Positions 1 through 64,000 of a stretch of DNA of 64,000 nucleotides are shown in pieces. The first letter of the stretch is position 1; every line of letters begins with the position of its first letter. Made by a program: the position numbers and the translations under genes. The notes below the pieces were generated by a model. That model had not been told where the DNA came from. It was given only the letters and a program-made list of their open reading frames with translations, and did not search any database. The stretch is from Tumebacillus sp. BK434. GTDB lineage: Bacteria > Bacillota > Bacilli > Tumebacillales > Tumebacillaceae. The stretch is from assembly GCF_004340785.1 (NCBI RefSeq), contig NZ_SLXS01000007.1:62001-126000 (forward strand), written 5' to 3'.

Positions 1-1
1 G

Positions 2-349
2 CTGCTCGATTTGGAGATGACGGCGGAGCGCCCCTTGTCGGCGCAGGAACTGCAGGAGCTGCACGGCGTCTACGGCACAAAAGTGGTGCCGACCGAAGCG
101 GAATGGATCGGCCGGCTGCAAAAAGCCGGGCTGCGCGAGGTGCGCACCGTCAAAGGCGGCACAGTCGCCTCCGCGCTGCCGGACGAAAAGTCGGGTGCAA
201 ACGTCTTGCCGGAATTCAACCTGTCGGACGAGATCGACCCCAAGGTCTATCAGATCTGGGAGCAGCATCAGCGGGTGACCGACAGCTTCAAGCACCGCTT
301 GGGCTATCGCGTCTACCGGGCGAAAAAAGGAAAGCAATCATCAACGTAA
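2..349 (+). CDS. C-terminal part of a class I SAM-dependent methyltransferase (5' end outside window)
   Basis: The frame is open from the left edge and ends at TAA 347-349, giving 115 visible residues. The visible part has the layout of the last third of a class I methyltransferase: a segment reading EWIGRLQKAGLREVRTVKGG (strand-helix-strand after the SAM fold) and a C-terminal helix ending in GYRVYRAKK. The SAM-binding glycine motif would lie upstream and is not visible, so substrate and subfamily cannot be given. The next gene, a haem-oxygenase-like enzyme, follows after 41 bp in the same direction, so the two probably form an operon and may act on the same small molecule. Family call moderate; role unknown. 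Confidence 0.6.
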   Translation: MLDLEMTAERPLSAQELQELHGVYGTKVVPTEAEWIGRLQKAGLREVRTVKGGTVASALPDEKSGANVLPEFNLSDEIDPKVYQIWEQHQRVTDSFKHRLGYRVYRAKKGKQSST

Positions 350-390
350 CTCGCTTTGATTACTCGATTTGAACGAAAGAAGGGCTTCAG

Positions 391-1143
391 ATGTCACAAA
401 CGATGAACGACTGGATGGTACAAGAATTGCCGGCGTTTCAAACCTACAGAGAGGTGGAACAGGCCGTGCTTGCCGAAGTGGAAAAGACGATCCTCGGCGG
501 CCGCTTTTTGACAACCTTGCACAGCGGTGGTTTTACAGCGGCACAGCTGCGCGAATTTGCGCTGCAATACAGCTATTACAGCCGCAACTTCCCGCGTGTG
601 CTGGGTGCCGCCGTGGCGGCGGTCGAACCGCTCGACCGCTGGTGGGTGCCGCTCGTCGACAACATGTGGGACGAAGCGGGGCGTGGCAATCCGAAAGGCT
701 ACCACTCGAAGATGTACCGCACGTTTTTGGAAAGCGTAGCGCCAGATGTCGCGATCAGCGACGAGCACGTGCCGGACTATCCGGTCGGCGGCGCCACCAA
801 GAAAGCGGTCGAGTCGTTCCTCTCGTTTTTGAAAAACGCGACGACGCTGGAGGCGATGGCGGCTGTCGGGCTCGGCTCGGAGCTGTTTGCCGGGCTGGTG
901 ATGGGCGAGATCGGGCAGGGACTTCGCCACCCGAACTACAACGAGGAGACTCGGGTCAACGTCGGCTTCTGGATGGCGCACGCCGATACGCACGAGCCGC
1001 GCCACTATCAGCTCTGCAAAGACGTGCTGCTCGACTTCTCTTCGCCGGAGCACCTGCAGACGATCTATCGGGCCGGCGTGACGATCGCGCTGTCGGAAGC
1101 CCGCTTTTACGACGAGCTTTACGTGGAAATGATGGAGAAATAA
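391..1143 (+). CDS. Haem-oxygenase-like iron-containing redox enzyme (TenA/PqqC/HDO superfamily)
   Basis: This 250-residue all-helical protein has the pattern of haem-oxygenase-like diiron oxidases: W-DE-AGRGNP-GYHSKMY (E95 and H105), GSELF (E164), and a late cluster H197-x-D199-x-H201-xxx-H205. These match the usual order of metal ligands in this superfamily, whose members oxidise or cleave amino-acid-like and fatty-acid-like substrates with iron and O2. The start ATG has an AAGGG-type ribosome site about 10 nt upstream. It probably forms an operon with the upstream methyltransferase and is followed by a terminator. The fold is fairly sure; substrate and reaction cannot be read from sequence. 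Confidence 0.7.
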   Translation: MSQTMNDWMVQELPAFQTYREVEQAVLAEVEKTILGGRFLTTLHSGGFTAAQLREFALQYSYYSRNFPRVLGAAVAAVEPLDRWWVPLVDNMWDEAGRGNPKGYHSKMYRTFLESVAPDVAISDEHVPDYPVGGATKKAVESFLSFLKNATTLEAMAAVGLGSELFAGLVMGEIGQGLRHPNYNEETRVNVGFWMAHADTHEPRHYQLCKDVLLDFSSPEHLQTIYRAGVTIALSEARFYDELYVEMMEK

Positions 1144-1157
1144 ATAATCTAGCTTGG

Positions 1158-1195
1158 AAAGGTCATCCTAACGAGACATAGGATGGCCTTTTTGC
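1158..1195 (+). terminator. Rho-independent terminator after the HDO-like gene
   Basis: A 10-bp stem (GGTCATCCTA at 1161-1170 with TAGGATGGCC at 1179-1188, one G-U pair) is followed by TTTTT. The left arm also contains CATCCTA, which resembles a sigma-G -10 element for the downstream ger operon, but a good -35 is not obvious. Confidence 0.8.
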
Positions 1196-1225
1196 ATGTT
1201 TCTGACCGGGAAGGAGGAACAGGAT

Positions 1226-2866
1226 GTGGTCCGCATCAGACGCAACGGCAACGAGCAGCGCAGGCAACAGATCGATGAGCAGCGCTTCGCAAAGAAGGTT
1301 GAGGCGCTGGACGGTGATGCACTGTCTGCCGCGCTCGATCAAAATATCGCCTGGCTGAAAAAGCATTTGGGCCACAGCGACGATGTGGTGGTCCGCGAGT
1401 TTTGCTATGGCGGGGATCCCCGGTTGCGTGCGGCGATTCTGATGATCGACGGCCTGACCAATTCGAATCGCATCCATGAAGACGTGCTGCGCTCGATGAT
1501 GCTGACCGCGCCGGGCGATGCTCAGGACCCAGCGTTTGCACCGTCCGAAGCGGCGCAATACCTGATGAAAAACACCTTGCCGGTCGGGGAACTGCGTGCG
1601 GTCGTACGATTGCGCGACGTGATCAAAGTGGTGCTCACCGGCGACACAGCGCTCTTGCTGGACGGCTGTCAGGAGGCGCTCGTCATCTCCGCCAAAGGCT
1701 GGGCCAAGCGCAGCGTCGACGAGCCGAAGAGCGAATCGGTCGTGCGCGGCCCCCGCGACGCGTTTGGGGAGACGCTTCGGATCAACACCGCCCTGCTCCG
1801 CCGCCGGATCAAAGACCCCGACCTGCGGATTAAAAATTTCACCGTCGGAGCGCGCAGCAACACCGATGTGGCGGTCGTGTATATCGAAGGTGTGGCGCAG
1901 CAGGGGATCATCGACGAGATCGAGCGAAGGATCACGGAGATCGAACTGGACGGCGTGTTTGAAGGCGGCTACATCGAACAGTTTATCGAGGACAACCACT
2001 GGTCGCCGTTTCCGCAGATTCAAAACACCGAGCGACCCGACAAAGCGGCCGCCAACCTGCTGGAAGGCAAAGCGGTGATCCTCGTCGACGGCTCGCCATA
2101 CGCCTTGATCGCCCCCAGCGTCCTGACCCAGTTTTACCACAGCCCGGAGGACTATTATGAGCGCTTCCTGATCTCGACGCTGTTGCGCTTTATCCGGGCC
2201 CTGTCGATGACGATGGCACTGCTCTTGCCGTCGTTGTATATCTCGTTTTCCTCCTTTCACCCGGAGATGATCCCGTCCAAACTGGTCATCGCCATGGCGG
2301 CAGGGCGGGCGACAGTGCCGTTTCCGTCGGTCGTCGAAGCGTTTGCGATGGAAGTTTCGATCGAGATCCTGCGGGAAGCGAGCGTACGGCTGCCCGGACC
2401 GATCGGTCCGACCATCGGCATCGTCGGCGCCTTGATCGTCGGCGAAGCGGCAGTGCAGGCGGGGATCGTCTCGCCGATCATGGTCATCGTTGTGGCGCTG
2501 ACGACGATCGGCTCCTTTGCCGCCCCGTCCTACAACGCGGCGATCGCCTTGCGCATGCTGCGCTTCCCGATCATGCTGCTCGCCGCGATGTTCGGACTCT
2601 ACGGCGTGATGCTGTTTTTGATCATCATCGTAGTCCATCTGTGTTCGCTGAAATCGTTTGGCGTTCCCTATCTCTCGCCGTTTACGCAAGGGACGTTTCG
2701 CGCCCTTGGCGATTCGATGATCCGCATCCCGCTTTACAAGATGACCAAACGTCCTGACGTGTTCGCAAAAGACCAAGAACGCAAACGCATCAACTCTTCA
2801 TCGGCGGAGGATGTCGAACATGACTCAGCAAGCGAAGGGCCGGCCGAACGGCCGCAGGAACCGTAA
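1226..2866 (+). CDS. Spore germination receptor subunit A (GerA/GerKA family)
   Basis: The predicted product is 546 aa. GerA proteins form the A subunit of nutrient germinant receptors in the spore inner membrane. An N-terminal soluble region of about 220-250 residues is followed by membrane helices containing the family hallmark RLPGPIGPTIGIVGALIVGEA and the later SFAAPSYN. I chose GTG 1226 because AAGGAGG at 1211-1217 lies 8 nt before it; the ATG at 1196 directly abuts the terminator and has no ribosome site. The gene heads gerA-gerB-gerC and overlaps gerB. Expression by sigma-G in the forespore is expected for the family. The germinant cannot be predicted. Confidence 0.93.
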   Translation: MVRIRRNGNEQRRQQIDEQRFAKKVEALDGDALSAALDQNIAWLKKHLGHSDDVVVREFCYGGDPRLRAAILMIDGLTNSNRIHEDVLRSMMLTAPGDAQDPAFAPSEAAQYLMKNTLPVGELRAVVRLRDVIKVVLTGDTALLLDGCQEALVISAKGWAKRSVDEPKSESVVRGPRDAFGETLRINTALLRRRIKDPDLRIKNFTVGARSNTDVAVVYIEGVAQQGIIDEIERRITEIELDGVFEGGYIEQFIEDNHWSPFPQIQNTERPDKAAANLLEGKAVILVDGSPYALIAPSVLTQFYHSPEDYYERFLISTLLRFIRALSMTMALLLPSLYISFSSFHPEMIPSKLVIAMAAGRATVPFPSVVEAFAMEVSIEILREASVRLPGPIGPTIGIVGALIVGEAAVQAGIVSPIMVIVVALTTIGSFAAPSYNAAIALRMLRFPIMLLAAMFGLYGVMLFLIIIVVHLCSLKSFGVPYLSPFTQGTFRALGDSMIRIPLYKMTKRPDVFAKDQERKRINSSSAEDVEHDSASEGPAERPQEP

Positions 2867-4028
2867 GAAACCGTACTATATTTTCACCTATTCGCAAAGC
2901 ATGTCGGTGATCGCGTCGACGATCATCGGCGTCGGCGTGCTGACACTGCCGCGCTCGAGTACTGCCGACGCCCATCAGTACGGCTGGGTGGCGGTACTGA
3001 TCGCGCTGCTCATCTCGATCGCAGCGGTGCTGCTCATCGGCAAGCTGTGCGCCCGCTTTCCGGGGAAAACGCTGGTCGAGCTGTGCCGCGAACTGCTCGG
3101 CAGCAAGAAACACCCGTGGGTCGGCAACGTGCTTTCCTTTCCCATCATCCTGCTCTATACAGCTTTCTGGCTGATCGTGACAGGTCTGGTGGCGCGCACA
3201 TTTGGCGAAGTGGTCGTCACGGCGGTGCTCGTCAATACGCCGCTGGAAGTGATCGTCGGCACGATGCTCTTTTTGTGCTTTTACTTTTCTTTTTATGACA
3301 GCGAAGTGGTGGCGCGGGTCAACGAAGTGCTGCTGGTGATCGTCGTCGTTCCCGTGCTGTTCATCTCGGTGTCGGCTTATCAAAACGCCAAGTTCGAATA
3401 CATCATGCCGCTGTTCCCGACGATGCATCTGATGGGCATCGCGATGGCCATTTTGCCCGCTCTCGATACGTTTCTAGGTATGGAGATCATGCTGATGTTT
3501 AACAGCAATATCAAGTATGACAAGAAGCTGTTGCGCTATCAGGTCTACGGAGTGCTGCTGCCGGGCATCGTCTATCTGCTGATCGTCATCGCCGGCACGA
3601 TGAGCTTCGGCTATGAAGAACTCTCCCGGCAGTCGTGGCCGACTTTGGAATTGATCAAGTCGGTCAATGTGCCGGGGCTGATCCTCGAGCGGCTGGAAGC
3701 CGTTTTTCTCGGGGTCTGGGTGGCGGCGGTGTTCACGTCGGCCGGCAACTGGTTCTACTGCGCCAACTGGTCGATCAAAAAGCTGTTCGGCATCAAAAAG
3801 CCGCTCTGGTCGTCATTGTTCTGTTATGTGGCCAGCTATTTCATCGCCATGAAAGTGGCGCAGAACATCCAAGAGCTGTTTTATTACCTCGAGATGATCG
3901 GCTATATCGGCATCGTGGTCGCAGGAGTGCTGCCGCTCTGCCTGCTGCTCTTGTCGATGGTGCGCAAGATGGATGGCCGAAAAGCGGAATCGGGCGAAAA
4001 GGAGGCGTCGGTGCATGAAGCGTCCTAA
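2820..4028 (+). CDS. Spore germination receptor subunit B (GerB family, APC superfamily)
   Basis: This 402-aa polytopic protein has about ten membrane helices and the GerB N-terminal signature around FTYSQSMSVIASTIIGVGVL. GerB subunits are APC-type transporter-like proteins that form the germinant-binding and ion-conducting part of the receptor. ATG 2820 is preferred because GCGGAGG ends at 2810, nine bases upstream; the in-frame ATG at 2811 directly abuts that ribosome site. It overlaps the 3' end of the A subunit gene by 47 nt and the C subunit gene by 14 nt, indicating translational coupling. Confidence 0.93.
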   Translation: MTQQAKGRPNGRRNRKKPYYIFTYSQSMSVIASTIIGVGVLTLPRSSTADAHQYGWVAVLIALLISIAAVLLIGKLCARFPGKTLVELCRELLGSKKHPWVGNVLSFPIILLYTAFWLIVTGLVARTFGEVVVTAVLVNTPLEVIVGTMLFLCFYFSFYDSEVVARVNEVLLVIVVVPVLFISVSAYQNAKFEYIMPLFPTMHLMGIAMAILPALDTFLGMEIMLMFNSNIKYDKKLLRYQVYGVLLPGIVYLLIVIAGTMSFGYEELSRQSWPTLELIKSVNVPGLILERLEAVFLGVWVAAVFTSAGNWFYCANWSIKKLFGIKKPLWSSLFCYVASYFIAMKVAQNIQELFYYLEMIGYIGIVVAGVLPLCLLLLSMVRKMDGRKAESGEKEASVHEAS

Positions 4029-5190
4029 ACGGATCTTGCCGCTCATGCTGATCGTGTGCCTCGCCGCGGTGCTATTGACCGGCTGTTGGGACCGCAAGGA
4101 GCTGGAACAGCGCACATCGGTGGTGGCGATGGCGATCGATCTGGCTGAAATGAAAGCAGGGGAGCGGCCGAAGATCAAGCTGTCGGTGCAGATCCCGATT
4201 CCGATCAAAATCGCCGGTTCCGGCGGCGGGGGCGGCGAAGGGGGAAAAAGCGCGGTCAAAGTGATGAGCGCGACCGGCCTGTCGATGGCCGATGCGATGC
4301 GCAACTTGCAGCAGCGTTTGAATCAGGAGCTCTTTTACGGGCACACGCGCGTCATCGCTGTCTCCGAGCGGGTGGCCGGCATCGACATGTCTGGCATTGT
4401 CGACTCGCTGCGCCGCAGCCCGCAGATGCGGCGTCTGTTGTGGGTGCTGATCACCCCCGGGCAGGCGGTCGAACTGCTGCAGGCCGATCCCAAGCTGGAG
4501 CAGATCCCGATCGTCTTTGTGATGGACCTGATTGAAAACGGAGCGAAGCGTGGCCGCATTCCCGACATCACACTGGGGCGCTGGTTCATCGACCGCTCCT
4601 CGAGCGGGATCCAGCCGACCGCCAACATCGTCCAGTCGAACAAACAGGACATCAAATGGCGGGGGCTTGCTTTGTTTCATGATGACCAGATGGTCGGCAA
4701 GCTGAATGATGAAGAATCTTGGGTGCTTCTGAACATCAAGGACAAGGCGATCGGCGGCGACATCACCATTCCCTGCCCCTACGCGCAAAATGGAGCAGAT
4801 GGCAGCGAGCGGAAATACATAACCGTCCATCCCAAAAAAGTCCATGTCAAAAACAAGATCGAGCCGGTGCAGGACACGTTCCGCATGAACGTCAGCATCA
4901 TGCTCGAACTCGATGTGGTCGAATCGATGTGCGACCTCGACTATCGGAAAAAAGAAGTGGTCAAATTAATCGAAAGTGCGATCTCCGAAGAGTTGAACAA
5001 GCGGGCTCGCAAGCTCGTCGCGCTTTGCCAAAAGGAGTACCGCGTCGACGTGTTCGGCATGGGCAACAAAGTGCGGGCGAAATACCCGCGCGAATTTGAA
5101 AGCAAGAACTGGTCTGACGAGTTTCCGAAGACGCAGATCAACATCGACTATGAAGTTGAGGTTCGCCGCGTGGGAATGAAAATGAGATAA
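4015..5190 (+). CDS. Spore germination lipoprotein subunit C (Ger(x)C family)
   Basis: This 391-aa lipoprotein has an N-terminal hydrophobic segment ending in the lipobox LTGC, followed by WDRKELEQRT, the very conserved opening of mature GerC proteins. GerC subunits are diacylglycerylated and sit on the outer face of the spore inner membrane with GerA and GerB. ATG 4015 is chosen over the upstream in-frame ATG 3973: AAAAGGAGG (3997-4005) precedes it by nine bases and it gives a proper signal peptide. A Gly-rich stretch lies at about residues 60-70. Length is typical. Confidence 0.94.
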   Translation: MKRPKRILPLMLIVCLAAVLLTGCWDRKELEQRTSVVAMAIDLAEMKAGERPKIKLSVQIPIPIKIAGSGGGGGEGGKSAVKVMSATGLSMADAMRNLQQRLNQELFYGHTRVIAVSERVAGIDMSGIVDSLRRSPQMRRLLWVLITPGQAVELLQADPKLEQIPIVFVMDLIENGAKRGRIPDITLGRWFIDRSSSGIQPTANIVQSNKQDIKWRGLALFHDDQMVGKLNDEESWVLLNIKDKAIGGDITIPCPYAQNGADGSERKYITVHPKKVHVKNKIEPVQDTFRMNVSIMLELDVVESMCDLDYRKKEVVKLIESAISEELNKRARKLVALCQKEYRVDVFGMGNKVRAKYPREFESKNWSDEFPKTQINIDYEVEVRRVGMKMR

Positions 5191-5227
5191 GGAACAAACG
5201 CTATGACAAAAGGAGGGGAATGGTCAC

Positions 5228-5488
5228 ATGAACCACGAAGATCAAAAGCTGCAGGAACGCAAGAAGTTCGATGATAAATTTGAAGAAAAATTGCACAAGC
5301 AGTATACCGATATCGAAGAAGAATATCATGCGGCCTATCCGAACACCCCGGCTCCGTGGACGATGGGCTTTTTGACCGGCCTGTTCTCGCGCTACGGACG
5401 CGGCATGCTGCTGTGGGCGCTGGTTGGTGCGGCGGTGGCGGCGGCGCTATGGATCGCGTATCTGATCATCAACCCGTTCCCCGCGTAA
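5228..5488 (+). CDS. Small membrane protein of the ger operon (possible D-type accessory subunit)
   Basis: This 86-aa protein has a charged, coiled-coil-prone N-terminus (residues 1-35, rich in E, K and Q) and a C-terminal hydrophobic segment at about 60-82. AAAGGAGGGG at 5209-5218 supports ATG 5228. It lies 37 nt after gerC and before the operon terminator, so it should be co-transcribed with the receptor genes. Some ger operons of other Bacillales carry a fourth small membrane gene (D subunit); position and size fit that idea, but I do not recognise the sequence itself. Confidence 0.75.
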   Translation: MNHEDQKLQERKKFDDKFEEKLHKQYTDIEEEYHAAYPNTPAPWTMGFLTGLFSRYGRGMLLWALVGAAVAAALWIAYLIINPFPA

Positions 5489-5519
5489 AACGGGGAGCGG
5501 GGACTCGCGGTCTGATCCT

Positions 5520-5547
5520 CCGGCGACCATTTGGTTGTCGGTTTTTT
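5520..5547 (+). terminator. Rho-independent terminator of the ger operon
   Basis: A 9-bp stem (5520-5528 with 5533-5541, two G-U pairs) with loop ATTT is followed by TTTTTT. Its right arm overlaps the -35 region of the next promoter. Confidence 0.8.
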
Positions 5548-5563
5548 CATTTTTCATTATAAT
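5536..5563 (+). promoter_or_regulatory. Sigma-A-like promoter for the HAD gene
   Basis: TTGTCG (5536-5541), a 16-bp spacer and a perfect TATAAT (5558-5563) lie 31 bp before the start codon. The -35 is inside the terminator of the ger operon, so the two signals are fused. Confidence 0.6.
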
Positions 5564-5594
5564 GGTAGAACCTATCGAAAGGAGGGGACGCAGC

Positions 5595-6362
5595 ATGGAG
5601 CAGCACCTGTTGTTTGACCTCGATGATACCTTGATTCACTGCAATCGTTTTTTTAATGAAGCTCGCGACGAGTTCTTCGCTGCCATGGCCGATTTCTTTC
5701 GAGACTACCCGCTCGACATCCGCATGGTCGATGAGACGCAGCACAACATCGACCTGTCCGGCATCGTGCAGCACGGATTGGGCAAAGACCGCTTCCCGGA
5801 GTCGCTGGTGGCGACCTACCGCCTGATGTGTGACAAGCATGGCAAACAGCCGAGCGAACGGGATGAAAAAGAACTCTTGTCGATCGGTTACGGCGTGTAC
5901 GTCAAACCGGTCGAGCTGTACCCGCACGCGCACGAGACGCTGTTGAACTTGAAAAAAGAAGGGCATGAGCTCTACCTCTACACGGGCGGCGATCAAGAGA
6001 TCCAGACCTCGAAAGTGCAGCGGGCAGGCCTCGAAGACATCTTCCCGGCGGAGCGCCGCTTTATCTCGGAGCACAAGAACCGGAATGTCTTGCAAAACAT
6101 CCTTGCGACGAACAGCATGCGCCGCGAACACACGTGGATGATCGGCAACTCGGCGCGCAACGACATCCGACCGGCGCTGGAGGAAGGCATCCACGCGATC
6201 CATCTGCCCGACAAAGGGGGCTGGGCGTTCGACCAGGCCGACCTGAACGTGCCGGTGATCGGCAAGTTCCACACGCTGGACACGATTCAGCATGTGCCAC
6301 AGGTGATCAAAAGCTTCGTCGACGAGGTCAAAGAGAAGTCCGGAACAGGCCGGGGCCGGTGA
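5595..6362 (+). CDS. HAD-superfamily hydrolase
   Basis: This 255-aa protein starts MEQHLLFDLDDTLIH, with HAD motif I (DLDDTL: nucleophile and acid/base aspartates) at residues 8-13. It has a helical cap, a motif II-like segment at LYLYTGG, a motif III lysine region and a motif IV-like stretch at MIGNSARNDI. HAD enzymes are mostly phosphatases acting on small phosphorylated compounds; the substrate is unknown here. ATG 5595 has GAAAGGAGGGG upstream and is preferred to the earlier in-frame start. Its stop codon overlaps the GTG start of the next gene by 4 nt. Confidence 0.85.
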   Translation: MEQHLLFDLDDTLIHCNRFFNEARDEFFAAMADFFRDYPLDIRMVDETQHNIDLSGIVQHGLGKDRFPESLVATYRLMCDKHGKQPSERDEKELLSIGYGVYVKPVELYPHAHETLLNLKKEGHELYLYTGGDQEIQTSKVQRAGLEDIFPAERRFISEHKNRNVLQNILATNSMRREHTWMIGNSARNDIRPALEEGIHAIHLPDKGGWAFDQADLNVPVIGKFHTLDTIQHVPQVIKSFVDEVKEKSGTGRGR

Positions 6363-6817
6363 GGACGATCTGGATCGACGGCGACGGCTGCCCGAAAGGA
6401 GCCGTCCGCTCGACGCTTCAGGAAGGCGAGCGACGCGGGATCAAAGTGGTGCTGGTGACGAACATCCACCATGAGACGCAAGCGGAGCACCGCCTCGTCG
6501 TCGACGGCAGCGCCCAAGCGGTCGACCTCGCCATCGCCAACCGGATGCAAAAAGGCGACGTGGTGATCACCCAGGACATCGGCTTGTCGGCACTGGTGCT
6601 CAGCCGGCAGGGCTATGCCTTGTCGGTGACCGGTCAGGAATACACAAGCGATGACATGGGGCTGATCCTCGAACTGCGCGAAGCGGCCGCCAAACACCGC
6701 CGCGGCGGCGGGCGCACCAAAGGACCGAAAAAGCGGACCGTGCAGGATGATGAGCGCTTTTTGCACAGGCTGCGGGAACTGCTCGATCGCCTCGAGGCAA
6801 CAACTGAAAACGGATAA
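6359..6817 (+). CDS. YaiI/YqxD family protein (DUF188, PIN-like)
   Basis: This 152-aa protein begins with (V/M)RTIWIDGDGCP, the conserved opening of the YaiI/YqxD (UPF0178) family, and continues with conserved VDGSAQAVDLAIAN and GDVVITQDIGLSAL. The acidic pattern D-x-D...D resembles PIN-like nucleases, but a biochemical role for the family is not established. The GTG start overlaps the stop of the HAD gene (GTGA), so the two are translationally coupled. In Bacillus the homologue (yqxD) lies near dnaG, so the neighbourhood differs. A strong terminator follows. Confidence 0.85.
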   Translation: MRTIWIDGDGCPKGAVRSTLQEGERRGIKVVLVTNIHHETQAEHRLVVDGSAQAVDLAIANRMQKGDVVITQDIGLSALVLSRQGYALSVTGQEYTSDDMGLILELREAAAKHRRGGGRTKGPKKRTVQDDERFLHRLRELLDRLEATTENG

Positions 6818-6820
6818 ACG

Positions 6821-6857
6821 AAAAACTCTGGCAGAGGCAGGCCGGGGTTTTTTTTTA
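6821..6857 (+). terminator. Rho-independent terminator
   Basis: An 11-bp stem (6822-6832 with 6841-6851, two G-U pairs) is followed by a long T tract. It isolates the HAD/YaiI pair from the spoIIIA operon. Confidence 0.85.
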
Positions 6858-6930
6858 TTTTGCCTGCACGCTTTGCAGACTCGCGGTCAGACTCTATGAA
6901 AAAGTTTTGGGAGATTTGCATGGCTTGTTG

Positions 6931-6960
6931 GTCTATCGGTAGGACATGGCTCATAGGAAT
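6931..6960 (+). promoter_or_regulatory. Possible sigma-E promoter of the spoIIIA operon
   Basis: GTCTAT (6931-6936), a 15-bp gap and CATAGGAAT (6952-6960) loosely resemble the mother-cell sigma-E consensus (ATA-type -35, CATA-type -10). spoIIIA is known to be sigma-E dependent in Bacillus; the site here is a guess from position and partial match. Confidence 0.35.
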
Positions 6961-6996
6961 GAAGTATCAACGCGATAGGACAGGGGTGAGAGAAAG

Positions 6997-8016
6997 ATGA
7001 TCTTACGAACCACGCCGGGCACGGGCGATATCTTGAGCGTCATTCGCGAACAGATCGCCCCCGTGCTGCCGGCGCGCATCCGGCAGGCGGTGCTGAGCAT
7101 GCCCGCCGATGTGCTGAGCCAATTGGAAGAGATCAGACTGCGGCTTTGGCGGCCGCTGCAAATTTTATACGGCGGCAAGGACGGATTCCTGTCCTTGCAA
7201 GGCAAAGTGACGGCAGCGCCAGACGCAGGTTGCCTGCTGACCGAAGAAGACTTGACGCAAGCGTTGAACCTGATGAGCGGTTCCTCGCTGTACGCGCTGG
7301 AAGAGGAGCTGCGGCGCGGCTATCTCACGATCCAAGGCGGACACCGCGTCGGCATCGCCGGGCGGACGCTGCTCGACGGAGCGGGCAAGGTGCGGGGGAT
7401 GAAAGAGATCGCCGCGTTTAACATCCGCATCGCCCGCGACGTAAAACATGCAGGCGAAGGCGTGGCGCACCTGCTCATCGACTCTGCCGCCTATCGCCTG
7501 CACAACACGCTCCTGATCTCTCCGCCGCAATGCGGCAAAACGACGCTGCTGCGCGACCTCGCCCGCAAGATTTCGCAAGGCGCGCTGCATCCGAAGATCG
7601 CCGGGCAAAAGGTTGGCATCGTCGACGAGCGCTCTGAGATCGCCGCTTCCTGGCACGGGTCGCCGCAGCATGACGTCGGACCGCGCACCGATGTGCTCGA
7701 TGCCTGCCCAAAAGCGGAAGGCATGGCGATGATGATCCGCTCGATGTCACCACAGGTGCTGGTCACCGACGAGATCGGACGGGCTGAAGACGGACAGGCG
7801 CTGCTCGAAGCGATCCACGCCGGCGTCACCGTGATCACCACCGCGCACGGTTTTGGGATGCATGAGGTCCGCACCCGCCCGTTGCTCCGGCAGCTGTTCG
7901 AACTCGGTGCCTTCTCCCGCTACATCGTCCTCTCCCGCCGCCGCGGGCCGTGCACGATCGAAGGGGTGTACGACCGGACGGGCGACCAGATTCAGACGAG
8001 GGGCGATGTGGGATGA
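6997..8016 (+). CDS. spoIIIAA: Stage III sporulation protein AA (ATPase of the SpoIIIA-Q channel)
   Basis: This 339-aa secretion-type ATPase has Walker A SPPQCGKT at residues 175-182 and Walker B VLVTDEIG at 254-261. SpoIIIAA powers the channel formed by SpoIIIAB-AH in the mother-cell membrane engulfing the forespore, which pairs with SpoIIQ and keeps the forespore active for sigma-G. It is the first gene of an intact eight-gene operon in the standard order. Its TGA overlaps the ATG of spoIIIAB (ATGA 8013-8016). Confidence 0.97.
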   Translation: MILRTTPGTGDILSVIREQIAPVLPARIRQAVLSMPADVLSQLEEIRLRLWRPLQILYGGKDGFLSLQGKVTAAPDAGCLLTEEDLTQALNLMSGSSLYALEEELRRGYLTIQGGHRVGIAGRTLLDGAGKVRGMKEIAAFNIRIARDVKHAGEGVAHLLIDSAAYRLHNTLLISPPQCGKTTLLRDLARKISQGALHPKIAGQKVGIVDERSEIAASWHGSPQHDVGPRTDVLDACPKAEGMAMMIRSMSPQVLVTDEIGRAEDGQALLEAIHAGVTVITTAHGFGMHEVRTRPLLRQLFELGAFSRYIVLSRRRGPCTIEGVYDRTGDQIQTRGDVG

Positions 8017-8531
8017 TCAAGCTGCTGGGAAGCATCATCATCCTGCTCGTCGCCACCCTGTTCGGCTTTCGGATGGCCAGTCGCTATGCGGAGCGCTCCA
8101 AACAGCTGCGACTGTTCATCACCGCATTGAAGCTGCTGGAGACGGAGATCTTGTACGCGGCGACGCCGCTGTCTGATGCGGCCGCCAAAATCGGAGAGCG
8201 GGTCCCCGGTCCGGTCGGGACATTTTTCGCCGAGCTTGGACATAAGCTTCGTGAAGGACAGGGTGTTACCGCCGGGGAGATCTGGCGCGACACGCTGGAG
8301 CGGCACAAGGCGACTCTGCGCTTAAAAGCGGGCGATCGCGGCGTGCTGCACAGCTTCGGCCAGACGCTCGGCATCTCCGACCGCCAGGACCAGATCAAAC
8401 ACATACAGCTCGCCATCGCGCACCTTGGCACCGAAGAGCAGGGCGCGCGCGAAGAGCAGTCCAAAAATGAAAAGATGTGGCGGTATCTGGGGGCGCTGAT
8501 GGGGCTGACACTCGTGATTCTCTTGTATTGA
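8013..8531 (+). CDS. spoIIIAB: Stage III sporulation protein AB
   Basis: This 172-aa protein has an N-terminal membrane helix (IKLLGSIIILLVATLFGF) and a C-terminal one (YLGALMGLTLVILLY) with a helical middle, like the GspF-related SpoIIIAB. ATG 8013 gives the family's usual length (about 171 aa) and overlaps the stop of spoIIIAA by 4 nt. It is thought to anchor the ATPase at the membrane. Confidence 0.95.
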   Translation: MIKLLGSIIILLVATLFGFRMASRYAERSKQLRLFITALKLLETEILYAATPLSDAAAKIGERVPGPVGTFFAELGHKLREGQGVTAGEIWRDTLERHKATLRLKAGDRGVLHSFGQTLGISDRQDQIKHIQLAIAHLGTEEQGAREEQSKNEKMWRYLGALMGLTLVILLY

Positions 8532-8543
8532 GGAGGGACGGCC

Positions 8544-8747
8544 ATGAACTCAGACGTGAACACCATCTTCTTTATCGCCGGGATCGGAATCTTGACTGCA
8601 GTCATCCACACCGTGCTCAAGCAGTCCGGCAAAGAGGAGTTCGCCCATTGGGCGACGCTGACCGGTTTTATCGTCATCATGCTCACCGTGATCACGTACA
8701 TCAGCGATCTGTTCGATAAGGTGCGCAACGTGTTTTTGATGAATTAA
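8544..8747 (+). CDS. spoIIIAC: Stage III sporulation protein AC
   Basis: This 67-aa very hydrophobic protein has two membrane helices, typical for SpoIIIAC (about 68 aa). GAGGAGGGACGGCC upstream gives a good ribosome site. Membrane component of the SpoIIIA channel. Confidence 0.95.
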   Translation: MNSDVNTIFFIAGIGILTAVIHTVLKQSGKEEFAHWATLTGFIVIMLTVITYISDLFDKVRNVFLMN

Positions 8748-8778
8748 CGCAGGCGGCTGCAGAAAGGGTACGACAGAC

Positions 8779-9168
8779 ATGGAAATCATCCAAATCGTTG
8801 GGCTTGGACTGGCCGCCACCATTTTGATCGTCGTGCTCAGAGGGCAATCGCCTCAAACCGCTTTTCTGATCTCGCTTGTCACCGGGGTATTCATCTTCAT
8901 CTTCTTGCTCGACAAAATCAGCCTGGTCATCCACCTGCTGGAGCGCTTGTCCGTTGCGGCCGGCGTGGAGATGATCTTTTTGCAGACGATCTTAAAAATA
9001 ATCGGAATCGCCTACATCGCCGAATTTGGCGCACAGATCGCCAAAGACTCCGGCGAAGGCGCGATCGCATCGAAGATCGAGCTGGCAGGGAAAATCCTGA
9101 TTCTCGTGCTCGCATTGCCGATCATCCAGCGCATCATCGAGCTGGTGATGGGGCTCTTGCCCAGTTGA
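8779..9168 (+). CDS. spoIIIAD: Stage III sporulation protein AD
   Basis: This 129-aa protein has three or four membrane helices and the conserved IIQIVGLGLAATIL opening. Length and position between AC and AE match SpoIIIAD of Bacillus. Membrane part of the mother cell-forespore channel. Confidence 0.95.
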   Translation: MEIIQIVGLGLAATILIVVLRGQSPQTAFLISLVTGVFIFIFLLDKISLVIHLLERLSVAAGVEMIFLQTILKIIGIAYIAEFGAQIAKDSGEGAIASKIELAGKILILVLALPIIQRIIELVMGLLPS

Positions 9169-9186
9169 CGAAAGGGAGGTGAGGCG

Positions 9187-10440
9187 ATGCCCAAACGGTT
9201 TTACCATCTGATGTTTCTGCTGGCGCTGCTGATCGCGGCAAGTTTCGGCTCCCTCACCGCGCATGCGGAGGGCACCTCGCCGCCTGGCACCGGCATCCCG
9301 CAGGTGCAGACGGGCGGAGGAACCCCCGGCGCGCCGGGCAGCCAGATCACCGATCCGCTGGTCGAACAGCAGATCAAAGAGCTCGATCTGCACGAATTTG
9401 ACCAATTTTTAGAGGAGTTGACCGCCGAGTACCGCGAGTATCTGCCGCCGGAGATCAAAGGACATTTGCTGGAGCTGATCCTGCAAGGGGAGCTTGGCGT
9501 CGTGTTCAAAGGCGTGCTGATGGGACTGCTCAAGTTCCTGTTCCACGAGCTGTTCCTCAACTCCAGGCTGCTCGGGACGATCCTGGTGCTCGCCGTGTTC
9601 GCCGCCCTGCTCGAATCGATGCAGTCGGCGTTTGAAGCGAACAACGTCTCCAAGATCGCCCATGCGATCTGTTTCCTGGTCCTGATGATCCTCGCAGTGC
9701 AATCTTTCGCCGCTGCCACGACGTATGCGAAAGAAGCGATTCAAACGATGGTCGATTTTATGATCGCCTCGATCCCGATGTACCTCGCCTTGCTCGCCGC
9801 CACAGGCGGCCTGGCGTCGGCGGCGATGATCCACCCGCTGATCGTGTTCTTGATCAACGTGATCGGCGACCTGATCATGTACGTGGTCTTCCCGCTGATC
9901 TTCTTCTCCGCCATCCTCACCCTGGTCAGTCAGATCTCCAGCCGCTATCAGGTGACGCAGCTTGCCAACCTGCTGCGCGGCACCGCCGTCTGGGTGCTCG
10001 GCGTGTTCTTCACGATCTTCCTTGGCGTCGTGTCGGTGCAAGGCGCGGCCGGCGCTGTGGCGGACGGCGTGTCGATCAAGGCGGCGAAATACGTCTCCTC
10101 GAATTTTGTGCCGGTGGTCGGCAAGCTGTTCTCCGACGCGGCCGACACGGTGGTTGGCGCCTCGCTGATCCTGAAAAACGCCCTCGGCGTCACCGGTGCC
10201 GGGATCGTGCTGTTGATCTGTGCGTTCCCGGCGCTGAAAGTACTCTCGCTCGCCTTGATCTACAACGTCTCAGCAGCGCTGATGCAACCGCTGGGCGACT
10301 CGCCGATCATCCGCTGCCTCTCGACGATCGGCAAGAGTCTGATTCTCGTCTTCGGCGCGCTCGCCACGGTCGGCTTCATGTTCTTCCTCGCCATCACCGT
10401 GATCATCGCCGCGAGCAATCTGTCGGTGATGGTGAGGTGA
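9187..10440 (+). CDS. spoIIIAE: Stage III sporulation protein AE
   Basis: This 417-aa protein has a cleavable signal peptide (cut likely after the AHA at about residue 28), a Pro/Gly-rich linker, then about seven to nine membrane helices. It is the largest membrane protein of the SpoIIIA complex. It starts 18 nt after spoIIIAD, with AAAGGGAGGTGA upstream of ATG 9187. Length is close to the B. subtilis protein. Confidence 0.95.
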   Translation: MPKRFYHLMFLLALLIAASFGSLTAHAEGTSPPGTGIPQVQTGGGTPGAPGSQITDPLVEQQIKELDLHEFDQFLEELTAEYREYLPPEIKGHLLELILQGELGVVFKGVLMGLLKFLFHELFLNSRLLGTILVLAVFAALLESMQSAFEANNVSKIAHAICFLVLMILAVQSFAAATTYAKEAIQTMVDFMIASIPMYLALLAATGGLASAAMIHPLIVFLINVIGDLIMYVVFPLIFFSAILTLVSQISSRYQVTQLANLLRGTAVWVLGVFFTIFLGVVSVQGAAGAVADGVSIKAAKYVSSNFVPVVGKLFSDAADTVVGASLILKNALGVTGAGIVLLICAFPALKVLSLALIYNVSAALMQPLGDSPIIRCLSTIGKSLILVFGALATVGFMFFLAITVIIAASNLSVMVR

Positions 10441-10447
10441 TGCGCAG

Positions 10448-11104
10448 ATGATGGAGTTTCTCAGCGAATGGATGCGGGGCCTGATCCTCGTCATCTTCCT
10501 GGCGGTCGTGCTCGACATGATCCTGCCGAACAATGCCATGCAGCGCTATGTGAAGCTGGTGATGGGGCTTTTGATCATCCTGCTGATGCTAAGCCCCGTG
10601 CTCAAACTGTACGGCACCTCGGTCTACGAGCTCGATTTTGCCCTCGACAAGTTCCTTTCCAAAGCAGGCGTCGGCAGCATGAAAAGCATCGACGAGATCA
10701 CCGCCCAAGGCCAGCGGTTGCAGGAGCAGCAGGCCGGCACCACCGTCGAGCAGTGGAAAGCGATGGTGTCCGACAATGTGAAGCAGACGGTCGAACACGC
10801 CTACGGGGTGACGGTCGACTCGGTGGAACTGCGGGTCGCACAAGACGCGGAGGGCCGGCCGACCGCCATCGAATACCTCGCCGTGATCGTCATGCCGAAG
10901 CGGGAACAGGGAACAGGCGAGGCCAAGCCGGTCGAAGAGGTCGAACCGGTGATCATCGGCGGCGGCAATTCTACCGAATGGCAGAAGCCGCCGCCGAAAG
11001 TGGACAACGAGACGACGAGCGCGATCTTGCAGCAACTGGCCACCGAGTTTCAGCTGCCGAAGTCGAACGTCAGCGTGATCTGGCAGGAAGCGCAGGGGAG
11101 GTGA
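10448..11104 (+). CDS. spoIIIAF: Stage III sporulation protein AF
   Basis: This 218-aa protein has two N-terminal membrane helices and a soluble C-terminal ring-building-motif-like domain of about 130 residues. Two adjacent ATG codons (10448, 10451) are both possible starts. It lies 7 nt after spoIIIAE and 4 nt before spoIIIAG. Confidence 0.94.
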   Translation: MMEFLSEWMRGLILVIFLAVVLDMILPNNAMQRYVKLVMGLLIILLMLSPVLKLYGTSVYELDFALDKFLSKAGVGSMKSIDEITAQGQRLQEQQAGTTVEQWKAMVSDNVKQTVEHAYGVTVDSVELRVAQDAEGRPTAIEYLAVIVMPKREQGTGEAKPVEEVEPVIIGGGNSTEWQKPPPKVDNETTSAILQQLATEFQLPKSNVSVIWQEAQGR

Positions 11105-11108
11105 GGAG

Positions 11109-11705
11109 ATGGAAAAAGACAGCGTGCAGACGAAAATGCAAAACCTGATGAAAAACAAAAAGATGCTGATCCTCTTAGGCGGACTGGGCGTCCTCCTGCT
11201 GCTCAACCCCTTGGCCTGGTTCCAAAGCGCGCCGAACACCGCCAAGCTGCAGACCGGGCAGGGGACGGAAGCGGGCCAGGTCGTCAACAACTCCAACCCC
11301 GGTGACATGGGGAGGTATGAACAGGTGATCGAATCGGAGCTGACCGAGATCCTGAACATGGTGACCGGTGTCACCGATGCTTCGGTGATGGTGACGATCG
11401 ACTCCAGCGAAGAGGTGATCTACGCGGAGAATCTGCAGGAGAACCGCCAGACCACCAATGAAAACGACACCAAAGGCGGCACCCGCGGCATCACCCAATA
11501 CGACAAGAACGGCCAGCTGGTGATGACCCGCGAAAGCGGCGTCGAACAGCCGGTGGTGGTGAAGACGATCAAACCCCGCGTGCGCGGCGTGGTCGTCGTC
11601 GCCAAAGGCGCCGAAGAGATCAAGACCGTAGCGTTGATCAAGGAAGCCGTCCAGCGCGCGCTGGAGGTGCCTCCACATAAAATCTCAGTTTTGCCGAAGA
11701 AATAA
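11109..11705 (+). CDS. spoIIIAG: Stage III sporulation protein AG
   Basis: This 198-aa protein has one N-terminal membrane helix at about residues 18-36 and an extracytoplasmic ring-building domain; SpoIIIAG forms the large 30-fold ring in the space between mother cell and forespore. The segment with VTGVTDASVMVTID and the C-terminal ALEVPPHKISVLPKK are characteristic. GGGGAGGTGAGG precedes ATG 11109. Confidence 0.95.
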   Translation: MEKDSVQTKMQNLMKNKKMLILLGGLGVLLLLNPLAWFQSAPNTAKLQTGQGTEAGQVVNNSNPGDMGRYEQVIESELTEILNMVTGVTDASVMVTIDSSEEVIYAENLQENRQTTNENDTKGGTRGITQYDKNGQLVMTRESGVEQPVVVKTIKPRVRGVVVVAKGAEEIKTVALIKEAVQRALEVPPHKISVLPKK

Positions 11706-11749
11706 GCTGCTCAAAATTCATGCGGTGAACTTGAAGGAGGAATTTTACA

Positions 11750-12265
11750 ATGGCTAAGCGTCAAACGATCTGGTTGTCCACGATGATGGTGCTGTCCCTC
11801 ATGCTGATCGGTTTCTACACGGTCAACAACAACGTCGAGCCGGTCAACACCGACCCGGCGAAAACGGCAAGCCAGCAGGACAAAGGCGGCGAAGAGCAGC
11901 CGGTGGTAGCGGAAGGCAGCGACTTCTTCATCAAAATGCACCTCGATGCCCAAGAGAAATTCTCCGCCCGCGTCGAAGAGCTGAACAACCTGATCGCATC
12001 CGGCAAAGATGCGACCGAAGTGGAAAAAGCGAAAAAAGAGCTGGAGACGATGAACAACCTCGACCAGAAGATCGAAAGCACGATCGACCTGATCACCGGG
12101 GAAGGCTACCCGGATGCGTTCATCGAAGCGAAAGACAACAACAAATTCCACGTCACGGTGCAGGCGCAGGAACTCGACAAACTGAAAGCGGTTAAGATCA
12201 TCGGCATCGTTTCGAAGGAGATGGGCGTCTCCTCTTCTAAAGTCAGCGTAGAAAAGCACAATTAA
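11750..12265 (+). CDS. spoIIIAH: Stage III sporulation protein AH (SpoIIQ partner)
   Basis: This 171-aa protein has one N-terminal membrane helix (about residues 8-26), a low-complexity linker, and a C-terminal YscJ/FliF-like domain that in Bacillus binds SpoIIQ across the intermembrane space. AAGGAGG upstream supports ATG 11750. It is the last gene of the operon and is followed by a strong terminator. It is slightly shorter than the B. subtilis protein because of a shorter linker. Confidence 0.94.
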   Translation: MAKRQTIWLSTMMVLSLMLIGFYTVNNNVEPVNTDPAKTASQQDKGGEEQPVVAEGSDFFIKMHLDAQEKFSARVEELNNLIASGKDATEVEKAKKELETMNNLDQKIESTIDLITGEGYPDAFIEAKDNNKFHVTVQAQELDKLKAVKIIGIVSKEMGVSSSKVSVEKHN

Positions 12266-12275
12266 TCCAAAAGAA

Positions 12276-12313
12276 GTCCCCCTGGCGGCGATCCGCTGCG
12301 AGGGGGATTTTTT
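12276..12313 (+). terminator. Rho-independent terminator of the spoIIIA operon
   Basis: The stem TCCCCCT...AGGGGGA contains an inner GCGG/CCGC stem and is followed by TTTTTT. Confidence 0.88.
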
Positions 12314-12348
12314 AACTGACCGAAAAGTAGAAAGAAAAACTTGGGTTA

Positions 12349-12357
12349 TGATATACT
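12349..12357 (+). promoter_or_regulatory. Extended -10 promoter for accBC
   Basis: TGATATACT (TG at 12349, TATACT 12352-12357) is an extended -10 element; the -35 region is weak. TGTCGAA, the core of a Spo0A box, follows at 12371-12377, just after the expected start site. No FapR palindrome was seen. Confidence 0.5.
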
Positions 12358-12414
12358 ATTGTGGATGTTGTGTCGAAGAAATTACATAAATGCACGAGGA
12401 GTGTGACATACAAC

Positions 12415-12924
12415 ATGTTCAAACTCAATGAAATTCGCGAATTGGTGCGTCTGCTCGATGAGACGAGCATCGCCGAATTCAACTACGAAATAGAAGGCGC
12501 CAAGCTGTCGATCAAGAAGACGGCAGAAGGCGTGCAAGTGCTGGCTCCGGTCGTACAAGCCGCTCCGGCAGCACCGGCTCCGGTAGCAGCGCCTGTGGCA
12601 GCCGCTCCGGCTCCGGCAGCAGCACCGGCCGCTCCGGCTGAAGTTCCGGCGCCGGCAGCAGCGCCGAAAGCGGATGACCCGTCCTTACATAAAGTGGTCT
12701 CGCCGATGGTCGGCACCTTCTACAGCTCGCCGGCTCCGGACGCTGCTCCGTACGTGAAGGCAGGCGCGCGCGTCGAAGAGAAGACGATCGTCTGCATCGT
12801 GGAAGCGATGAAGCTGATGAACGAGATCGAAGCGGACGTGCGCGGCGAGATCGTCGAAGTGCTGGTAGAAAACGGTCAGCTGGTTGAATACGGTCAACCG
12901 CTCTTCCTGGTAAAGGTTGACTAG
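12415..12924 (+). CDS. accB: Biotin carboxyl carrier protein of acetyl-CoA carboxylase
   Basis: This 169-aa protein carries the biotinyl domain with EAMKLMNE; K133 is the biotinylated lysine. Residues about 43-84 are a flexible Ala/Pro linker, explaining the repetitive DNA at 12545-12665. AccB carries the carboxyl group between AccC and the carboxyltransferase for malonyl-CoA synthesis. ATG 12415 gives the usual N-terminus ([10 protein letters not shown]); longer GTG-started versions are unlikely. accC follows after 14 nt. Confidence 0.97.
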
Positions 12925-12938
12925 AACGGGGGACTACG

Positions 12939-14282
12939 ATGTTTCATAAAGTGCTGATTGCTAACCGTGGTGAGATTGCGGTGCGCGTCATTCGCGCCTG
13001 CAAAGAGCTGGGCATTCCGACCGTCGCGATCTACTCGGAGGCGGACCGTGAAGCCCTGCATGTGAAAATGGCGGATGAAGCATACTGTGTGGGACCGACC
13101 TTATCCAGAGATTCCTACCTGAACATCAAGAATATCTTGTCGCTTGCCACTTCGATCGGCGTTGACGCGATCCATCCGGGATACGGCTTCCTGGCTGAGA
13201 ACTCCGACTTTGCCGAATTCTGCAAAGCATGTGGCATCACGTTCATCGGACCGAGCGTGGAAGCGATCGAGAAGATGGGCGACAAAGCGGTCGCCAAAGA
13301 TACGATGAAAAAGGCGGGCGTGCCGATCGTTCCGGGCACTGACGGCCTCGTGGAAGACCTTGACGAAGCCTTGAAGATCGCCGACGAGATCGGCTACCCG
13401 ATCATCATCAAAGCAACGGCAGGCGGCGGCGGGAAAGGCATCCGCATCGCCAACTCCAAGGACGAGCTGGCCCGCCTGATCCAGATGGCGCAGACGGAAG
13501 CGCAGACAGCGTTTGGCAACGCCGGCGTCTATCTGGAGAAGTTCATCACCTCGATGCGCCATGTCGAGATCCAGGTGATGGGCGACTCGCACGGCAACGC
13601 GATCCACTTCGGCGAGCGCGACTGCTCCATCCAGCGCCGCATGCAGAAGCTGATCGAAGAAGCGCCGTCTCCGGCGCTGACGCCGGAGAAGCGCGCTGAG
13701 ATGGGCGCGGCTGCGGTAGCGGCGGCGAAGGCAGTTTCCTACTGCGGTGCCGGCACGATCGAGTTCATCTACGATGAAGGCGGCAACTTCTACTTCATGG
13801 AGATGAACACCCGCATTCAGGTCGAGCATCCGGTGACCGAGATGATCACCGGCATCGACCTGATCAAAGAACAGATCCGTGTCGCAGCAGGTCTCCCGCT
13901 CACCCTGACTCAGGAAGAAGTGGTCTTTGACGGCTGGGCGATCGAATGCCGCATCAATGCGGAAGACCCGGACAAGAACTTCATGCCGAATCCGGGCAAG
14001 ATCGTCTCGTATCTGCCGCCGGGCGGCTTTGGCGTTCGCGTCGATTCGGCTGCGTTCCCAGGCTACACGGTCACTCCGTTCTACGATTCGATGATCGCCA
14101 AGCTGATCGTTTGGGCGCCGACCCGCGAAGAAGCGATCCTGCGCATGGAGCGCGCTTTGAGCGAGTTCACCATCGACGGCATCAAAACGACGATTCCTTT
14201 CCACCAAAAGGTGCTCCGTCACGAGAAGTTCATCGAAGGTGACGTCACCACCAAGTTTCTGGAAATGTATCCTTTGTCATAA
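12939..14282 (+). CDS. accC: Biotin carboxylase subunit of acetyl-CoA carboxylase
   Basis: This 447-aa ATP-grasp enzyme carboxylates the biotin on AccB. It has the N-terminal biotin carboxylase domain ([19 protein letters not shown]), the glycine-rich ATP loop [10 protein letters not shown] near residue 165, the metal-binding segment [18 protein letters not shown], and the C-terminal domain starting near [11 protein letters not shown]. Length and motifs are typical. It forms the accBC operon; the next gene has its own promoter over the accC stop codon. Confidence 0.98.
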
Positions 14283-14302
14283 AAGGACAGGAAGTTTATA
14301 CT
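14274..14302 (+). promoter_or_regulatory. Sigma-A-like promoter for the Asp23 gene cluster
   Basis: TTGTCA (14274-14279), a 17-bp spacer and TATACT (14297-14302). The -35 overlaps the end of accC. Confidence 0.55.
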
Positions 14303-14342
14303 AATAGAAACAGGGACAAGATGAGGAAGGAGCGAATCAGCC

Positions 14343-14765
14343 ATGAATATGGAGTATGATACGACCGATATGGGCAACATTCGCATTGCGAACGAAGTGA
14401 TCGAGATCATCGCCGGCCTCGCCGCGACCGAAGTCCGCGGCGTTGCGGGGATGTCGGGCGGCGTAGCGGGCGGCATCGCCGAACTGCTCGGCCGCAAGAA
14501 CCTCGCCAAAGGCGTCAAGGTAGAAGTTGGTCAAAAGCAATGCGCGGTGGATGTGTCGATCGTCGCAGAGTACGGTGTGCGGATCCCGGAAGTTGCAGGC
14601 GAGATCCAAGATAACATCAAGCGTGCGATCGAGAGCATGACCGGACTGCAAGTCGTCGAAGTCAATGTTCACGTGCTTGGTGTCACCTTCAAGGGCAAGG
14701 ACGAGGAAAACGGCAGCAAGGATGAGGAACGAGCGCCGCAACAACCGCCGAGCCGCGTGCTGTAA
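14343..14765 (+). CDS. yqhY: Asp23/Gls24 family envelope stress protein (YqhY type)
   Basis: This 140-aa protein has the Asp23 domain across nearly its whole length (IRIANEVIEIIAGLAATEV ... VSIVAEYGVRIPEVAGEIQ). In Bacillus yqhY lies next to accBC and has been linked to acetyl-CoA carboxylase activity and lipid balance; the same neighbourhood here supports that role. GGAAGGAGCG upstream gives the ribosome site. The charged, proline-rich tail is variable. It is followed by a terminator and then a membrane anchor gene of the same domain family. Confidence 0.92.
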   Translation: MNMEYDTTDMGNIRIANEVIEIIAGLAATEVRGVAGMSGGVAGGIAELLGRKNLAKGVKVEVGQKQCAVDVSIVAEYGVRIPEVAGEIQDNIKRAIESMTGLQVVEVNVHVLGVTFKGKDEENGSKDEERAPQQPPSRVL

Positions 14766-14778
14766 AGATTGATCCGTG

Positions 14779-14805
14779 AACCCCCCTGATCTGCAGGGGG
14801 GTTTT
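14779..14805 (+). terminator. Rho-independent terminator
   Basis: AACCCCCCT...AGGGGGGTTTT gives a strong GC stem with a short T tract. The next gene starts only 26 nt later, so it may act as a partial terminator between the Asp23 and amaP genes. Confidence 0.7.
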
Positions 14806-14830
14806 ATGGCTAGGAGAGGAGGACAAGCTT

Positions 14831-15364
14831 TTGAAACTGTTTCCACGCATCATCCTGTGGCTGTACGCACTCGGGGTCGCGGCAGCTTGTGTCGTCATCC
14901 TGCTGCAATATGCAGGCACTGAAGTGCTTGGCCGCAATTTTGAAATCTACGATGACGGCGCAGCGGCAGCGGTGATCTTCCTGTTGCTCTCGATCTTCTT
15001 TTTGCTCTACCGCTCCAAGCGCGGCGAGCACGAACCGCAGACGATCACGCACAAGCTGGACAACGGGGATCTCAAGATCTCCTATGACACCTTGGAGCAA
15101 CTGTCGCTGAAAGCAGCATCCCGCATCCGCGGCATATCCGATCTGAAAGCGCGCGTGCACATTAATGAAGGCGGCACGATGCGCATCGCCATGAAATTTG
15201 CCATCGAAGCAGGTCTGGACATTCCGAAGACGACAGCCGAACTGCAAGACGCGGTCAAACACTTTGTGGAACAGACGACCGGGATTCCGGTTGAACAAGT
15301 GACGGTCTACGTGCTGGAACTGTCCCAGCCGCAGCAAGCTGTCGTCAAGAAGCGGGTGGAATAG
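14831..15364 (+). CDS. amaP: Alkaline shock response membrane anchor protein AmaP
   Basis: This 177-aa protein has two N-terminal membrane helices (about residues 6-27 and 45-61) followed by an Asp23-like soluble domain. AmaP proteins anchor Asp23-type proteins to the membrane, fitting the neighbouring Asp23 gene. The start is TTG 14831 with AGGAGAGGAGG upstream. A DUF2273 gene follows after 3 nt, the normal arrangement in Bacillota. Confidence 0.88.
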   Translation: MKLFPRIILWLYALGVAAACVVILLQYAGTEVLGRNFEIYDDGAAAAVIFLLLSIFFLLYRSKRGEHEPQTITHKLDNGDLKISYDTLEQLSLKAASRIRGISDLKARVHINEGGTMRIAMKFAIEAGLDIPKTTAELQDAVKHFVEQTTGIPVEQVTVYVLELSQPQQAVVKKRVE

Positions 15365-15367
15365 ACC

Positions 15368-15595
15368 ATGGACAAGTGGCTGAAGCTGTTAGAAACGCTC
15401 TCCGGCAACAAGAGGCTGCTCGGGACTGTCATCGGTGTGCTGCTCGGACTGTTTTTCCTGATCTTCGGACTGCTGAAGACGATCATCTTTGGCTTTTTCG
15501 TAATCGGCGGCTTTTACGTCGGCAAGATGATCGAAGAACGTGAAGACTGGCGCGATGTGATCGACAAGATCGTACCGGATAAGTACCGGGACTAA
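15368..15595 (+). CDS. DUF2273 small membrane protein
   Basis: This 75-aa protein has a long central hydrophobic region (two tightly packed helices, about residues 17-50) and a charged C-terminus. DUF2273 proteins regularly accompany Asp23 and AmaP genes and are probably part of the same envelope complex. It starts 3 nt after amaP. Confidence 0.85.
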   Translation: MDKWLKLLETLSGNKRLLGTVIGVLLGLFFLIFGLLKTIIFGFFVIGGFYVGKMIEEREDWRDVIDKIVPDKYRD

Positions 15596-15622
15596 CCACC
15601 AGAACTTGGTGGTTTCCTTTTT
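15594..15622 (+). terminator. Rho-independent terminator after DUF2273
   Basis: AACCACCA (15594-15601) pairs with TGGTGGTT (15607-15614) and is followed by a T-rich tract. The stem includes the last base pairs of the gene's stop region. Confidence 0.7.
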
Positions 15623-15671
15623 GTCCTCCGGGAATACTAACAGAAACAAGACGATAGAAGGAGTGCGAGAG

Positions 15672-16103
15672 ATGAGCCGTAGAACTTCTCGTGAATTTGC
15701 ATTGCAAGGATTGTTCCAAATTGATGTCGCCAAGGCGGATGTGCGCGAGGCGATTGAGCACGTGCTTGAACAGGAAGGCGCGGAGATCGACCCGGTGTTT
15801 GTGCGCGACCTGGTGAACGGGACGACCAAGCATGTTGATAAAATTGATGCGGTGCTGAGCAAGCACACCATCGGCTGGGACCTGAAGCGGATGGCGAACG
15901 TCGACCGCAACGTGCTGCGCATGGCGGTCTATGAGATGCTGTTCCATGAAGAGACGCCGACATCGGTCGTGCTCGACGAAGCGATCGACATGGCGAAAGC
16001 GTTCTCGACGCCCGACTCGGGCAAATTCGTCAACGGCGTGCTGGCGAAGATCGTGCCGGAGATGGACGGGCTGCGCGGCGAGTTTGCAGCAGCGCAGGAG
16101 TAA
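15672..16103 (+). CDS. nusB: Transcription antitermination factor NusB
   Basis: This 143-aa all-helical protein has the NusB opening RRTSREFALQGLFQID and the conserved NVDRNVLRMAVYEML...PTSVVLDEAIDMAKAFSTPDSGKFVNGVL. NusB binds boxA RNA with S10 in rRNA antitermination. ATG 15672 has GAAGGAGTGCGAGAG upstream. The neighbourhood (accBC-Asp23-nusB-xseA) is the usual Bacillus one, but folD, which normally lies between nusB and xseA, is absent here. Confidence 0.97.
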   Translation: MSRRTSREFALQGLFQIDVAKADVREAIEHVLEQEGAEIDPVFVRDLVNGTTKHVDKIDAVLSKHTIGWDLKRMANVDRNVLRMAVYEMLFHEETPTSVVLDEAIDMAKAFSTPDSGKFVNGVLAKIVPEMDGLRGEFAAAQE

Positions 16104-16106
16104 TCG

Positions 16107-17048
16107 ATGTATGTGCTCGGTATCGACACCAGCAACTATACCACCTCGGTCTGCCTGATCGACGAAGCCGGGCAGATCGTTCAAGAGCAGCGTCAGTTGC
16201 TCGCGGTGGAGCAAGGGGAAAGAGGGCTGCAGCAATCGGCGGCCCTCTTCCAGCATGTCCAGAACCTGCCTGTGCTGATCGAACGCCTCGGTGATCTGAC
16301 CGGCAAGCTGCGCGCGGTGATCGCTTCCACCCGTCCGCGCCGCCTTGAAGGCTCCTACATGCCCGTATTCACGACCGGCAGCGGCATGGGGCGGGCGCTG
16401 GCGGCGACGCACGGAGTGCCGTTTTTGGAAACGACGCACCAGGAAGGCCACATCGCGGCGGGTGAAGGCAGCGCCGGCGTGGTGCCGGCCGACCATTTTC
16501 TCGCCGTGCATCTGTCCGGCGGCACGACCGACCTGCTGGAAGTGCGGCGGCTCGCCGACGGCTATAACATCGCCGAGCTCGGCACTTCGACCGACCTGCA
16601 CGCCGGCCAGTTTGTCGACCGCGTCGGCGTCGCGCTCGGGCTCCCCTTCCCGGCCGGCCCGCATCTGGAAACGTTGGCCCGGCAAGCTTCCGACGACGAG
16701 GTGACCTTGCCGTCTCCTGTCGATGGCTACAACCTGTCGCTGGCCGGTCCGGAGACGGCGGCGATGCGTCTGATCGAGGCGGGCACGAACCCGGCCGATG
16801 TGGCGCGGGCGGTGGAGCGCTGCATCGCCAAAGGTTTGGAGAAAGTGCTGCGCAAAGCGGTGCAGGAAAAAGGCGTCAAGTCGCTGCTGATCGTCGGCGG
16901 TGTGGCAGCCAACCTGTACATCCGCGAGCGGCTCGTCTACCGGCTGGAGCACCGCGCGGTCGGCGCCAAGCTTTACTTTGCCCTGCCGAAATATTCGACC
17001 GACAACGCGTTTGGTGTGGCCAGGCTCGGCTTACAACTTCTTCCGTAA
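16107..17048 (+). CDS. TsaD/Kae1-family paralogue (putative O-sialoglycoprotein endopeptidase-like)
   Basis: This 313-aa protein has the ASKHA fold of TsaD: MYVLGIDTSNYTTSVCL at the start, metal-binding HQEGH at residues 111-115 (TsaD has HxxxH), HLSGGT at 135-140, and a C-terminal STDNAFG segment. True TsaD makes the t6A base of tRNA with TsaB and TsaE; those partners are not here, and sequence details differ (for example ASTRPR where TsaD usually has a different loop). I read it as a divergent paralogue found between nusB and xseA in some Bacillota. It starts 3 nt after nusB, suggesting co-transcription. Function not known. Confidence 0.75.
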   Translation: MYVLGIDTSNYTTSVCLIDEAGQIVQEQRQLLAVEQGERGLQQSAALFQHVQNLPVLIERLGDLTGKLRAVIASTRPRRLEGSYMPVFTTGSGMGRALAATHGVPFLETTHQEGHIAAGEGSAGVVPADHFLAVHLSGGTTDLLEVRRLADGYNIAELGTSTDLHAGQFVDRVGVALGLPFPAGPHLETLARQASDDEVTLPSPVDGYNLSLAGPETAAMRLIEAGTNPADVARAVERCIAKGLEKVLRKAVQEKGVKSLLIVGGVAANLYIRERLVYRLEHRAVGAKLYFALPKYSTDNAFGVARLGLQLLP

Positions 17049-17055
17049 CTCTCGC

Positions 17056-17084
17056 TTGGTTAAAACGTAAAATTATTGTATAAT
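17056..17084 (+). promoter_or_regulatory. Sigma-A promoter for the ferredoxin-NADP reductase gene
   Basis: TTGGTT (17056-17061), a 17-bp spacer and a perfect TATAAT (17079-17084). Confidence 0.75.
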
Positions 17085-17107
17085 AGATTTTGCCTTACCC
17101 GAAAAAC

Positions 17108-17115
17108 TTGTCGAA
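17108..17115 (+). promoter_or_regulatory. Candidate Spo0A box
   Basis: TTGTCGAA followed by a run of A. It lies about 18-25 nt after the expected transcription start, a position where bound Spo0A would repress. Confidence 0.45.
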
Positions 17116-17147
17116 AAAAATAGAGAATGATCATGGAGGAAGTTAGC

Positions 17148-18158
17148 ATGGCAGACGTACAAGATCTGAAACATGATGCAGAGTTGTTCGATATTACGAT
17201 CGTAGGCGGCGGCCCGTGCGGCTTGTTCACCGCGTTCTATGCCGGGATTCGCGATGCGAAGACCAAGATCATCGATTCGCTTCCGCAGCTCGGCGGCCAA
17301 TTGGCGGAGCTGTATCCGGAGAAATATATCTACGATGTGGCGGGCTTCCCGAAAGTATTGGCGCGCGACCTCGTCAACAACTTGAAGGAGCAGGCGTTCC
17401 AATACAACCCGACCGTCTGCCTGAACGAGCGCGTCATCGGCCTCAAGAAGCTGGAAGACGGCACGTTCGAACTTACCACTAACACCACCGTGCACCGCTC
17501 GAAGACGGTGATCATCACCGCAGGTATCGGCGCTTTCACCCCGCGCTCCCTGCCGGCTGAGAACACCAAGGATTTCGAAGGCAAAGGCATCCATTACTTC
17601 ATCGACAACCTGCAAAGCCACCAGGGCAAGCAGGCGCTGGTGGTTGGCGGCGGCGACTCGGCGGTCGACTATGCGTTGATGCTCGAAGAAGTCTGCGACA
17701 AAGTGACCTTGATCCATCGCCGCGACCAGTTCCGCGCGCATGAAGAGTCGGTCAAAAAGCTGTACGATTCGAAAGTGGAAGTCAAAGTCTTCAACGAGCT
17801 GAAGGCGGTACACGGCGACGGCGCGCTGGAGAAGGCGGTGCTCGTCAACAACAAGGACAAGTCCACCGAAGAGATCGACGTCAACCTGATCATCGGCGCA
17901 CTTGGCTTCTCCGCGTCGCTCGGCCCGATCCTCGAATGGGGGCTGGAAGTGGAAGACAACATGATCGTCGTCAACACCAAGATGGAGACGAACATTCCGG
18001 GCATCTACGCGGCCGGCGACATCGTCACCTACCCGGGCAAGGTCAAGCTGATCGCGACCGGCTTTGGCGAAGCGCCGACTGCGGTCAACAACGCCAAGCA
18101 GTTCTTCGACCCGAATGCAAAGCTGCACCCGGGCCACTCCTCGAACCGCAAAGAATAG
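17148..18158 (+). CDS. Ferredoxin-NADP+ reductase, thioredoxin-reductase-like (YumC type)
   Basis: This 336-aa flavoprotein has an FAD-binding [14 protein letters not shown] near residue 23, a central NADPH-binding [13 protein letters not shown], and the C-terminal FAD motif [14 protein letters not shown]. It lacks the CxxC of thioredoxin reductase, as expected for the YumC-type ferredoxin/flavodoxin reductase that transfers electrons between NADPH and ferredoxin. ATG 17148 has GGAGGA (17135-17140) upstream. It is a single-gene unit with its own promoter, Spo0A-like box and terminator. Confidence 0.92.
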
Positions 18159-18170
18159 TTTCGGCTATCC

Positions 18171-18201
18171 AAGTTCACGCCGCACAGGCGTGAACTTTTT
18201 T
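18171..18201 (+). terminator. Rho-independent terminator
   Basis: AAGTTCACGCC pairs with GGCGTGAACTT around GCACA and is followed by TTTTT. Confidence 0.9.
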
Positions 18202-18202
18202 A

Positions 18203-18235
18203 TGGTATGATAAGCCTGTAATTTTTGTCGAAAAA
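18203..18235 (+). promoter_or_regulatory. Extended -10 promoter and Spo0A box before xseA
   Basis: TGGTATGAT (18203-18211) is an extended -10 element. TTTTTGTCGAAAAA (18222-18235) contains the octamer TTGTCGAA at 18225-18232 and matches the Spo0A box consensus well. It lies just after the expected start site, between promoter and gene. Confidence 0.5.
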
Positions 18236-18248
18236 GCGAGTTGATACC

Positions 18249-19613
18249 ATGCTGCAAACGAGAGAGCACATTCCGACCGTTTCCGAACTGACCGCGAAGA
18301 TCAAAGGGATGTTTGAATCGGACCCGCAGTTGCAAGACTGTTTTGTGAGGGGGGAGATTTCCAACTTCACCCACCATAGCAAAGGACATATGTATTTTAC
18401 GCTGAAAGATTCGCAGAGCCGGATCAAAAGCGTGATGTTTGCGGGGAACAACCGCTATTTGAAGTTCGTCCCGAAAGAGGGCATGAAGGTGATCGCGCAC
18501 GGCTATGTCTCGGTGTTTGACCGCGACGGCGCTTATCAGTTTTACGTCGATGACCTGCAGCCGGACGGGCTGGGCTCCTTGTTTCTCGCCTTTCAGCAGC
18601 TGAAAGAGCAGTTGGAGCGCGAAGGGCTGTTCGATCAGATGAACAAGAAGCCGATCCCGAAGTATCCGCGCGTGGTCGGCGTCGTCACCTCGCCGACGGG
18701 CGCGGCGGTGCGCGACATCATCACCACCATTCGCCGCCGCTATCCGGTGGCGCACATACTGCTTCATCCGGTCATCGTGCAGGGGCCGACAGCGGCCGCG
18801 TCGGTCGCCGATGCGATCGCAGCGATGAACGCATTGCAAGAAGTGGACGTGCTGATCGTCGGGCGCGGCGGGGGATCGCTCGAAGAGCTCTGGGCGTTTA
18901 ACGAAGAGCCGGTCGTGCGCGCGATCCATGCCTCGCAGATCCCGGTCATCTCGGCGGTGGGGCATGAGACCGATACGACCCTCTCCGATTTTGTGGCCGA
19001 CATCCGCGCTGCGACGCCGACCGCCGCGGCAGAGATCGCCGTGCCGAATCTCTACGACCTGAAGCAGCATGTCGACCAGCTGACCCACCGCCTGCAACGG
19101 GCGTTGGACGGCAAGATGCGCGACGCGAAACAGCGCCTGCACCGCATCGAGACTTCGACCGTCTTCACCCGCCCGACCCATCAGCTGCACCAGTGGCAGC
19201 AGGTGGTCGACAACGCGGAAGACCGGCTGCAGTTGGCGCTTACCAAGCTGTCCGGCCAAAGCGAGCGGCGCCTCTCTCAGCTCGAAGGACGACTGCTGCG
19301 GACAAGCCCGATCGAGCGGGCGAAACGCATGGATCAGACGCTGCACTATACGGTCGAGCGCCTGCAGCGCGCCGTTGCCGACCGGGTCGGCAAAGAACAA
19401 GGCAAGTTCGAACGGCTGCTCGACAAACTTGACGCGTTGAGCCCGTTGTCGGTGATGAAGCGGGGCTATTCCCTGACGTACACCGGGGACAGAAAGCGGC
19501 TGATCAAAAGCATCGACGACGTGCAGTTGGGCGACAAAGTGCAAGTGCGCGTCCAAGACGGCTGGGTCGACTGTTCAGTATGGGGACTGGAGGAGGAGAA
19601 AACGAATGGCTGA
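18249..19613 (+). CDS. xseA: Exodeoxyribonuclease VII large subunit
   Basis: This 454-aa protein has an N-terminal OB-fold (about residues 10-110, with SNFTHHSKGHMYFTLKD), the catalytic XseA domain with GRGGGSLEELWAFN and HETDTTLSDFVADIRAATPTA, and a long C-terminal coiled coil that binds many XseB subunits. ExoVII degrades single-stranded DNA. ATG 18249 fits the family; an in-frame TTG at 18225 falls inside the Spo0A-like box. It overlaps xseB by 8 nt. Confidence 0.96.
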   Translation: MLQTREHIPTVSELTAKIKGMFESDPQLQDCFVRGEISNFTHHSKGHMYFTLKDSQSRIKSVMFAGNNRYLKFVPKEGMKVIAHGYVSVFDRDGAYQFYVDDLQPDGLGSLFLAFQQLKEQLEREGLFDQMNKKPIPKYPRVVGVVTSPTGAAVRDIITTIRRRYPVAHILLHPVIVQGPTAAASVADAIAAMNALQEVDVLIVGRGGGSLEELWAFNEEPVVRAIHASQIPVISAVGHETDTTLSDFVADIRAATPTAAAEIAVPNLYDLKQHVDQLTHRLQRALDGKMRDAKQRLHRIETSTVFTRPTHQLHQWQQVVDNAEDRLQLALTKLSGQSERRLSQLEGRLLRTSPIERAKRMDQTLHYTVERLQRAVADRVGKEQGKFERLLDKLDALSPLSVMKRGYSLTYTGDRKRLIKSIDDVQLGDKVQVRVQDGWVDCSVWGLEEEKTNG

Positions 19614-19851
19614 CAGCAAAGAACAAGCGCAGGAACAGACATTTGAAGCGGCGCTGGAGCGCCTGGAAGCGATCGTGCGCGCGATGGAAGCGGGAGATCT
19701 GCCGCTGGAGAAGGCGATTTCCGAGTTTCAGGAAGGCATGCAGTTGGCGCGCGTCTGCCGCGAGAAGCTCGATCAGGCGGAACAGAAGATCGAGATGCTG
19801 GTCGCAGAAGCGGGCGGGCTGACCAAAAAATCTTTTCAAACAGAGGAATGA
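19606..19851 (+). CDS. xseB: Exodeoxyribonuclease VII small subunit
   Basis: This 81-aa helical protein contains the XseB core TFEAALERLEAIVRAMEAGDLPLEKAI. It forms a helical hairpin that packs on the XseA coiled coil. It overlaps xseA at its start and ispA at its end, so xseA-xseB-ispA are translationally coupled. Confidence 0.95.
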   Translation: MADSKEQAQEQTFEAALERLEAIVRAMEAGDLPLEKAISEFQEGMQLARVCREKLDQAEQKIEMLVAEAGGLTKKSFQTEE

Positions 19852-20753
19852 CAGAGACGATGAGCCAACAGGATCTCAAACTGTACCTTCACACGATGAG
19901 CGAGCGGATCGAGCAGGCGATGGACCTGCTCGTGCCGCCGAAAGCGCAATACCCGGAAGCGCTGTATCATGCGATGCGCTACTCGCTGTTCGCCGGAGGC
20001 AAACGCCTGCGCCCGGTGCTGACTTTGGCGACGGTCGAAGCGCTCGGCGGCGACGTGGAAGCAGCTCTGCCGGTCGCGGTGACGCTGGAGATGATCCACA
20101 CCTACTCGCTGGTGCACGATGACCTTCCGGCGATGGACGATGACGATTTCCGCCGCGGCAAGCCGACCAACCACAAAGTCTACGGCGAAGCGACGGCGAT
20201 CCTCGCCGGAGACGCGCTGCTGACCCAGGCGTTCCAAGTGTTGGGCACGATCGAAGCCAAAGGCCGCGAAGCGGTGCTCCTGCGCATCGTCGGCGAACTG
20301 GCGACGGCAGCCGGGTCGATCGGCATGGTCGCAGGCCAGATGGCCGACATGGAGAACGAAGGGATGAAGGCGGACGAAGAGCGCCTCGCTTTCATCCACG
20401 CGCACAAGACGGGCGCGCTGTTGACCGCGTCGGTGCGCATCGGGGCGATTTTTGCGGAAGCGGACGCAGACCAATTGCAAGCTCTGACCAGCTATGCGCA
20501 AAAAATCGGCCTCGCCTTCCAGATCGTCGATGACATCCTCGACGTGGTCGGCGAAGCGGAGAAGCTCGGCAAGGCGGTAGGCGCCGATGCCGCACACGGC
20601 AAATCGACCTACCCGGTGCTCTACGGGCTCGAAGAGTCCCGCGAGATGGTGCGCCGCCTGACTGCTGAAGCTCATCAGGCGCTGCAAAGCATCTCGCTCT
20701 GCACCAACCGTCTGCAGGAAATCGCCGACTGGCTGGTCAATCGAGACGTATAA
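19848..20753 (+). CDS. ispA: Farnesyl/geranylgeranyl diphosphate synthase (polyprenyl synthetase)
   Basis: This 301-aa trans-prenyltransferase has the first Asp-rich motif in LVHDDLPAMDDDD (about residue 88), GGKRLRPVL for pyrophosphate binding, and the second motif IVDDILD. It makes C15/C20 isoprenyl diphosphates from IPP and DMAPP, feeding menaquinone and undecaprenol synthesis; dxs, the first MEP pathway gene, is two genes downstream. The ATG at 19848 overlaps the xseB stop (ATGA); ATG 19860 is an alternative. Confidence 0.96.
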   Translation: MTETMSQQDLKLYLHTMSERIEQAMDLLVPPKAQYPEALYHAMRYSLFAGGKRLRPVLTLATVEALGGDVEAALPVAVTLEMIHTYSLVHDDLPAMDDDDFRRGKPTNHKVYGEATAILAGDALLTQAFQVLGTIEAKGREAVLLRIVGELATAAGSIGMVAGQMADMENEGMKADEERLAFIHAHKTGALLTASVRIGAIFAEADADQLQALTSYAQKIGLAFQIVDDILDVVGEAEKLGKAVGADAAHGKSTYPVLYGLEESREMVRRLTAEAHQALQSISLCTNRLQEIADWLVNRDV

Positions 20754-20759
20754 GATCAC

Positions 20760-20791
20760 AAGCACGCGGACATTCGTCCCGTGCTTTTTTT
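20760..20791 (+). terminator. Rho-independent terminator after ispA
   Basis: AAGCACG pairs with CGTGCTT, with an inner GGAC/GTCC stem, and is followed by a run of T. Confidence 0.9.
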
Positions 20792-20853
20792 CATAGAGCA
20801 GAGCGAAAGTACGCACACTAGCCTTACAAGGATTTTCCAAGGGAGGCTTGTTT

Positions 20854-21645
20854 GTGGAAGAATATCGCTTTCTATGGGCTCCGGTCGTGATCTTTGTCGC
20901 CGGCTTTTTCCTGCTGCGCCTTGCAGGAAAGCGGGCGGTGGCCAACATGTCCAGCTTTGATCTGTTCGTGGTCGCCGCGATGGGGGCTGCACTGGGCGGA
21001 TCGATCACCGTGCCGGGCAGTTTGAGCCTGACGCTGCTCGGGGTGCTGATGCTGGTGCTGACCTATCTCGGGTGGTCGTATCTGATGCTGAACAAAAACA
21101 TGCGGGTTATGATGGTCAACAAACCTTCCGTTTTGGTGCATAAAGGCCACATCAGCGAAACCGGGATGCGCGACGCGCGTATCACAATACCAGAACTGCT
21201 CGGGCACCTGCGGCTCAAAGGCTACCCTTCCCTGACCGATGTCGAGTTTGCGATCATGGAGGAGGCTGGCGAGATCTCGGTGATTCCCAAAGCGTCAGCC
21301 AGGCCGTTGCAACCGGGGGACTTGCAGCTTCACGTCCAGCCGACGCCGCGGCCGGTGCCGGTGATCATCGACGGCGACTGGATCGAAGACAACCTGCTGG
21401 CGCTCGGGTCGAACAAAAATGAAGTGATCATGAAGCTGCAGGCCCAAGGCGTGCTCGCAGCCAAGATCAAAGAGCTGACCCTCGTCACGCTCGACGAACA
21501 GGGGACGGTGTGGTATGACGCGCAAGACGCGTCTGTGGACGGACAAAAGGCCCCCCAACAGTATGCCAGTCCCCAGCAGGCGTTAACTGCTGTGCTCGCC
21601 CCGGAGGCCCGGCAGGCGACGGAGAAAAATAAGGCAGGTAAGTAG
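20854..21645 (+). CDS. DUF421 (YetF/YcaP family) membrane protein
   Basis: This 263-aa protein has three N-terminal membrane helices (residues about 8-75) followed by the conserved DUF421 soluble domain with VMMVNKPSVLVHKGHISE and LRLKGYPSLTDVEFAIME. Proteins of this family are small-domain membrane proteins, some linked to spores in Bacillus; their activity is not settled. GTG 20854 is preferred: GGGAGG at 20841-20846 precedes it by 7 nt, whereas TTG 20848 is too close. It sits between ispA and dxs, where Bacillus usually has none. Confidence 0.82.
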   Translation: MEEYRFLWAPVVIFVAGFFLLRLAGKRAVANMSSFDLFVVAAMGAALGGSITVPGSLSLTLLGVLMLVLTYLGWSYLMLNKNMRVMMVNKPSVLVHKGHISETGMRDARITIPELLGHLRLKGYPSLTDVEFAIMEEAGEISVIPKASARPLQPGDLQLHVQPTPRPVPVIIDGDWIEDNLLALGSNKNEVIMKLQAQGVLAAKIKELTLVTLDEQGTVWYDAQDASVDGQKAPQQYASPQQALTAVLAPEARQATEKNKAGK

Positions 21646-21655
21646 TTGGCAGGTG

Positions 21656-21664
21656 TGATATAAT
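21656..21664 (+). promoter_or_regulatory. Extended -10 promoter for dxs
   Basis: TGATATAAT (TG at 21656-21657, TATAAT 21659-21664) is a strong extended -10; no good -35 at 17 bp. Confidence 0.6.
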
Positions 21665-21727
21665 ATTGTCGTTTTCATCCAAGGCTCGCGTGCATCTACT
21701 CTACAAAAGAAGCGAGGCGGTAACTGC

Positions 21728-23623
21728 ATGTTGCTCGACAAAGTAAACTGCCCCTCTGATATAAAGCATTTATCGGTTGAACAACTGGGCATTCTGGCTG
21801 AAGAGATTCGCCATTTCCTGATCGAGAACCTGGCCACCACGGGCGGCCATTTCGGTTCCAACCTCGGCGTGGTCGAATTGACGCTGGCCTTACATCAAGT
21901 GTACAACTCGCCGGTTGACAAGATCATTTGGGACGTCGGTCATCAAGCCTATGTGCACAAGATTCTCACCGGACGCAAGCACCTGTTCCCGACGCTGCGC
22001 AAGTATAAGGGCATGTCCGGCTTCCCCAAGCGGGGCGAGTCGGAGCATGACATGTTCGATGTCGGACACTCCAGCACCTCGATCTCTGCGGCGCTCGGCT
22101 ATGCGATCGGACGGGATCTGAAAAAAGAAAACAGCAAGGTCGTCGCCGTGATCGGCGATGGCGCGATGACAGGCGGGATGGCGTTTGAGGCGCTCAATCA
22201 TGCCGGGCACGTCAAGTCGGACATGGTCGTCGTGCTCAACGACAACGAGATGTCGATCGCGACCAACGTCGGCGCGATCACCAACTACCTGACCAAGCTC
22301 CGCGTCGACCCGCACTACTCGTCGTTCAAGAAAGACCTCGCCAACTTGCTGCACAAGATCGGCAACGTCGGTGACAAGACGGAGAAGTACTTGAAACGCG
22401 TGCGCGACTCCTTCAAGACGCTGCTCGTGCCGGGCATGCTGTTCGAAGAGTTCGGCTTCACCTATATGGGGCCGATTGACGGGCATGACCTCGCGACCTT
22501 AAAAAAATATCTCGAACAGGCGAAAAACACCAAGGGGCCGGTGCTGCTGCACGTCGTCACCCAAAAAGGGAAGGGCTACGCGGTGGCAGCCGATGCGCCT
22601 GACAAGATGCACTCCGTCTCCGTCGGGTTCAACGCCAAGCCGGGCCATGCGCCGAAAGTGGTCAAACCGGCCGCGCCGACCTACACCAAGGTGTTTGGCG
22701 ACACGCTGATCAAACTGGCCCGCCAGAACCCGGACATCGTCGGGATCACCCCGGCGATGCCGATCGGCTCCGGCATGGTCAAATACGCCGAAGAATTCCC
22801 GGACCGCTTTTTCGACGTCGGCATCGCCGAGCAGCACGCCGGCACGTTTGCAGCCGGTCTGGCCTGCACGGGCAAACGTCCGGTGTTGGCGATCTACTCG
22901 ACGTTCTTGCAGCGCGCTTACGACCAAGTCATTCACGACATCTGCATTCAGAATCTGCCGGTCACGATCGCCATCGACCGCGCAGGGCTGGTCGGCGAAG
23001 ACGGGGAGACGCACCAAGGGGCGTTCGACGTCTCCTTCCTGCGCTGCATCCCGAACATCACGATTATGATGCCGAAGGACGAAAATGAGCTGCAGCACAT
23101 GCTGTACACGGCGACTGCGCATCAGGACGGCCCGGTGGCAGTCAGATACCCGCGCGGGAACGGCTACGGCGTGAAGATGGAGGAAGCGTTCAAGCAGATC
23201 GAGATCGGCAAGTCGGAAACGGTGCGCGAAGGCAAAGACGCGGCGATTCTGGCGCTGGGCCCGATGGTGCACGTCGCAGAACATGCGGCAGAACTGCTGG
23301 CGGCAGAAGGCGTGGAGGCGCGCGTGGTCAACATGCGCTTCGCCAAGCCGCTCGATGAGGAACTGCTGCTCGAACTGGCTGAGCGCGGCACGCCGATCGT
23401 CACGATCGAAGAAGCGGCGATCGCCGGGGGCCTCGGCTCTGCGATCCTCGAATTTTATGCGCAGCGGCGTATCACCGGCGTGGAGCTGTACCCGATGGGG
23501 CTGCCCGACATGTTCGTTGAACACGGCTCGCCGCAGCTGTTGCTTGATTCGGTCGGCCTGAACGCCGAATCGCTGGTCAGCTCGATCAAAACGATGGTGC
23601 CTTTGAAACAGAAGCGTGCCTGA
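21728..23623 (+). CDS. dxs: 1-deoxy-D-xylulose-5-phosphate synthase
   Basis: This 631-aa thiamine-diphosphate enzyme condenses pyruvate and glyceraldehyde-3-phosphate, the first step of the MEP isoprenoid pathway. It has GGHFGSNLGVVELTLALH, the TPP/Mg motif GDGAMTGGMAFEALNHAG...NDNEMSI, the transketolase central domain with DVGIAEQHAGTFAAGLA, and the C-terminal domain. Length is typical. A convincing promoter precedes it and a terminator follows. Confidence 0.98.
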   Translation: MLLDKVNCPSDIKHLSVEQLGILAEEIRHFLIENLATTGGHFGSNLGVVELTLALHQVYNSPVDKIIWDVGHQAYVHKILTGRKHLFPTLRKYKGMSGFPKRGESEHDMFDVGHSSTSISAALGYAIGRDLKKENSKVVAVIGDGAMTGGMAFEALNHAGHVKSDMVVVLNDNEMSIATNVGAITNYLTKLRVDPHYSSFKKDLANLLHKIGNVGDKTEKYLKRVRDSFKTLLVPGMLFEEFGFTYMGPIDGHDLATLKKYLEQAKNTKGPVLLHVVTQKGKGYAVAADAPDKMHSVSVGFNAKPGHAPKVVKPAAPTYTKVFGDTLIKLARQNPDIVGITPAMPIGSGMVKYAEEFPDRFFDVGIAEQHAGTFAAGLACTGKRPVLAIYSTFLQRAYDQVIHDICIQNLPVTIAIDRAGLVGEDGETHQGAFDVSFLRCIPNITIMMPKDENELQHMLYTATAHQDGPVAVRYPRGNGYGVKMEEAFKQIEIGKSETVREGKDAAILALGPMVHVAEHAAELLAAEGVEARVVNMRFAKPLDEELLLELAERGTPIVTIEEAAIAGGLGSAILEFYAQRRITGVELYPMGLPDMFVEHGSPQLLLDSVGLNAESLVSSIKTMVPLKQKRA

Positions 23624-23647
23624 TCAGATCCAAAGAGTTCATTCTTG

Positions 23648-23676
23648 CGGGTGGGACGCATGTCCCTCCCGTTTTT
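23648..23676 (+). terminator. Rho-independent terminator after dxs
   Basis: CGGGTGGGAC pairs with GTCCCTCCCG (one mismatch) and is followed by TTTTT. Confidence 0.75.
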
Positions 23677-23727
23677 AGTGAACGGTAACTACTAACGCAT
23701 CCTACAGAAGAACGAGGGAACGCTGTG

Positions 23728-24561
23728 ATGACCACTCCAAAACCGGGCGCTAAGGAGCGCCTCGATGTCCTGCTCGTAGAACTCGGGCATTTTGATTCGC
23801 GGGAAAAAGCGAAAGCGGCGATTATGGCCGGGCTGGTGCTGGTCGACAACGATCGGGTGGACAAGGCCGGCACGAAAGTCAAAGTCGAAGCGGCGATCAC
23901 CGTCAAAGGCGACCTGCACCCCTATGTCTCGCGCGGCGGGCTGAAGCTGGAGAAGGCGCTCAAGGAGTTCGACGTGGCGCTCGATGGCAAGGTCGTCGTC
24001 GACATCGGCGCATCGACAGGCGGCTTTACCGACTGCGCCTTGCAAAACGGTGCGAAGCAGGTCTACTCGGTCGATGTCGGCTACGGCCAGCTGGCCTGGA
24101 CGCTGCGCAACGACCCGCGCGTCGTCGTGATGGAGCGCACCAACTTCCGCCATCTGAAGCCGGAAGACCTCAAAGGCGAGACGCCGCAGATCGCCGTGAT
24201 GGACGTGTCGTTCATCTCGATCCGCCTGCTCTTGCCGGTGATCCAGTCGATTTTGACGGAGGACGGTCAGTTGCTCACCTTGATCAAACCGCAGTTTGAA
24301 GCGGGCCGCGAGCGCGTCGGGAAAAATGGGATCGTCCGCGACCCGGAGGTGCACCGCGATGTGCTGCAGCATGTGCTGGGCACGGCAGTGGCGCACGGCT
24401 GGCAGGTGCAAAAGGTGACCTTCTCACCGATCACCGGCGGAGATGGCAACATTGAATTTTTGGCGCACCTGACCAAGCAGGGCGAGGGGCTGGCTCCGGA
24501 AGCTCTGCAGACGGCGATCGACGGGATCATCTCCGAATCGCACAAGACACTGGAAAAATAA
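23728..24561 (+). CDS. tlyA: TlyA-family rRNA 2'-O-methyltransferase (YqxC, hemolysin A type)
   Basis: This 277-aa protein has an N-terminal S4 RNA-binding domain (ERLDVLLVELGHFDSREKAKAAI, residues about 10-70) and a C-terminal FtsJ-like methyltransferase domain with the SAM motif VDIGASTGGFTDC. TlyA of mycobacteria methylates ribose 2'-OH groups of 16S and 23S rRNA; the Bacillus homologue is YqxC. ATG 23728 is spaced 8 nt from GAGGGA; GTG 23725 is an alternative. Position between dxs and nadK/argR is the usual one. Confidence 0.9.
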   Translation: MTTPKPGAKERLDVLLVELGHFDSREKAKAAIMAGLVLVDNDRVDKAGTKVKVEAAITVKGDLHPYVSRGGLKLEKALKEFDVALDGKVVVDIGASTGGFTDCALQNGAKQVYSVDVGYGQLAWTLRNDPRVVVMERTNFRHLKPEDLKGETPQIAVMDVSFISIRLLLPVIQSILTEDGQLLTLIKPQFEAGRERVGKNGIVRDPEVHRDVLQHVLGTAVAHGWQVQKVTFSPITGGDGNIEFLAHLTKQGEGLAPEALQTAIDGIISESHKTLEK

Positions 24562-24587
24562 AAAGGATATTAACTCTCGTTCTCGAA

Positions 24588-24616
24588 TTGATTTGAGAGA
24601 TGGGAAACCCTATATA
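24588..24616 (+). promoter_or_regulatory. Probable promoter for nadK-argR-recN
   Basis: TTGATT (24588-24593), a 17-bp spacer and TATATA (24611-24616). Confidence 0.45.
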
Positions 24617-24639
24617 AAAAATGATTTTTCCTGATCATA

Positions 24640-24657
24640 GAGGAATTTTTATACCGC
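24640..24657 (+). promoter_or_regulatory. Candidate ArgR/AhrC operator (ARG box)
   Basis: The complement of this stretch reads GGTATAAAAATTCC, close to the Bacillus ARG box core GAATAAAAATTC. It lies between the promoter and nadK, upstream of argR in the same operon, so autoregulation is possible. Single short match; tentative. Confidence 0.35.
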
Positions 24658-24678
24658 ATCGAGAAGGAGGAGCCGAAG

Positions 24679-25536
24679 ATGAAGGTGATAGGGCTGTTGG
24701 TCAATCACACCAAGCCGATGGCGCAAGATGTGGCGCGCCGCCTGATCGAGATCATCGAGAAGCACGGCGCTGCCGCACGGATCGACGAGAAGACGGCGGA
24801 AACGGTCGGCCGCGACGACATCTGCCTGCCGCAGACCGAGTTTGCCGATCATGTCGATCTGCTGTTCGTGCTTGGCGGTGACGGCACGATTCTCGGCTTC
24901 GCGCGCAAATTTGCCAAGACCGGACTGCCCTTGCTCGGGATCAACATCGGTCATCTCGGCTTTCTGTCGGAAGCGGAACCGCAAGACCTCGAAGATTCGG
25001 TCAAGCGCGTTCTGGACGGCAATTATTGTTTGGAGAACCGCCTGATGCTGGAAGCGCAGGTCGAGCGCGGCGGCCAGGTGATCTATCAGGACCTGATCGC
25101 GCTCAACGAGATCGGGATTGTCAAAGACCGGTTCGGCACGATGGTGACCAACCGATTGTTTGTGGATGATATGTATGTCGACCAGTACACGGGCGACGGT
25201 CTGCTCGTCTCCACGCCGACCGGATCGACCGCCTACTCGCTGTCCTGCGGCGGTCCGATCGTCTCGCCGCACATCGACGTGATGCTGATCACGCCGATTT
25301 GCCCGCATACACTGCACTCGCGGCCGCTGGTGATCGCGGCCGGTCAAGAAGTGCGGGTCGAAGTGACCGGCACGCACGAAGAGATGGTGCTGCTCGTCGA
25401 CGGGCAGGATTTTCGCACTTTGGAGAACCATGATATCATCCGCGTGAAGCAAGCAGCTTACAAGACGAAGCTGATTAAATGGCGCGATCGCGAATTTTAT
25501 GAAGTGCTGCGCCGCAAGCTGCACAACGCGCCGTAA
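24679..25536 (+). CDS. nadK: NAD+ kinase
   Basis: This 285-aa enzyme phosphorylates NAD to NADP. It has the catalytic GGDGT at residues 66-70, the second conserved region with NEIGIVKDRFGTM, and TGDGLLVSTPTGSTAYSLS for NAD binding. GAGAAGGAGG upstream gives a strong ribosome site for ATG 24679. argR begins within 25 nt, so nadK and argR are co-transcribed, as in many Bacillota. Confidence 0.97.
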   Translation: MKVIGLLVNHTKPMAQDVARRLIEIIEKHGAAARIDEKTAETVGRDDICLPQTEFADHVDLLFVLGGDGTILGFARKFAKTGLPLLGINIGHLGFLSEAEPQDLEDSVKRVLDGNYCLENRLMLEAQVERGGQVIYQDLIALNEIGIVKDRFGTMVTNRLFVDDMYVDQYTGDGLLVSTPTGSTAYSLSCGGPIVSPHIDVMLITPICPHTLHSRPLVIAAGQEVRVEVTGTHEEMVLLVDGQDFRTLENHDIIRVKQAAYKTKLIKWRDREFYEVLRRKLHNAP

Positions 25537-25560
25537 ACGGTGAAGGAGTTTGATCGGAAC

Positions 25561-26007
25561 ATGAAGGGCCAACGCCTGCTGAAAATACGAGAGATCATCT
25601 CGACGCAAGATATAGAAACGCAAGAGGAACTGGTCGATAAATTGCGCCAAGCCGGGTTTCAGGTGACGCAAGCGACCGTCTCCCGCGACATCAAAGAACT
25701 GCACCTCGTGAAAACGCCGACGCAAAGCGGCACCTATAAATATTCGCTGCCGGCCGAGCCGAGCTACAACCCGGAGCAAAAGCTGCGCCGCATGCTGCTC
25801 GACTCGTTCGTTTCGATCGACCGCGCCGAGAACCTCGTCGTGATGAAAACGCTGCCCGGCAACGCTCATGCGGTCGGCGCGATCATCGACGCGCTGGACT
25901 GGTCGGAAGTGCTCGGCACCATCTGCGGCGATGACACTATCTTGATCATCGTGCGCACCAAAGAAGTGGCACCTGAGGTTGTGGGCCGCTTTCTCTCCTA
26001 CGTCTAG
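25561..26007 (+). CDS. argR: Arginine repressor
   Basis: This 148-aa protein is a full-length ArgR/AhrC. It has an N-terminal winged helix ([20 protein letters not shown] ... [14 protein letters not shown]) and a C-terminal arginine-binding oligomerisation domain with [15 protein letters not shown] and [14 protein letters not shown]. It represses arginine biosynthesis and activates catabolism with arginine as corepressor. ATG 25561 matches the homologues, and GAAGGAG lies upstream. The genes after it (recN, spoIVB, spo0A) are in the classic order. Confidence 0.97.
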
Positions 26008-26018
26008 GGGGTCTGCCC

Positions 26019-27746
26019 ATGTTGCTCGAACTGTCAGTTAAGAATTTTGCGCTGATCGAAGAAGTGCGCCTGTCATTTGAGGCGGGTCTTTGCATCCTGA
26101 CCGGGGAGACCGGGGCAGGCAAATCGATCCTCCTGGACGCTGTGAGTCTCATCTTAGGCGGTCGTGCCTCGTCGGAATTTGTCCGGCAGGGCAAAGACAA
26201 AGCCACGATTGAGGCTCTTTTTGCCGTAGAATCGTCGGAGGAACTTGATGAACTGCTAGACGAATACGGGCTGGAGGCCGAGGACGGCCACATCGTGATC
26301 GTCCGCGAGATCTCCGCCGCCGGGAAAAATGTTTGCAGAATAAACGGAAGAATGGTCACCGTGCAGATGCTCAAGAATTTTGGGCAATACTTAATCAACA
26401 TGCATGGACAGCATGAGCACCAGACCCTGCACGATGTGCGCGAACAGCTCGCGTTGATCGATGGCTTTGGCGGGGATGAGCTGCTGGCGCTGCGCGCCGA
26501 GGTGGAAGCCGCCTATTTTGCCTACCGCGATGCGAAAAACCGGCTGCGCGAAGCGACTTTTGGCGAGCAGGAGCGCATCCAGCGCCTCGACATCCTGCGC
26601 TTTCAACTGCAGGAGATCAAGGAAGTCGCCTTGCGCGCCGGAGAAGATGAGCGGCTGGAGGAAGAGCACAAAAAGCTCTCGTTCTCCGAGAAGCTGTTCG
26701 ACGCCGCCAACTCCTCCTATGAGGTGCTGTACAGCGGCGAGCGGGGCAACTTGTCCACGCTGGACGGCGTCAACCGCGTGATCCGTGAACTGGAGAGCGT
26801 CGTGCGCTATGATGAGACCCTGTTTCCGGTGCTCGATCTGGTCAAGTCGTCCTTGTACCAGCTGGAAGAAGCGGCGCATTCTCTGCGCGACTACCGGGAC
26901 AGCATCGAGTTCAATCCGGTGCGTCTCTCCAAGCTGGAAGAGCGCTTGAACCTGATCCATCGGCTGAAGAAAAAGTACGGAGATTCTGTCGAGGACATCC
27001 TCGCGTTTGCCGCCCGCATCGAAGAGGAGCTGCACACGCTGGAGCATCATGAGGAAAGCCTGGAGAAGCTGACTCAAGACGTGGAAAGCACCGGCCTCGT
27101 CCTCGCCAAACGCGCCGTGGCCTTGTCCAAAGCGCGCCGTCATGCGGCGGAAGAGCTGTCGCAGCTGGTGATGGACGAACTGGCCGAACTGATGATGCCG
27201 AAGACGCAGTTTGCGATCACCTTTACCCAGATTCAAGATGCGGACGGGCTGCCGATCGGCTCGCGGAAAGTGCATGTCAGCGAGTGGGGCATCGACCGGG
27301 TGGAATTTCTGTTCTCCCCGAACGTGGGCGAGCCTTTGCGCCCGTTCGCGAAGATCGCCTCAGGCGGCGAACTGTCGCGGACGATGCTGGCGATCAAGAC
27401 GATCCTCGCCGATGTGGACAATGTCGGCACCTTGATCTTCGACGAAGTCGACACCGGCATCTCCGGACGGGCGGCGCAGGCGGTGGCAGAAAAGCTGGGG
27501 CTGATCGGCATGAAGCGCCAGGTGATCTGCGTGACGCATCTGCCGCAGGTCGCCTCGATGGCCGATGCGCACTACCTGATCCAAAAGCATCAGGACGCAG
27601 CGCGCACGCGCACCGAAGTGATCCAATTAAATGAAGCGGAGCGAATCGAAGAGATCGCCCGGATGCTGTCCGGTGCGGAACTGACCGAGACCACCTTGAA
27701 GCATGCTGCCGAAATGCTCGAGCGCGCCTGCCAGATCAAAGCGTAA
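26019..27746 (+). CDS. recN: DNA repair protein RecN
   Basis: This 575-aa SMC-like ATPase acts early in double-strand break repair. Walker A is GETGAGKS near residues 29-36, the middle is coiled coil (about 160-380), and the C-terminal half has the signature SGGELSRTMLAIK and Walker B TLIFDEVDTGISGRAAQAV. It starts 11 nt after argR, with a GGGGG-type ribosome site. Confidence 0.97.
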   Translation: MLLELSVKNFALIEEVRLSFEAGLCILTGETGAGKSILLDAVSLILGGRASSEFVRQGKDKATIEALFAVESSEELDELLDEYGLEAEDGHIVIVREISAAGKNVCRINGRMVTVQMLKNFGQYLINMHGQHEHQTLHDVREQLALIDGFGGDELLALRAEVEAAYFAYRDAKNRLREATFGEQERIQRLDILRFQLQEIKEVALRAGEDERLEEEHKKLSFSEKLFDAANSSYEVLYSGERGNLSTLDGVNRVIRELESVVRYDETLFPVLDLVKSSLYQLEEAAHSLRDYRDSIEFNPVRLSKLEERLNLIHRLKKKYGDSVEDILAFAARIEEELHTLEHHEESLEKLTQDVESTGLVLAKRAVALSKARRHAAEELSQLVMDELAELMMPKTQFAITFTQIQDADGLPIGSRKVHVSEWGIDRVEFLFSPNVGEPLRPFAKIASGGELSRTMLAIKTILADVDNVGTLIFDEVDTGISGRAAQAVAEKLGLIGMKRQVICVTHLPQVASMADAHYLIQKHQDAARTRTEVIQLNEAERIEEIARMLSGAELTETTLKHAAEMLERACQIKA

Positions 27747-27784
27747 CGCTGCCAAAAGCGCGTATGCATGGCAGATGTTTGGCA

Positions 27785-27816
27785 GGATAGCAGGTCGGCG
27801 AGGGAGGCATTCTATA
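27785..27816 (+). promoter_or_regulatory. Sigma-F/sigma-G-like promoter of spoIVB
   Basis: GGATA (27785-27789), 18 bp, then CATTCTATA (27808-27816). The -10 is identical to that before the first SASP gene (38102-38110). spoIVB is forespore-expressed in Bacillus, so the match fits. Confidence 0.6.
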
Positions 27817-27897
27817 GCTATCACTCCAAGACGACACTGTCACTCGGCAGAGGTATACGGAGGTGCAGACAGGGAAGGAAGGGGAGCGTGAGATGGT

Positions 27898-29211
27898 TTG
27901 ACAAAACACACTCGCAGAAAACTCTTAGGACTTTTCGTCGCAACAATGTTTGTCGCTTTGTGTTGGTTCACACCTATTCATCAGCTCGCAAGCATTCCCC
28001 AAGAACTACGGATTTTGCAAGGCACCAGCACGGCGCTCGATATCGGACTGCACTCGTTTGCCACGGTGACCACGTCCGAACCGGCTGTCGTCTCGGTTGC
28101 CGGGTCTCCGGAGGCGAAAGTTGCATCCCGCCTCAAACAACCTCTCAAGATCGATTCAGGCAAAACCGGCTCGGCCGACCTGCAAGTCAAACTTTTCGGA
28201 ATGATTCCGGTCAAATCGGTACACGTCAATGTCGTGCCCGACTTGAAAGTCATTCCGGGCGGTCAGTCGATCGGCGTCAAACTCAAATCTTCCGGTATCA
28301 TGGTCGTTGGCTACAACCTTGTCAAATCGGGCAACGATTCGATCTCGCCCGCAGAGCAGGCACAAGTCAAAGTCGGTGACATCATCACCGCCATCGACGG
28401 ACGCAAGGTCAAATCGGTCGAAGAAGCGGCCGAGTGGATCAACAAGGCGGGCAAAGCGGAGCGTCCGCTGGAGTTCACCGTCAAGCGTGCGAAGCAGATC
28501 ATGAAGCTGAAGGTCAAGCCGATCTTCGACAAAGACGGGGAAACCTACCGGATCGGGCTGTACATTCGCGATTCGGCAGCCGGTGTCGGCACCTTGACGT
28601 TCTACCAGCCGGATTATGGCGTCTTCGGGGCGCTCGGCCATGTGATCACCGACGTTGATACCGGCCAGCCGATCGGTGTCGGCGAAGGACAAGTTGTGCA
28701 TTCCCGAGTAACTTCGATCGATAAAGGGGAGAGCGGCACACCCGGTGAGAAGCGGGGGATCTTCATCGATGAAGATCAAGTGCTGGGCTCGATCACCCGC
28801 AACAGCGACTTTGGGATCTTCGGCAAGATGGAGTCCTTGCCGGATAACGCCAAAGTCAGACAAGCGATGCCCGTCGCCCTGGCTGAACAGGTGCACGAAG
28901 GCAAAGCGTCGATCCTCACCGTCGTCGAAGGGCAGAAGGTCGAGGAGTTCGACATTCAGATCGTCAACGTGATGCGTCAAAAATATCCGGCCACGAAAAG
29001 CATGGTGATCAAAGTCACCGACCCGCGCCTGCTCTCAAAGACAGGCGGGATCATCCAAGGCATGAGCGGCAGCCCGATCCTGCAGGACGGCAAAGTCGTC
29101 GGCGCCGTCACTCACGTCTTCGTCAACGACCCGACGCAAGGCTACGGCGTCTTCATCGAATGGATGCTCAACGAAGCGGGTGTCAAAACCAAAACGTCGG
29201 CCGCGTCCTAA
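27898..29211 (+). CDS. spoIVB: SpoIVB peptidase (serine protease S55)
   Basis: This 437-aa forespore-secreted protease activates pro-sigma-K processing in the mother cell. It has an N-terminal signal anchor, a PDZ domain (about residues 120-205, around VKVGDIITAIDG) and the S55 catalytic domain with histidine H248 in ALGHVITD and the serine in GMSGSP near residue 390. The start is TTG 27898 with AGGAAGGGGAGCG upstream; no ATG gives a full signal peptide. It lies between recN and spo0A, as in Bacillus, and ends in a bidirectional terminator. Confidence 0.95.
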   Translation: MTKHTRRKLLGLFVATMFVALCWFTPIHQLASIPQELRILQGTSTALDIGLHSFATVTTSEPAVVSVAGSPEAKVASRLKQPLKIDSGKTGSADLQVKLFGMIPVKSVHVNVVPDLKVIPGGQSIGVKLKSSGIMVVGYNLVKSGNDSISPAEQAQVKVGDIITAIDGRKVKSVEEAAEWINKAGKAERPLEFTVKRAKQIMKLKVKPIFDKDGETYRIGLYIRDSAAGVGTLTFYQPDYGVFGALGHVITDVDTGQPIGVGEGQVVHSRVTSIDKGESGTPGEKRGIFIDEDQVLGSITRNSDFGIFGKMESLPDNAKVRQAMPVALAEQVHEGKASILTVVEGQKVEEFDIQIVNVMRQKYPATKSMVIKVTDPRLLSKTGGIIQGMSGSPILQDGKVVGAVTHVFVNDPTQGYGVFIEWMLNEAGVKTKTSAAS

Positions 29212-29215
29212 ACAG

Positions 29216-29256
29216 GCAAACAAAAAACGCCCAGTTGATGGGCGTTTTTTGTTTGC
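29216..29256. terminator. Bidirectional terminator between spoIVB and a small minus-strand gene
   Basis: A perfect 18-bp stem (29216-29233 with 29239-29256) with A/T flanks inside the arms serves both strands. Confidence 0.9.
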
Positions 29257-29262
29257 TTCAGC

Positions 29263-29424
29263 TTATTTCAACGGTTGGGGCGGCGTGGTGTCAATCTCCG
29301 GGCCGTCCACAGGCTTCGACTTGTAGTCAGATGGCGTTTTGGCTTGCTGCTGATAGAGCAAACTTCCGGAAATGATCAGAACCACAGCCACAACAAGCAG
29401 GATGATTCGCGTTCTCGTTGTCAA
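29263..29424 (-). CDS. Small single-pass membrane protein, unknown
   Basis: This 53-aa protein starts at TTG 29424 with an AAGGAGAAGGGGAGA ribosome site. One membrane helix (about residues 6-22, IILLVVAVVLIISGSLL) is followed by a short hydrophilic tail with several prolines. Convergent with spoIVB. A TGAAAC-N17-CGTCTA element lies just upstream (29449-29477), resembling an ECF sigma promoter. Not recognised. Confidence 0.5.
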   Translation of the reverse strand: MTTRTRIILLVVAVVLIISGSLLYQQQAKTPSDYKSKPVDGPEIDTTPPQPLK

Positions 29425-29448
29425 AAGTCTTCTCCCCTTCTCCTTCGT

Positions 29449-29477
29449 TAGACGCAGCCAGCAGAAGGATTGTTTCA
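29449..29477 (-). promoter_or_regulatory. Possible ECF sigma promoter
   Basis: On the minus strand TGAAAC, 17 bp, CGTCTA. The -10 is identical to that of the promoter before the ECF sigma gene at 36.7 kb. Confidence 0.3.
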
Positions 29478-29536
29478 TTTGTTACAATATTCGCATAGGG
29501 CTTTTGAACTATTTTGCAAACAGCGCTGTGATATTT

Positions 29537-29544
29537 TTCGACAA
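29537..29544 (-). promoter_or_regulatory. Spo0A box upstream of spo0A (distal)
   Basis: The minus strand reads TTTTGTCGAAAAAT, containing TTGTCGAA. About 175 bp before spo0A. Confidence 0.55.
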
Positions 29545-29647
29545 AAGTACGTTGCGAAACGGAGTGTTTTGATCAGAAGAAGTAAGAATACTGATTAAAA
29601 TACGCAGAAATTGTTGAAATCAGTCTAAATGTTTATGGAAGGGTAAT

Positions 29648-29675
29648 AGAGGAATAAAAACTGTCTTGTCGAAAT
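29648..29675 (+). promoter_or_regulatory. Sigma-H-like promoter with overlapping Spo0A box before spo0A
   Basis: AGGAATA (29650-29656) and GTCGAAAT (29668-29675) spaced by 11 bp resemble the sigma-H consensus. The -10 overlaps the octamer TTGTCGAA (29666-29673). In Bacillus the sporulation promoter of spo0A is sigma-H dependent and Spo0A-controlled, so this is the expected arrangement. Confidence 0.55.
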
Positions 29676-29718
29676 ATCTTTTCAGTCAGGTGAGCGTACA
29701 CAAGGGGGTTCTTACTCA

Positions 29719-30483
29719 GTGAAGAATATCAAAGTTCTGATCGCAGATGATAACCGCGAATTTGCGGAGCTTCTGAAAGAATTTGTCACCGATCAAAGCG
29801 ACATGGAAGTCGTCGGCGTTGCCTACAACGGCAACGAAGTGCTGGAACTGCTCGACAGCCAGCAGCCGGATGTGATCATCCTCGACATCATCATGCCGGT
29901 TCTCGATGGCATCGGCGTGTTGGAGAAGATCCAAGGCATGCAACTTGCGTACGACCCGAAAGTCATCATGTTGACAGCTTTCGGTCAAGAAAACATCACG
30001 AAGCGTGCCGTTGAATTCGGCGCTGCCTACTATATCTTAAAACCGTTCGACATGGACGTGCTGGCCAACCGCATCCGCCAAGTGGTGCGCGTGCCGGGAA
30101 CTGCCCCGAAACAGCAGATGACGCGCGGCAAAAACGTCGATGCATCGATCACCAACATCATCCACGAGATCGGCGTGCCGGCACACATCAAAGGGTACCA
30201 CTACCTGCGGGAAGCGATCGGCATGGTTTACAAAGACGTCGAGATCCTCGGCTCGATCACCAAAGTGCTGTACCCGAAGATCGCAGAAAAGTACAACACC
30301 ACCCCGTCCCGCGTCGAACGTGCCATCCGCCACGCCATCGAAGTGGCCTGGGGCCGCGGCAACGTCGACTCGATCCGCAACCTCTTCGGCAACACCGTCA
30401 ACGTGGGCAAGGCGAAACCGACCAACTCGGAGTTCATCGCCATGGTCGCGGATAAGCTGCGCATTGAGGCGAAGATTTCGTAA
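29719..30483 (+). CDS. spo0A: Sporulation transcription factor Spo0A
   Basis: This 254-aa response regulator is the master switch of sporulation. The receiver domain has D10/D11, phosphoacceptor D56 (IILDIIMP), T86 and K108. The C-terminal DNA-binding domain has the recognition helix [20 protein letters not shown] at 195-214, essentially identical to Bacillus. The start is GTG 29719, also GTG in B. subtilis, with AAGGGGGT upstream. Two Spo0A boxes precede it. Confidence 0.98.
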
Positions 30484-30580
30484 GCACATACCAGAGCAAG
30501 GGATACGGGCATACCGCACTCATTTATTTGTAGCTGTGACAGCCAACGAACTTGTTATCGATCTATAACTTACTACCATC

Positions 30581-30617
30581 ACACCCGATAAATCCTCGTG
30601 ATTTATCGGGTGTTTGT
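30581..30617 (+). terminator. Rho-independent terminator after spo0A
   Basis: ACACCCGATAAAT pairs with ATTTATCGGGTGT (13 bp) and is followed by TTTGTG. Confidence 0.8.
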
Positions 30618-30653
30618 GCTTGAAGTAAGCGTTTGGAACAAGGCAAAGTACAA

Positions 30654-31322
30654 TCATTTCAAAATTAGATGCGCCTTGGCTTCTTTCAACCACATCGGAA
30701 ACTCATCCAGCAACTGGTCATAGAGTTGCTCATCGGAAACGGCGGCAATGTTGTCAAAGTGGAAAAAGTTTGCGTTGTCCACAACGCGGCCTTCCATCGT
30801 GTCTAACTTTCGCAAGACATCAAAGTTAGAATCTCCAATCCCTACAAATTGCCAGAAGATTGGTTGGCTCGAAGACTCGACGATGAATTTCTTGATCCCC
30901 GGCTTGCAACCGCCATCATTGATGAAAACCAAGAAAACAGGGATATTGCCAGGCTCTTCATGTAAGTACTTCTGCAGCACGTCTGCCATCACTTTTGGCT
31001 CGTCGTTACGGCCAAATTTATGGATCGATTCGTCGTTCAGGATATAATTGTTTACGTATCCGGCAAAATCTTTTTCCGTCACCGCCGGCAAACGGGTAAA
31101 TTCATTGTCATAGACCCAAACATCCAAAGACCCGTCATCATCGAATTGACTGGCCACTGCTAAAATGCGTTCTACAACTTGTTGAACGGTTCCATTCTTA
31201 TAGAGACTTCGCATCGACCCACTGATATCCAAAACCAATCCTACTTTCGCAACAACGTCGAGCAATTGCTTTTTCTCAAGCGCCACCGTTACACTTTTCT
31301 TCAAGAGAGAAACCGAGTTCAT
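30654..31322 (-). CDS. VWA-domain protein (TerF/TerY-like)
   Basis: This 222-aa protein is almost entirely a von Willebrand A domain. The MIDAS motif DISGS is at residues 32-36, with VFLVFINDGG and QFVGIGDSNFDVL later in the fold. This type resembles the VWA proteins of tellurium/stress resistance (ter) clusters, but no other ter gene is in the window. ATG 31322 has AAGGAGG upstream. It is a lone gene at the left border of an AT-richer accessory block. It may bind Mg2+ and a protein partner; function not known. Confidence 0.8.
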   Translation of the reverse strand: MNSVSLLKKSVTVALEKKQLLDVVAKVGLVLDISGSMRSLYKNGTVQQVVERILAVASQFDDDGSLDVWVYDNEFTRLPAVTEKDFAGYVNNYILNDESIHKFGRNDEPKVMADVLQKYLHEEPGNIPVFLVFINDGGCKPGIKKFIVESSSQPIFWQFVGIGDSNFDVLRKLDTMEGRVVDNANFFHFDNIAAVSDEQLYDQLLDEFPMWLKEAKAHLILK

Positions 31323-31427
31323 TGCTTGTCCTCCTTCTTTATTGAGAGAAAATATAACCAATTTATACATTTTTAGTTTATCAAAAGATATGTTTGATGA
31401 ACATATCGAGTCGGACAATTGAAAGAA

Positions 31428-31455
31428 ACCGCTATGCCATTGCCGACATAGCGGT
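31428..31455 (-). terminator. Likely minus-strand terminator after the gene remnant
   Basis: ACCGCTATG pairs with CATAGCGGT; on the minus strand TTCTTTCAATT follows. Confidence 0.5.
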
Positions 31456-31543
31456 CAGAACAAAGATGATTCGAAATACAATCCCCAAATAGTATAGTTG
31501 CCGAATGCTCCAGAACTGGACTGTTCCAGTCAACTCTTTCCTA

Positions 31544-31658
31544 TCACCAGAGCCCTCCGCCCCAGAAGCCTGCGTGGCCTAACCAAGGCAGGAAGCACAG
31601 GCCGCCAAAAAATGCGGGTTCGATGTCTGCTTTGTCTGCAAGCGGAAGCAGGGCAACT
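31544..31658 (-). pseudogene. 3' remnant of a small protein gene paralogous to 33512-33799
   Basis: In one minus-strand frame the residues FLPWLGHAGFWGGGLW end at a stop, against FLPWLALAGFWGGGLW in the intact gene at 33512-33799. The preceding DIEPAFFG matches DVEPVFFG. The DNA is also clearly alike over about 90 bp. Upstream the frame hits a stop (TGA) and similarity ends, so the 5' part is lost or frameshifted. Confidence 0.7.
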
Positions 31659-31826
31659 CGCCATCATCCTTCCAATAATTGTGAAACGCCAACAACATGT
31701 TTTGAAGCCTATAAACTTCTACCATCTCACGATATATCAAATCGATTTTTCGGGTGCCAAGGCAAGCAGAGGACAAAAACTCCAGCAAAATTTGCTATTC
31801 ACTAAAAACCTATACTTTTGTTGTAT

Positions 31827-31854
31827 TTGAAATTATGAAAATACATTATATAAT
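31827..31854 (+). promoter_or_regulatory. Sigma-A promoter of the M23 peptidase gene
   Basis: TTGAAA (31827-31832), a 16-bp spacer and TATAAT (31849-31854). Confidence 0.7.
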
Positions 31855-31893
31855 TAATATGTAATACTCAAAAATAAATAGTAGGTCTATCTA

Positions 31894-32418
31894 ATGAAGA
31901 AAATGCTTGCAACTTTGAGCGCAGCAGTGATATTTAGTGCGTTGACGGGAGGTGCTACGCTTGCCGCACCGAACGACATGCTCGCTCCGTGGACAGGTGG
32001 GAAAACGTACCAATGTACCCAGGGCAACTTTGGTTCCTACAGTCATTATGATGTATGGAACCAGTATGCATGGGATTTTGCACTACCGAGCGGCACACCG
32101 GTACGGGCCGTTTCCAGCGGCACCATCACATTTAAGGGGTGGGACACAACCGGCTATGGCAACAAGGTGGTCATCCGGCACCCGGACGGTTCGTACTCCC
32201 AATACGCGCATAACAGCTCGTTTGGGATCTACAACGTAGGTCAATGGGTCGCACGCGGCTCCGTGGTCTCGTATTCCGGTTCTTCTGGCAACTCGTCCGG
32301 CCCGCATTTGCATTTCCAAATCATCGATGGCAATGGCTACTCTCAGCCGTCCCGCTTTACCGATATCGGTAACCCGACGGCAGGCTACTCCTACACATCG
32401 GGGAACGGCACGATCTAA
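31894..32418 (+). CDS. Secreted M23-family (LytM-like) metallopeptidase
   Basis: This 174-aa protein has a cleavable signal peptide (residues 1-25, ending LAA) and an M23 domain. Zinc ligands H51, D61 and H140 (in GPHLHFQ) and catalytic H106/H138 can be placed; the fragment YAWDFALPSGTPVRAV is typical of this family. Such enzymes cut peptide bridges of peptidoglycan. The ribosome site is weak (TAGGTC), but the promoter is good and a terminator follows, so it is a single-gene unit. Confidence 0.87.
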   Translation: MKKMLATLSAAVIFSALTGGATLAAPNDMLAPWTGGKTYQCTQGNFGSYSHYDVWNQYAWDFALPSGTPVRAVSSGTITFKGWDTTGYGNKVVIRHPDGSYSQYAHNSSFGIYNVGQWVARGSVVSYSGSSGNSSGPHLHFQIIDGNGYSQPSRFTDIGNPTAGYSYTSGNGTI

Positions 32419-32443
32419 TCGCTTTTCATTGAGGTTCAGAGCG

Positions 32444-32478
32444 GCACCTATCGGCAAATTGCTGATGGGTGTCTTTTT
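32444..32478 (+). terminator. Rho-independent terminator after the M23 gene
   Basis: A 12-bp stem with G-U pairs (32444-32455 with 32461-32472) is followed by CTTTTT. Confidence 0.75.
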
Positions 32479-32693
32479 GTGAATATACACTAAAAAGATG
32501 AAGAGGATGAACTTTCCTTTAATTTCGGTGAGAGTCGACAGATATATTCCATGTCTTCACAATATCTCATATCATTATAAGATATCAGAAAGGAGGTCGA
32601 TCATTAGACGGTCGGGGCAGCGTATTCAGCGGATACACTGTCATTACGTTTCGTCCATAATTTGTATAATTTCATTTAGAAGGGGGATTATTC

Positions 32694-33056
32694 GTGGGTT
32701 TATCACATAGGCTATTACGTTCCTTCATGTTCTTTGGTATTGTGTTCGCAGTCACGCTCTTCACCGGGTGTGGCGCAGTGGTGGAAACCGAGCAAGAACC
32801 TATAAAGAATCATGAAGTCAAAGGTCCAAAAGTCACGGAAGATGAAGCCAAATTAGTGGCAACAAGCAGGTTTCAAGTGACAAAAGTTGAAAACGTGGAA
32901 CTTCGTACTTTGACTTCTGTCGAGTTCTCGTACGTACCTATGGATGCCAAGCAACTTACCCCTATTTACTACGTGATCAAAGGGCAAACGACAAGTGGGA
33001 TCACAACAATCTTTGTTTCCTCAAACGACACACGTCACGCCTTCGAACTGAAATAG
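32694..33056 (+). CDS. Small lipoprotein, unknown
   Basis: This 120-aa protein has a signal peptide with lipobox FTGC (cysteine at about residue 26) and a mature part of about 95 residues with VTEDEAKLVATSRFQV and a C-terminal IYYVIKGQTTSGITTIFVSS; the arrangement is faintly PepSY-like. GTG 32694 has AGAAGGGGG upstream. TATAAT at 32665-32670 could be its -10. Not recognised as a named family. Confidence 0.65.
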   Translation: MGLSHRLLRSFMFFGIVFAVTLFTGCGAVVETEQEPIKNHEVKGPKVTEDEAKLVATSRFQVTKVENVELRTLTSVEFSYVPMDAKQLTPIYYVIKGQTTSGITTIFVSSNDTRHAFELK

Positions 33057-33190
33057 TCGAAACTATGTTGGGGCGTTTGAAGTTTATGTAACTGAATAGG
33101 ACTGCTGCCGGTCATCCGATAGAAAAAATGGCTGAGGGAGCGAGGCAGCCAATCACGAACCGTTCTATTCGTAGAGAGAGGAAATGTTAG
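33050..33190 (-). pseudogene. Possible remnant of an AraC-type DNA-binding domain
   Basis: The minus-strand frame reads RDWLPRSLSHFFYRMTGSSP followed by IQLHKLQ, which resembles the last helix-turn-helix of AraC regulators (S-x-SHF-x-x-x-F/Y-x-x-x-TG-x-SP-x-Q). The frame has no credible start or upstream AraC domain, so at most it is a decayed fragment. Confidence 0.3.
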
Positions 33191-33365
33191 TTTTGGGGAC
33201 GACTTTGGTACAACTGTTCGAGCAAATCGGTAATATGTGCGATTTTGCATCGGTTGTAACACGGAAGAAGCATCAAAGCGTCCCATGCCTTCAATCTTCC
33301 CTACAAAAACAAACTAGCCGCTATACCGAGATGGTAGAGCGGCAGTACGTACATCGAAAACAAGT
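33057..33365. other. Intergenic stretch, no intact gene
   Basis: Contains the possible AraC remnant and a minus-strand terminator. Otherwise I see nothing. Confidence 0.5.
33304..33343 (-). terminator. Minus-strand terminator after the YjcZ-type gene
   Basis: The stem GCCGCT/AGCGGC with inner TACC/GGTA (33317-33343) is followed on the minus strand by a T-rich tract (33304-33313). Confidence 0.65.
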
Positions 33366-33473
33366 TTAGCAATGACCTACAGCACCGTAGCCCGGAACGA
33401 GCAGGAAGAACAACACGAAGATGATCAGAAATACGACTGCCCAGCGAGTGTACGCTCCAAAAGTACCGTACAT
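33366..33473 (-). CDS. YjcZ-family sporulation protein (35 aa)
   Basis: ATG 33473, preceded by GAGGGGGTG, opens a 35-codon gene: MYGTFGAYTRW, then VVFLIIFVLFFLLVPGYG and a short tail. This is the YjcZ/SscA-type pattern, very short hydrophobic proteins linked to spore assembly in Bacillus. It lies 38 nt downstream of the GW-rich small protein gene on the same strand, so the two are probably one sporulation operon, ending in the terminator at 33304-33343. Confidence 0.8.
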   Translation of the reverse strand: MYGTFGAYTRWAVVFLIIFVLFFLLVPGYGAVGHC

Positions 33474-33511
33474 GTCGTCACCCCCTCTCACAGTGTTCTC
33501 CTCGATTCAGA

Positions 33512-33799
33512 TTACCACCAGAGCCCTCCGCCCCAGAAACCTGCGAGAGCTAACCAAGGGAGAAAGCCGAGCCCAAAAAACACGGGCTCAACGTCGGGCT
33601 GATCCTCGGTGTTTTGAAGCAGAGCGTCTTTGAAGGCGAGTTCCTTCGAATCGGCCGCAGCCAATCCTGCTCCCGGATAGCGAATGTACATCCCTTCATT
33701 GGTAACGGAATGCAAGACACCGTGATGAACAGTTCCATTCATGTGATGCGCGACGATCGGCTGGCCAACAAATCTTTGAGCATGTTGTCTCAGATTCAT
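33512..33799 (-). CDS. Small protein with Sm-like core and GW-rich tail, unknown
   Basis: This 95-aa protein has a segment VGQPIVAHHMNGTVHHGVLH followed by SVTNEGMYIRYPG, resembling small beta-barrel (Sm-like, DUF2642-type) spore-associated proteins that start with a glycine-rich beta hairpin. The C-terminus FLPWLALAGFWGGGLWW is rich in W and G. ATG 33799 has GAAAGAGGG upstream. It lies upstream of a YjcZ-type gene on the same strand, which suggests a sporulation role (inference). A truncated paralogue lies at 31544-31658. Confidence 0.65.
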   Translation of the reverse strand: MNLRQHAQRFVGQPIVAHHMNGTVHHGVLHSVTNEGMYIRYPGAGLAAADSKELAFKDALLQNTEDQPDVEPVFFGLGFLPWLALAGFWGGGLWW

Positions 33800-34262
33800 T
33801 CGTTCTACTACCCTCTTTCAAAATGTTTTTGGACACTGCATTTTTGAAGCGTGAGAAGAAACCTACAACAGCTTGCCACCTGGCTTTCACCGTACGTAGG
33901 TATTTACCTGTCCTGATACGGATCGAGCGGGGATAGACCACAGGCGGCATCTTTCCTAATTGAGCGATCCTCCCTATGAAAAAGGTATACAGTACATTAT
34001 GTAAATCAGGAACGTCTTGTAACGGACAATCAACTACAGGGCACCCTAAAGAGAGATAAAAATACCTGTAAAAACATCTGGCGCCGATCTTCAGCAGTTG
34101 TTGCCTGAGCTTCATGAATCCATATCGGGGGCTGTATCAAAAACATGTTCAAGCTCGAGTTCTGATATGAGCACAAGTTCGATAAGATAAGCGTGAAAAG
34201 GGTAGAGGGGATACATGGCTGAGTACGGCAATCGGACATTCAATCGGGGATGACCGCATGAG
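33800..34262. other. Intergenic stretch, no supported gene
   Basis: A minus-strand frame (33696-34115) is open but overlaps the 33512-33799 gene, has no ribosome site and looks like nothing known. I see no strong promoter, repeat or RNA structure. Confidence 0.5.
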
Positions 34263-34715
34263 GTGGTGGTGAAGGCTTTGGCCGACAACGATTCATTGAT
34301 GGAAATTTTGAACCGCGCCACCTTGATGCTGGCGGCGGGCGACATGATGCGAGCTCGGGAGGATGTGCAGGCGGGGCTGGCGCTCGATGCTCGTCATGCA
34401 CCATTGCTTTGCACCCTCGGGCTGATCGAGATGGCGGAAGCGCGCCCAAATGAAGCACAGCAGGCGCTGTTGGCGGCGCGTGTGAGCGACCCGGCGCTGC
34501 TTGAAGCGCACGTGAACCTGTCTGTCCTCTTGTTTGAGATTGGCAACATAGAAGGCGCGATCGAGGCGCTCGATCTGGCGGTGAAACATCATCCCGGCGC
34601 TGATCTGCTGTATTTCAACCGTGGCTTTGCCAAGCAATGTTTGGGACGATGGGAAGAAGCGGCAAGCGATTTTTCTAAAGCATTGGAACTCGGCTCAGAG
34701 AATGTGGAAGCATGA
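34263..34715 (+). CDS. Tetratricopeptide repeat protein
   Basis: This 150-aa protein is made of about four TPR units (for example LLCTLGLIEMAEARPNEAQQAL, here residues about 40-60, then LEAHVNLSVLLFEIGNIEGA and LYFNRGFAKQCLGRWEEAAS). No signal peptide, membrane helix or enzymatic domain is seen, so it is probably a cytosolic scaffold. Start uncertain: three GTG codons (34263, 34266, 34269) or TTG 34278 are possible. Its higher GC differs from the AT-rich flanks. Confidence 0.7.
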   Translation: MVVKALADNDSLMEILNRATLMLAAGDMMRAREDVQAGLALDARHAPLLCTLGLIEMAEARPNEAQQALLAARVSDPALLEAHVNLSVLLFEIGNIEGAIEALDLAVKHHPGADLLYFNRGFAKQCLGRWEEAASDFSKALELGSENVEA

Positions 34716-35050
34716 CTGTTAAACAAGGAGCAGAGTTGAACAAAAAATGCATTCTAATCGAATTCTGGGGAATAGCAATTTGCTATTCCCCAGAATGTCG
34801 TTTCCGTTGCTAGATGATTCGTAATACAATTGACAATTTGGTGGTTCTCTGTTAACGTTTTCGAAACTGAACCAATTCATCAAATATACTTTGTATTCTA
34901 GATTGGCTAGAAACTCGTAAAAGAATACCATTATTGAAGGCGTACACGTGAAAAATTCGTAAAGTTTACTGATTGCTGCTGTGGCACTGTTAACCTCACG
35001 GACTTGATCGGTACGGTCGCATATTAATTAAGTAGCAAAGGAACTTCGCG
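34716..35050. other. Intergenic stretch with a perfect inverted repeat
   Basis: AT-rich. Apart from the 16-bp inverted repeat at 34762-34796 I see no gene or clear promoter. Confidence 0.5.
34762..34796. terminator. Perfect 16-bp inverted repeat, possible terminator of the TPR gene
   Basis: ATTCTGGGGAATAGCA pairs with TGCTATTCCCCAGAAT around a 3-nt loop. The T tract is poor (GTCGTTTCC), so it may be a terminator or a structured element. Confidence 0.5.
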
Positions 35051-35446
35051 ATGATAAAAAAGCTTCTGTACGTCGGATTGCTCGTACTCGCCACGATTGT
35101 GGTACTGGTCCTGTTCTTGTGTCCGACTTCGGCTCAGGATGTCGTGGCGAACACGATCGAACAAGTAAAAGCTGGTCATACTGCTGAACTTGAATTGCCT
35201 ACCGAGCATTTGGATAAAATTCGTTCGATCTACCAGTTTGCTGAAACCAATCAATTGTCTGTTCCGAAAGTATCACTCCAGGAAACTGCGCGTACAGAGG
35301 AACAAGTCCAAGTTGTTGCCTTTTATGAAATGCTGGAATACGGCGAAAATAATCAAGTGAAAAAAGCACATACGGAAAGCTTGATCTTTACATTACAGAA
35401 GATCGGTTGGCGAAGTTGGAAGATTGCCGAGGTAGAGAAACAATGA
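35051..35446 (+). CDS. Membrane-anchored protein, unknown
   Basis: This 131-aa protein has an N-terminal hydrophobic segment (residues about 5-23, uncleaved anchor or signal peptide ending near TSA) and an extracytoplasmic part of about 100 residues with a C-terminal FTLQKIGWRSWKIAEVEKQ. ATG 35051 has AAAGGAA upstream. It ends at a bidirectional terminator shared with the anti-sigma gene. Not recognised. Confidence 0.65.
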   Translation: MIKKLLYVGLLVLATIVVLVLFLCPTSAQDVVANTIEQVKAGHTAELELPTEHLDKIRSIYQFAETNQLSVPKVSLQETARTEEQVQVVAFYEMLEYGENNQVKKAHTESLIFTLQKIGWRSWKIAEVEKQ

Positions 35447-35450
35447 ACAA

Positions 35451-35484
35451 AAGCTGTGCAGAACTTTCTGCACAGCTTGTTTTG
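35451..35484. terminator. Bidirectional terminator
   Basis: AAGCTGTGCAGAA (35451-35463) pairs with TTCTGCACAGCTT (35466-35478), with T or A runs on both sides. Confidence 0.85.
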
Positions 35485-35487
35485 TGC

Positions 35488-36198
35488 TTATGGCTGCAAC
35501 ACAGAAATATGATGCAGCCTGGGATTCGGCTGCTGCGAGGTCGGGCGGGGGAAGATCAGGAGCAGATCGTACCGGGCTCCGGTGCGGTAGTGCAGAATGT
35601 CCTGCGTGGTTTGCGAATCTTCATACGAAGTGACCTTTTCAGGCTGGCCCAACACTGTTTTCACGTCTTGATAGCGGATGTTCCGCAGTTCGGGGCGATA
35701 GGAGCGGACATCATACACCAGATCTGTTTCAGTAAATCCAAACGCCAACTTCTCCGCCTCATAGGTTGCATAGCGGCCGTCTCCGGCTGTATCCACAAGG
35801 TCGGCCGGACCATAGACACGCTCGACATCACCGATCTTCGCTGCTCCGGCTATGAAGGTACAGTCCGGCACCATACCAAGCTGCGCGGAGGCGAGAAGCT
35901 GCTCGAGCAATGCGCGGGGATCGGCTTCCTGCTGGTACGGCTGCTGTGCGGTCGGCGACGGAGCTTGCTGCGGGGTGTCGCGCAGGGGGAGCAGAACGAA
36001 CAGCAGAGTCGCAGCAGTTGCCGTCGCTGCAAAAGACAGCACGGCTGCGCGACCGATTCGCCTCTGGCGGCGTTTGGGCTGTTCGTGCTCCCAACTGACG
36101 ATGCGTTTGTTCAATCCCTCCCAGATCTCCTGGCGGTCTGCGCGGCTCAGCTCGCGGCGGGACAGCTCAGTCCAGTTCGGCTCATGGTCCGGTTTCAT
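35488..36198 (-). CDS. Probable anti-sigma factor / membrane protein of the ECF operon
   Basis: This 236-aa protein has a cytoplasmic N-terminus of about 50 residues (with SRADRQEIWEGLNKRI), one membrane helix at about 53-72, a Pro/Gln linker and an extracytoplasmic domain of about 145 residues whose GPADLVDTAGDGRYATYEAE region resembles DUF4309-type domains. ATG 36198 has GAAGGAG nine bases upstream. Its start overlaps the end of the ECF sigma gene, the normal layout for sigma and cognate anti-sigma. No classical zinc anti-sigma motif (HxxxCxxC) is seen, so the role is inferred from position and topology. Confidence 0.65.
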   Translation of the reverse strand: MKPDHEPNWTELSRRELSRADRQEIWEGLNKRIVSWEHEQPKRRQRRIGRAAVLSFAATATAATLLFVLLPLRDTPQQAPSPTAQQPYQQEADPRALLEQLLASAQLGMVPDCTFIAGAAKIGDVERVYGPADLVDTAGDGRYATYEAEKLAFGFTETDLVYDVRSYRPELRNIRYQDVKTVLGQPEKVTSYEDSQTTQDILHYRTGARYDLLLIFPRPTSQQPNPRLHHISVLQP

Positions 36199-36697
36199 CG
36201 TGATCAACTCCTTCTGTCAGTTCGCGCAGCCGGTGCAGCGCCCGATGCAGTGTGGTGCGGACTTTTCCTTCCGTCCAGCCCAGCACTTCCGCCGTCTCCG
36301 CCACCGAAAGCTGCTGCACCTGCCGGAGAATGATCACTTGCCGGTATGATTCCTTCAGCAGCGCCAAGCTCTCTTCGAGCACCATTCGGTCTTCCACGCC
36401 GGAGAGCGTGTACACTTCTTCTTGCTTCCGAAACCACTGCGTCAGGATGCGCAGCCGGGTTTTCTTTTTGCGGAGCAGGTCGTACATATAATTGCGGGCG
36501 ATGGTGAGCAGCCACGTTTTATAACTGGAGTCATGACGAAAGCTGTCCCATCGCTGAAAGGCCCGGAAAAACACTTCCTGCACCACATCTTTTGCTTCTG
36601 TGTGGTCTTGCAGCGTATACCGGGCATAGCGATAGATCTCGTCAGCATACAAGGCAAACAGCCCTTCAATCGCTTCTCGTTTCGATGGTTCGCTCAT
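36182..36697 (-). CDS. ECF-type RNA polymerase sigma factor
   Basis: This 171-aa sigma-70 family factor has region 2 (FALYADEIYRYARYTLQDHT ... VVQEVFFRAFQRWDSFR ... WLLTIARNYMYDLLRKKK) and region 4 (ALLKESYRQVIILRQVQQLS ... ETAEVLGWTEGKVRTTLHRAL); no region 1 or 3. AAAAGGAG upstream of ATG 36697. A TGTAAC-N16-CGTC promoter 38 bp before the start suggests autoregulation. It overlaps the next gene, the probable anti-sigma. The stimulus is unknown. Confidence 0.93.
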   Translation of the reverse strand: MSEPSKREAIEGLFALYADEIYRYARYTLQDHTEAKDVVQEVFFRAFQRWDSFRHDSSYKTWLLTIARNYMYDLLRKKKTRLRILTQWFRKQEEVYTLSGVEDRMVLEESLALLKESYRQVIILRQVQQLSVAETAEVLGWTEGKVRTTLHRALHRLRELTEGVDHDETGP

Positions 36698-36734
36698 GCG
36701 GGCTCCTTTTAGACAAATTGGTCTCCTCTACAAG

Positions 36735-36762
36735 TAGACGGTTTCGCGCCCCCCTTGTTACA
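36735..36762 (-). promoter_or_regulatory. ECF-type autoregulatory promoter
   Basis: On the minus strand TGTAAC (36762-36757), 16 bp, CGTCTA (36740-36735). AAC at -35 and CGTC at -10 are hallmarks of ECF-dependent promoters. It lies 38 bp before the sigma gene. Confidence 0.7.
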
Positions 36763-36903
36763 AACAGAATGCTTTACGAAGCATCTCCGACCACCGTCTT
36801 CCTCGGGGCACAGGCCGGAAGCGAGCCGTTTTTTGAGCAGAAACTCGGCTACACGTATGCGGTGCGTGCGTATATCAAACGAAAGCCGCATCCGGTTTGC
36901 TAA
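36754..36903 (+). pseudogene. C-terminal remnant of a GNAT acetyltransferase
   Basis: The frame reads SPTTVFLGAQAGSEPFFEQK followed by LGYTYAVRAYIKRKP, which is the last strand-helix-strand of GNAT proteins (LGAQ-x-GSE-x-FF/Y-E-x-LGY). No N-terminal acetyl-CoA domain lies upstream; the minus-strand ECF gene begins there. A deletion or rearrangement probably removed the rest. Confidence 0.6.
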
Positions 36904-36947
36904 AAATTCTTCCTTAATAATATACCATTACCTGAGCAAACCAACAC

Positions 36948-36979
36948 CAACAGCCCGCCTTGATTCAGGCGGGCTGTTG
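36948..36979. terminator. Inverted repeat, possible terminator between remnant and phosphotransferase
   Basis: CAACAGCCCGCCT (36948-36960) pairs with AGGCGGGCTGTTG (36967-36979). No long T run on either side. Confidence 0.5.
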
Positions 36980-37113
36980 AGTTCCTACAATAAATATACT
37001 TTCTTTCCTATACTGTTTAGTCGTTGCGCATGATGCGCCGTTTCACCACAGTACAGTGGCTTTGATATCCAAATAGATAAACAGCTATAAGATGGCGATC
37101 AAGATGACGACAG

Positions 37114-37971
37114 TTATGGAAAGCCAACCCCTTTCCGCAAATTGTGAAGTCCGGCTTGCACGTGCGATTCGCTGCCCGTGTCCACTCCGTACAAGATGCT
37201 GTGAAAAGGAAGTCGTCCGGCATAAAACCCGCTCACCCGCTGCCAAAAGGTTCCATCGTGTGGAAGCTCGTAATGAGCCAGCACTTCCCGCGTAAAGTCT
37301 GCACCGTATTCGACATAAAGCCCGACAAAATCATAGGCCGGATCACCGATTCGCAAATCGCCGAAATCGATGACGCCCGTCAATTTCCCGTCCTGAACCA
37401 GCAGGTGCTCGGCACTGAGGTCGCCGTGCAGCAGCCGCGGGCGATAGGTAAAATTCGCCGGGTCCTCCAAAAACTTATCGAAAATCTCCTGCGTCCACAC
37501 CTGTTCCTCCCGGTTCAACAGCGGGAATGCTTTCGTTTCGATCTCCCGGAAAAACACTTCCCAGTCCGCTTTTTTAACCGTAGGCAGTTCGATATTAGGA
37601 GTATGCATATGTAAAGTCGTCAAAAAGGACCCGATCGTTACAGCCAGATTCATTTTTTCTGCAGACGTCAGGCGGGAAAAAAGTTCGGCTGTCAGCGGCG
37701 TGCCGTTGATCTGCCGGTAGCCTGCATAGACGATCTCGTCCTCCGGCGCCGAGCGATACAAAAATTCCGGCACCTGCACCGGCAATCGGCCGGCCAACTC
37801 CGGAAGAACCTGCGCTTCCTGCCACAGCTCCCGCTGGCCCAATGGGGTGCGCGGAAATCGAAATACCAGCCGTTCGCCGACGATCCAGACCTGATTGGCC
37901 CAGCCGTGTGAAATCGCCCGTGCTCCTTCGTGGCGCAGCTCCGGATGCTTGTGAAAAATGTGTTCGATCAT
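37114..37971 (-). CDS. Aminoglycoside phosphotransferase-family kinase (APH, likely APH(2'')-like)
   Basis: This 285-aa protein has the APH fold: an N-lobe with GWANQVWIVGERLVFRFPR, the Brenner motif HGDLSAEHLL (H182, D184) and the metal-binding VIDFGD (D202). The family includes aminoglycoside 2''-kinases but also many kinases of sugars and choline, so a resistance role is possible, not proven. ATG 37971 has GAGGAGGG upstream and is preferred to earlier in-frame starts. Single gene. Confidence 0.82.
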   Translation of the reverse strand: MIEHIFHKHPELRHEGARAISHGWANQVWIVGERLVFRFPRTPLGQRELWQEAQVLPELAGRLPVQVPEFLYRSAPEDEIVYAGYRQINGTPLTAELFSRLTSAEKMNLAVTIGSFLTTLHMHTPNIELPTVKKADWEVFFREIETKAFPLLNREEQVWTQEIFDKFLEDPANFTYRPRLLHGDLSAEHLLVQDGKLTGVIDFGDLRIGDPAYDFVGLYVEYGADFTREVLAHYELPHDGTFWQRVSGFYAGRLPFHSILYGVDTGSESHVQAGLHNLRKGVGFP

Positions 37972-38078
37972 ATCGTGCCCTCCTCTGCTCTCCATTTTGC
38001 ATAAAATCGGCCGGCTTGCACATCCTAGTTCTTGGGTCATTTGTAACATGAGGCGGATAAGATTTCCAACCCGATCTG

Positions 38079-38110
38079 CGTATTCAATTCGCCGCAGGTG
38101 GCATTCTATA
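38079..38110 (+). promoter_or_regulatory. Sigma-G-like promoter of SASP gene 1
   Basis: CGTATT (38079-38084), 17 bp, CATTCTATA (38102-38110). The -10 equals that of spoIVB. Confidence 0.6.
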
Positions 38111-38139
38111 GACACACTCAACGAGGAGGTGAGACACAC

Positions 38140-38340
38140 ATGGCGAACAACAACAACTCGAACCAAATCCTGGTCAACGGTGCTGCTCGCGCCCTGGACC
38201 AAATGAAGTACGAGATCGCTTCTGAGTTCGGCGTAAACCTGGGCGGTGAAACTCCTTCCCGTCTGAATGGTTCCGTCGGCGGCGAGATCACCAAGCGTCT
38301 GGTTGCTTTTGCAGAACAGGCGATGGCTGGCCGTCAGTAA
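38140..38340 (+). CDS. Small acid-soluble spore protein, alpha/beta type (copy 1)
   Basis: This 66-aa SASP opens [20 protein letters not shown]. It contains the GPR protease site in the [11 protein letters not shown] segment (cut E-I or E-F region) and the DNA-binding C-terminal half [18 protein letters not shown]. Alpha/beta SASPs coat spore DNA and protect it from UV and chemicals. ATG 38140 has GAGGAGGTGAG upstream. It is the first of three tandem, individually promoted copies; hairpin 38366-38399 follows. Confidence 0.95.
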
Positions 38341-38365
38341 TGCCAACTGAATATTCCCTGTATGA

Positions 38366-38399
38366 GAAAGGAGACCTCCCGAATGGGGGGTCTCCTTTC
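38366..38399 (+). terminator. Hairpin after SASP gene 1
   Basis: GAAAGGAGACCTCCC pairs with GGGGGGTCTCCTTTC around GAAT; only a short pyrimidine tract follows. Confidence 0.65.
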
Positions 38400-38435
38400 C
38401 TCTCCACATCTCCTCTGAAATTCCAGAAAAACGAT

Positions 38436-38466
38436 TGTATGGAGCAGGGGCGAACCAACCATAATA
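38436..38466 (+). promoter_or_regulatory. Sigma-G-like promoter of SASP gene 2
   Basis: TGTATG (38436-38441), 18 bp, CATAATA (38460-38466). Confidence 0.55.
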
Positions 38467-38496
38467 AGACCAATCCCATCAAGGAGGTGACCTACA

Positions 38497-38697
38497 GTGG
38501 CAAACAACAACAATCGTAACCAAAAGCTGGTACAAGGTGCAGAACGCGCTCTGGATCAAATGAAGTACGAAATTGCTTCTGAGTTTGGTGTCAACCTGGG
38601 TGGTGAAACCCCGTCCCGTCTGAACGGGTCGGTAGGCGGCGAGATCACGAAACGCCTCGTAGCATTTGCAGAACAAGCCATGTCCGGCCGTCAATAA
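38497..38697 (+). CDS. Small acid-soluble spore protein, alpha/beta type (copy 2)
   Basis: 66 aa, starting at GTG 38497 with a near-perfect AAGGAGGTGA. It differs from copy 1 at a few residues ([17 protein letters not shown] at the end), while the core [20 protein letters not shown] is identical. Many third-position differences show the copies are not recent duplicates, or are maintained by selection on the protein. Confidence 0.95.
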
Positions 38698-38738
38698 TCA
38701 CACGGTTGGTCAAGTGGCAAACTGGTAAGAGTTTGATG

Positions 38739-38767
38739 GTATAAGCTTTGTGGAACAGGACAAAATA
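38739..38767 (+). promoter_or_regulatory. Sigma-G-like promoter of SASP gene 3
   Basis: GTATA (38739-38743), 17 bp, CAAAATA (38761-38767), one base off the CATnnTA consensus. Confidence 0.5.
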
Positions 38768-38798
38768 AACGCACATCAAATACAGGAGGTGCCTTTCA

Positions 38799-39002
38799 AT
38801 GGCAAACAACAACAACTCGAATCAAATCCTGGTGAACGGCGCGGCTCGCGCTCTGGATCAAATGAAGTACGAAATCGCTTCCGAGTTCGGTGTTAACCTC
38901 GGCGGTGAAACTCCGTCCCGTCTGAACGGTTCGGTCGGCGGCGAAATCACCAAGCGTCTGGTAGCTTTCGCAGAGCAAGCGCTGAGCGGCCAACAACGCT
39001 AA
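38799..39002 (+). CDS. Small acid-soluble spore protein, alpha/beta type (copy 3)
   Basis: 67 aa, nearly the same as copy 1 ([16 protein letters not shown]), with ALSGQQR at the end. TACAGGAGGTG upstream of ATG 38799. Last gene of the tandem cluster, closed by a strong terminator. Confidence 0.95.
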
Positions 39003-39039
39003 GCAGACACCTTACCCGCAAAACTAAATAGCTGATAGC

Positions 39040-39069
39040 AGAGCCTCCTCACTTGAGGAGGCTCTTTTC
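39040..39069 (+). terminator. Rho-independent terminator after SASP gene 3
   Basis: AGAGCCTCCTCA pairs with TGAGGAGGCTCT and is followed by TTTCGTT. Confidence 0.85.
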
Positions 39070-39074
39070 GTTCC

Positions 39075-39104
39075 TTGACAGTCGGCCCGCCCCGTTGAGA
39101 AAAT
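39075..39104 (+). promoter_or_regulatory. Sigma-A promoter for pcrA
   Basis: TTGACA (39075-39080), 18 bp, GAAAAT (39099-39104). Confidence 0.5.
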
Positions 39105-39133
39105 AGAAGTCTGAACAGGGAGGTTGCCAAGGA

Positions 39134-41263
39134 ATGACGACACAAACCATACAGCCGGCTCAAATAGTCAAAGGTCTCAACCCCGAGCAAAAAGCGGCGG
39201 TCGAGGCGACAGATGGCCCGCTCTTGATCCTGGCCGGCGCCGGATCGGGCAAGACGAGCGTTCTGACCCGCCGGATCGCGTATCTGCTGGGCGTGCGCGG
39301 GGTGTCGCCGTTTAACATCCTGGCGATCACGTTTACCAACAAAGCTGCCAAGGAAATGAACGAGCGCGTGAAAAAGCTCGTCGGCGACGCGGCGGAAGAT
39401 CTTTGGATGAGTACCTTCCACTCGATGTGCGTGCGCATTTTGCGCCGCGAAGCGGAAAAGATCGGCTACCAGAACAATTTTACGATCCTCGATTCGGACG
39501 ATCAGATGGCGGCAGTCAAGCAGTCGATGCTCGACTTGAACTTAGACATTAAGAAATTCGATCCCAACTCGATTCAGTGGCGCATTTCGGCTGCGAAAAA
39601 CGAGCTGTTGACCCCGGACGATTTTGCCAAAACGGCAGGCAAGAAACTGCAGGATATCGCGGCGAGCCAAGTCTACCGGGTCTATCAGCGCAAACTGCAG
39701 GATTTTAACGCGATGGATTTTGACGATCTGATCATGAAGACGGTCGAGCTGTTCGAAACGCAGCCCGACGTTCTGGAACAGTACCAGAACAAGTTCCGCT
39801 ACGTCCATGTCGACGAATATCAGGACACCAACCGCGCGCAGTATAAAATGGTCAAACTGCTCGCCGAAAAGTACCGCAACCTGTGCGTCGTCGGCGACGG
39901 GGATCAGGCGATCTATGCCTGGCGCGGGGCGGACATCTCGAACATCCTCAACTTCGAAAAAGACTACCCGGAAGCGACCGTGATCAAGCTGGAGCAGAAC
40001 TACCGCTCCACGTCGACGATCCTCGATGCGGCCAACGCCGTCATCCGTCACAACAAGTCCCGCAAAGACAAAGCCTTGTGGTCGCAGAAAGGGCGGGGCG
40101 AGCAGATCTCGATCTACACCGCCATCGACCAAGAGGATGAAGCGCATTATATCGTGCAGCAGGTCAAGAACCATAAGGACAACGGCGGTTCCTTTGGCGA
40201 CTGCACTGTGCTCTACCGGGCGAACGCGATGTCGCGGATCGTCGAGGAAGCGTTCCTGCAGGCGGCGATCCCGTATAAGATCTTGGGCGGCATGACGTTC
40301 TACGACCGCCGCGAGATCAAAGACGTGATGGCCTACTTGAAGACGCTGGCCAACCCGCAGGATGAGATCTCTCTGCTGCGGATCATCAACGCCCCGAAGC
40401 GCTCGATCGGACCCGGCACGATTCAGAAACTGCTCGATTACGCGCATGATCGCGACTTGACGCTGCTCGAAGCGATGGGCTTCCCGGAGGAGAACGGGCT
40501 GCCGGTGAAGTCGGCGCAGAGCTGCAAAGAATTCCACGACATGATGAAGTACCTGCACGTCTGTCAGGAAGGGCTGTCGGTGTCCGAGTATCTGGCCGAG
40601 GTGCTGGAGAAGACGGGATATCGGCAGATGTATGCGCATTCGTCGAAAGAGGAAGACGTGATGCGGCTGGAAAACATCGAAGAGATGTTCTCGATCACCA
40701 AGTCGTTCGACCGCCGACGCGGCGGATCGGTCGGCGACTTTCTGGCCGAAGTGTCCCTGCTCTCCGACAATGACAAGGAGAAAGGGGAAGAAGGCGAGGC
40801 GGTGCTGATGATGACGATGCACGCTTCGAAAGGCCTGGAGTTTCCCACTGTCTTCATCATCGGCTGCGAAGAGACGATCTTCCCGCACATGCGCTCGATG
40901 GACGACATCAAAGGCATCGAGGAGGAGCGCAACCTGGCGTATGTCGGCATCACGCGCGCCAAGCAGAAGCTGCACCTTTTGCACTGCGCCGAGCGCACCT
41001 TGTTCGGTAATACGCAGCGCAACGACCCGTCGCGCTTTCTTGACGAGATCCCGGAGGAGTTCGTAGACCGCACCGTCGGCTACATCGAATCGGATATCGT
41101 CTGGAAGTCGGGCGACATGCTGAAGCACCCGCAGTGGGGACAGGGCATGGTTCTCGACAAGCGCGGGGAAGAGGAGACGCTGGAGCTGACGGTGATGTTC
41201 CACCCGTCGATCGGCGAAAAGAAAGTATTGCCCCGTTTCACCAGATTGGAGAAAATCGGCTAA
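39134..41263 (+). CDS. pcrA: ATP-dependent DNA helicase PcrA/UvrD
   Basis: This 709-aa SF1A helicase has Q-motif GLNPEQKAAVEATDGP, Walker A AGAGSGKTSVL (about 34-44), motif II VDEYQDTNRAQY, motif III GDGDQAIYAWRGAD, motif IV-VI segments (VMMTMHASKGLEFPTVFI, EEERNLAYVGITRAK) and the C-terminal Tudor-like fold (WKSGDMLKHPQWGQGMVLD). PcrA removes RecA and helps replication and repair. In Bacillus pcrA is next to ligA; ligA is not adjacent here. RBS is GGGAGG about 13 nt before ATG 39134. Confidence 0.97.
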   Translation: MTTQTIQPAQIVKGLNPEQKAAVEATDGPLLILAGAGSGKTSVLTRRIAYLLGVRGVSPFNILAITFTNKAAKEMNERVKKLVGDAAEDLWMSTFHSMCVRILRREAEKIGYQNNFTILDSDDQMAAVKQSMLDLNLDIKKFDPNSIQWRISAAKNELLTPDDFAKTAGKKLQDIAASQVYRVYQRKLQDFNAMDFDDLIMKTVELFETQPDVLEQYQNKFRYVHVDEYQDTNRAQYKMVKLLAEKYRNLCVVGDGDQAIYAWRGADISNILNFEKDYPEATVIKLEQNYRSTSTILDAANAVIRHNKSRKDKALWSQKGRGEQISIYTAIDQEDEAHYIVQQVKNHKDNGGSFGDCTVLYRANAMSRIVEEAFLQAAIPYKILGGMTFYDRREIKDVMAYLKTLANPQDEISLLRIINAPKRSIGPGTIQKLLDYAHDRDLTLLEAMGFPEENGLPVKSAQSCKEFHDMMKYLHVCQEGLSVSEYLAEVLEKTGYRQMYAHSSKEEDVMRLENIEEMFSITKSFDRRRGGSVGDFLAEVSLLSDNDKEKGEEGEAVLMMTMHASKGLEFPTVFIIGCEETIFPHMRSMDDIKGIEEERNLAYVGITRAKQKLHLLHCAERTLFGNTQRNDPSRFLDEIPEEFVDRTVGYIESDIVWKSGDMLKHPQWGQGMVLDKRGEEETLELTVMFHPSIGEKKVLPRFTRLEKIG

Positions 41264-41290
41264 GGCTTCCCATGCGGGGAGCCATTTTTT
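41264..41290 (+). terminator. Rho-independent terminator after pcrA
   Basis: GGCTTCCC (41264-41271) pairs with GGGGAGCC (41276-41283) and is followed by ATTTTTT. Confidence 0.85.
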
Positions 41291-41328
41291 ATTTTGCTCG
41301 ACTCTTATATAATTTTCAAAAAAAGGAC

Positions 41329-41357
41329 TTGCGCAAATCTGATTTGCTTGCTATATT
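41329..41357 (+). promoter_or_regulatory. Sigma-A promoter of the first peptide-binding protein gene
   Basis: TTGCGC (41329-41334), 17 bp, TATATT (41352-41357). AATTTTCAAAAAA at 41311-41323 is similar to a CodY site but with three mismatches. Confidence 0.55.
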
Positions 41358-41440
41358 GTTTTCAGCAAGATATTTGTCAGAAAGATTACAGAGAAATTAC
41401 ATGTGTGTTACATGAAGATCACATAGGGGGTAAATGAACG

Positions 41441-43081
41441 ATGGCAAAGAAATGGCTCACGATTGGTCTCGCTGCTTCCATGGCGGCAACCCTGGCGGTT
41501 GGCTGCGGCAGCGAAGATAACAACAGCGGTGAAAAAGAAAACAACTCGAAAGAACCGCAAGAACTGAACCTGGTACTCACCGATGAAATCCCGACCATGG
41601 ACCTGTCGAAGGCGACCAACACGCTCTCCTTCACCACGTTCGCACAAGTTAACGAAGGTCTCGTGCGCACCGGCAAAGACGGCAAGCCGGAAGCGGGCGT
41701 TGCTGAGAAGTGGGAAGTTTCTCCGGACGGCCTGACCTACACCTTCCACCTGCGCGATAACGCAATGTGGTCGAACGGCGACAAGGTAACCGCGAAGGAC
41801 TTCGAATACTCCTTCAAGCGCACCCTGAACCCGGAAACCGGCGCTCAGTACTCCTTCATGGTGGCATGGATCAAAGGCGGCACTGCTTACAACGCAGGCA
41901 AAGGCTCTGCTGATGATGTAGCAGTTAAAGCGAAAGACGACAAGACGCTCGAAGTGACCTTGGATCACCCGATCCCGTTCTTCGTCGAGCAAATGGCGTT
42001 CCCGACCTTCTATCCGCAAAACCAAAAGTTCGTCGAAGCTCAAGGCGACAAATACGGTTCGGATGCAAACACCGCTCTGTACAACGGTCCGTTCAAGATG
42101 ACCGCATGGGAGCATGAGCAATCTACTGTCCTCGAAAAGAACGAAACCTACTGGAACGCAAAGCGCGTGAAACTCGATAAAATCAACTATCAAGTAGTTA
42201 AAGACAGCAACGCGGCTGTCAACCTCTATGAATCCGGCATGATCGACCGCACCGGTCTCGTGCGCGACCAAGTTGACAACTACAAGAGCTCCGCTGAATT
42301 CGCAGCAGTTCCGGAGTTGACCACCGCATACTTGCAGTACAACCAACGCGTTAAAGCGTTCACCTCTACAAAAGTTCGCCAAGCTCTGACTTGGGCTGTT
42401 GACGGCGATGCATACGCAGACGTTATCTACCACAACGGTTCCGTCGGCGCGACCGGCTACGCTCCGAAGGGCATCTCCAACGGTCAAGGCGGCGACTTCA
42501 CGAAAGATGTCGGCGATCTGATCAAGCGCAAAGAGAACGTATCCAAAGCGAAAGCTACCCTGCAGGAAGGCCTGAAAGAAGTCGGCCTGACCGAGTTCCC
42601 GAAAGTCAAGCTGCTGGCTGACGACGGCGACGTCGGTAAGAAAGCTGCAGAGTTCGTAAAAGAGCAGATCCGCCAAAACCTCGGCGTCGATGTTGAAGTT
42701 GAGAACGTTCCGTACAAACTGCGTCTGGAAAAATCCCACGGCCACGATTTCGATATGGTTATCTCCCTGTGGGGCGCAGACTACAACGATCCGATGACCT
42801 TCCTCGACATGTTCGTAACCGACGGTGACTTCAACGATCCGAAATGGTCGAACAAGGAATACGATGAGCTCATCAAGAAAGCTCAGCTGGAAACCGACGC
42901 GAAGAAGCGCATGAACTACCTGTACGATGCAGAAAAGCTCCTGATGAAAGAAATGCCGATCGGTCCGCTGACCTTCCGCGGCCGCGCGTTCATCATGAAG
43001 CCGTACGTGAAGGACTTCCGCATCCTGTCCTACGGCCCGGACTACGATCTCATCGACACCTATGTAGAAGGCAAAAAGTAA
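41441..43081 (+). CDS. Oligopeptide ABC transporter substrate-binding lipoprotein (OppA/DppE family), copy 1
   Basis: This 546-aa lipoprotein has a signal peptide with lipobox AVGC (cysteine near residue 22), a Ser/Asn/Lys linker, and the SBP family 5 signature region (VAEKWEVSPDGLTYTFHLRD). Length and motifs match OppA-type binding proteins that capture oligopeptides, including signalling peptides, outside the cell. No permease or ATPase gene is adjacent. The TATAGGGGG-type ribosome site is good. It is paralogous to the protein at 43625. Confidence 0.93.
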   Translation: MAKKWLTIGLAASMAATLAVGCGSEDNNSGEKENNSKEPQELNLVLTDEIPTMDLSKATNTLSFTTFAQVNEGLVRTGKDGKPEAGVAEKWEVSPDGLTYTFHLRDNAMWSNGDKVTAKDFEYSFKRTLNPETGAQYSFMVAWIKGGTAYNAGKGSADDVAVKAKDDKTLEVTLDHPIPFFVEQMAFPTFYPQNQKFVEAQGDKYGSDANTALYNGPFKMTAWEHEQSTVLEKNETYWNAKRVKLDKINYQVVKDSNAAVNLYESGMIDRTGLVRDQVDNYKSSAEFAAVPELTTAYLQYNQRVKAFTSTKVRQALTWAVDGDAYADVIYHNGSVGATGYAPKGISNGQGGDFTKDVGDLIKRKENVSKAKATLQEGLKEVGLTEFPKVKLLADDGDVGKKAAEFVKEQIRQNLGVDVEVENVPYKLRLEKSHGHDFDMVISLWGADYNDPMTFLDMFVTDGDFNDPKWSNKEYDELIKKAQLETDAKKRMNYLYDAEKLLMKEMPIGPLTFRGRAFIMKPYVKDFRILSYGPDYDLIDTYVEGKK

Positions 43082-43096
43082 GCTCTGTCTTCACTC

Positions 43097-43130
43097 AAAG
43101 AGTCGCCCTGAATCAGGGCGACTCTTTTAC
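43097..43130. terminator. Bidirectional terminator
   Basis: AAAGAGTCGCCCTG (43097-43110) pairs with CAGGGCGACTCTTT (43114-43127), serving the SBP gene and the small minus-strand gene. Confidence 0.9.
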
Positions 43131-43340
43131 TTACAAGACGACGGTAACCGGATTCTCGTACCACGACTGGAGGGCGCTGATCAGCTCCTCTTCCGAACGG
43201 AAGTGTTCCTGCCGCCCAAGACGGTTGGTGAACCGATAGCTGCCGTTCTGCTGTTCCACCGTCCAGATCTGGCCGTCGATGCTCAGCTGTACCGTAGCGG
43301 ACGCCTGCAGGTGCTCTTGCAGTTGCTCGATCCAATCCAT
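43131..43340 (-). CDS. Small protein, unknown
   Basis: This 69-aa acidic protein (MDWIEQLQEHLQASATVQLS at the start, then a beta hairpin DGQIWTVEQQNGSYRF) has no signal or membrane segment. GAAAGGAGTG lies 9-10 nt before ATG 43340. The ordered helix-strand pattern suggests a real cytosolic protein. Not recognised. Confidence 0.65.
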   Translation of the reverse strand: MDWIEQLQEHLQASATVQLSIDGQIWTVEQQNGSYRFTNRLGRQEHFRSEEELISALQSWYENPVTVVL

Positions 43341-43496
43341 GTTCGCAACACTCCTTTCTCTTATAGCATCTGCTAAGGGACGGGTGTTTCATTCGGTATT
43401 TTTTACGAGATGGCAACATATTTTATAGGGAAGTAGACAGCCCGAGGATTAAGTTTACTATCAAATTTTAACTGCTCTAAAGAATTGTTTAAGCTA

Positions 43497-43525
43497 TTGC
43501 TTTGCATGTCGAAACATGCTATATT
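43497..43525 (+). promoter_or_regulatory. Sigma-A promoter of the second peptide-binding protein gene
   Basis: TTGCTT (43497-43502), 17 bp, TATATT (43520-43525). Between them is the palindrome GCATG-TCGAAA-CATGC (43504-43519), which could be an operator. Confidence 0.55.
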
Positions 43526-43624
43526 ATCAACAAATACAGAAAACAAAATTGTCTATGTATTTAGACAAAAATTACCCAGCGATTTGTTATGACTGGGAAG
43601 ATTACGAAATGGGGGTTTTACGAG

Positions 43625-45271
43625 ATGAACACGAAAAAGTGGGTTGGTCTTGGCCTGGCAGTCACCATGCTGTCCTCTGTAGCTCTTGTTGGCTGCGGCG
43701 ATGAAAAAGAATCTGGCGGCGAAAAGTCCGGCAGCAAAGAAGCGCAGGAACTGAACCTGTACCTGACTTCTGAGATTCCGTCCCTCGACCCGTCTCTGGC
43801 AACTGACACCATCGGTTTCACCGTTCTCGGTCAAACCAACGAAGGTCTGATCCGTCTGGACAAAGACGGCAAGGTAACCGGCGGCGTAGCTGAGAAATGG
43901 GATGTTTCTCCGGATGGCCTGACCTACACCTTCAATATCCGTGACAACGCGAAATGGTCTGACGGTTCCAACGTATCCGCGAAAGACTTTGAATTCGGAT
44001 GGAAGCGCACCCTGAACCCGGAAACTGCTTCGCAGTACGCGTTCATGATGACCTGGATCAAAGGCGGCGCTGAATATAACGGCGGCAAAGGCACTGCTGA
44101 CGATGTAGCAGTGAAAGCTATCGACGACAAGACGCTCGAAGTTAAACTCGTGAACCCGATTCCGTTCTTCCTGGAGCAAATGGCGTTCCCGCTGTTCTTC
44201 CCGCAAAAGCAAGCTTTCGTTGAACAACAAGGCGACAAGTTCGGCGCTGATGTTGACAAAGCTCTGTTCAACGGTCCGTTCAAACTGACTGAGTGGGTGC
44301 ATGAGCAATCCGCAGTCTTTAAGAAGAACGAAACCTACTGGGATGCAGCTAACGTTAAGCTCGATACCGTTAACTATCAAATCGTAAAAGACTCCTCCGC
44401 TCTGGAAAACCTGTACCTGGCTGGTCAAATCGACCGCTTCTCCCTGGTACGTGACCAAGTGGATCGCTATAAAGATACTGCTGAATACTCCACTCAGGCT
44501 GAACTGACTGTTGGTTACCTGCAGTTCAACGAGAAGAAAGTAAAAGCTCTGACCAACTCGAAGATCCGTCGTGCACTGACCGCTTCCATCGACGGCGATG
44601 CATGGTCTGACATCATCTATCACAACGGTTCCATCGGCGCGACCGGTCTCGTACCGCCGGGAACTTCCAACGGTGATGGCGGCGAGTTCCGCAAGGACAA
44701 CGGCGACCTGATCAACCGTAAAGAAACTGCTGCAAAAGCAAAAGAACTGCTTGCTGAAGGCCTGAAAGAAGTTGGCCTCGACAAGATGCCGACCATCAAA
44801 ATCCTGATGGACGACGGCGACACCTCCAAAAAATCCGGTGAGTTCATCAAGGAACAATGGAGAACCGCTCTGGGCGTTGACGTAGAGATCGAGAACGTTC
44901 CGTTCAAACTGCGTCTGCAACGTTCCAACCAAGGCGACTTCGACATCGTATTCTCCTTCTGGGGCGCTGACTACAACGACCCGATGACCTTCCTCGACAT
45001 GTGGATCACCGATGGCGACTTCAACGAGGCTGGCTACTCCAACCCGAAGTATGACGACCTCATCAAGAAGGCTCAAGCTGAGCCGGATGCGAAGAAGCGT
45101 ATGGGCTACCTCTACGATGCAGAGAAGATCCTCATGGAAGATATGCCGATCGGCCCGATCGTTCACCGTGCAGTTGCTCGTGTATCCCGTCCGTACATCA
45201 AGGACTGGACTCCGCGCAACTTCGGTCCGGACTACGATCTCAAGTACACCTACATCGAAGGCAAAGAGTAA
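43625..45271 (+). CDS. Oligopeptide ABC transporter substrate-binding lipoprotein (OppA/DppE family), copy 2
   Basis: This 548-aa protein is clearly paralogous to the one at 41441 along its full length (KWDVSPDGLTYTFNIRDNAK; FDIVFSFWGADYNDPMTFLD). Signal peptide with lipobox LVGC. ATG 43625 is chosen because the earlier in-frame start lacks a signal peptide; GGGGG precedes it. It has its own promoter and terminator and no permease genes alongside, so it must use a transporter encoded elsewhere. Confidence 0.93.
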   Translation: MNTKKWVGLGLAVTMLSSVALVGCGDEKESGGEKSGSKEAQELNLYLTSEIPSLDPSLATDTIGFTVLGQTNEGLIRLDKDGKVTGGVAEKWDVSPDGLTYTFNIRDNAKWSDGSNVSAKDFEFGWKRTLNPETASQYAFMMTWIKGGAEYNGGKGTADDVAVKAIDDKTLEVKLVNPIPFFLEQMAFPLFFPQKQAFVEQQGDKFGADVDKALFNGPFKLTEWVHEQSAVFKKNETYWDAANVKLDTVNYQIVKDSSALENLYLAGQIDRFSLVRDQVDRYKDTAEYSTQAELTVGYLQFNEKKVKALTNSKIRRALTASIDGDAWSDIIYHNGSIGATGLVPPGTSNGDGGEFRKDNGDLINRKETAAKAKELLAEGLKEVGLDKMPTIKILMDDGDTSKKSGEFIKEQWRTALGVDVEIENVPFKLRLQRSNQGDFDIVFSFWGADYNDPMTFLDMWITDGDFNEAGYSNPKYDDLIKKAQAEPDAKKRMGYLYDAEKILMEDMPIGPIVHRAVARVSRPYIKDWTPRNFGPDYDLKYTYIEGKE

Positions 45272-45292
45272 TCTTTTATCCTGCGATGACAC

Positions 45293-45328
45293 AAGAACCC
45301 TCCGCAATATGCGGGGGGTTCTTTTTTT
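45293..45328 (+). terminator. Rho-independent terminator
   Basis: AAGAACCCTCCGC pairs with GCGGGGGGTTCTT and is followed by TTTTT. A -10-like TATACT (45331-45336) sits directly behind it. Confidence 0.9.
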
Positions 45329-45361
45329 GCTATACTACAAAGGAACAGGGAGGGATAGAGA

Positions 45362-45538
45362 ATGCATGTCAAACTGACCTTGGTGATGAAAGACGGTTCC
45401 TGCCAAAAAGCCCGCGTAACCGATGCAACGTCTGTCGAGGAAGCGATCGAATTTATGAAAACGATGCGCCCTGGCGTGCAGGACGCGGTCGTCGGTTGGG
45501 AACTGGCTGAACAATGGGAAGCAAAACAACAGGCATAG
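45362..45538 (+). CDS. Small protein of 58 aa, unknown
   Basis: ATG 45362 is preceded by AACAGGGAGGG and opens 58 codons (MHVKLTLVMKDGSCQKARVT at the start, then SVEEAIEFMKTM and a C-terminal WELAEQWEAKQQA). The beta-beta-alpha pattern and flanking promoter-like and terminator elements support a real gene. No signal peptide or membrane helix. Not recognised. Confidence 0.65.
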   Translation: MHVKLTLVMKDGSCQKARVTDATSVEEAIEFMKTMRPGVQDAVVGWELAEQWEAKQQA

Positions 45539-45567
45539 CCTCGACATAAGCTGACTTCAATACGACA

Positions 45568-45595
45568 AAAGACACTCTGTGGAGTGTCTTTTTTT
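45568..45595 (+). terminator. Rho-independent terminator
   Basis: AAAGACACTC pairs with GAGTGTCTTT around TGTG and is followed by a T run. Confidence 0.9.
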
Positions 45596-45726
45596 GGCTG
45601 GGATCGACATCAAACAAAAGTAATATCAAAAATTACATCAAATATGGCAAAACTTCTAGCAATCTTTCATATACATGGTGGTACAGGCAAGGGAAAACAC
45701 GTTTTGGGAGACGGAGGAGGAAACCT

Positions 45727-47847
45727 GTGGCAAAGAGCAGGAGATGGTGGCGGCTGACAGGCAGGTTATGTGAAGGGGCGTTGGTTGTGACGGCCCTGTA
45801 CATCCTGTTCCAACATTCGATTGCAGCAACGGCCGATTTCTGGCTGGTGCTTGCACTTGCAGTGCCTCTGATCGCGTTGACCGTGCTGTTTCCCGTCACA
45901 CTCCCGTCAATGCTGGTCAGTCTGGAACTCGTGTTTACGTTTTATCTGGTGCTCAGTTTTGATGTGGCCACGACACTGTGGGTTAATTTTATCGGAGAGT
46001 TGAGCGCCTGCCTGTTGCTGCTCCGCGGGACGCGCAAGATGGCGGTGCTGCTCAATCCGGCGCTGAAAGTACTGTGTCTGGCCGCCGGGTATGCGGTGTT
46101 TGCGCTGGTCGCCGAGCGGGTGTTTGGCGGGCAGCTCTCGGCCGGATACACGGCGACCCAACTGATCACGGTGGCGGCAGTGTTCTTTTTCTTCAATCAT
46201 TTGATCATCAATTTGATGCTCTTTGTACAGACGTCGCATTTTAAGCTCCAGACGTGTTTGGAAGCGCTGCGCTGGGAATCGCTCGTCTATCTGATCGTTC
46301 TGCCGCTTTCGTTTCTGGGCTATGTGATGGAGCCGTATGCGGGCATTGCCACGCTGGCGATACTGATGGTGCCGGTCGCGATTCTGACGAATATGATCCG
46401 CTCGTTTAACCGCTTGCAATGGGCGAACCGCATCAATCAGACCTGTTTGGAACTGGCTTCTTCGAAGGAACTGCGCGTAATCTATAAGCGGACGTTTCAG
46501 TTGGCCCAAGAGTTTACCGATTCGCCGAGCGGGCTGCTGCTGGAACTCCAGCCGGACGGCAGTTTCCGCGGGACTGATGGTGCAGGTCGGGTCGTCGCAC
46601 AGTTGACCCATCCGCTGTTGCAGATGACAGCTGCCGCCAATCAGGTGCAGATTCTTCATAACGCCCACAAGAGCGGCTTGCAGTTGCCAGGGGTGGAAGC
46701 GCGGTCGATGATGCTGATCCCGCTGGTCGGGCAGTCGAACGTCTTTGGGATCATCTGCTTGTGGAAACTCAGCTCGCACGGCTTTCGCAAGGCGCACCAA
46801 GAGCAGCTGCGCTTTCTGGCCAGCCAGGTATCGATCATCTTGGACCGCAACCACGTGTATGAGGAGTTGGAGCGAGCGGCGGTGACGAACAAGCTGACCG
46901 GGCTGTACAATTATCGTTATTTCTACGATCAGCTCAACCACCGTTTTCAAACGGCACAGGAGCGGGGAATCGATCTGTGTCTGCTGATCTTTGACATCGA
47001 TCATTTTAAGAAATACAACGACATCTACGGCCATACGGTCGGCGATGAAGTGCTGCGCCAAGTCGCCCGTGAGATCCAAACGGTCGTCGAGCCGCATGAT
47101 CTGCTCTTGGCCCGCTACGGCGGGGAGGAATTTGTGGCGATCGGCCGGATGGGCACGGCGGAAGCGCAAGTGCTGGGCGAAGCGGTGCGTCAGAAGATCG
47201 AGCAGCATCAGTTTGTCTATCAAGGTCATACGGTGAAAAATATCACCATCTCCGGCGGCATCGCCCACCTCAGCGAGCATGATGCGATCTCGCCCAGCGA
47301 CTTGCTGGAAAAAGCGGATCAGGCGCTGTATTGGGGAGCGAAAGAGATGGGGCGCAACCGGATTGCCGCCTATCAAGGCGAATACGATCAGCGGCTGTTT
47401 GTGGACAGCTTGACCGGACTGCACACGACGCATTATCTGCGCCGCAAACTGCGCACGCTTTGTGAGCAGGAGAGCCATTTTCCGATCTCCTTCCTGCTGG
47501 TCGACATCCGCGGGATGCGGCGGATCAATGAGCGCTATGGATTTGAGATCGGCAATCAGGTGCTGGTCGATGCTTCGTATGTGCTGAAGCGGACGATGCG
47601 CACCGATGACATGATCTGCCGCTGTCTCGATGATGAGTTTCTCGTCGTCGTCAAAGGGCTCAGCCTGTGCGAAATCGAGCTGGTCGAGACGCGCATTATC
47701 GAAGCGTTCGCCGCCCACACCTATCCGGCGATCGGGCTGACTGTCGCCTGCGACATCACGGTGATCCAGATGCAATCGCCAGAAGAGGAGGCGCACATCT
47801 TCGAGCGCATTGACGGCTCACGGGAGCATTATGAGCAATCGAGTTGA
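45727..47847 (+). CDS. Membrane diguanylate cyclase: MASE-like, GAF and two GGDEF domains (second degenerate)
   Basis: The product is 706 aa. Residues about 15-230 hold seven or so membrane helices, then a GAF-like region (about 245-385), an intact GGDEF domain (GGEEF at 465-469, with KLTGLYNYRYF upstream) and a second domain in which the signature is CLDDEF, so it should be inactive. No RxxD inhibitory site directly precedes GGEEF. The enzyme should make c-di-GMP from GTP, tuned by a membrane signal. GTG 45727 has GGAGGAGG upstream. Terminator at the 3' end. Confidence 0.88.
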   Translation: MAKSRRWWRLTGRLCEGALVVTALYILFQHSIAATADFWLVLALAVPLIALTVLFPVTLPSMLVSLELVFTFYLVLSFDVATTLWVNFIGELSACLLLLRGTRKMAVLLNPALKVLCLAAGYAVFALVAERVFGGQLSAGYTATQLITVAAVFFFFNHLIINLMLFVQTSHFKLQTCLEALRWESLVYLIVLPLSFLGYVMEPYAGIATLAILMVPVAILTNMIRSFNRLQWANRINQTCLELASSKELRVIYKRTFQLAQEFTDSPSGLLLELQPDGSFRGTDGAGRVVAQLTHPLLQMTAAANQVQILHNAHKSGLQLPGVEARSMMLIPLVGQSNVFGIICLWKLSSHGFRKAHQEQLRFLASQVSIILDRNHVYEELERAAVTNKLTGLYNYRYFYDQLNHRFQTAQERGIDLCLLIFDIDHFKKYNDIYGHTVGDEVLRQVAREIQTVVEPHDLLLARYGGEEFVAIGRMGTAEAQVLGEAVRQKIEQHQFVYQGHTVKNITISGGIAHLSEHDAISPSDLLEKADQALYWGAKEMGRNRIAAYQGEYDQRLFVDSLTGLHTTHYLRRKLRTLCEQESHFPISFLLVDIRGMRRINERYGFEIGNQVLVDASYVLKRTMRTDDMICRCLDDEFLVVVKGLSLCEIELVETRIIEAFAAHTYPAIGLTVACDITVIQMQSPEEEAHIFERIDGSREHYEQSS

Positions 47848-47875
47848 GACCCGGAGGGAAACCCCGGGTCTTTTT
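47847..47875 (+). terminator. Rho-independent terminator
   Basis: AGACCCGG (47847-47854) pairs with CCGGGTCT (47864-47871) and is followed by TTTT. Starts inside the stop codon of the diguanylate cyclase gene. Confidence 0.85.
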
Positions 47876-47930
47876 GTGTGCCAAGAGGTACAATGAGGGT
47901 ACGAGTTTTTCGGATGGGATGTGGAAGCGG

Positions 47931-48710
47931 ATGAAGCGGTACGGGGTCAGGGTCGACGGGCGCGAGGTGCGAATCTATGAGCAGCCGGGCGCAGCGGGCC
48001 TCACGATGGTGTTTTTGCATGGCGTGGGCAGCACGGGTAAAGCGTGGGCCTACCAGATGCGGGGATTGAAAGCGAGCGGGCGGATGATCGCGGTGGAGGT
48101 GCCGGGTTTCTCCGGCGTCGGCGAACTTCCGGAGACGGTCGGGGAGCTGAGCGATTTGGCGCCGTTTGTGCTGCGCGTGCTGGATGTGCTGGGGGTGGCA
48201 GACGCGATCTGGGTCGGCAACTCGCTGGGCGGACGGATCGCGCTAGAAGCGGCGCTTGGCGCTCCGCAGCGGGTGCGCGGGCTGGTGCTGGCCGGCAGCG
48301 CCGGCATTCGGCTGCCGGGCGTCGAGATGCCGCAGTTGCATGCGCTGCGGCCGGAGGAACTGGAGCGCCGGCTGTTTTGGCAACCGGAGCTGTTCCATGC
48401 CCTGCAGACGGAGCAAAGCCGGGCGGCAGCACAAGCGGCAAGGCGGTTGTATGACCGATTGGCCGCAGCAACTGCTGTGATGGATCTGCGGACCCGGCTC
48501 GGAGAAGTGCAAGTACCGGCTCTGGTCATCTGGGGGCGGCACGACGGCGTGATCCCCCTGCCGATCGGCGAAGCGCTGGCCGCCGGGCTGACCGCTGCGG
48601 AGCTGCTGGTGCTCGACCATGCGGCGCACGTGCCGCAGATAGAGCAGCCGGAGCGGGTGCTGGCGGCGATCCTACGCTTTTTGGGAAAGTTTGGCGTGGC
48701 CGCTGAATAG
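47931..48710 (+). CDS. Alpha/beta-hydrolase-fold protein
   Basis: The predicted product is 259 aa with the alpha/beta hydrolase plan: oxyanion-hole VFLHGVGSTG, nucleophile elbow GNSLGG, acid in IWGRHDGVIP and catalytic histidine in DHAAHVPQIEQPE. Similar enzymes are esterases, MhpC/BphD-like C-C hydrolases or haloperoxidases; the substrate cannot be told. ATG 47931 is my choice; ATG 47919 is an alternative. A -10-like TACAAT (47889-47894) is upstream. The next gene starts within 10 nt. Confidence 0.82.
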   Translation: MKRYGVRVDGREVRIYEQPGAAGLTMVFLHGVGSTGKAWAYQMRGLKASGRMIAVEVPGFSGVGELPETVGELSDLAPFVLRVLDVLGVADAIWVGNSLGGRIALEAALGAPQRVRGLVLAGSAGIRLPGVEMPQLHALRPEELERRLFWQPELFHALQTEQSRAAAQAARRLYDRLAAATAVMDLRTRLGEVQVPALVIWGRHDGVIPLPIGEALAAGLTAAELLVLDHAAHVPQIEQPERVLAAILRFLGKFGVAAE

Positions 48711-48718
48711 GTTGGAGG

Positions 48719-49177
48719 ATGGAGAGCTGTACGAGGCAGGTGGTGACAGCGGTGACCGTTCGCGGACAGCTGGAAGCGCAAGTGTTGCAGAAGATGGAGG
48801 AAGCGGAAGCGTTTCTGAAAACGATGCGGGAAGAGCGGCTGGCCGTGGACGACCCGCGCTTTGTCGAATGGCAGCAGGGAGTAGACTTCCTGCTCTGGTT
48901 TGCGTTTGGCGAGCTGGCCCCGCATACCCGCACTTGGCGGCGCGCCTTGGCGGCCGACGTCACCTTGCACGTCTATTACAGCCGCCTGTCGGGGTGTCTC
49001 TACCGGGCGCAGAAACTGCTGCAAAACGGTGTGCCCAACCCGCTTCGCCCTGCGCCGGACGGCCTGATCTTACCTGTTTTTGCGATCAACCGCCGCCACC
49101 GGCAGGAGCAGTTGGCCGATCTGGCCCGCTGGCGGCTGTTTTTTGCGGCGGAGCGCGAGCAGCGGGGAAAGCTGTAG
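48719..49177 (+). CDS. Unknown protein downstream of the hydrolase
   Basis: This 152-aa (or 141-aa) protein is mostly helical and rich in Arg and Leu (RQEQLADLARWRLFFAAERE), with no signal peptide. Start uncertain: ATG 48719 lies directly on GGAGG, while GTG 48752 has GAGGCAGGTGG at a better distance. It probably shares a transcript with the hydrolase. Not recognised. Confidence 0.6.
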   Translation: MESCTRQVVTAVTVRGQLEAQVLQKMEEAEAFLKTMREERLAVDDPRFVEWQQGVDFLLWFAFGELAPHTRTWRRALAADVTLHVYYSRLSGCLYRAQKLLQNGVPNPLRPAPDGLILPVFAINRRHRQEQLADLARWRLFFAAEREQRGKL

Positions 49178-49244
49178 CCGATGCGCGGGAAACTGCTTCT
49201 ACCTGGCTCAGGGAGGGCGTACTGTAGGTAGGGGAGGTGAGACG

Positions 49245-49520
49245 TTGGAGGCGCTGCGAAAGTGGATACGCAAAGTGATGACCGGGGTGGCTGCCTTTTT
49301 GCTCGCCGCTTGGCAGACGCTCGGTTCGATCGATCTGTCACACCATATGATGCTGCCGTTTGGCGGCCCGTACTCGTACATGTGGACCCAGCAGGGCATG
49401 CGAGTTGCGATGGAAGATCCGGAACACCTTGCGCGCACCGAAGAAGAGGTGCGTGAGGAGCGGATACGCCAGACTGCCGCTCGGGAACGGGCCAATGAGC
49501 AGGAAAAAGCCGCTTCGTAA
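49245..49520 (+). CDS. Small membrane protein, unknown
   Basis: This 91-aa protein starts at TTG 49245 with GGGGAGGTGA upstream. One membrane helix at about residues 12-28 (GVAAFLLAAWQTLGSI) and a charged C-terminus (HLARTEEEVREERIRQTAAR) that is coiled-coil-prone. It converges with the pheromone-precursor gene at a shared terminator. Not recognised. Confidence 0.6.
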   Translation: MEALRKWIRKVMTGVAAFLLAAWQTLGSIDLSHHMMLPFGGPYSYMWTQQGMRVAMEDPEHLARTEEEVREERIRQTAARERANEQEKAAS

Positions 49521-49536
49521 TGGAAGCGGCTTTTTT
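49504..49536. terminator. Bidirectional terminator, closes the quorum-sensing operon on the minus strand
   Basis: AAAAAGCCGCTT pairs with GAAGCGGCTTTTTT; symmetrical, with T/A runs on both sides. Confidence 0.88.
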
Positions 49537-49548
49537 GATGAGTTTGTG

Positions 49549-49806
49549 TTATGCTCTTTTCGAAGAGAGCGGCTCTGCATCGTGGATGAAGCCGATGACC
49601 GGAGCTTTCTTAAGCGGCTCTGCATCGTGGATAAAGCCGATGACCGGAGCTTTCGAGAGTGGCTCTGCATCGTGGATAAAGCCGATGACCGGAGCTTTCG
49701 AGAGCGGCTCTGCGTCATGGATGAATGCGGTTTCTTGTGTGTCGGAGCCCAGGCCTGCAACTGCGACTCCTGCAAACAGAACGGCGGTAAGAAGTACTTT
49801 TTTCAT
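49549..49806 (-). CDS. Putative multi-copy signalling-peptide precursor (NprX/Phr-like)
   Basis: This 85-aa protein has an N-terminal export signal (residues 1-20, KKVLLTAVLFAGVAVAGLG) and a short spacer to residue 27. Then come four tandem units at residues 28, 43, 58 and 73, each beginning FIHDAEPL. Units 1 and 2 end SKAPVIG and unit 3 ends KKAPVIG; the last unit is cut short (SSKRA). SKAPVIG resembles SKPDIVG, the mature NprX peptide of the B. cereus group. The ATG overlaps the stop of the receptor gene (ATGA), with AAGGGGATC as ribosome site. I infer that the exported product is cut into short peptides, re-imported by an Opp system, and bound by the receptor. Confidence 0.8.
   Translation of the reverse strand: MKKVLLTAVLFAGVAVAGLGSDTQETAFIHDAEPLSKAPVIGFIHDAEPLSKAPVIGFIHDAEPLKKAPVIGFIHDAEPLSSKRA
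49552..49725 (-). repeat. Four tandem 45-nt units within the peptide precursor gene
   Basis: Units at 49681-49725, 49636-49680, 49591-49635 and a shortened one at 49552-49590. Units 1 and 2 encode the same 15 residues but differ at four bases, all synonymous. Unit 3 differs from unit 2 at four bases, changing only one residue (S to K). Confidence 0.95.
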
Positions 49807-51086
49807 AGTAAGATCCCCTTGTCTCTAAAATAGTTTTGTATATAGTGTTGGGTTTCTTCCAAAATTTCTGTAGAAGATTTATAATCTCCCAACTTTTTGA
49901 ACAAGTCGCTGACATGCAATCTCATCCTGTGATAATCGTGTACCATCTCCAGCTCGCGGAAGAGCTCCGCGCTCTGCAGCGCCGCTTCGATCGCCGCTTC
50001 GTACTCATGACGAAACGCATACAATAGCGAGCTCACGTTGTAGCATTGTGCGTGATACTTGGAGTGAGGCTGGCACAGCGCGAGCGCCTGATCGAGGTGT
50101 TCGGATGCAGCTTCGTCCCGCCCCAGCCGAATCAGTATCTTCGCGATCTCCGCGTGGTTGTTGGACAAGAGCTGTTCCAAGCCGAGCTCAACATATTGCC
50201 GGGTGCACTCCTGCAGAATCTCCAGCGCGGCTTCATGTTCGCCGAGCTCTCCGCGCAAGATGGCGAAGTTCTCTTTGACCATGATCGAATACTGAATGTG
50301 ATCGAGACTTTTAAACAGCGTCATCGCTTCCTGCCAATACTCCTGCGCCTGTTTGTACTCTTTTTTGCCATAGTGCGACCGGCCGAGCCCCAGATAGTTG
50401 GTGGCGAGGTGGTACAGGTTGGACGAGTTTTTCAACAGGTCCTGCGAGTTGAGAAACAGGTCGGTCGACTGGTCGTAATGGCCCAGCCGGTTATAAGTCA
50501 CCGCCAAGTTGGTCGTGATCTCCGCTTTCAGGAAGGAGTCGTCGACGTCCATCTCGTGGAGCGAGTCGTACGCGCGCTGCCAGTAGTGCATGGCGAGGGA
50601 CAGGTTGTGCTGTTTGTAGTACACCAGCCCCAACCGGTGCAACGCCCAGACGTGGGCACGGTGATCGTCCGCCTTCAAGGACATCGTCGTGACTTTTTCG
50701 AGCAGCTCTTTGACGGTGCTCAAATTATCCAATTGGAGAAGACATGTCGAGAGGTCCATCAGCAGGTCGAGTTCATCCCCGCCACCTGTTGCGAGCAAGT
50801 TCTCTAAGATCGGAACTGCGTTCGCATATTCTTTTGCTAGGATCAACGTCTTGGCAAGCTTGTGGGAAGTGGAATGCTCCAGATACTCCCCGGTCTCGGT
50901 CAGGAAAAAGTCGAGGGGAACCTCAAGACGTTCCGCGATCTGGCAGAGCAGTTTGTAAGACGGGTTGATCTTGTCCGCTTCAATCTGCGAGATCGCGCTG
51001 GCGCTAACCAAACCTTCGGCGAGCTGGCTCTGGGTCAGTCCCTTTTCCTGACGCCGCTGCCTGATCTTCTGGCCAAGAGATTCCAT
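49803..51086 (-). CDS. RRNPP-family HTH-TPR receptor/regulator (NprR/PlcR-like)
   Basis: This 427-aa protein has an N-terminal XRE helix-turn-helix (residues about 6-61: IRQRRQEKGLTQSQLAEGLV ... ISQIEADK) followed by about nine TPR-type helical pairs to the C-terminus. Domain order and length match NprR/PlcR of the B. cereus group (about 420 aa), where a short imported peptide binds the TPR groove and changes DNA binding; apo-NprR also acts on the Spo0F phosphorelay. ATG 51086 has GGAGGACACC upstream. It is co-transcribed with the peptide precursor, whose start overlaps its stop by 4 nt. Ligand and targets are inferred. Confidence 0.9.
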   Translation of the reverse strand: MESLGQKIRQRRQEKGLTQSQLAEGLVSASAISQIEADKINPSYKLLCQIAERLEVPLDFFLTETGEYLEHSTSHKLAKTLILAKEYANAVPILENLLATGGGDELDLLMDLSTCLLQLDNLSTVKELLEKVTTMSLKADDHRAHVWALHRLGLVYYKQHNLSLAMHYWQRAYDSLHEMDVDDSFLKAEITTNLAVTYNRLGHYDQSTDLFLNSQDLLKNSSNLYHLATNYLGLGRSHYGKKEYKQAQEYWQEAMTLFKSLDHIQYSIMVKENFAILRGELGEHEAALEILQECTRQYVELGLEQLLSNNHAEIAKILIRLGRDEAASEHLDQALALCQPHSKYHAQCYNVSSLLYAFRHEYEAAIEAALQSAELFRELEMVHDYHRMRLHVSDLFKKLGDYKSSTEILEETQHYIQNYFRDKGILL

Positions 51087-51121
51087 AGGTGTCCTCCAGT
51101 GTCTATCGCTTTCTGAGACCT

Positions 51122-51127
51122 ATTATA
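51122..51127 (-). promoter_or_regulatory. -10 element for the receptor/pheromone operon
   Basis: On the minus strand TATAAT (complement of 51122-51127), about 35 bp before the receptor start. The -35 (TTTCGT at 17 bp) is weak, as expected for a regulated promoter. Confidence 0.45.
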
Positions 51128-51235
51128 TAAGGATCATTATGCAAACGAAAGAGAGATTTAGTTATAAATTTTAATGGAATTAATGACATCGTTCATGAAA
51201 TTAGCAAGAATAAAATCTATAGCTTCATATAAATT

Positions 51236-51268
51236 AGAGGTGTCAGGTTATCTGACATCTCTTTTTCT
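51236..51268 (+). terminator. Terminator-like hairpin in the leader of the fix operon
   Basis: AGAGGTGTCAG (51236-51246) pairs with CTGACATCTCT (51252-51262) and is followed by TTTT. Nothing on the plus strand upstream needs terminating, so it may be an attenuator of fixABCX or terminate a small transcript. Confidence 0.6.
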
Positions 51269-51330
51269 CTTCATACAATCTCCTGTTTGTTCATATGTAT
51301 CGAACTAGGACAAACGCTTAGGGGGAAGTC

Positions 51331-52164
51331 ATGATGCTACATATCGTGGTCTGTGTCAAACAAGTGCCGGACTCCCGGGAGATCCGCATCGACCCGAAGA
51401 CGAACACGCTGGTTCGTGACGGAGTGCCGGCGATCGCCAACTTTTACGATATGCATGGACTGGAAGAAGCCTTGCGCATCAAAGAGACGACGGGGGCCAA
51501 GATCACGGTGGTCTGCATGGGGCCGCCGCCCGCAGAAAAGTCGCTCAAACAGTGCATTTCACTGGGCGCCGACGACGCGGTGCTCGTCACCGACCGCGGC
51601 TTTGCGGGCGCTGATACGCTCGCCACGTCCTACGTGCTGGGGCTGACGATTCAGAAAGTCGCGGAGGAGTTTGGGCCGGTCGACATCGTGTTCTGCGGCA
51701 AACAGACGCTTGACGGCGACACCGGGCAAGTAGGACCTGGCATCGCCTGCCGCCTCGATTTGGAGCAGTTGACCTATGTGTCGAAAGTGGAACACATCGA
51801 CGTGGACAACCGCCGTATCACCGTCCAGCGCCTGCTCGAGGACGGGGTGGAAGTGGTGCAGACGAAAATGCCCGTGCTGATCACGGCGCTCAAAGAGCTG
51901 AACAACGTGCGCCGCGCCCCGCTGCCGGGCATGATCCGCGCGGCGAAGTTCAAGCCGGTGATTTGGACAACCCAAGATTTCCCCGGCCTCGACCGCACCA
52001 AGATCGGTCTGAAAGGGTCGCCGACGATCGTCGCCAAAACGTGGGTGCCGGAAAGCAAGCAGGTGAACACCGAGTTCCTCGCAGCAGAGTCACCGGAAGG
52101 CGCAGCAGCAGCTGTCGTCGAGAAGCTCTGGGCGAGCGAACTGCCGGTCCGCTTCGGCTGGTAA
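51331..52164 (+). CDS. fixA: Electron transfer flavoprotein beta subunit FixA/EtfB
   Basis: This 277-aa ETF beta-type subunit starts (M)LHIVVCVKQVPDSREIRIDP and has the adenine-nucleotide-binding core FCGKQTLDGDTGQVGP. With FixB, FixC and FixX it builds the electron-bifurcating complex that uses NADH to reduce both quinone and low-potential ferredoxin or flavodoxin. First gene of the operon fixA-fixB-fixC-fixX. GGGGGAAG upstream; ATG 51334 is equally possible. A hairpin with a T tract lies in its leader. Confidence 0.93.
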   Translation: MMLHIVVCVKQVPDSREIRIDPKTNTLVRDGVPAIANFYDMHGLEEALRIKETTGAKITVVCMGPPPAEKSLKQCISLGADDAVLVTDRGFAGADTLATSYVLGLTIQKVAEEFGPVDIVFCGKQTLDGDTGQVGPGIACRLDLEQLTYVSKVEHIDVDNRRITVQRLLEDGVEVVQTKMPVLITALKELNNVRRAPLPGMIRAAKFKPVIWTTQDFPGLDRTKIGLKGSPTIVAKTWVPESKQVNTEFLAAESPEGAAAAVVEKLWASELPVRFGW

Positions 52165-52186
52165 ACCAAGGGAGGTGTCAGCGAAC

Positions 52187-53266
52187 ATGGCAGAAGAGAA
52201 CAAACAGAAAAACACGCCGGACGAGATGCCGGACTGGTCGGCCTACCGCGGTGTGATGATCTTTATCGAACAGCGCGCCGGGAGCGCGAAAAGCGTCTCC
52301 TGGCAACTGCTCGGCGAAGGGCGCAAGCTGGCCGACAAGTTGGAAGTCGATCTGATCGCACTCGTGATCGGTCACGACACCGGGCAGTTGGCGAAAGATG
52401 CGATCGCGTACGGCGCAGACCGCGTCTATGCGGCCGATGCGCCGGAGTTGAAAGCGTACCGCACCCGGCCATATTCGCGGGTCGCTCTGCACGTGATCCG
52501 CGACGTGAAGCCGGAGATCGTGCTGTTTGGTGCGACGGCGACCGGGCGCGACCTCGCCGGCGCGATCGCCACGCATCTGCCGACCGGGTTGACGGCCGAC
52601 TGTACGATCCTCGACGTCGAGCCGCATCCGAGCCGGTTGCTGCTCGCGTCCCGCCCTGCTTTTTCCGAAAAAATGCTGGCGACGATCCTCTGCAAACAGT
52701 ACCGCCCGCAGATGGCGACCGCCCGCGCCGGGGTGTTCGAAGCGCTGCCGTACGACAGCACCCGCAGCGGGGAGATTCACACCGTTCCGTCCCTGATGGC
52801 GGAGTCGGAGATCGATGCGCAAGTGCTGCAGTTTATCGCAGCGACGGAACGCTTCGACATCGAAGAGGCGGAAGTGATCGTCGCCGGCGGGAGGGGTCTT
52901 GGCGGACCGGAGCCGTTCAAGATGCTGCAGGAGCTGGCCGACGCTCTGGGCGGCGTGGTCGGAGCTTCGCGCGCGGCGGTCGATGCGGGCTGGATCAAGC
53001 ATGCGCATCAGGTGGGGCAGACCGGCTATACGGTGCGCCCCAAGCTGTACATCGCCGTTGGCATCTCAGGTGCGGTGCAGCATGTGGTCGGGATGCAAAA
53101 CTCCGACTGCATCATCGCGATCAACCGCGACCAGGACGCGCCGATCTTTAAAGTGGCGAACTACGCGATCGTAGGCGACCTGTTCAAGATCGTCCCGGCG
53201 CTGACCGAAGCGGTCAAAGCGAAGCGCTCCGCAGGCAAGCAAATTCCGCAAGAAGTCGCCGACTAG
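52187..53266 (+). CDS. fixB: Electron transfer flavoprotein alpha subunit FixB/EtfA
   Basis: This 359-aa protein has an N-terminal EtfA fold (WSAYRGVMIFIEQRAG) and the C-terminal FAD-binding domain (VVGASRAAVDAGWIKHAHQV; QHVVGMQNSDCIIAINRDQD). ATG 52187 is preferred: GGGAGGTG ends eight bases upstream, and the GTG at 52175 lies inside that site. It continues directly into fixC. Confidence 0.93.
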   Translation: MAEENKQKNTPDEMPDWSAYRGVMIFIEQRAGSAKSVSWQLLGEGRKLADKLEVDLIALVIGHDTGQLAKDAIAYGADRVYAADAPELKAYRTRPYSRVALHVIRDVKPEIVLFGATATGRDLAGAIATHLPTGLTADCTILDVEPHPSRLLLASRPAFSEKMLATILCKQYRPQMATARAGVFEALPYDSTRSGEIHTVPSLMAESEIDAQVLQFIAATERFDIEEAEVIVAGGRGLGGPEPFKMLQELADALGGVVGASRAAVDAGWIKHAHQVGQTGYTVRPKLYIAVGISGAVQHVVGMQNSDCIIAINRDQDAPIFKVANYAIVGDLFKIVPALTEAVKAKRSAGKQIPQEVAD

Positions 53267-53280
53267 GAGGAGAAGAGGAT

Positions 53281-54582
53281 ATGGAAAAATTTGATGCTGT
53301 CATCGTCGGCGCAGGTCCGGCCGGAGCTGCAGCCGCACTGACGATGGCACGGGCCGGGCTGTCGGTCGTGCTGCTGGAGCGCGGCGAGTTCCCCGGTTCG
53401 AAAAATGTCTTCGGCGGTGTCCTCTACCGCAAACAGCTCGAGGACATCGTGCCGGAGTTCTGGAAGGAAGCACCGCTGGAGCGCAAGATCGTCGAACAAA
53501 ACCTCTGGATCATGGGCCGGGATGCGGTGACGAAGCTCGGTCACCGCAACGAAGGCTTCAAAGACCCGGCGAACTGCTGGACCGGGATGCGCGTCAAATT
53601 TGACCAGTGGTTTGCGAACAAAGCGGTGGAAGCGGGCGCCTTGCCCGTCTATGAGACGGTGGCGCTGGAACTGATCCGCGAAGGCGGCAAAGTGGTCGGC
53701 GTGCGCACCGACCGCGAAGCCGGCGATCTCTACGCCGATGTGGTCGTCATCGCCGACGGCGTCAACTCGCTGCTCGGCAAGTCGCTAGGTATCCACAAAG
53801 AGTGGGCGCCCGATCAGGTGTCGCTGGCTGTCAAAGAGCAGATCTTCCTGCCGAAAGAAAAGATTCTCGACCGCTTCGGCCTTGAAGGCGATGAAGGCGC
53901 GACGATCGAGTTCGCCGGGGAAACGTCGCTTGGCATGACCGGGCTCGGCTTCCTCTACACCAACAAAGATTCGATCTCGCTTGGCATCGGCGTGATGGTG
54001 TCCGACCTGAAAAAAAGCAGAGTCAAGCCGTATCATCTGCTCGAAGAGGTCAAAAACCACCCGGCGATTCGTAAACTGATCCAAGGCGGTGAGACGAAGG
54101 AATACGCCGGCCACCTGATACCGGAAGGGGGCTTAGCGGCGGTGCCGCAGCTGTCGGGCGACGGCTGGGTCGTCTGCGGCGATGCGGCACAGCTGATCAA
54201 CTTCGTCCACCGCGAAGGCACCAACCTCGCGATGACATCGGGCCGCTTCGCGGCGGAAGCGATCATCGCAGCGAAAGAAAAAGGCGACTATTCCAGAGCG
54301 TCGCTGGCTCTCTACGACCGCAAAGTGGCCGAGTCGTTCATCCGCAAAGACCTCAAGAAATACCAGGGTCTGCACGGGCTGTTGAACGAGATGGACCCCC
54401 GACTGCTCTTCACCGATCTGCCGAAAGCGATCAATGCGGCCGCTTTTGAGATGCTCAAGGTTGACGGCAAGAGCAAGGCGGAGAAGCAGCGCTTTGCGAT
54501 CGACCATATCAAACGGACGGCCGGCGGCACGTGGGATCTCGTCAAGCTGGGCTGGAAAGGATGGAGGGCGATCAACGGATGA
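53281..54582 (+). CDS. fixC: FAD-dependent dehydrogenase FixC (ETF-quinone oxidoreductase-like)
   Basis: This 433-aa flavoprotein has the dinucleotide fold VIVGAGPAGAAAALTMARAG at its start and a second FAD contact around GWVVCGDAAQLINFVHREGTN. FixC accepts electrons from the FixAB flavins and delivers them to menaquinone or the partner FixX. GGAGGAG upstream of ATG 53281. The end overlaps fixX by 4 nt (ATGA 54579-54582). Confidence 0.93.
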   Translation: MEKFDAVIVGAGPAGAAAALTMARAGLSVVLLERGEFPGSKNVFGGVLYRKQLEDIVPEFWKEAPLERKIVEQNLWIMGRDAVTKLGHRNEGFKDPANCWTGMRVKFDQWFANKAVEAGALPVYETVALELIREGGKVVGVRTDREAGDLYADVVVIADGVNSLLGKSLGIHKEWAPDQVSLAVKEQIFLPKEKILDRFGLEGDEGATIEFAGETSLGMTGLGFLYTNKDSISLGIGVMVSDLKKSRVKPYHLLEEVKNHPAIRKLIQGGETKEYAGHLIPEGGLAAVPQLSGDGWVVCGDAAQLINFVHREGTNLAMTSGRFAAEAIIAAKEKGDYSRASLALYDRKVAESFIRKDLKKYQGLHGLLNEMDPRLLFTDLPKAINAAAFEMLKVDGKSKAEKQRFAIDHIKRTAGGTWDLVKLGWKGWRAING

Positions 54583-54869
54583 GCGAAAACAAAGGGACAA
54601 CGATCGAAGAGAAGTTGTATACGATCCGCTACAAAGTGGACGATATCTCGCATTTGATCATCAAAGACCAGCAGGTCTGCGCGAAATGCCCGACCAAAGA
54701 GTGCAACGATTTCTGTCCGGCCGACGTGTACTCGTGGGCCGACCTGACCACGCACGTGGCGTTCGAAAACTGCATCGAGTGCGGCACTTGCCGCATCGGC
54801 TGCCCGGACTACAACATCGAGTGGGTCTATCCGAAAGGCGGTCATGGCATCACCTACAAGTTCGGCTGA
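54579..54869 (+). CDS. fixX: Ferredoxin-like protein FixX
   Basis: This 96-aa iron-sulphur protein has two cysteine groups: CAKCPTKECNDFCP near residue 30, and CIECGTCRIGCP near residue 65, which binds a [4Fe-4S] cluster. It takes electrons from FixC. ATG 54579 overlaps the fixC stop; GGATGGAGG upstream. Last gene of the operon, followed by a terminator. With fixA, B and C it makes a complete bifurcating ETF complex. Confidence 0.93.
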   Translation: MSENKGTTIEEKLYTIRYKVDDISHLIIKDQQVCAKCPTKECNDFCPADVYSWADLTTHVAFENCIECGTCRIGCPDYNIEWVYPKGGHGITYKFG

Positions 54870-54871
54870 TC

Positions 54872-54907
54872 AAAAAGGAGCTCTCGTTTCCGGCGAGGGC
54901 TCTTTTT
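54872..54907 (+). terminator. Rho-independent terminator of the fix operon
   Basis: GAGCTCTCG (54878-54886) pairs with CGAGGGCTC (54894-54902) with one G-U pair and is followed by TTTTT. Confidence 0.85.
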
Positions 54908-54957
54908 GTTAAAATAAGAAGACAGATCACTTATCGCATACGTTGGAGGAATGACAG

Positions 54958-55395
54958 ATGGCAATCCACACCGAACAGATCACGACAGAAGCACAATATG
55001 AGCAGGCGCTGCAGATCCGCATGATCGTCTTTGTCCAGGAGCAGAACGTTCCGCCGGAGCTCGAAGTCGACGAACACGAAAATGAAGCGATCCATGTGCT
55101 GGCCTGCGATGAAGACGGCCAGCCGGTTGCGACCGGACGGATTCGCGCTTACAAGGACGGAGCGGGCAAGATGGAGCGCATCGCCGTCATGAAAGCAGGG
55201 CGCGGCAAAGGATATGGAGCTGCTGTCATGCATAAGCTTGAAGAAATCGGACGCGAACAGGGCTTCACGAGCTTCATCCTCGAAGCGCAGACGCACGCGG
55301 AGGCATTTTATGAAAAGCTCGGCTACCGGACCATTTCGGACGAACCGTTTTTGGATGCGGGCATCTGGCATGTGCGCATGATCAAAGAAGCGTAA
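54958..55395 (+). CDS. GNAT-family N-acetyltransferase (YjcF/ElaA-like)
   Basis: This 145-aa protein has the acetyl-CoA binding motif KAGRGKGYGAAVMHKLEEIG and the GNAT closing segment AEAFYEKLGYRTISDEPFLD, typical of YjcF-like acetyltransferases. Substrate unknown. GGAGGA lies 7 nt before ATG 54958. Probably its own promoter just after the fix terminator (TAAAAT near 54910). Confidence 0.9.
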   Translation: MAIHTEQITTEAQYEQALQIRMIVFVQEQNVPPELEVDEHENEAIHVLACDEDGQPVATGRIRAYKDGAGKMERIAVMKAGRGKGYGAAVMHKLEEIGREQGFTSFILEAQTHAEAFYEKLGYRTISDEPFLDAGIWHVRMIKEA

Positions 55396-55463
55396 AGAAA
55401 GCGTAAAGGAAGCAAGAGACTGTTCGAAAAATCACATGGCGGGAAACGAAAGGGGGCGGGGCG

Positions 55464-55973
55464 ATGAACAAGAACCTGTTGGCGTTTTGGCTGTCCGCGT
55501 GCTTCGTCTTCGGACTCGACCGGATCACGAAAGTGTGGGCGGAGCGCTCGCTGGTGCCGGGGGAAAAGGTGCCGGGCATCGCAGGCTGGTATGACTGGTC
55601 GCTCTACTACAATCCGGGCGCTGCCGGCGGCATTTTCAGCGGCCACACCGAGTTTTTGATCACCGTTTCCGCCTTGGCGGTGCTTGCGCTGGTCTGGTAT
55701 ATGAAAAAAGGCGGGCATGACGGCAACCTCTGGCTGCAGGTCGGCTTGGGCCTGATGCTTGGCGGGGCGCTCGGCAACCTGTTTGACCGCGTGTTTTACC
55801 ACCATGTGATCGACTTCATCAATCCGATCGGCGAGTCGTACATCTTCAATATCGCCGACAAAGGCATTCGCTACGGGCTGTATCTGGGGCTGGTCGGCCT
55901 GATCGTGTCGCGGCGCAACTTGAAGCGGGCTGCGAAAAAGCACGCTGCGCCGGAACAGACGCTGGAGCAATAA
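55464..55973 (+). CDS. lspA: Lipoprotein signal peptidase (signal peptidase II)
   Basis: This 169-aa protein has four membrane helices and the LspA motifs: NPGAAGGIF, GNLFDR, catalytic aspartates D117 (VIDF) and D132 (NIADK). It cleaves prolipoproteins before the lipidated cysteine and so matures the OppA, ModA, GerC and other lipoproteins in this window. In Bacillus lspA is next to rluD and pyr genes, so the context differs here. Confidence 0.95.
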   Translation: MNKNLLAFWLSACFVFGLDRITKVWAERSLVPGEKVPGIAGWYDWSLYYNPGAAGGIFSGHTEFLITVSALAVLALVWYMKKGGHDGNLWLQVGLGLMLGGALGNLFDRVFYHHVIDFINPIGESYIFNIADKGIRYGLYLGLVGLIVSRRNLKRAAKKHAAPEQTLEQ

Positions 55974-55979
55974 GATGGG

Positions 55980-56009
55980 TTGTCAACCGATGCCATACTG
56001 GTGTATACT
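55980..56009 (+). promoter_or_regulatory. Sigma-A promoter of the 44-aa ORF
   Basis: TTGTCA (55980-55985), 18 bp, TATACT (56004-56009) with a preceding TG. Confidence 0.6.
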
Positions 56010-56045
56010 GACAACAACTATTCAAGTGAAGGGGGTGAAGGTAGG

Positions 56046-56180
56046 ATGAATACTCAATTCGTCAACAACCAATTAGCTCAGATGCCAGTGGAAATTCTGG
56101 GCAAATTTGCGAATGCAGCATTTAACGGGATCAGTCTGCCCATTTTTAACTGCATAGCTGTTGACGAAACTGAGAGATGA
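56046..56180 (+). CDS. 44-aa small ORF in its own transcription unit, unknown
   Basis: ATG 56046, preceded by AAGGGGGTGAAGG, opens 44 codons: MNTQFVNNQLAQMPVEILGK, then FANAAFNGISLPIFN and a C-terminal CIAVDETER. The middle (VEILGKFANAAFNGISLPIF) is moderately hydrophobic and could be an amphipathic helix; one cysteine near the end. Promoter, ribosome site, ORF and strong terminator within about 265 bp support a real expressed peptide. Not recognised; toxin, signal or membrane peptide are all possible. Confidence 0.65.
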   Translation: MNTQFVNNQLAQMPVEILGKFANAAFNGISLPIFNCIAVDETER

Positions 56181-56209
56181 CTCCTGCCTTGACCACAGAC
56201 GGATGGTGA

Positions 56210-56243
56210 AAGGGCCGCGGGGAATTTCCCTGCGGCCCTTTTT
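56210..56243 (+). terminator. Rho-independent terminator of the 44-aa ORF unit
   Basis: AAGGGCCGC pairs with GCGGCCCTT, with inner GGGGAA/TTTCCC pairing, and is followed by TTT. Confidence 0.9.
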
Positions 56244-56285
56244 GCATGCATCGGGGGCGGAGCAACACCCGAGGAGGAACACACG

Positions 56286-58184
56286 ATGATCGTAAGCGTA
56301 CAACACGTTCAAAAATATTATGGCGCCAACCTGGTGCTGACCGACTTGACACTGGAGATCAAAGAAGGAGACCGCGTCGGGCTGATCGGGCGCAACGGGG
56401 AAGGCAAGACCACCTTGTTTAAGATGATCAGCGGGGAGCAGCCGTACGACGGCGGGCAGATTCACATCCGCAAAGGCACGAAGATCGGCTGTCTGGCACA
56501 GATTCCCGACTATGGGGATGAGACGACCGTCTATGAGGTGATCGCGCGGGGTTACACGGAGCTGCGCGCCTGTCAGCGCCAGATCGGCGAGCTGGAAGCG
56601 CAGATGACCGACCCGGCCGTCTATGCGGACGAAGCGAAGCTGAACGCCGTGCTGGCCCAGTACGACAAGGCCCGCGAACGCTTCGAGCGAGAAGGCGGCT
56701 ATGAGATGGAAGCGAACATCGAGCGTGTGGCCAATGGCCTTGGCGTGCCGCAGGAGCAGTACCGGCGCCCGTTCGCCTCGTTGTCAGGCGGGGAGAAGAC
56801 GAAGATCGGTCTGGCCGCGCTGCTGCTCGAACAGCCCGATCTGCTCTTGCTCGACGAGCCGACCAACCATTTGGACATGAAGGCGATCGAGTGGCTGGAA
56901 GGGTACTTGCGCGACTATGCCGGCACCGTGGTGATCATCTCGCATGACCGCTATTTTCTGGACAAAGTGGCGACTAAAGTGATCGAGATCGAAGACGGAG
57001 AAGCGTTTACGTACCATACGAACTACAGCGGGTACCAGAAGGAGAAAGAGGACCGGCTGCTGCTCGAATTCGCGCAGTATCAGGAACAGCAAAAGAAGAT
57101 CAAGAAGATGCAGGAAACGATCAAGCGCCTGTACGACTGGGCGCGCCGCAACCCGCAGAATCCGAAGTTCCACCGCCAGGCTGCATCGATCCAAAAGGCG
57201 CTCGACCGCATGGAGAAGCTGAAGCGCCCGAAGCTGGAGCAAGAGGCGATGGAACTGCAGTGGAAGATGAAAGACCGCTCCGGCGAGCGCGTCGTCGTGA
57301 TCGAAGACGCGGCGAAATCGTTTGGCGAGCGCACGCTGTTTCAAGGGGTCCACGATGTGCTGACCTACGGCGAGCGCGTGTTTTTGATCGGCGACAACGG
57401 GGCAGGAAAGAGCACCTTGTTCAAGTTGATCCTCGGGCAGGATGCGCCGAGTCAAGGCAGCGTCAAGCTCGGGTCGCGCGTCGAAGTCGGCTATCTGGCG
57501 CAGGAGGAAGCGCCGCAGGATGAGGAGAAGACCGTTCTGCAGTATTTTAAAGAAGAGGTGCGGATGGAAGAAGGGCAGGCGCGCGGACAACTGGCGCGAT
57601 TCCAGTTCTTCGGCCCTGATGTGTTCCGCGCCGTGAAAAATCTCTCCGGCGGCGAGTGGAGCCGGCTGCGTCTGGCGCTCCTGATGTTTAAGAAGCCCAA
57701 CCTGCTCCTGCTCGACGAGCCGACCAACCATCTGGACATCGTTTCCCGCGAGGCGCTGGAAGAAGCGCTCGACGAGTTTCCGGGCACGCTGCTCGTCATC
57801 TCCCATGACCGCTATTTTATCAATCGGCTGGCCAGCAAGATCTGGGCGCTTGAAAACGGCGGGCTGACGCGCTACTTGGGCGACTTCGATTTTTATAAGG
57901 AAAAAGCAGCCGATGCGCCGCTTGCCGCTCCGGCTGTGCTGCCACAACCGCCCGTACTGAAAGCGCCGGTTATGCAGGAAAAGAAAGGAAATCTTTTCCA
58001 AAAGGCTAAAATAGAAGAAAGGATCGCCGAGCTGGAAGCGCAGTTGAAACGGCTCGATGCTGAGCTCCTCGACCCGGTGCACGGGATAGACTCGGCCAAG
58101 CTGACCACCCTGTCGGCCGATCGCGATGCTGCACAGGCGGAGCTTGATGCGGCAATCGAAAGATGGATGGAGTTGGAAGCGTGA
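56286..58184 (+). CDS. ABC-F family ATP-binding protein (Uup/YdiF-like)
   Basis: This 632-aa protein has two ABC domains: first Walker A GRNGEGKTT with signature LSGGEKTKIGLA and LLDEPTNHLD, second Walker A GDNGAGKST with LSGGEWSRLRLA and LLDEPTNHLD. A linker rich in K and R follows the first domain and a coiled coil closes the protein. ABC-F proteins act on ribosomes rather than transport. Its stop overlaps the ATG of modA by 1 nt, so the two genes are transcribed together. Confidence 0.92.
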   Translation: MIVSVQHVQKYYGANLVLTDLTLEIKEGDRVGLIGRNGEGKTTLFKMISGEQPYDGGQIHIRKGTKIGCLAQIPDYGDETTVYEVIARGYTELRACQRQIGELEAQMTDPAVYADEAKLNAVLAQYDKARERFEREGGYEMEANIERVANGLGVPQEQYRRPFASLSGGEKTKIGLAALLLEQPDLLLLDEPTNHLDMKAIEWLEGYLRDYAGTVVIISHDRYFLDKVATKVIEIEDGEAFTYHTNYSGYQKEKEDRLLLEFAQYQEQQKKIKKMQETIKRLYDWARRNPQNPKFHRQAASIQKALDRMEKLKRPKLEQEAMELQWKMKDRSGERVVVIEDAAKSFGERTLFQGVHDVLTYGERVFLIGDNGAGKSTLFKLILGQDAPSQGSVKLGSRVEVGYLAQEEAPQDEEKTVLQYFKEEVRMEEGQARGQLARFQFFGPDVFRAVKNLSGGEWSRLRLALLMFKKPNLLLLDEPTNHLDIVSREALEEALDEFPGTLLVISHDRYFINRLASKIWALENGGLTRYLGDFDFYKEKAADAPLAAPAVLPQPPVLKAPVMQEKKGNLFQKAKIEERIAELEAQLKRLDAELLDPVHGIDSAKLTTLSADRDAAQAELDAAIERWMELEA

Positions 58185-58948
58185 TGAAACGAAGTCGTTT
58201 GGCACTGGTGGCAGCCGCGATGTTGCTGGTCGGCTGTTCACAGGCCGAGCCTGCCGCCGTGAAGCAGGAGGAGATCGTCCTCTCGGCGGCGGCGAGTCTG
58301 TCCGAGCCGCTGGCAACGCTCAAGGCTGAGTTCGAACAGGAGCATGGTGACATGAAGGTGACGATCAACCTCGGCGCGTCGGGCACCTTGCAAAAGCAGA
58401 TCGAGCAGGGGGCACCGGCCGACCTGTTCTGGTCGGCGGGCAAGACTCAGATGGATGCGCTGGAGAAGCAAGGGCTGCTGCTCGACGGCACCCGGCGCAA
58501 TGCGGCGGTCAACCAACTGGTGCTGGTGGTGAAGGAGTCCGGGCCGGCCTCCTTCCAAGACCTCGCCAACCCGGCTGTCAAAAAGGTCGGCATGGGCACC
58601 CCGGAGACCGTACCGGCCGGGAAGTACGCCCAAGAAGCGCTGACCCACTACGGCATCTGGGACGCCGTGCAGCCGAAAGCGGTGTTCGGCAAAGACGTCA
58701 AGCAAGTCCTCACCTATGTCGAGCGCGGCGATGTTGACGCCGGCCTCGTCTACCGCTCCGATGCCCACGCCTCGAAGCAGGTCAAAATCGCAGCGACCGC
58801 GGGATCGGACGCTCATTCTCCGATCGTCTATCCGCTGGCGGTGTTGAAAAGCAGCCAGCATCAACGGGCGGCCAAGGAATTGCTTGAATTCTTGAGCGGG
58901 GATCACGCGCAGCAGGTGCTCGAACAAAACGGCTTCGCGAAAAACTAG
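58184..58948 (+). CDS. modA: Molybdate ABC transporter substrate-binding lipoprotein ModA
   Basis: This 254-aa lipoprotein has a signal peptide with lipobox LVGC (cysteine at 18) and the ModA plan: LSAAASLSEPL, NLGASGTLQKQIEQGAPADL, GMGTPETVPAGKYAQEAL, and VERGDVDAGLVYRSDA. It binds molybdate or tungstate. ATG 58184 gives a proper signal peptide. modB follows; no modC is in the window. Confidence 0.92.
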   Translation: MKRSRLALVAAAMLLVGCSQAEPAAVKQEEIVLSAAASLSEPLATLKAEFEQEHGDMKVTINLGASGTLQKQIEQGAPADLFWSAGKTQMDALEKQGLLLDGTRRNAAVNQLVLVVKESGPASFQDLANPAVKKVGMGTPETVPAGKYAQEALTHYGIWDAVQPKAVFGKDVKQVLTYVERGDVDAGLVYRSDAHASKQVKIAATAGSDAHSPIVYPLAVLKSSQHQRAAKELLEFLSGDHAQQVLEQNGFAKN

Positions 58949-59043
58949 TCGGACGGCAGCTCTCTGCGCGGACTTGCGAAGCGAGAGGGCGACAATTTTC
59001 TTGAGTGAAAGACTTCAATCTGCGCAGAAGGGACGGATGCATC

Positions 59044-59697
59044 ATGGATGATTCATTTTGGTCACCGGTCTGGCTTTCACTGAAAGTCGCCGGATGGGCC
59101 ACCTTGATCACCGTCGTCTTCGGCACGCTGGCCGGGAAGTTGATGGCACGCCGAAAATTTCGGGGGCGAACGGCGGTGGAGTCGCTGCTGCTGCTCCCGA
59201 TGGTGATGCCGCCGACGGTGGTCGGCTTCGGCTTGCTGGTGCTGCTCGGGAAGTCAGGGCTGGGTCAAATTTTCCCCGACGGCGGAATTTTGTTCACCTG
59301 GCATGCCGCCGTGACGGCAGGAGCTGTCGTCGCGTTTCCGCTGATGTATCAGGCGGCAAAGACGGGGTTTGAAATGGTCGATCCGGAGCTGGAAGCGGTC
59401 GCGACCACGTTTGGCGCCAATGCCTGGCAGGTGTTTTGGCACGTGACGCTGCCGCTGGCCTGGCCGGTCTGGCTGTCCGGCGTTCTGTTAAGTTTTGTCA
59501 GGGCGCTGGGCGAATTTGGCGCGACGCTGATGGTGGCCGGAAACATTCCGGGCCGGACGCAGACGCTGCCGCTCGGCATCTACAACGCGGTGGAAAGCGG
59601 CCGCGAAGGGCTTGCCTGGGCTTGGGTGGCATGTCTGTTCCTCTTTTCCTTCTTCATGATGTGGTTGATCAGACGGCTTGGGGCAAAAGCTATATAA
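59044..59697 (+). CDS. modB: Molybdate ABC transporter permease ModB
   Basis: This 217-aa polytopic permease has five or six membrane helices and the EAA motif (EAVATTFGANAWQVFWHVTLP). ATG 59044 has GAAGGGACGG upstream; an in-frame GTG at 59005 has no ribosome site. The ATPase ModC is missing, so another ATPase must serve. Confidence 0.9.
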   Translation: MDDSFWSPVWLSLKVAGWATLITVVFGTLAGKLMARRKFRGRTAVESLLLLPMVMPPTVVGFGLLVLLGKSGLGQIFPDGGILFTWHAAVTAGAVVAFPLMYQAAKTGFEMVDPELEAVATTFGANAWQVFWHVTLPLAWPVWLSGVLLSFVRALGEFGATLMVAGNIPGRTQTLPLGIYNAVESGREGLAWAWVACLFLFSFFMMWLIRRLGAKAI

Positions 59698-59698
59698 T
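59693..59698 (+). promoter_or_regulatory. Possible -10 element for typA
   Basis: TATAAT at the very end of modB; no clear -35. Confidence 0.3.
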
Positions 59699-59811
59699 GC
59701 CCCAGGACGTCTTATTTGCGTTTATTACGGATTTGTAGTGGCACGAATTTTAATTCTGTGGCAGAATGTGAAAGTTAGTGTGTCTCTACGGAATAGAGGT
59801 AGGAGGAAATT

Positions 59812-61650
59812 ATGAAGCATCAAGAAGCTCTTCGAAATATTGCGATTATCGCCCACGTTGACCACGGGAAAACCACCCTCGTCGACAAGCTCTTGCAACA
59901 ATCCGGCATTTTCCGTGCCAACGAACAGGTATCCGAGCGCGTGATGGACTCGAACGATCTGGAACGCGAACGCGGGATTACGATCCTTGCGAAAAACACC
60001 GCCGTCCGCTACGGCGAGTACTTGATCAACATCGTCGACACTCCGGGCCACGCCGACTTCGGCGGCGAAGTGGAACGGATCTTGAAGATGGTCGACGGCG
60101 TGCTGCTGGTCGTCGACGCGTTTGAAGGCGTTATGCCGCAGACCAAGTTCGTGCTGCGCAAAGCGCTTGAGCAGAACCTCAAGCCGATCGTCGTCATGAA
60201 CAAGATCGACCGTCCGACCGCGCGTCCGGAAGAAGTCATCGATGAAGTTCTCGAACTGTTCATCGAGCTTGACGCCAACGAAGAACAGCTGGAGTTCCCG
60301 GTGATCTATGCATCGGCGCTCAACGGCTATGCCATGCTCGACTACAACCAGCCCGGCGAAGACATGAAACCGCTCTTCGAAGCGATCATCGAACACATCC
60401 CGTCCCCGGCGGTTGATCCGGATGAACCTTTGCAGCTCCAAGTCAACATGCTCGACTACAACGACTACCTCGGCCGCATCGGCATCGGCCGCGTCCATCG
60501 CGGCAAAGTGCGCGTCAACGAACAGGTCGCGGTGATGAAGCGCGACGGCAAAGTCGAACGCCAGCGCGTCGTCAAGCTGTTTGGCTTCCAAGGCCTCAGC
60601 CGCATCGAAATTGAACAGGCGGAAGCGGGCGACCTGATCGCATTCTCCGGCCTCGGCGAACTGAACGTCGGTGAAACGATCGCCGACCTCAACAACCAGG
60701 AAGCACTGCCGCTCCTGCACATCGACGAGCCGACCCTGCAGATGACGTTCATCGTCAACGACTCGCCGTTTGCCGGCCAGGAAGGCAAGCACGTCACCTC
60801 CCGCAAACTGCGCGACCGCCTGTTCCAGGAGCTGGAGACCGACGTGTCGATGCGCGTCGACGAAACCGACTCCCCGGATGCGTATATCGTTTCCGGCCGC
60901 GGCGAGCTGCACCTCTCGATCCTGATCGAGACCATGCGCCGCGAAGGGTATGAGCTGCAGGTATCCAAGCCGCAGGTTATCTTCAAAGACATCGACGGCG
61001 TAAAATGCGAGCCGTACGAGCATCTCCTGATCGACGTGCCGGAAGACCACATGGGTTCGGTCATGGAGCGCCTCGGTCTGCGTAAAGCGGACATGACCAA
61101 CATGATCAACTTCGGCAACGGCAACGTGCGCCTTGAGTTCCTGATCCCGGCGCGCGGCCTGATCGGCTTCCGCACCGAGTTCCTGACCATCACCCGCGGC
61201 TTCGGCATCATGAACCACTCGTTCCACAGCTACATGCCGTCCAAAGGCTCGATCGAGGGCCGTCACATGGGCGTGCTGGTGGCGGCGGAGACCGGCACTT
61301 CCAGCACCTACGGCATCGAAGGCCTGGAAGACCGCGGCGTGATGTTCATCCACCCGGGCACCGAAGTGTACGAAGGCATGATCGTCGGCGAGCACAACCG
61401 CGACTCCGACTTGACGGTCAACCCGTGCAAAACGAAAGCGGCGACCAACGTTCGTTCCGCGACCAAAGACGATACCACCCGTCTGAAAGTCCCGCGCATC
61501 ATGTCGCTGGAAGAAGCGCTGGAATACCTCAATGACGATGAGTACTGCGAAGTGACGCCGCAATCGGTCCGTCTGCGCAAGAAATATCTCAAGAAAAATG
61601 AGCGCGACCGTCACGACAAGGAGAAGAAATGGGCGAAAATAAACGGGTAA
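59812..61650 (+). CDS. typA: GTP-binding elongation-factor-like protein TypA/BipA
   Basis: This 612-aa translational GTPase has G1 [11 protein letters not shown]2/G3 ([26 protein letters not shown]), G4 NKIDRP and the BipA-specific C-terminal domain ([20 protein letters not shown]). BipA acts in ribosome assembly and at low temperature. GTAGGAGG upstream of ATG 59812. Its last 22 nt overlap yuzB. Confidence 0.97.
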
Positions 61651-61880
61651 CCGTCGATTTTTGCAACGGCAATCTGATGTCCTTCACGCAGGAGCTGTTT
61701 TTGCGCCTGCGCGAGGAGCATCCGGAGTGGACCGTCTCGCGCTATGGCTGCCTCACCAATTGCGGGGAGTGCGCCGTGCGGCCGTTTGCCTTCGTCGAAG
61801 ATGAGATCGTCGCAGGAAGCTATCTGGCGGAGTTTGAAGCCAAACTGCTCGCCCTGATCGAGAAAAAGACCCTGACCTAA
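61629..61880 (+). CDS. yuzB: YuzB-family protein (DUF1450)
   Basis: This 83-aa protein has the cysteine pattern FCNGNL...YGCLTNCGECAVRPFAFVE of DUF1450/YuzB, which may bind a metal or an iron-sulphur cluster. AAGGAG upstream, inside typA. It overlaps typA by 22 nt. The stop codon is inside the loop of the terminator stem. Confidence 0.85.
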   Translation: MGENKRVTVDFCNGNLMSFTQELFLRLREEHPEWTVSRYGCLTNCGECAVRPFAFVEDEIVAGSYLAEFEAKLLALIEKKTLT

Positions 61881-61896
61881 GGTCAGGGTCTTTTTC
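61863..61896 (+). terminator. Rho-independent terminator overlapping the end of yuzB
   Basis: AAAAAGACCCTGACC (61863-61877) pairs perfectly with GGTCAGGGTCTTTTT (61881-61895) around the TAA stop. Confidence 0.92.
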
Positions 61897-61918
61897 TGTT
61901 CTGATGCTGTTGACGACG

Positions 61919-62077
61919 TTAGGCCATTTGTTCGTCCATGCTGACAAGAGGTACTGCCTCTTTTGCTCGTTGACGACCCGCCTCAAGCCAATCCTCTTCT
62001 GCGAGATGGTTCGCCGCCACCAGATCCTCGTTCCAACTTGCGACTACGTCGCCGATGCGAGAATGCGTGGTATGCAC
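61919..62077 (-). CDS. Small acidic protein, unknown
   Basis: GTG 62077 has AAAGGAGGT seven bases upstream and opens 52 codons (HTTHSRIGDVVASWNEDLVA then ANHLAEEDWLEAGRQRA). Helical, no signal peptide. The excellent ribosome site supports it. Not recognised. Confidence 0.55.
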   Translation of the reverse strand: MHTTHSRIGDVVASWNEDLVAANHLAEEDWLEAGRQRAKEAVPLVSMDEQMA

Positions 62078-62198
62078 TGCAATACCTCCTTTGGGCTGGA
62101 ATCGAAGCACACTTCGTTCCACTCGGTAGAATGTGAAAAAGCGGCCGTTCCTATTCGCGACAGAATCTGTCCCCCCACGTATGGGAACAGGCAAAAGA

Positions 62199-62207
62199 TG
62201 CTATAAT
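62199..62207 (+). promoter_or_regulatory. Extended -10 promoter of the PPOX gene
   Basis: TGCTATAAT (TG at 62199-62200, TATAAT 62202-62207), about 60 bp before the start codon. Confidence 0.55.
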
Positions 62208-62267
62208 GACTTGTAGAAAGTCTTGGCAACACAAGGCTTGCAGCTCGATGGAAAGGGGTTCACAAGG

Positions 62268-62720
62268 ATGGCTGAACAAGTATCAAACCAACTGTCGGAG
62301 GAACTGGTGAGTTTTCTGCAAGGGGAGCAAATCGTAATGCTTGCGTCCATCGATGCGGAGAACGGTTCGCCCAATCTCCTCTGCATCTCCTGGTTGCTGG
62401 CCACCGACCCGACCACTCTTCGTCTGGCGATCGACGGCCGCTCCAAGCTGCTGCAAAACATCGCCAAAGATGACCGCGTGACCGTGACGGTGCTGGGTCT
62501 TGGCACGGCGACCGCGGTGACGGGTCGCGCAAACAAGTACGTTGATAAGTTAGAGGGCGTGTCCTTGAACATGGCCGGCGTGGAAATCAAGGTTGAAGCT
62601 GTCCGCGACGTGATGTTCTACGGTGGCAAGCTCACCAGCGAGCTGGCCTATGAGAAGACGTATGACAAGGCGCTGGCCGAAAAATACGATGCGGAGATCT
62701 TTGCCGCCTTGCGCAACTAG
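62268..62720 (+). CDS. Pyridoxamine 5'-phosphate oxidase-like (PPOX) flavin-binding protein
   Basis: This 150-aa split-barrel protein has the PPOX core (SFLQGEQIVMLASIDAENGS, then NLLCISWLLATDPTTLRLAID) and the later GRSKLLQNIAKDDRVTVTVLG. Such proteins bind FMN or F420 and carry out small redox reactions. ATG 62268 has GGAAAGGGG upstream. Confidence 0.85.
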   Translation: MAEQVSNQLSEELVSFLQGEQIVMLASIDAENGSPNLLCISWLLATDPTTLRLAIDGRSKLLQNIAKDDRVTVTVLGLGTATAVTGRANKYVDKLEGVSLNMAGVEIKVEAVRDVMFYGGKLTSELAYEKTYDKALAEKYDAEIFAALRN

Positions 62721-62829
62721 CAGGAGAATCAGGTGGGCGGAGAAAGCGGGCAGTCTTCTGCAACAGGAGGCGTGCCTTTTTTTCCAAGCATTTGGTATAC
62801 ATAACATGTCTTGCACTGAGGAGGGACGT

Positions 62830-63282
62830 ATGATGGAGAAGCCGTTTTCGTATCCACTGACGATGAAAAACGGAAAGGTGTTTGACGCGGCCGGGAAGGA
62901 TGTCACGGAGCTGTATCAGGAGTACAAGCAGTCGGAAGCTGCGGAGAAGATGGTGTCGGCGCTGGAAAAATTGGCGCAGATCAAGCAGCAATCGCTGCCG
63001 ACCAAGCGTATGCTGTTTATTGACACAGCATACAAGTATTCGGCAGTGATCGAAACGTTTGTCGGCGACGACCTTTCGGACCGTCTTAATTTAGCTTATG
63101 CCGGCAAGGTCGAGGAAAATGAGTCGGGCGACTGGTATCTCAACAAAATGAACCGCAAAATCATCGAGATCGAAAGCCTTGCTCAATTGTACAGTCTCGT
63201 CTCGCGCGGTGACATCACGATGGACATGGCGGAGATTGCGTGGGATAACCGTGAATCCTGCTTCTATATGATCAAACGATAA
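62830..63282 (+). CDS. Unknown conserved-looking cytosolic protein
   Basis: This 150-aa protein begins (M)MEKPFSYPLTMKNGKVFDAA and continues with a helical middle and the C-terminal ITMDMAEIAWDNRESCFYMI. No signal peptide or membrane helix. GAGGAGGGACG precedes ATG 62830, and ATG 62833 is also possible. Function not recognised. Confidence 0.7.
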   Translation: MMEKPFSYPLTMKNGKVFDAAGKDVTELYQEYKQSEAAEKMVSALEKLAQIKQQSLPTKRMLFIDTAYKYSAVIETFVGDDLSDRLNLAYAGKVEENESGDWYLNKMNRKIIEIESLAQLYSLVSRGDITMDMAEIAWDNRESCFYMIKR

Positions 63283-63377
63283 ACGTAAAAGGTAAGTAGG
63301 TCACTTTTCGAAACTGTACAATTACACGCATATCGGGTATGCTGAAGAGGTACTATTAGTAGAGGAGGTGGAGTCAC

Positions 63378-63731
63378 ATGGTAACCTTGACCGAATCTGC
63401 TGCAGAGAAGGTTTCTGCCCTGCTGGCTCAGAAAGATAACCCGAACCTTGCACTCCGTATCTTTATCAAGTCCGGCGGCTGCTCTGGCTTCAGCTACGGC
63501 ATGGCGCTTGACGAGAAGAAAGACAACGATGCTCAATACGAGTTGAACGGCGTGAAGGTGGTAGTTGACGAGATGAGCGGTCAGTACCTCGATGGCGCAG
63601 TTGTAGACTACGTAGATTCTCTGATGGGCGCGGGCTTCAAGATCGAGAACCCGAACGCAGCTTCGACTTGCGGCTGCGGTTCTTCCTTCCGCACCGCAGG
63701 CGATGCCGGTAAACCGGGCGCTTGCAGCTAA
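63378..63731 (+). CDS. A-type iron-sulphur carrier (HesB/IscA/ErpA-like)
   Basis: This 117-aa protein has the three conserved cysteines of A-type carriers: GGCSGFSYG and TCGCGSSF near the C-terminus. It takes [4Fe-4S] or [2Fe-2S] clusters from the Suf/Isc machinery to target enzymes. AGAGGAGGTGG upstream of ATG 63378. The C-terminal tail (RTAGDAGKPGACS) is longer than in E. coli IscA. Confidence 0.92.
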   Translation: MVTLTESAAEKVSALLAQKDNPNLALRIFIKSGGCSGFSYGMALDEKKDNDAQYELNGVKVVVDEMSGQYLDGAVVDYVDSLMGAGFKIENPNAASTCGCGSSFRTAGDAGKPGACS

Positions 63732-63740
63732 TCTGCGCAA

Positions 63741-63776
63741 ATAAAAAAGCACCCCTTGAGGGGTGCTTTTTTATTT
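63741..63776. terminator. Bidirectional terminator between the HesB-like gene and tpx
   Basis: AAAAAAGCACCCC pairs with GGGGTGCTTTTTT around TTGA. Confidence 0.92.
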
Positions 63777-63780
63777 GGGC

Positions 63781-64000
63781 TTACTTCGCAGCTTTAGCCG
63801 CCGCGATCGCCGCTTCGTAGTTCGGGTGGTTGGTCACTTCGGACACGTATTCAACGTGCACGATCTGGTCATTGGAGTCGATGACGAAGACGGAGCGCGC
63901 GAGCAGGCGCAGTTCTTTGATCACAACACCGTACGACAGACCGAAGGACAGGTCGCGGTGGTCAGACACGGTTTGCACCTTGTCGATGCCGGCAGCGCCG
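63781..64000 (-). CDS. tpx: C-terminal part of thiol peroxidase Tpx (5' end outside window)
   Basis: The minus-strand frame, open to the right edge, gives about 73 residues: [20 protein letters not shown], then the conserved [11 protein letters not shown] and [17 protein letters not shown] to the stop at 63783-63781. This is the end of the atypical 2-Cys peroxiredoxin Tpx, which reduces peroxides with thioredoxin. The catalytic cysteines lie outside the window. Confidence 0.9.

Follow-up and report, generated by a model that had tools for sequence, protein, structure and literature searches.

Where a small secretory-type precursor with internal repeats is encoded directly behind a regulator, which segment of the repeat is the message? 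This question is raised by a gene pair on the reverse strand of the 64,000-nucleotide stretch of the Tumebacillus sp. BK434 genome that we analysed (the window; all coordinates are positions within it). The receptor gene (49803-51086) encodes 427 amino acids comprising an HTH domain (residues ~4-65) and a TPR array, with Pfam matches to HTH_3 (residues 8-61, E 3.9e-14), TPR_12 (E 1.7e-21) and other TPR models. Its stop codon overlaps, in the four nucleotides ATGA, an open reading frame of 85 amino acids (49549-49806). This precursor gene has AAGGGG as a ribosome-binding-site-like motif, and its product matches no Pfam model at E ≤ 0.1 and no NCBIfam family. A preliminary description of this DNA had reported both the 427-residue HTH-TPR protein and its ATGA overlap with an 85-residue precursor; the open reading frame list and Pfam bear out coordinates, domains and overlap exactly. 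The precursor begins with a signal-peptide-like segment (MKKVLLTAVLFAGVAVAGLG, 49747-49806, reverse strand) that combines a charged start (MKK) with a hydrophobic 11-residue window of mean hydropathy 2.7, and by this crude hydropathy rule it is predicted to be exported by the Sec route. On the 3' side of the precursor gene, we read by eye a terminator-like hairpin with T runs (GCCGCTTC/GAAGCGGC, 49504-49536), and such a hairpin follows the precursor at the other orthologous loci as well; the output of a terminator scan did not contain this hairpin, and Rfam returned no match at E ≤ 0.1 over 49000-51500. Our answer, to which we assign a probability of roughly 0.72, is that the locus encodes a quorum-sensing pair of RRNPPA type with an HTH-TPR receptor, that its ligand is the octapeptide FIHDAEPL and that the precursor carries this ligand in several copies.

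Tandem Repeats Finder, run on 48000-53000, scored a single array (49565-49722, period 45, 3.5 copies, 90% matches, score 267), indicating that the 45-bp tandem repeat is real. Read on the reverse strand, the array alternates between two kinds of segment. The core FIHDAEPL occurs four times: copy 1 (49702-49725) follows an alanine, whereas copies 2 (49657-49680), 3 (49612-49635) and 4 (49567-49590) each follow a glycine. Between the cores lie three linkers, SKAPVIG (49681-49701), SKAPVIG again (49636-49656) and KKAPVIG (49591-49611); copy 4 is followed by SSKRA instead. The preliminary description had counted four 15-residue units and proposed SKAPVIG as the pheromone. Its tally of two SKAPVIG and one KKAPVIG agrees with the translation, and three of the units are as it described them (FIHDAEPL joined twice to SKAPVIG and once to KKAPVIG), whereas the fourth is a short one, FIHDAEPL plus SSKRA. 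Thus, the precursor holds four cores and only three stretches of the SKAPVIG type.

To place the pair among relatives, we used a genome set in which the window's own genome (G000), T. avium AR23208 (G001) and G002 form one genus and G003-G006 a sister genus. NCBI assigns Tumebacillus to the Alicyclobacillaceae; in the genome set its family stands on its own, and we refer to it as the Tumebacillus family. Receptor orthologues at E ≤ 1e-90 were found in 7 of the 14 genomes of the order, all from the Tumebacillus family and the window's own genome included; the six others are 54-93% identical to the window receptor, with T. avium at 93%. A receptor-family profile run on 299 genomes of the class, scoring at most five candidates per genome, gave matches at E ≤ 1e-60 in 14 genomes, 13 of them within the order. 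A single-protein scan of the GTDB contig collection, which reaches close relatives only, returned T. avium alone. At all seven loci, a small secretory-type open reading frame begins -4 to +2 nucleotides from the receptor stop, so the link between receptor and precursor is common to both genera. The preliminary description had called for such a survey, expecting a quorum-sensing pair with a multi-copy precursor and naming a receptor without the repeat gene as evidence against it. The window and the six orthologous loci are all coupled, which upholds the pairing of TPR receptor and secretory-type precursor; the multi-copy half of the claim is narrower, as repeats occur in only 4 of the 7 precursors. 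By these copy counts (four cores in G000, four in G001, five in G002, two in G005, and one each in G004, G003 and G006), the larger multiplication of the core is seen in Tumebacillus. Searches of mobile elements gave no match to the system in a phage collection, no confirmed match in viral contigs for two alignments used as queries, and 19 matching plasmid records, none spanning 80% of the query; in three plasmid regions, the gene tables, themselves incomplete, show no small precursor gene next to the receptor-like one.

Upon comparing the seven precursors, we noticed that past the signal-like N-terminus all share the pattern A-phi-phi-x-x-x-[ED]-P-[LMV]. The cores are FIHDAEPL in G000 and in G001, FINGGEPL in G002, LFEGPEPL in G005, and IFYGGDPV, IWNEHEPM and IWNNGEPL in the three single-copy precursors. 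In every one of the 18 core copies, an alanine or glycine stands before the core and a proline at position 7 (core strings were set by eye from the sequences and then counted, and ending the core at residue 8 is our choice). By contrast, the sequence after the core varies among orthologues in both length and residues. The linker reads SPVIG or PHAPVIG in T. avium, SPKFA in G002 and APKLA in G005, and the one core of G003, G004 and G006 has no SKAPVIG-like stretch behind it. Comparison of the copies within each species tells the same two segments apart. All 16 variable codon columns of the cores are synonymous, whereas the linkers show four synonymous and two nonsynonymous columns plus one length difference. 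If a random change is synonymous with a probability of 0.23, that of 16 of 16 by chance is ~8e-11, a crude figure that treats columns as independent and ignores mutation bias.

We also considered whether copies are generally homogenised within species and rejected this. The mean number of differences per 24-nucleotide core is 2.7 within G000, 1.8 within G001 and 2.6 between the two; the copies are set apart only in G002 (2.8 within against about 6 to G000 and G001) and in G005 (3.0 within against 10-11 to the rest).

A conserved core set in variable linker is the argument by which PMC11343458 identifies the message in Phr precursors, and the same argument points to the core here: the signal of the pair is probably FIHDAEPL, not SKAPVIG. 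The ligand could nevertheless be longer, spanning all 15 residues of a unit, or the core with part of the linker, in which case different linkers would yield related but distinct ligands. G000 and G001 both have PVIG in their inner linkers, so some constraint on the linker exists, and trimming an internal copy on both sides needs two cuts, an open question in PMC9765709. Against this stand the constancy of the core pattern while linker length and sequence differ among orthologues, and the tail of the last copy, which in each of the four multi-copy precursors is unlike the inner linkers; we regard a longer ligand as unlikely.

The core pattern extends beyond the orthologues. At E ≤ 1e-8 and with partial matches counted, G000 to G006 contain 26, 52, 30, 30, 50, 25 and 38 receptor-like matches, respectively. 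Our precursor survey covered 201 of these 251 matches, at up to 30 loci per search; five loci had no local tblastn match and four more no usable open reading frame, leaving 192. Receptor numbers are rough, because overlapping loci led to double counts and to some missed neighbours. Rules that ignore the C-terminus picked 80 distinct candidate precursors, 32 downstream and 48 upstream of a receptor; some of the upstream ones may belong to the neighbouring receptor, and nine of the 80 were reached from two or more loci. An alanine and a proline separated by six residues (Ala-x6-Pro) occur in 60 of the 80, against 21.4 ± 3.8 in 500 shuffles. Ala-Pro pairs at distance 5 (49 against 22.7) and distance 4 (40 against 23.6) are raised as well. 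Omitting the orthologue group of the window leaves 53 of 73. Taking out six generic open reading frames by eye and then near-duplicates reduced the set to 67, of which 55 carry the pattern (19.4 ± 3.7 in 300 shuffles); the shuffle tests ignore relatedness, and the signal survives this removal. FIHDAEPL fits Ala-x6-Pro and SKAPVIG does not.

Repetition is likewise widespread. A non-overlapping internal pair of 8-mers with at least five identities is found in 29 of the 80 candidate precursors, against a mean of 1.3 and a maximum of 3 in 30 shuffles; multi-copy precursors are common in the Tumebacillus family. Examples are KIFDPDPL/NIFDPDPL (L036), SITTPVLD/SITTPIAD (L037), the AAVEDPGP repeats of L119 and four related cores in L206. 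The remaining 20 candidates do not contain Ala-x6-Pro. In a tree of 184 receptors, used for leaf order alone, each genome contributes one receptor to the group beside that of the window, and all of these receptors have a precursor downstream; six of these seven precursors show two SI..P segments, and six of the seven lack Ala-x6-Pro. For the nearest paralogues by identity (L017-L023, 35-37%, again one in each genome), the survey rules yielded no candidate precursor, and relatives of the window receptor can therefore do without one.

This last observation would fit a reading in which the HTH-TPR protein happens to control a secreted peptide with some other job, for example an antimicrobial or cell-surface peptide, and the precursor's want of a Pfam or NCBIfam match agrees with such a role. 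We think it improbable, given a precursor that adjoins the receptor at each of the seven orthologous loci, a short constrained core within otherwise free sequence, and a like layout with other cores beside many paralogous receptors.

To which class does the receptor belong? A single-sequence search of the PDB gave PlcR as the best RRNPPA match, over the HTH region only (residues 2-62, E 6.8e-6), and NprR was absent from the best 60 PDB sequences of that search. A profile of 22 family members reached the TPR region of NprR (4gpk) at E 2.8e-15 and Rap proteins at ~1e-12 to 1e-11, together with kinesin light chain, LGN and other TPR proteins. An AlphaFold model of the receptor built on a two-sequence alignment (window and T. 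avium) is weak, with a mean pLDDT of 61. With this model, Foldseek put LGN at the top of its list, with RapH appearing from rank 26 and NprR from rank 41, and VIA-align scored LGN at Z 19.0, RapI at 15.8 and NprR (5dbk) at 15.6; with LGN placed above RapI and NprR, the structure comparison speaks for a TPR superhelix only. In Rap, NprR and PlcR, asparagine residues hold the backbone of the peptide. N193, N230 and N273 are invariant in the seven orthologues and lie at similar places in TPR helices; at each of these positions, 40% or fewer of the paralogues have asparagine, so that these residues, not being general, give only a hint. An RRNPPA-type receptor of the HTH-TPR kind is thus well supported, and a specific kinship to NprR, which when free of peptide has a Spo0F-binding role in sporulation, is unproven.

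The proposal that SKAPVIG and KKAPVIG are heptapeptides like NprX (SKPDIVG), perhaps two ligand variants acting on an NprR-type receptor, can draw on 3 of 7 aligned residues shared between SKAPVIG and the NprX sequence it quoted, on the PVIG kept in two species and on the NprR profile match, but we reject it as very improbable, because the segment varies or is absent across orthologues and is missing from the window's last unit, synonymous-only variation marks the core and not the linker, Ala-x6-Pro in most paralogous precursors fits FIHDAEPL alone of the two, and the SKAPVIG/KKAPVIG difference lies in the linker, which leaves the two variants unsupported.

With FIHDAEPL as the preferred ligand, the surroundings of the pair suggest what it may control. 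Divergent from the receptor gene lies an operon of etfB, etfA, a FixC-like and a FixX-like gene (51331-54869, forward strand), whose products match Pfam ETF, ETF_alpha, FAD oxidoreductase and Fer4_ETF_QO and, for the first three, NCBIfam families. At all seven loci, etfB and the start of etfA are divergent from the receptor. The FixC-like and FixX-like genes were identified in the window, and the open reading frames of T. avium match them in size and order. Because the divergence from the receptor is conserved, the receptor is a candidate regulator of this operon. Between the receptor gene and etfB, a palindrome (TGTCAGGTTATCTGACA, 51241-51257) could be the operator of the receptor; a T run comes after it, so it could also be an RNA hairpin. 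Its exact sequence occurs at this single place in G000 and in G001. In G002, the palindrome is altered with both half-sites changed together (CGTTAGATTATCTAACA), and by eye it was not seen at the four sister-genus loci. A search allowing two mismatches finds further sites, three in G001 and two in G002, roughly as many as a reversed-pattern control gives.

Taking the gene pair, the repeat, the coupling in orthologues, core conservation and synonymous-only core variation as computed, we infer the route of export, cleavage, import, binding and regulation as follows. The precursor would be co-translated with the receptor and exported by Sec. Outside the cell, it would be cut after Ala or Gly and after position 8 of each core, releasing several FIHDAEPL octapeptides. 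An oligopeptide transporter (permease) would bring these back into the cell; a solute-binding protein of the SBP_bac_5 type, a family that includes oligopeptide-binding proteins, is encoded in the same window at 41441-43081 and is a candidate for this import. Inside, the octapeptide would bind in the TPR groove of the receptor and alter its activity at DNA, where the targets would most likely be the receptor's own promoter region and the divergent etfBA operon. SKAPVIG and KKAPVIG would act as spacers, perhaps containing features that proteases recognise. The presence of four identical cores would then raise the signal yield per precursor, and the linker variants would not constitute two messages.

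Extended to the paralogues, these observations allow a broader reading that we offer tentatively and hold to be possible rather than probable. The Tumebacillus family may use a lineage-specific peptide language, with tens of HTH-TPR receptors per genome, many of them served by octapeptide precursors of one main grammar (Ala/Gly followed by x6-Pro-x), often in tandem. The member in the window would be wired to a divergent fixABCX-like operon, and electron flow, respiratory or ferredoxin-linked, would be subject to quorum control.

If these assignments are correct, a receptor without an assigned peptide gains an exact, testable ligand, FIHDAEPL, and natural variants of it (FINGGEPL, LFEGPEPL, IWNNGEPL and others) become available for mapping specificity. 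With the Ala-x6-Pro grammar, the ligands of many receptors in each genome could be read from sequence. In addition, orthologous precursors with one, two, four and five copies would form a natural series for studying how internal copies are excised, a problem described as unsolved in PMC9765709.

How does this pair compare with known systems? The preliminary description knew of no account of this exact form, and here it is superseded: RRNPPA precursors with several pheromone copies, among them nprX, have already been published (PMC5199041, PMC9765709, PMC11343458). Duplications are reported for phr as well as for some nprX genes (PMC5199041); the atypically large propeptides linked to NprR contain repeats in 17 of 17 cases (PMC9765709, Table 3), with up to six identical copies in a precursor (PMC9765709); and two Rap systems with duplicated Phr were tested functionally in a paper that mentions up to 8 copies (PMC11343458). 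NprR-NprX resembles our pair in its HTH and multi-TPR receptor and in a precursor immediately downstream (PMC9765709). It differs in that the core FIHDAEPL bears no resemblance to SKPDIVG and in that the organism here is Tumebacillus. The Rap-Phr systems Phr3T and Phr105 share with it several pheromone copies per precursor, conserved pheromones and variable stretches between them (PMC11343458). However, Rap has no HTH (PMC9765709) and our receptor has HTH_3; Phr autoinducers are penta- or hexapeptides (PMC5199041), and the two tested systems come from Bacillus subtilis phages (PMC11343458).

The candidate subfamilies of RRNPP_detector (PMC10075063) offer a further point of likeness. Their signature joins a receptor of 250-500 amino acids with tetratricopeptide repeats (427 and TPR_12 here) to an adjacent propeptide gene of 10-100 amino acids (85 here, adjacent at 7 of 7 loci). 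It also includes export of the propeptide by Sec, for which the precursor here is a candidate, and binding of the mature peptide in the TPR groove of its cognate receptor, which is proposed here for FIHDAEPL. That survey names the Alicyclobacillaceae among families with QSS-linked gene clusters; its main text never mentions Tumebacillus, and the pair may be listed in its supplementary tables. In the literature on Tumebacillus with RRNPP or quorum sensing and on Alicyclobacillaceae with RRNPP, supplements aside, we found, apart from one count in PMC10075063, no account of Tumebacillus-family systems. According to their published description (PMC12700828), AloR and subfamily 08 of the Paenibacillaceae combine an HTH with nine TPRs, an HTH-TPR layout such as our receptor has. 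Peptides of phage AimR and of subfamily 08 often carry a DPG motif (PMC12700828); several paralogue cores contain DPGP or GPGP, but FIHDAEPL has no DPG. PlcR of PlcR-PapR, by contrast, is a five-TPR protein (clan A, PMC12700828) of about 290 amino acids (293 in the PDB chain), against 427 here. Set beside these systems, the idea of a multi-copy precursor is not new; what merits interest is the corrected ligand, the peptide grammar and the link to an electron-transfer operon.

The receptor gene (an HTH-TPR protein of 427 amino acids, 49803-51086, minus strand) lies divergent from a fixABCX-like operon that encodes EtfB, EtfA, a FixC-like and a FixX-like protein (51331-54869), and in all seven loci checked, this one included, etfB and etfA adjoined the receptor. 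Within the intergenic region, the receptor gene has a -10 element resembling TATAAT (51122-51127, minus strand), at whose position six of the seven aligned loci read ATTATA on the plus strand. Upstream of etfB lies the palindrome TGTCAGGTTATCTGACA (51241-51257), of which Tumebacillus sp. BK434 and T. avium each carry an exact copy at this site only; in the copy of the third Tumebacillus genome, G002, both half-sites are altered together. Elsewhere in the window, a GAF-GGDEF protein with two GGDEF stretches (45727-47847) is followed next by an alpha/beta hydrolase gene (47844-48710).

Counting partial matches, the seven family genomes (G000-G006) each hold 25 to 52 HTH/TPR receptor-like matches, with 52 in T. 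avium, and many of these genes have a small secretory-type ORF beside them, which overlaps the gene on its downstream side or lies some 160-250 bp upstream of it. Next to the closest paralogues of the window receptor, one per genome (L017-L023), we found no adjacent candidate precursor; these receptors may respond to peptides of other systems, or to none. A second receptor group, also with one member per genome (L037, L061, L089, L117, L144, L174 and L198), has its precursor downstream. Six of these seven precursors carry two SI..P segments, and most do not fit the Ala-x6-Pro grammar (Ala, then Pro at distance 7) found in most candidate precursors. The precursor at L206 in G006 contains four related, non-identical cores, the series SEWSDPEP, SWYDPDP, TWHDPDP and IYHDPDP, and is a candidate for one gene that encodes several messages.
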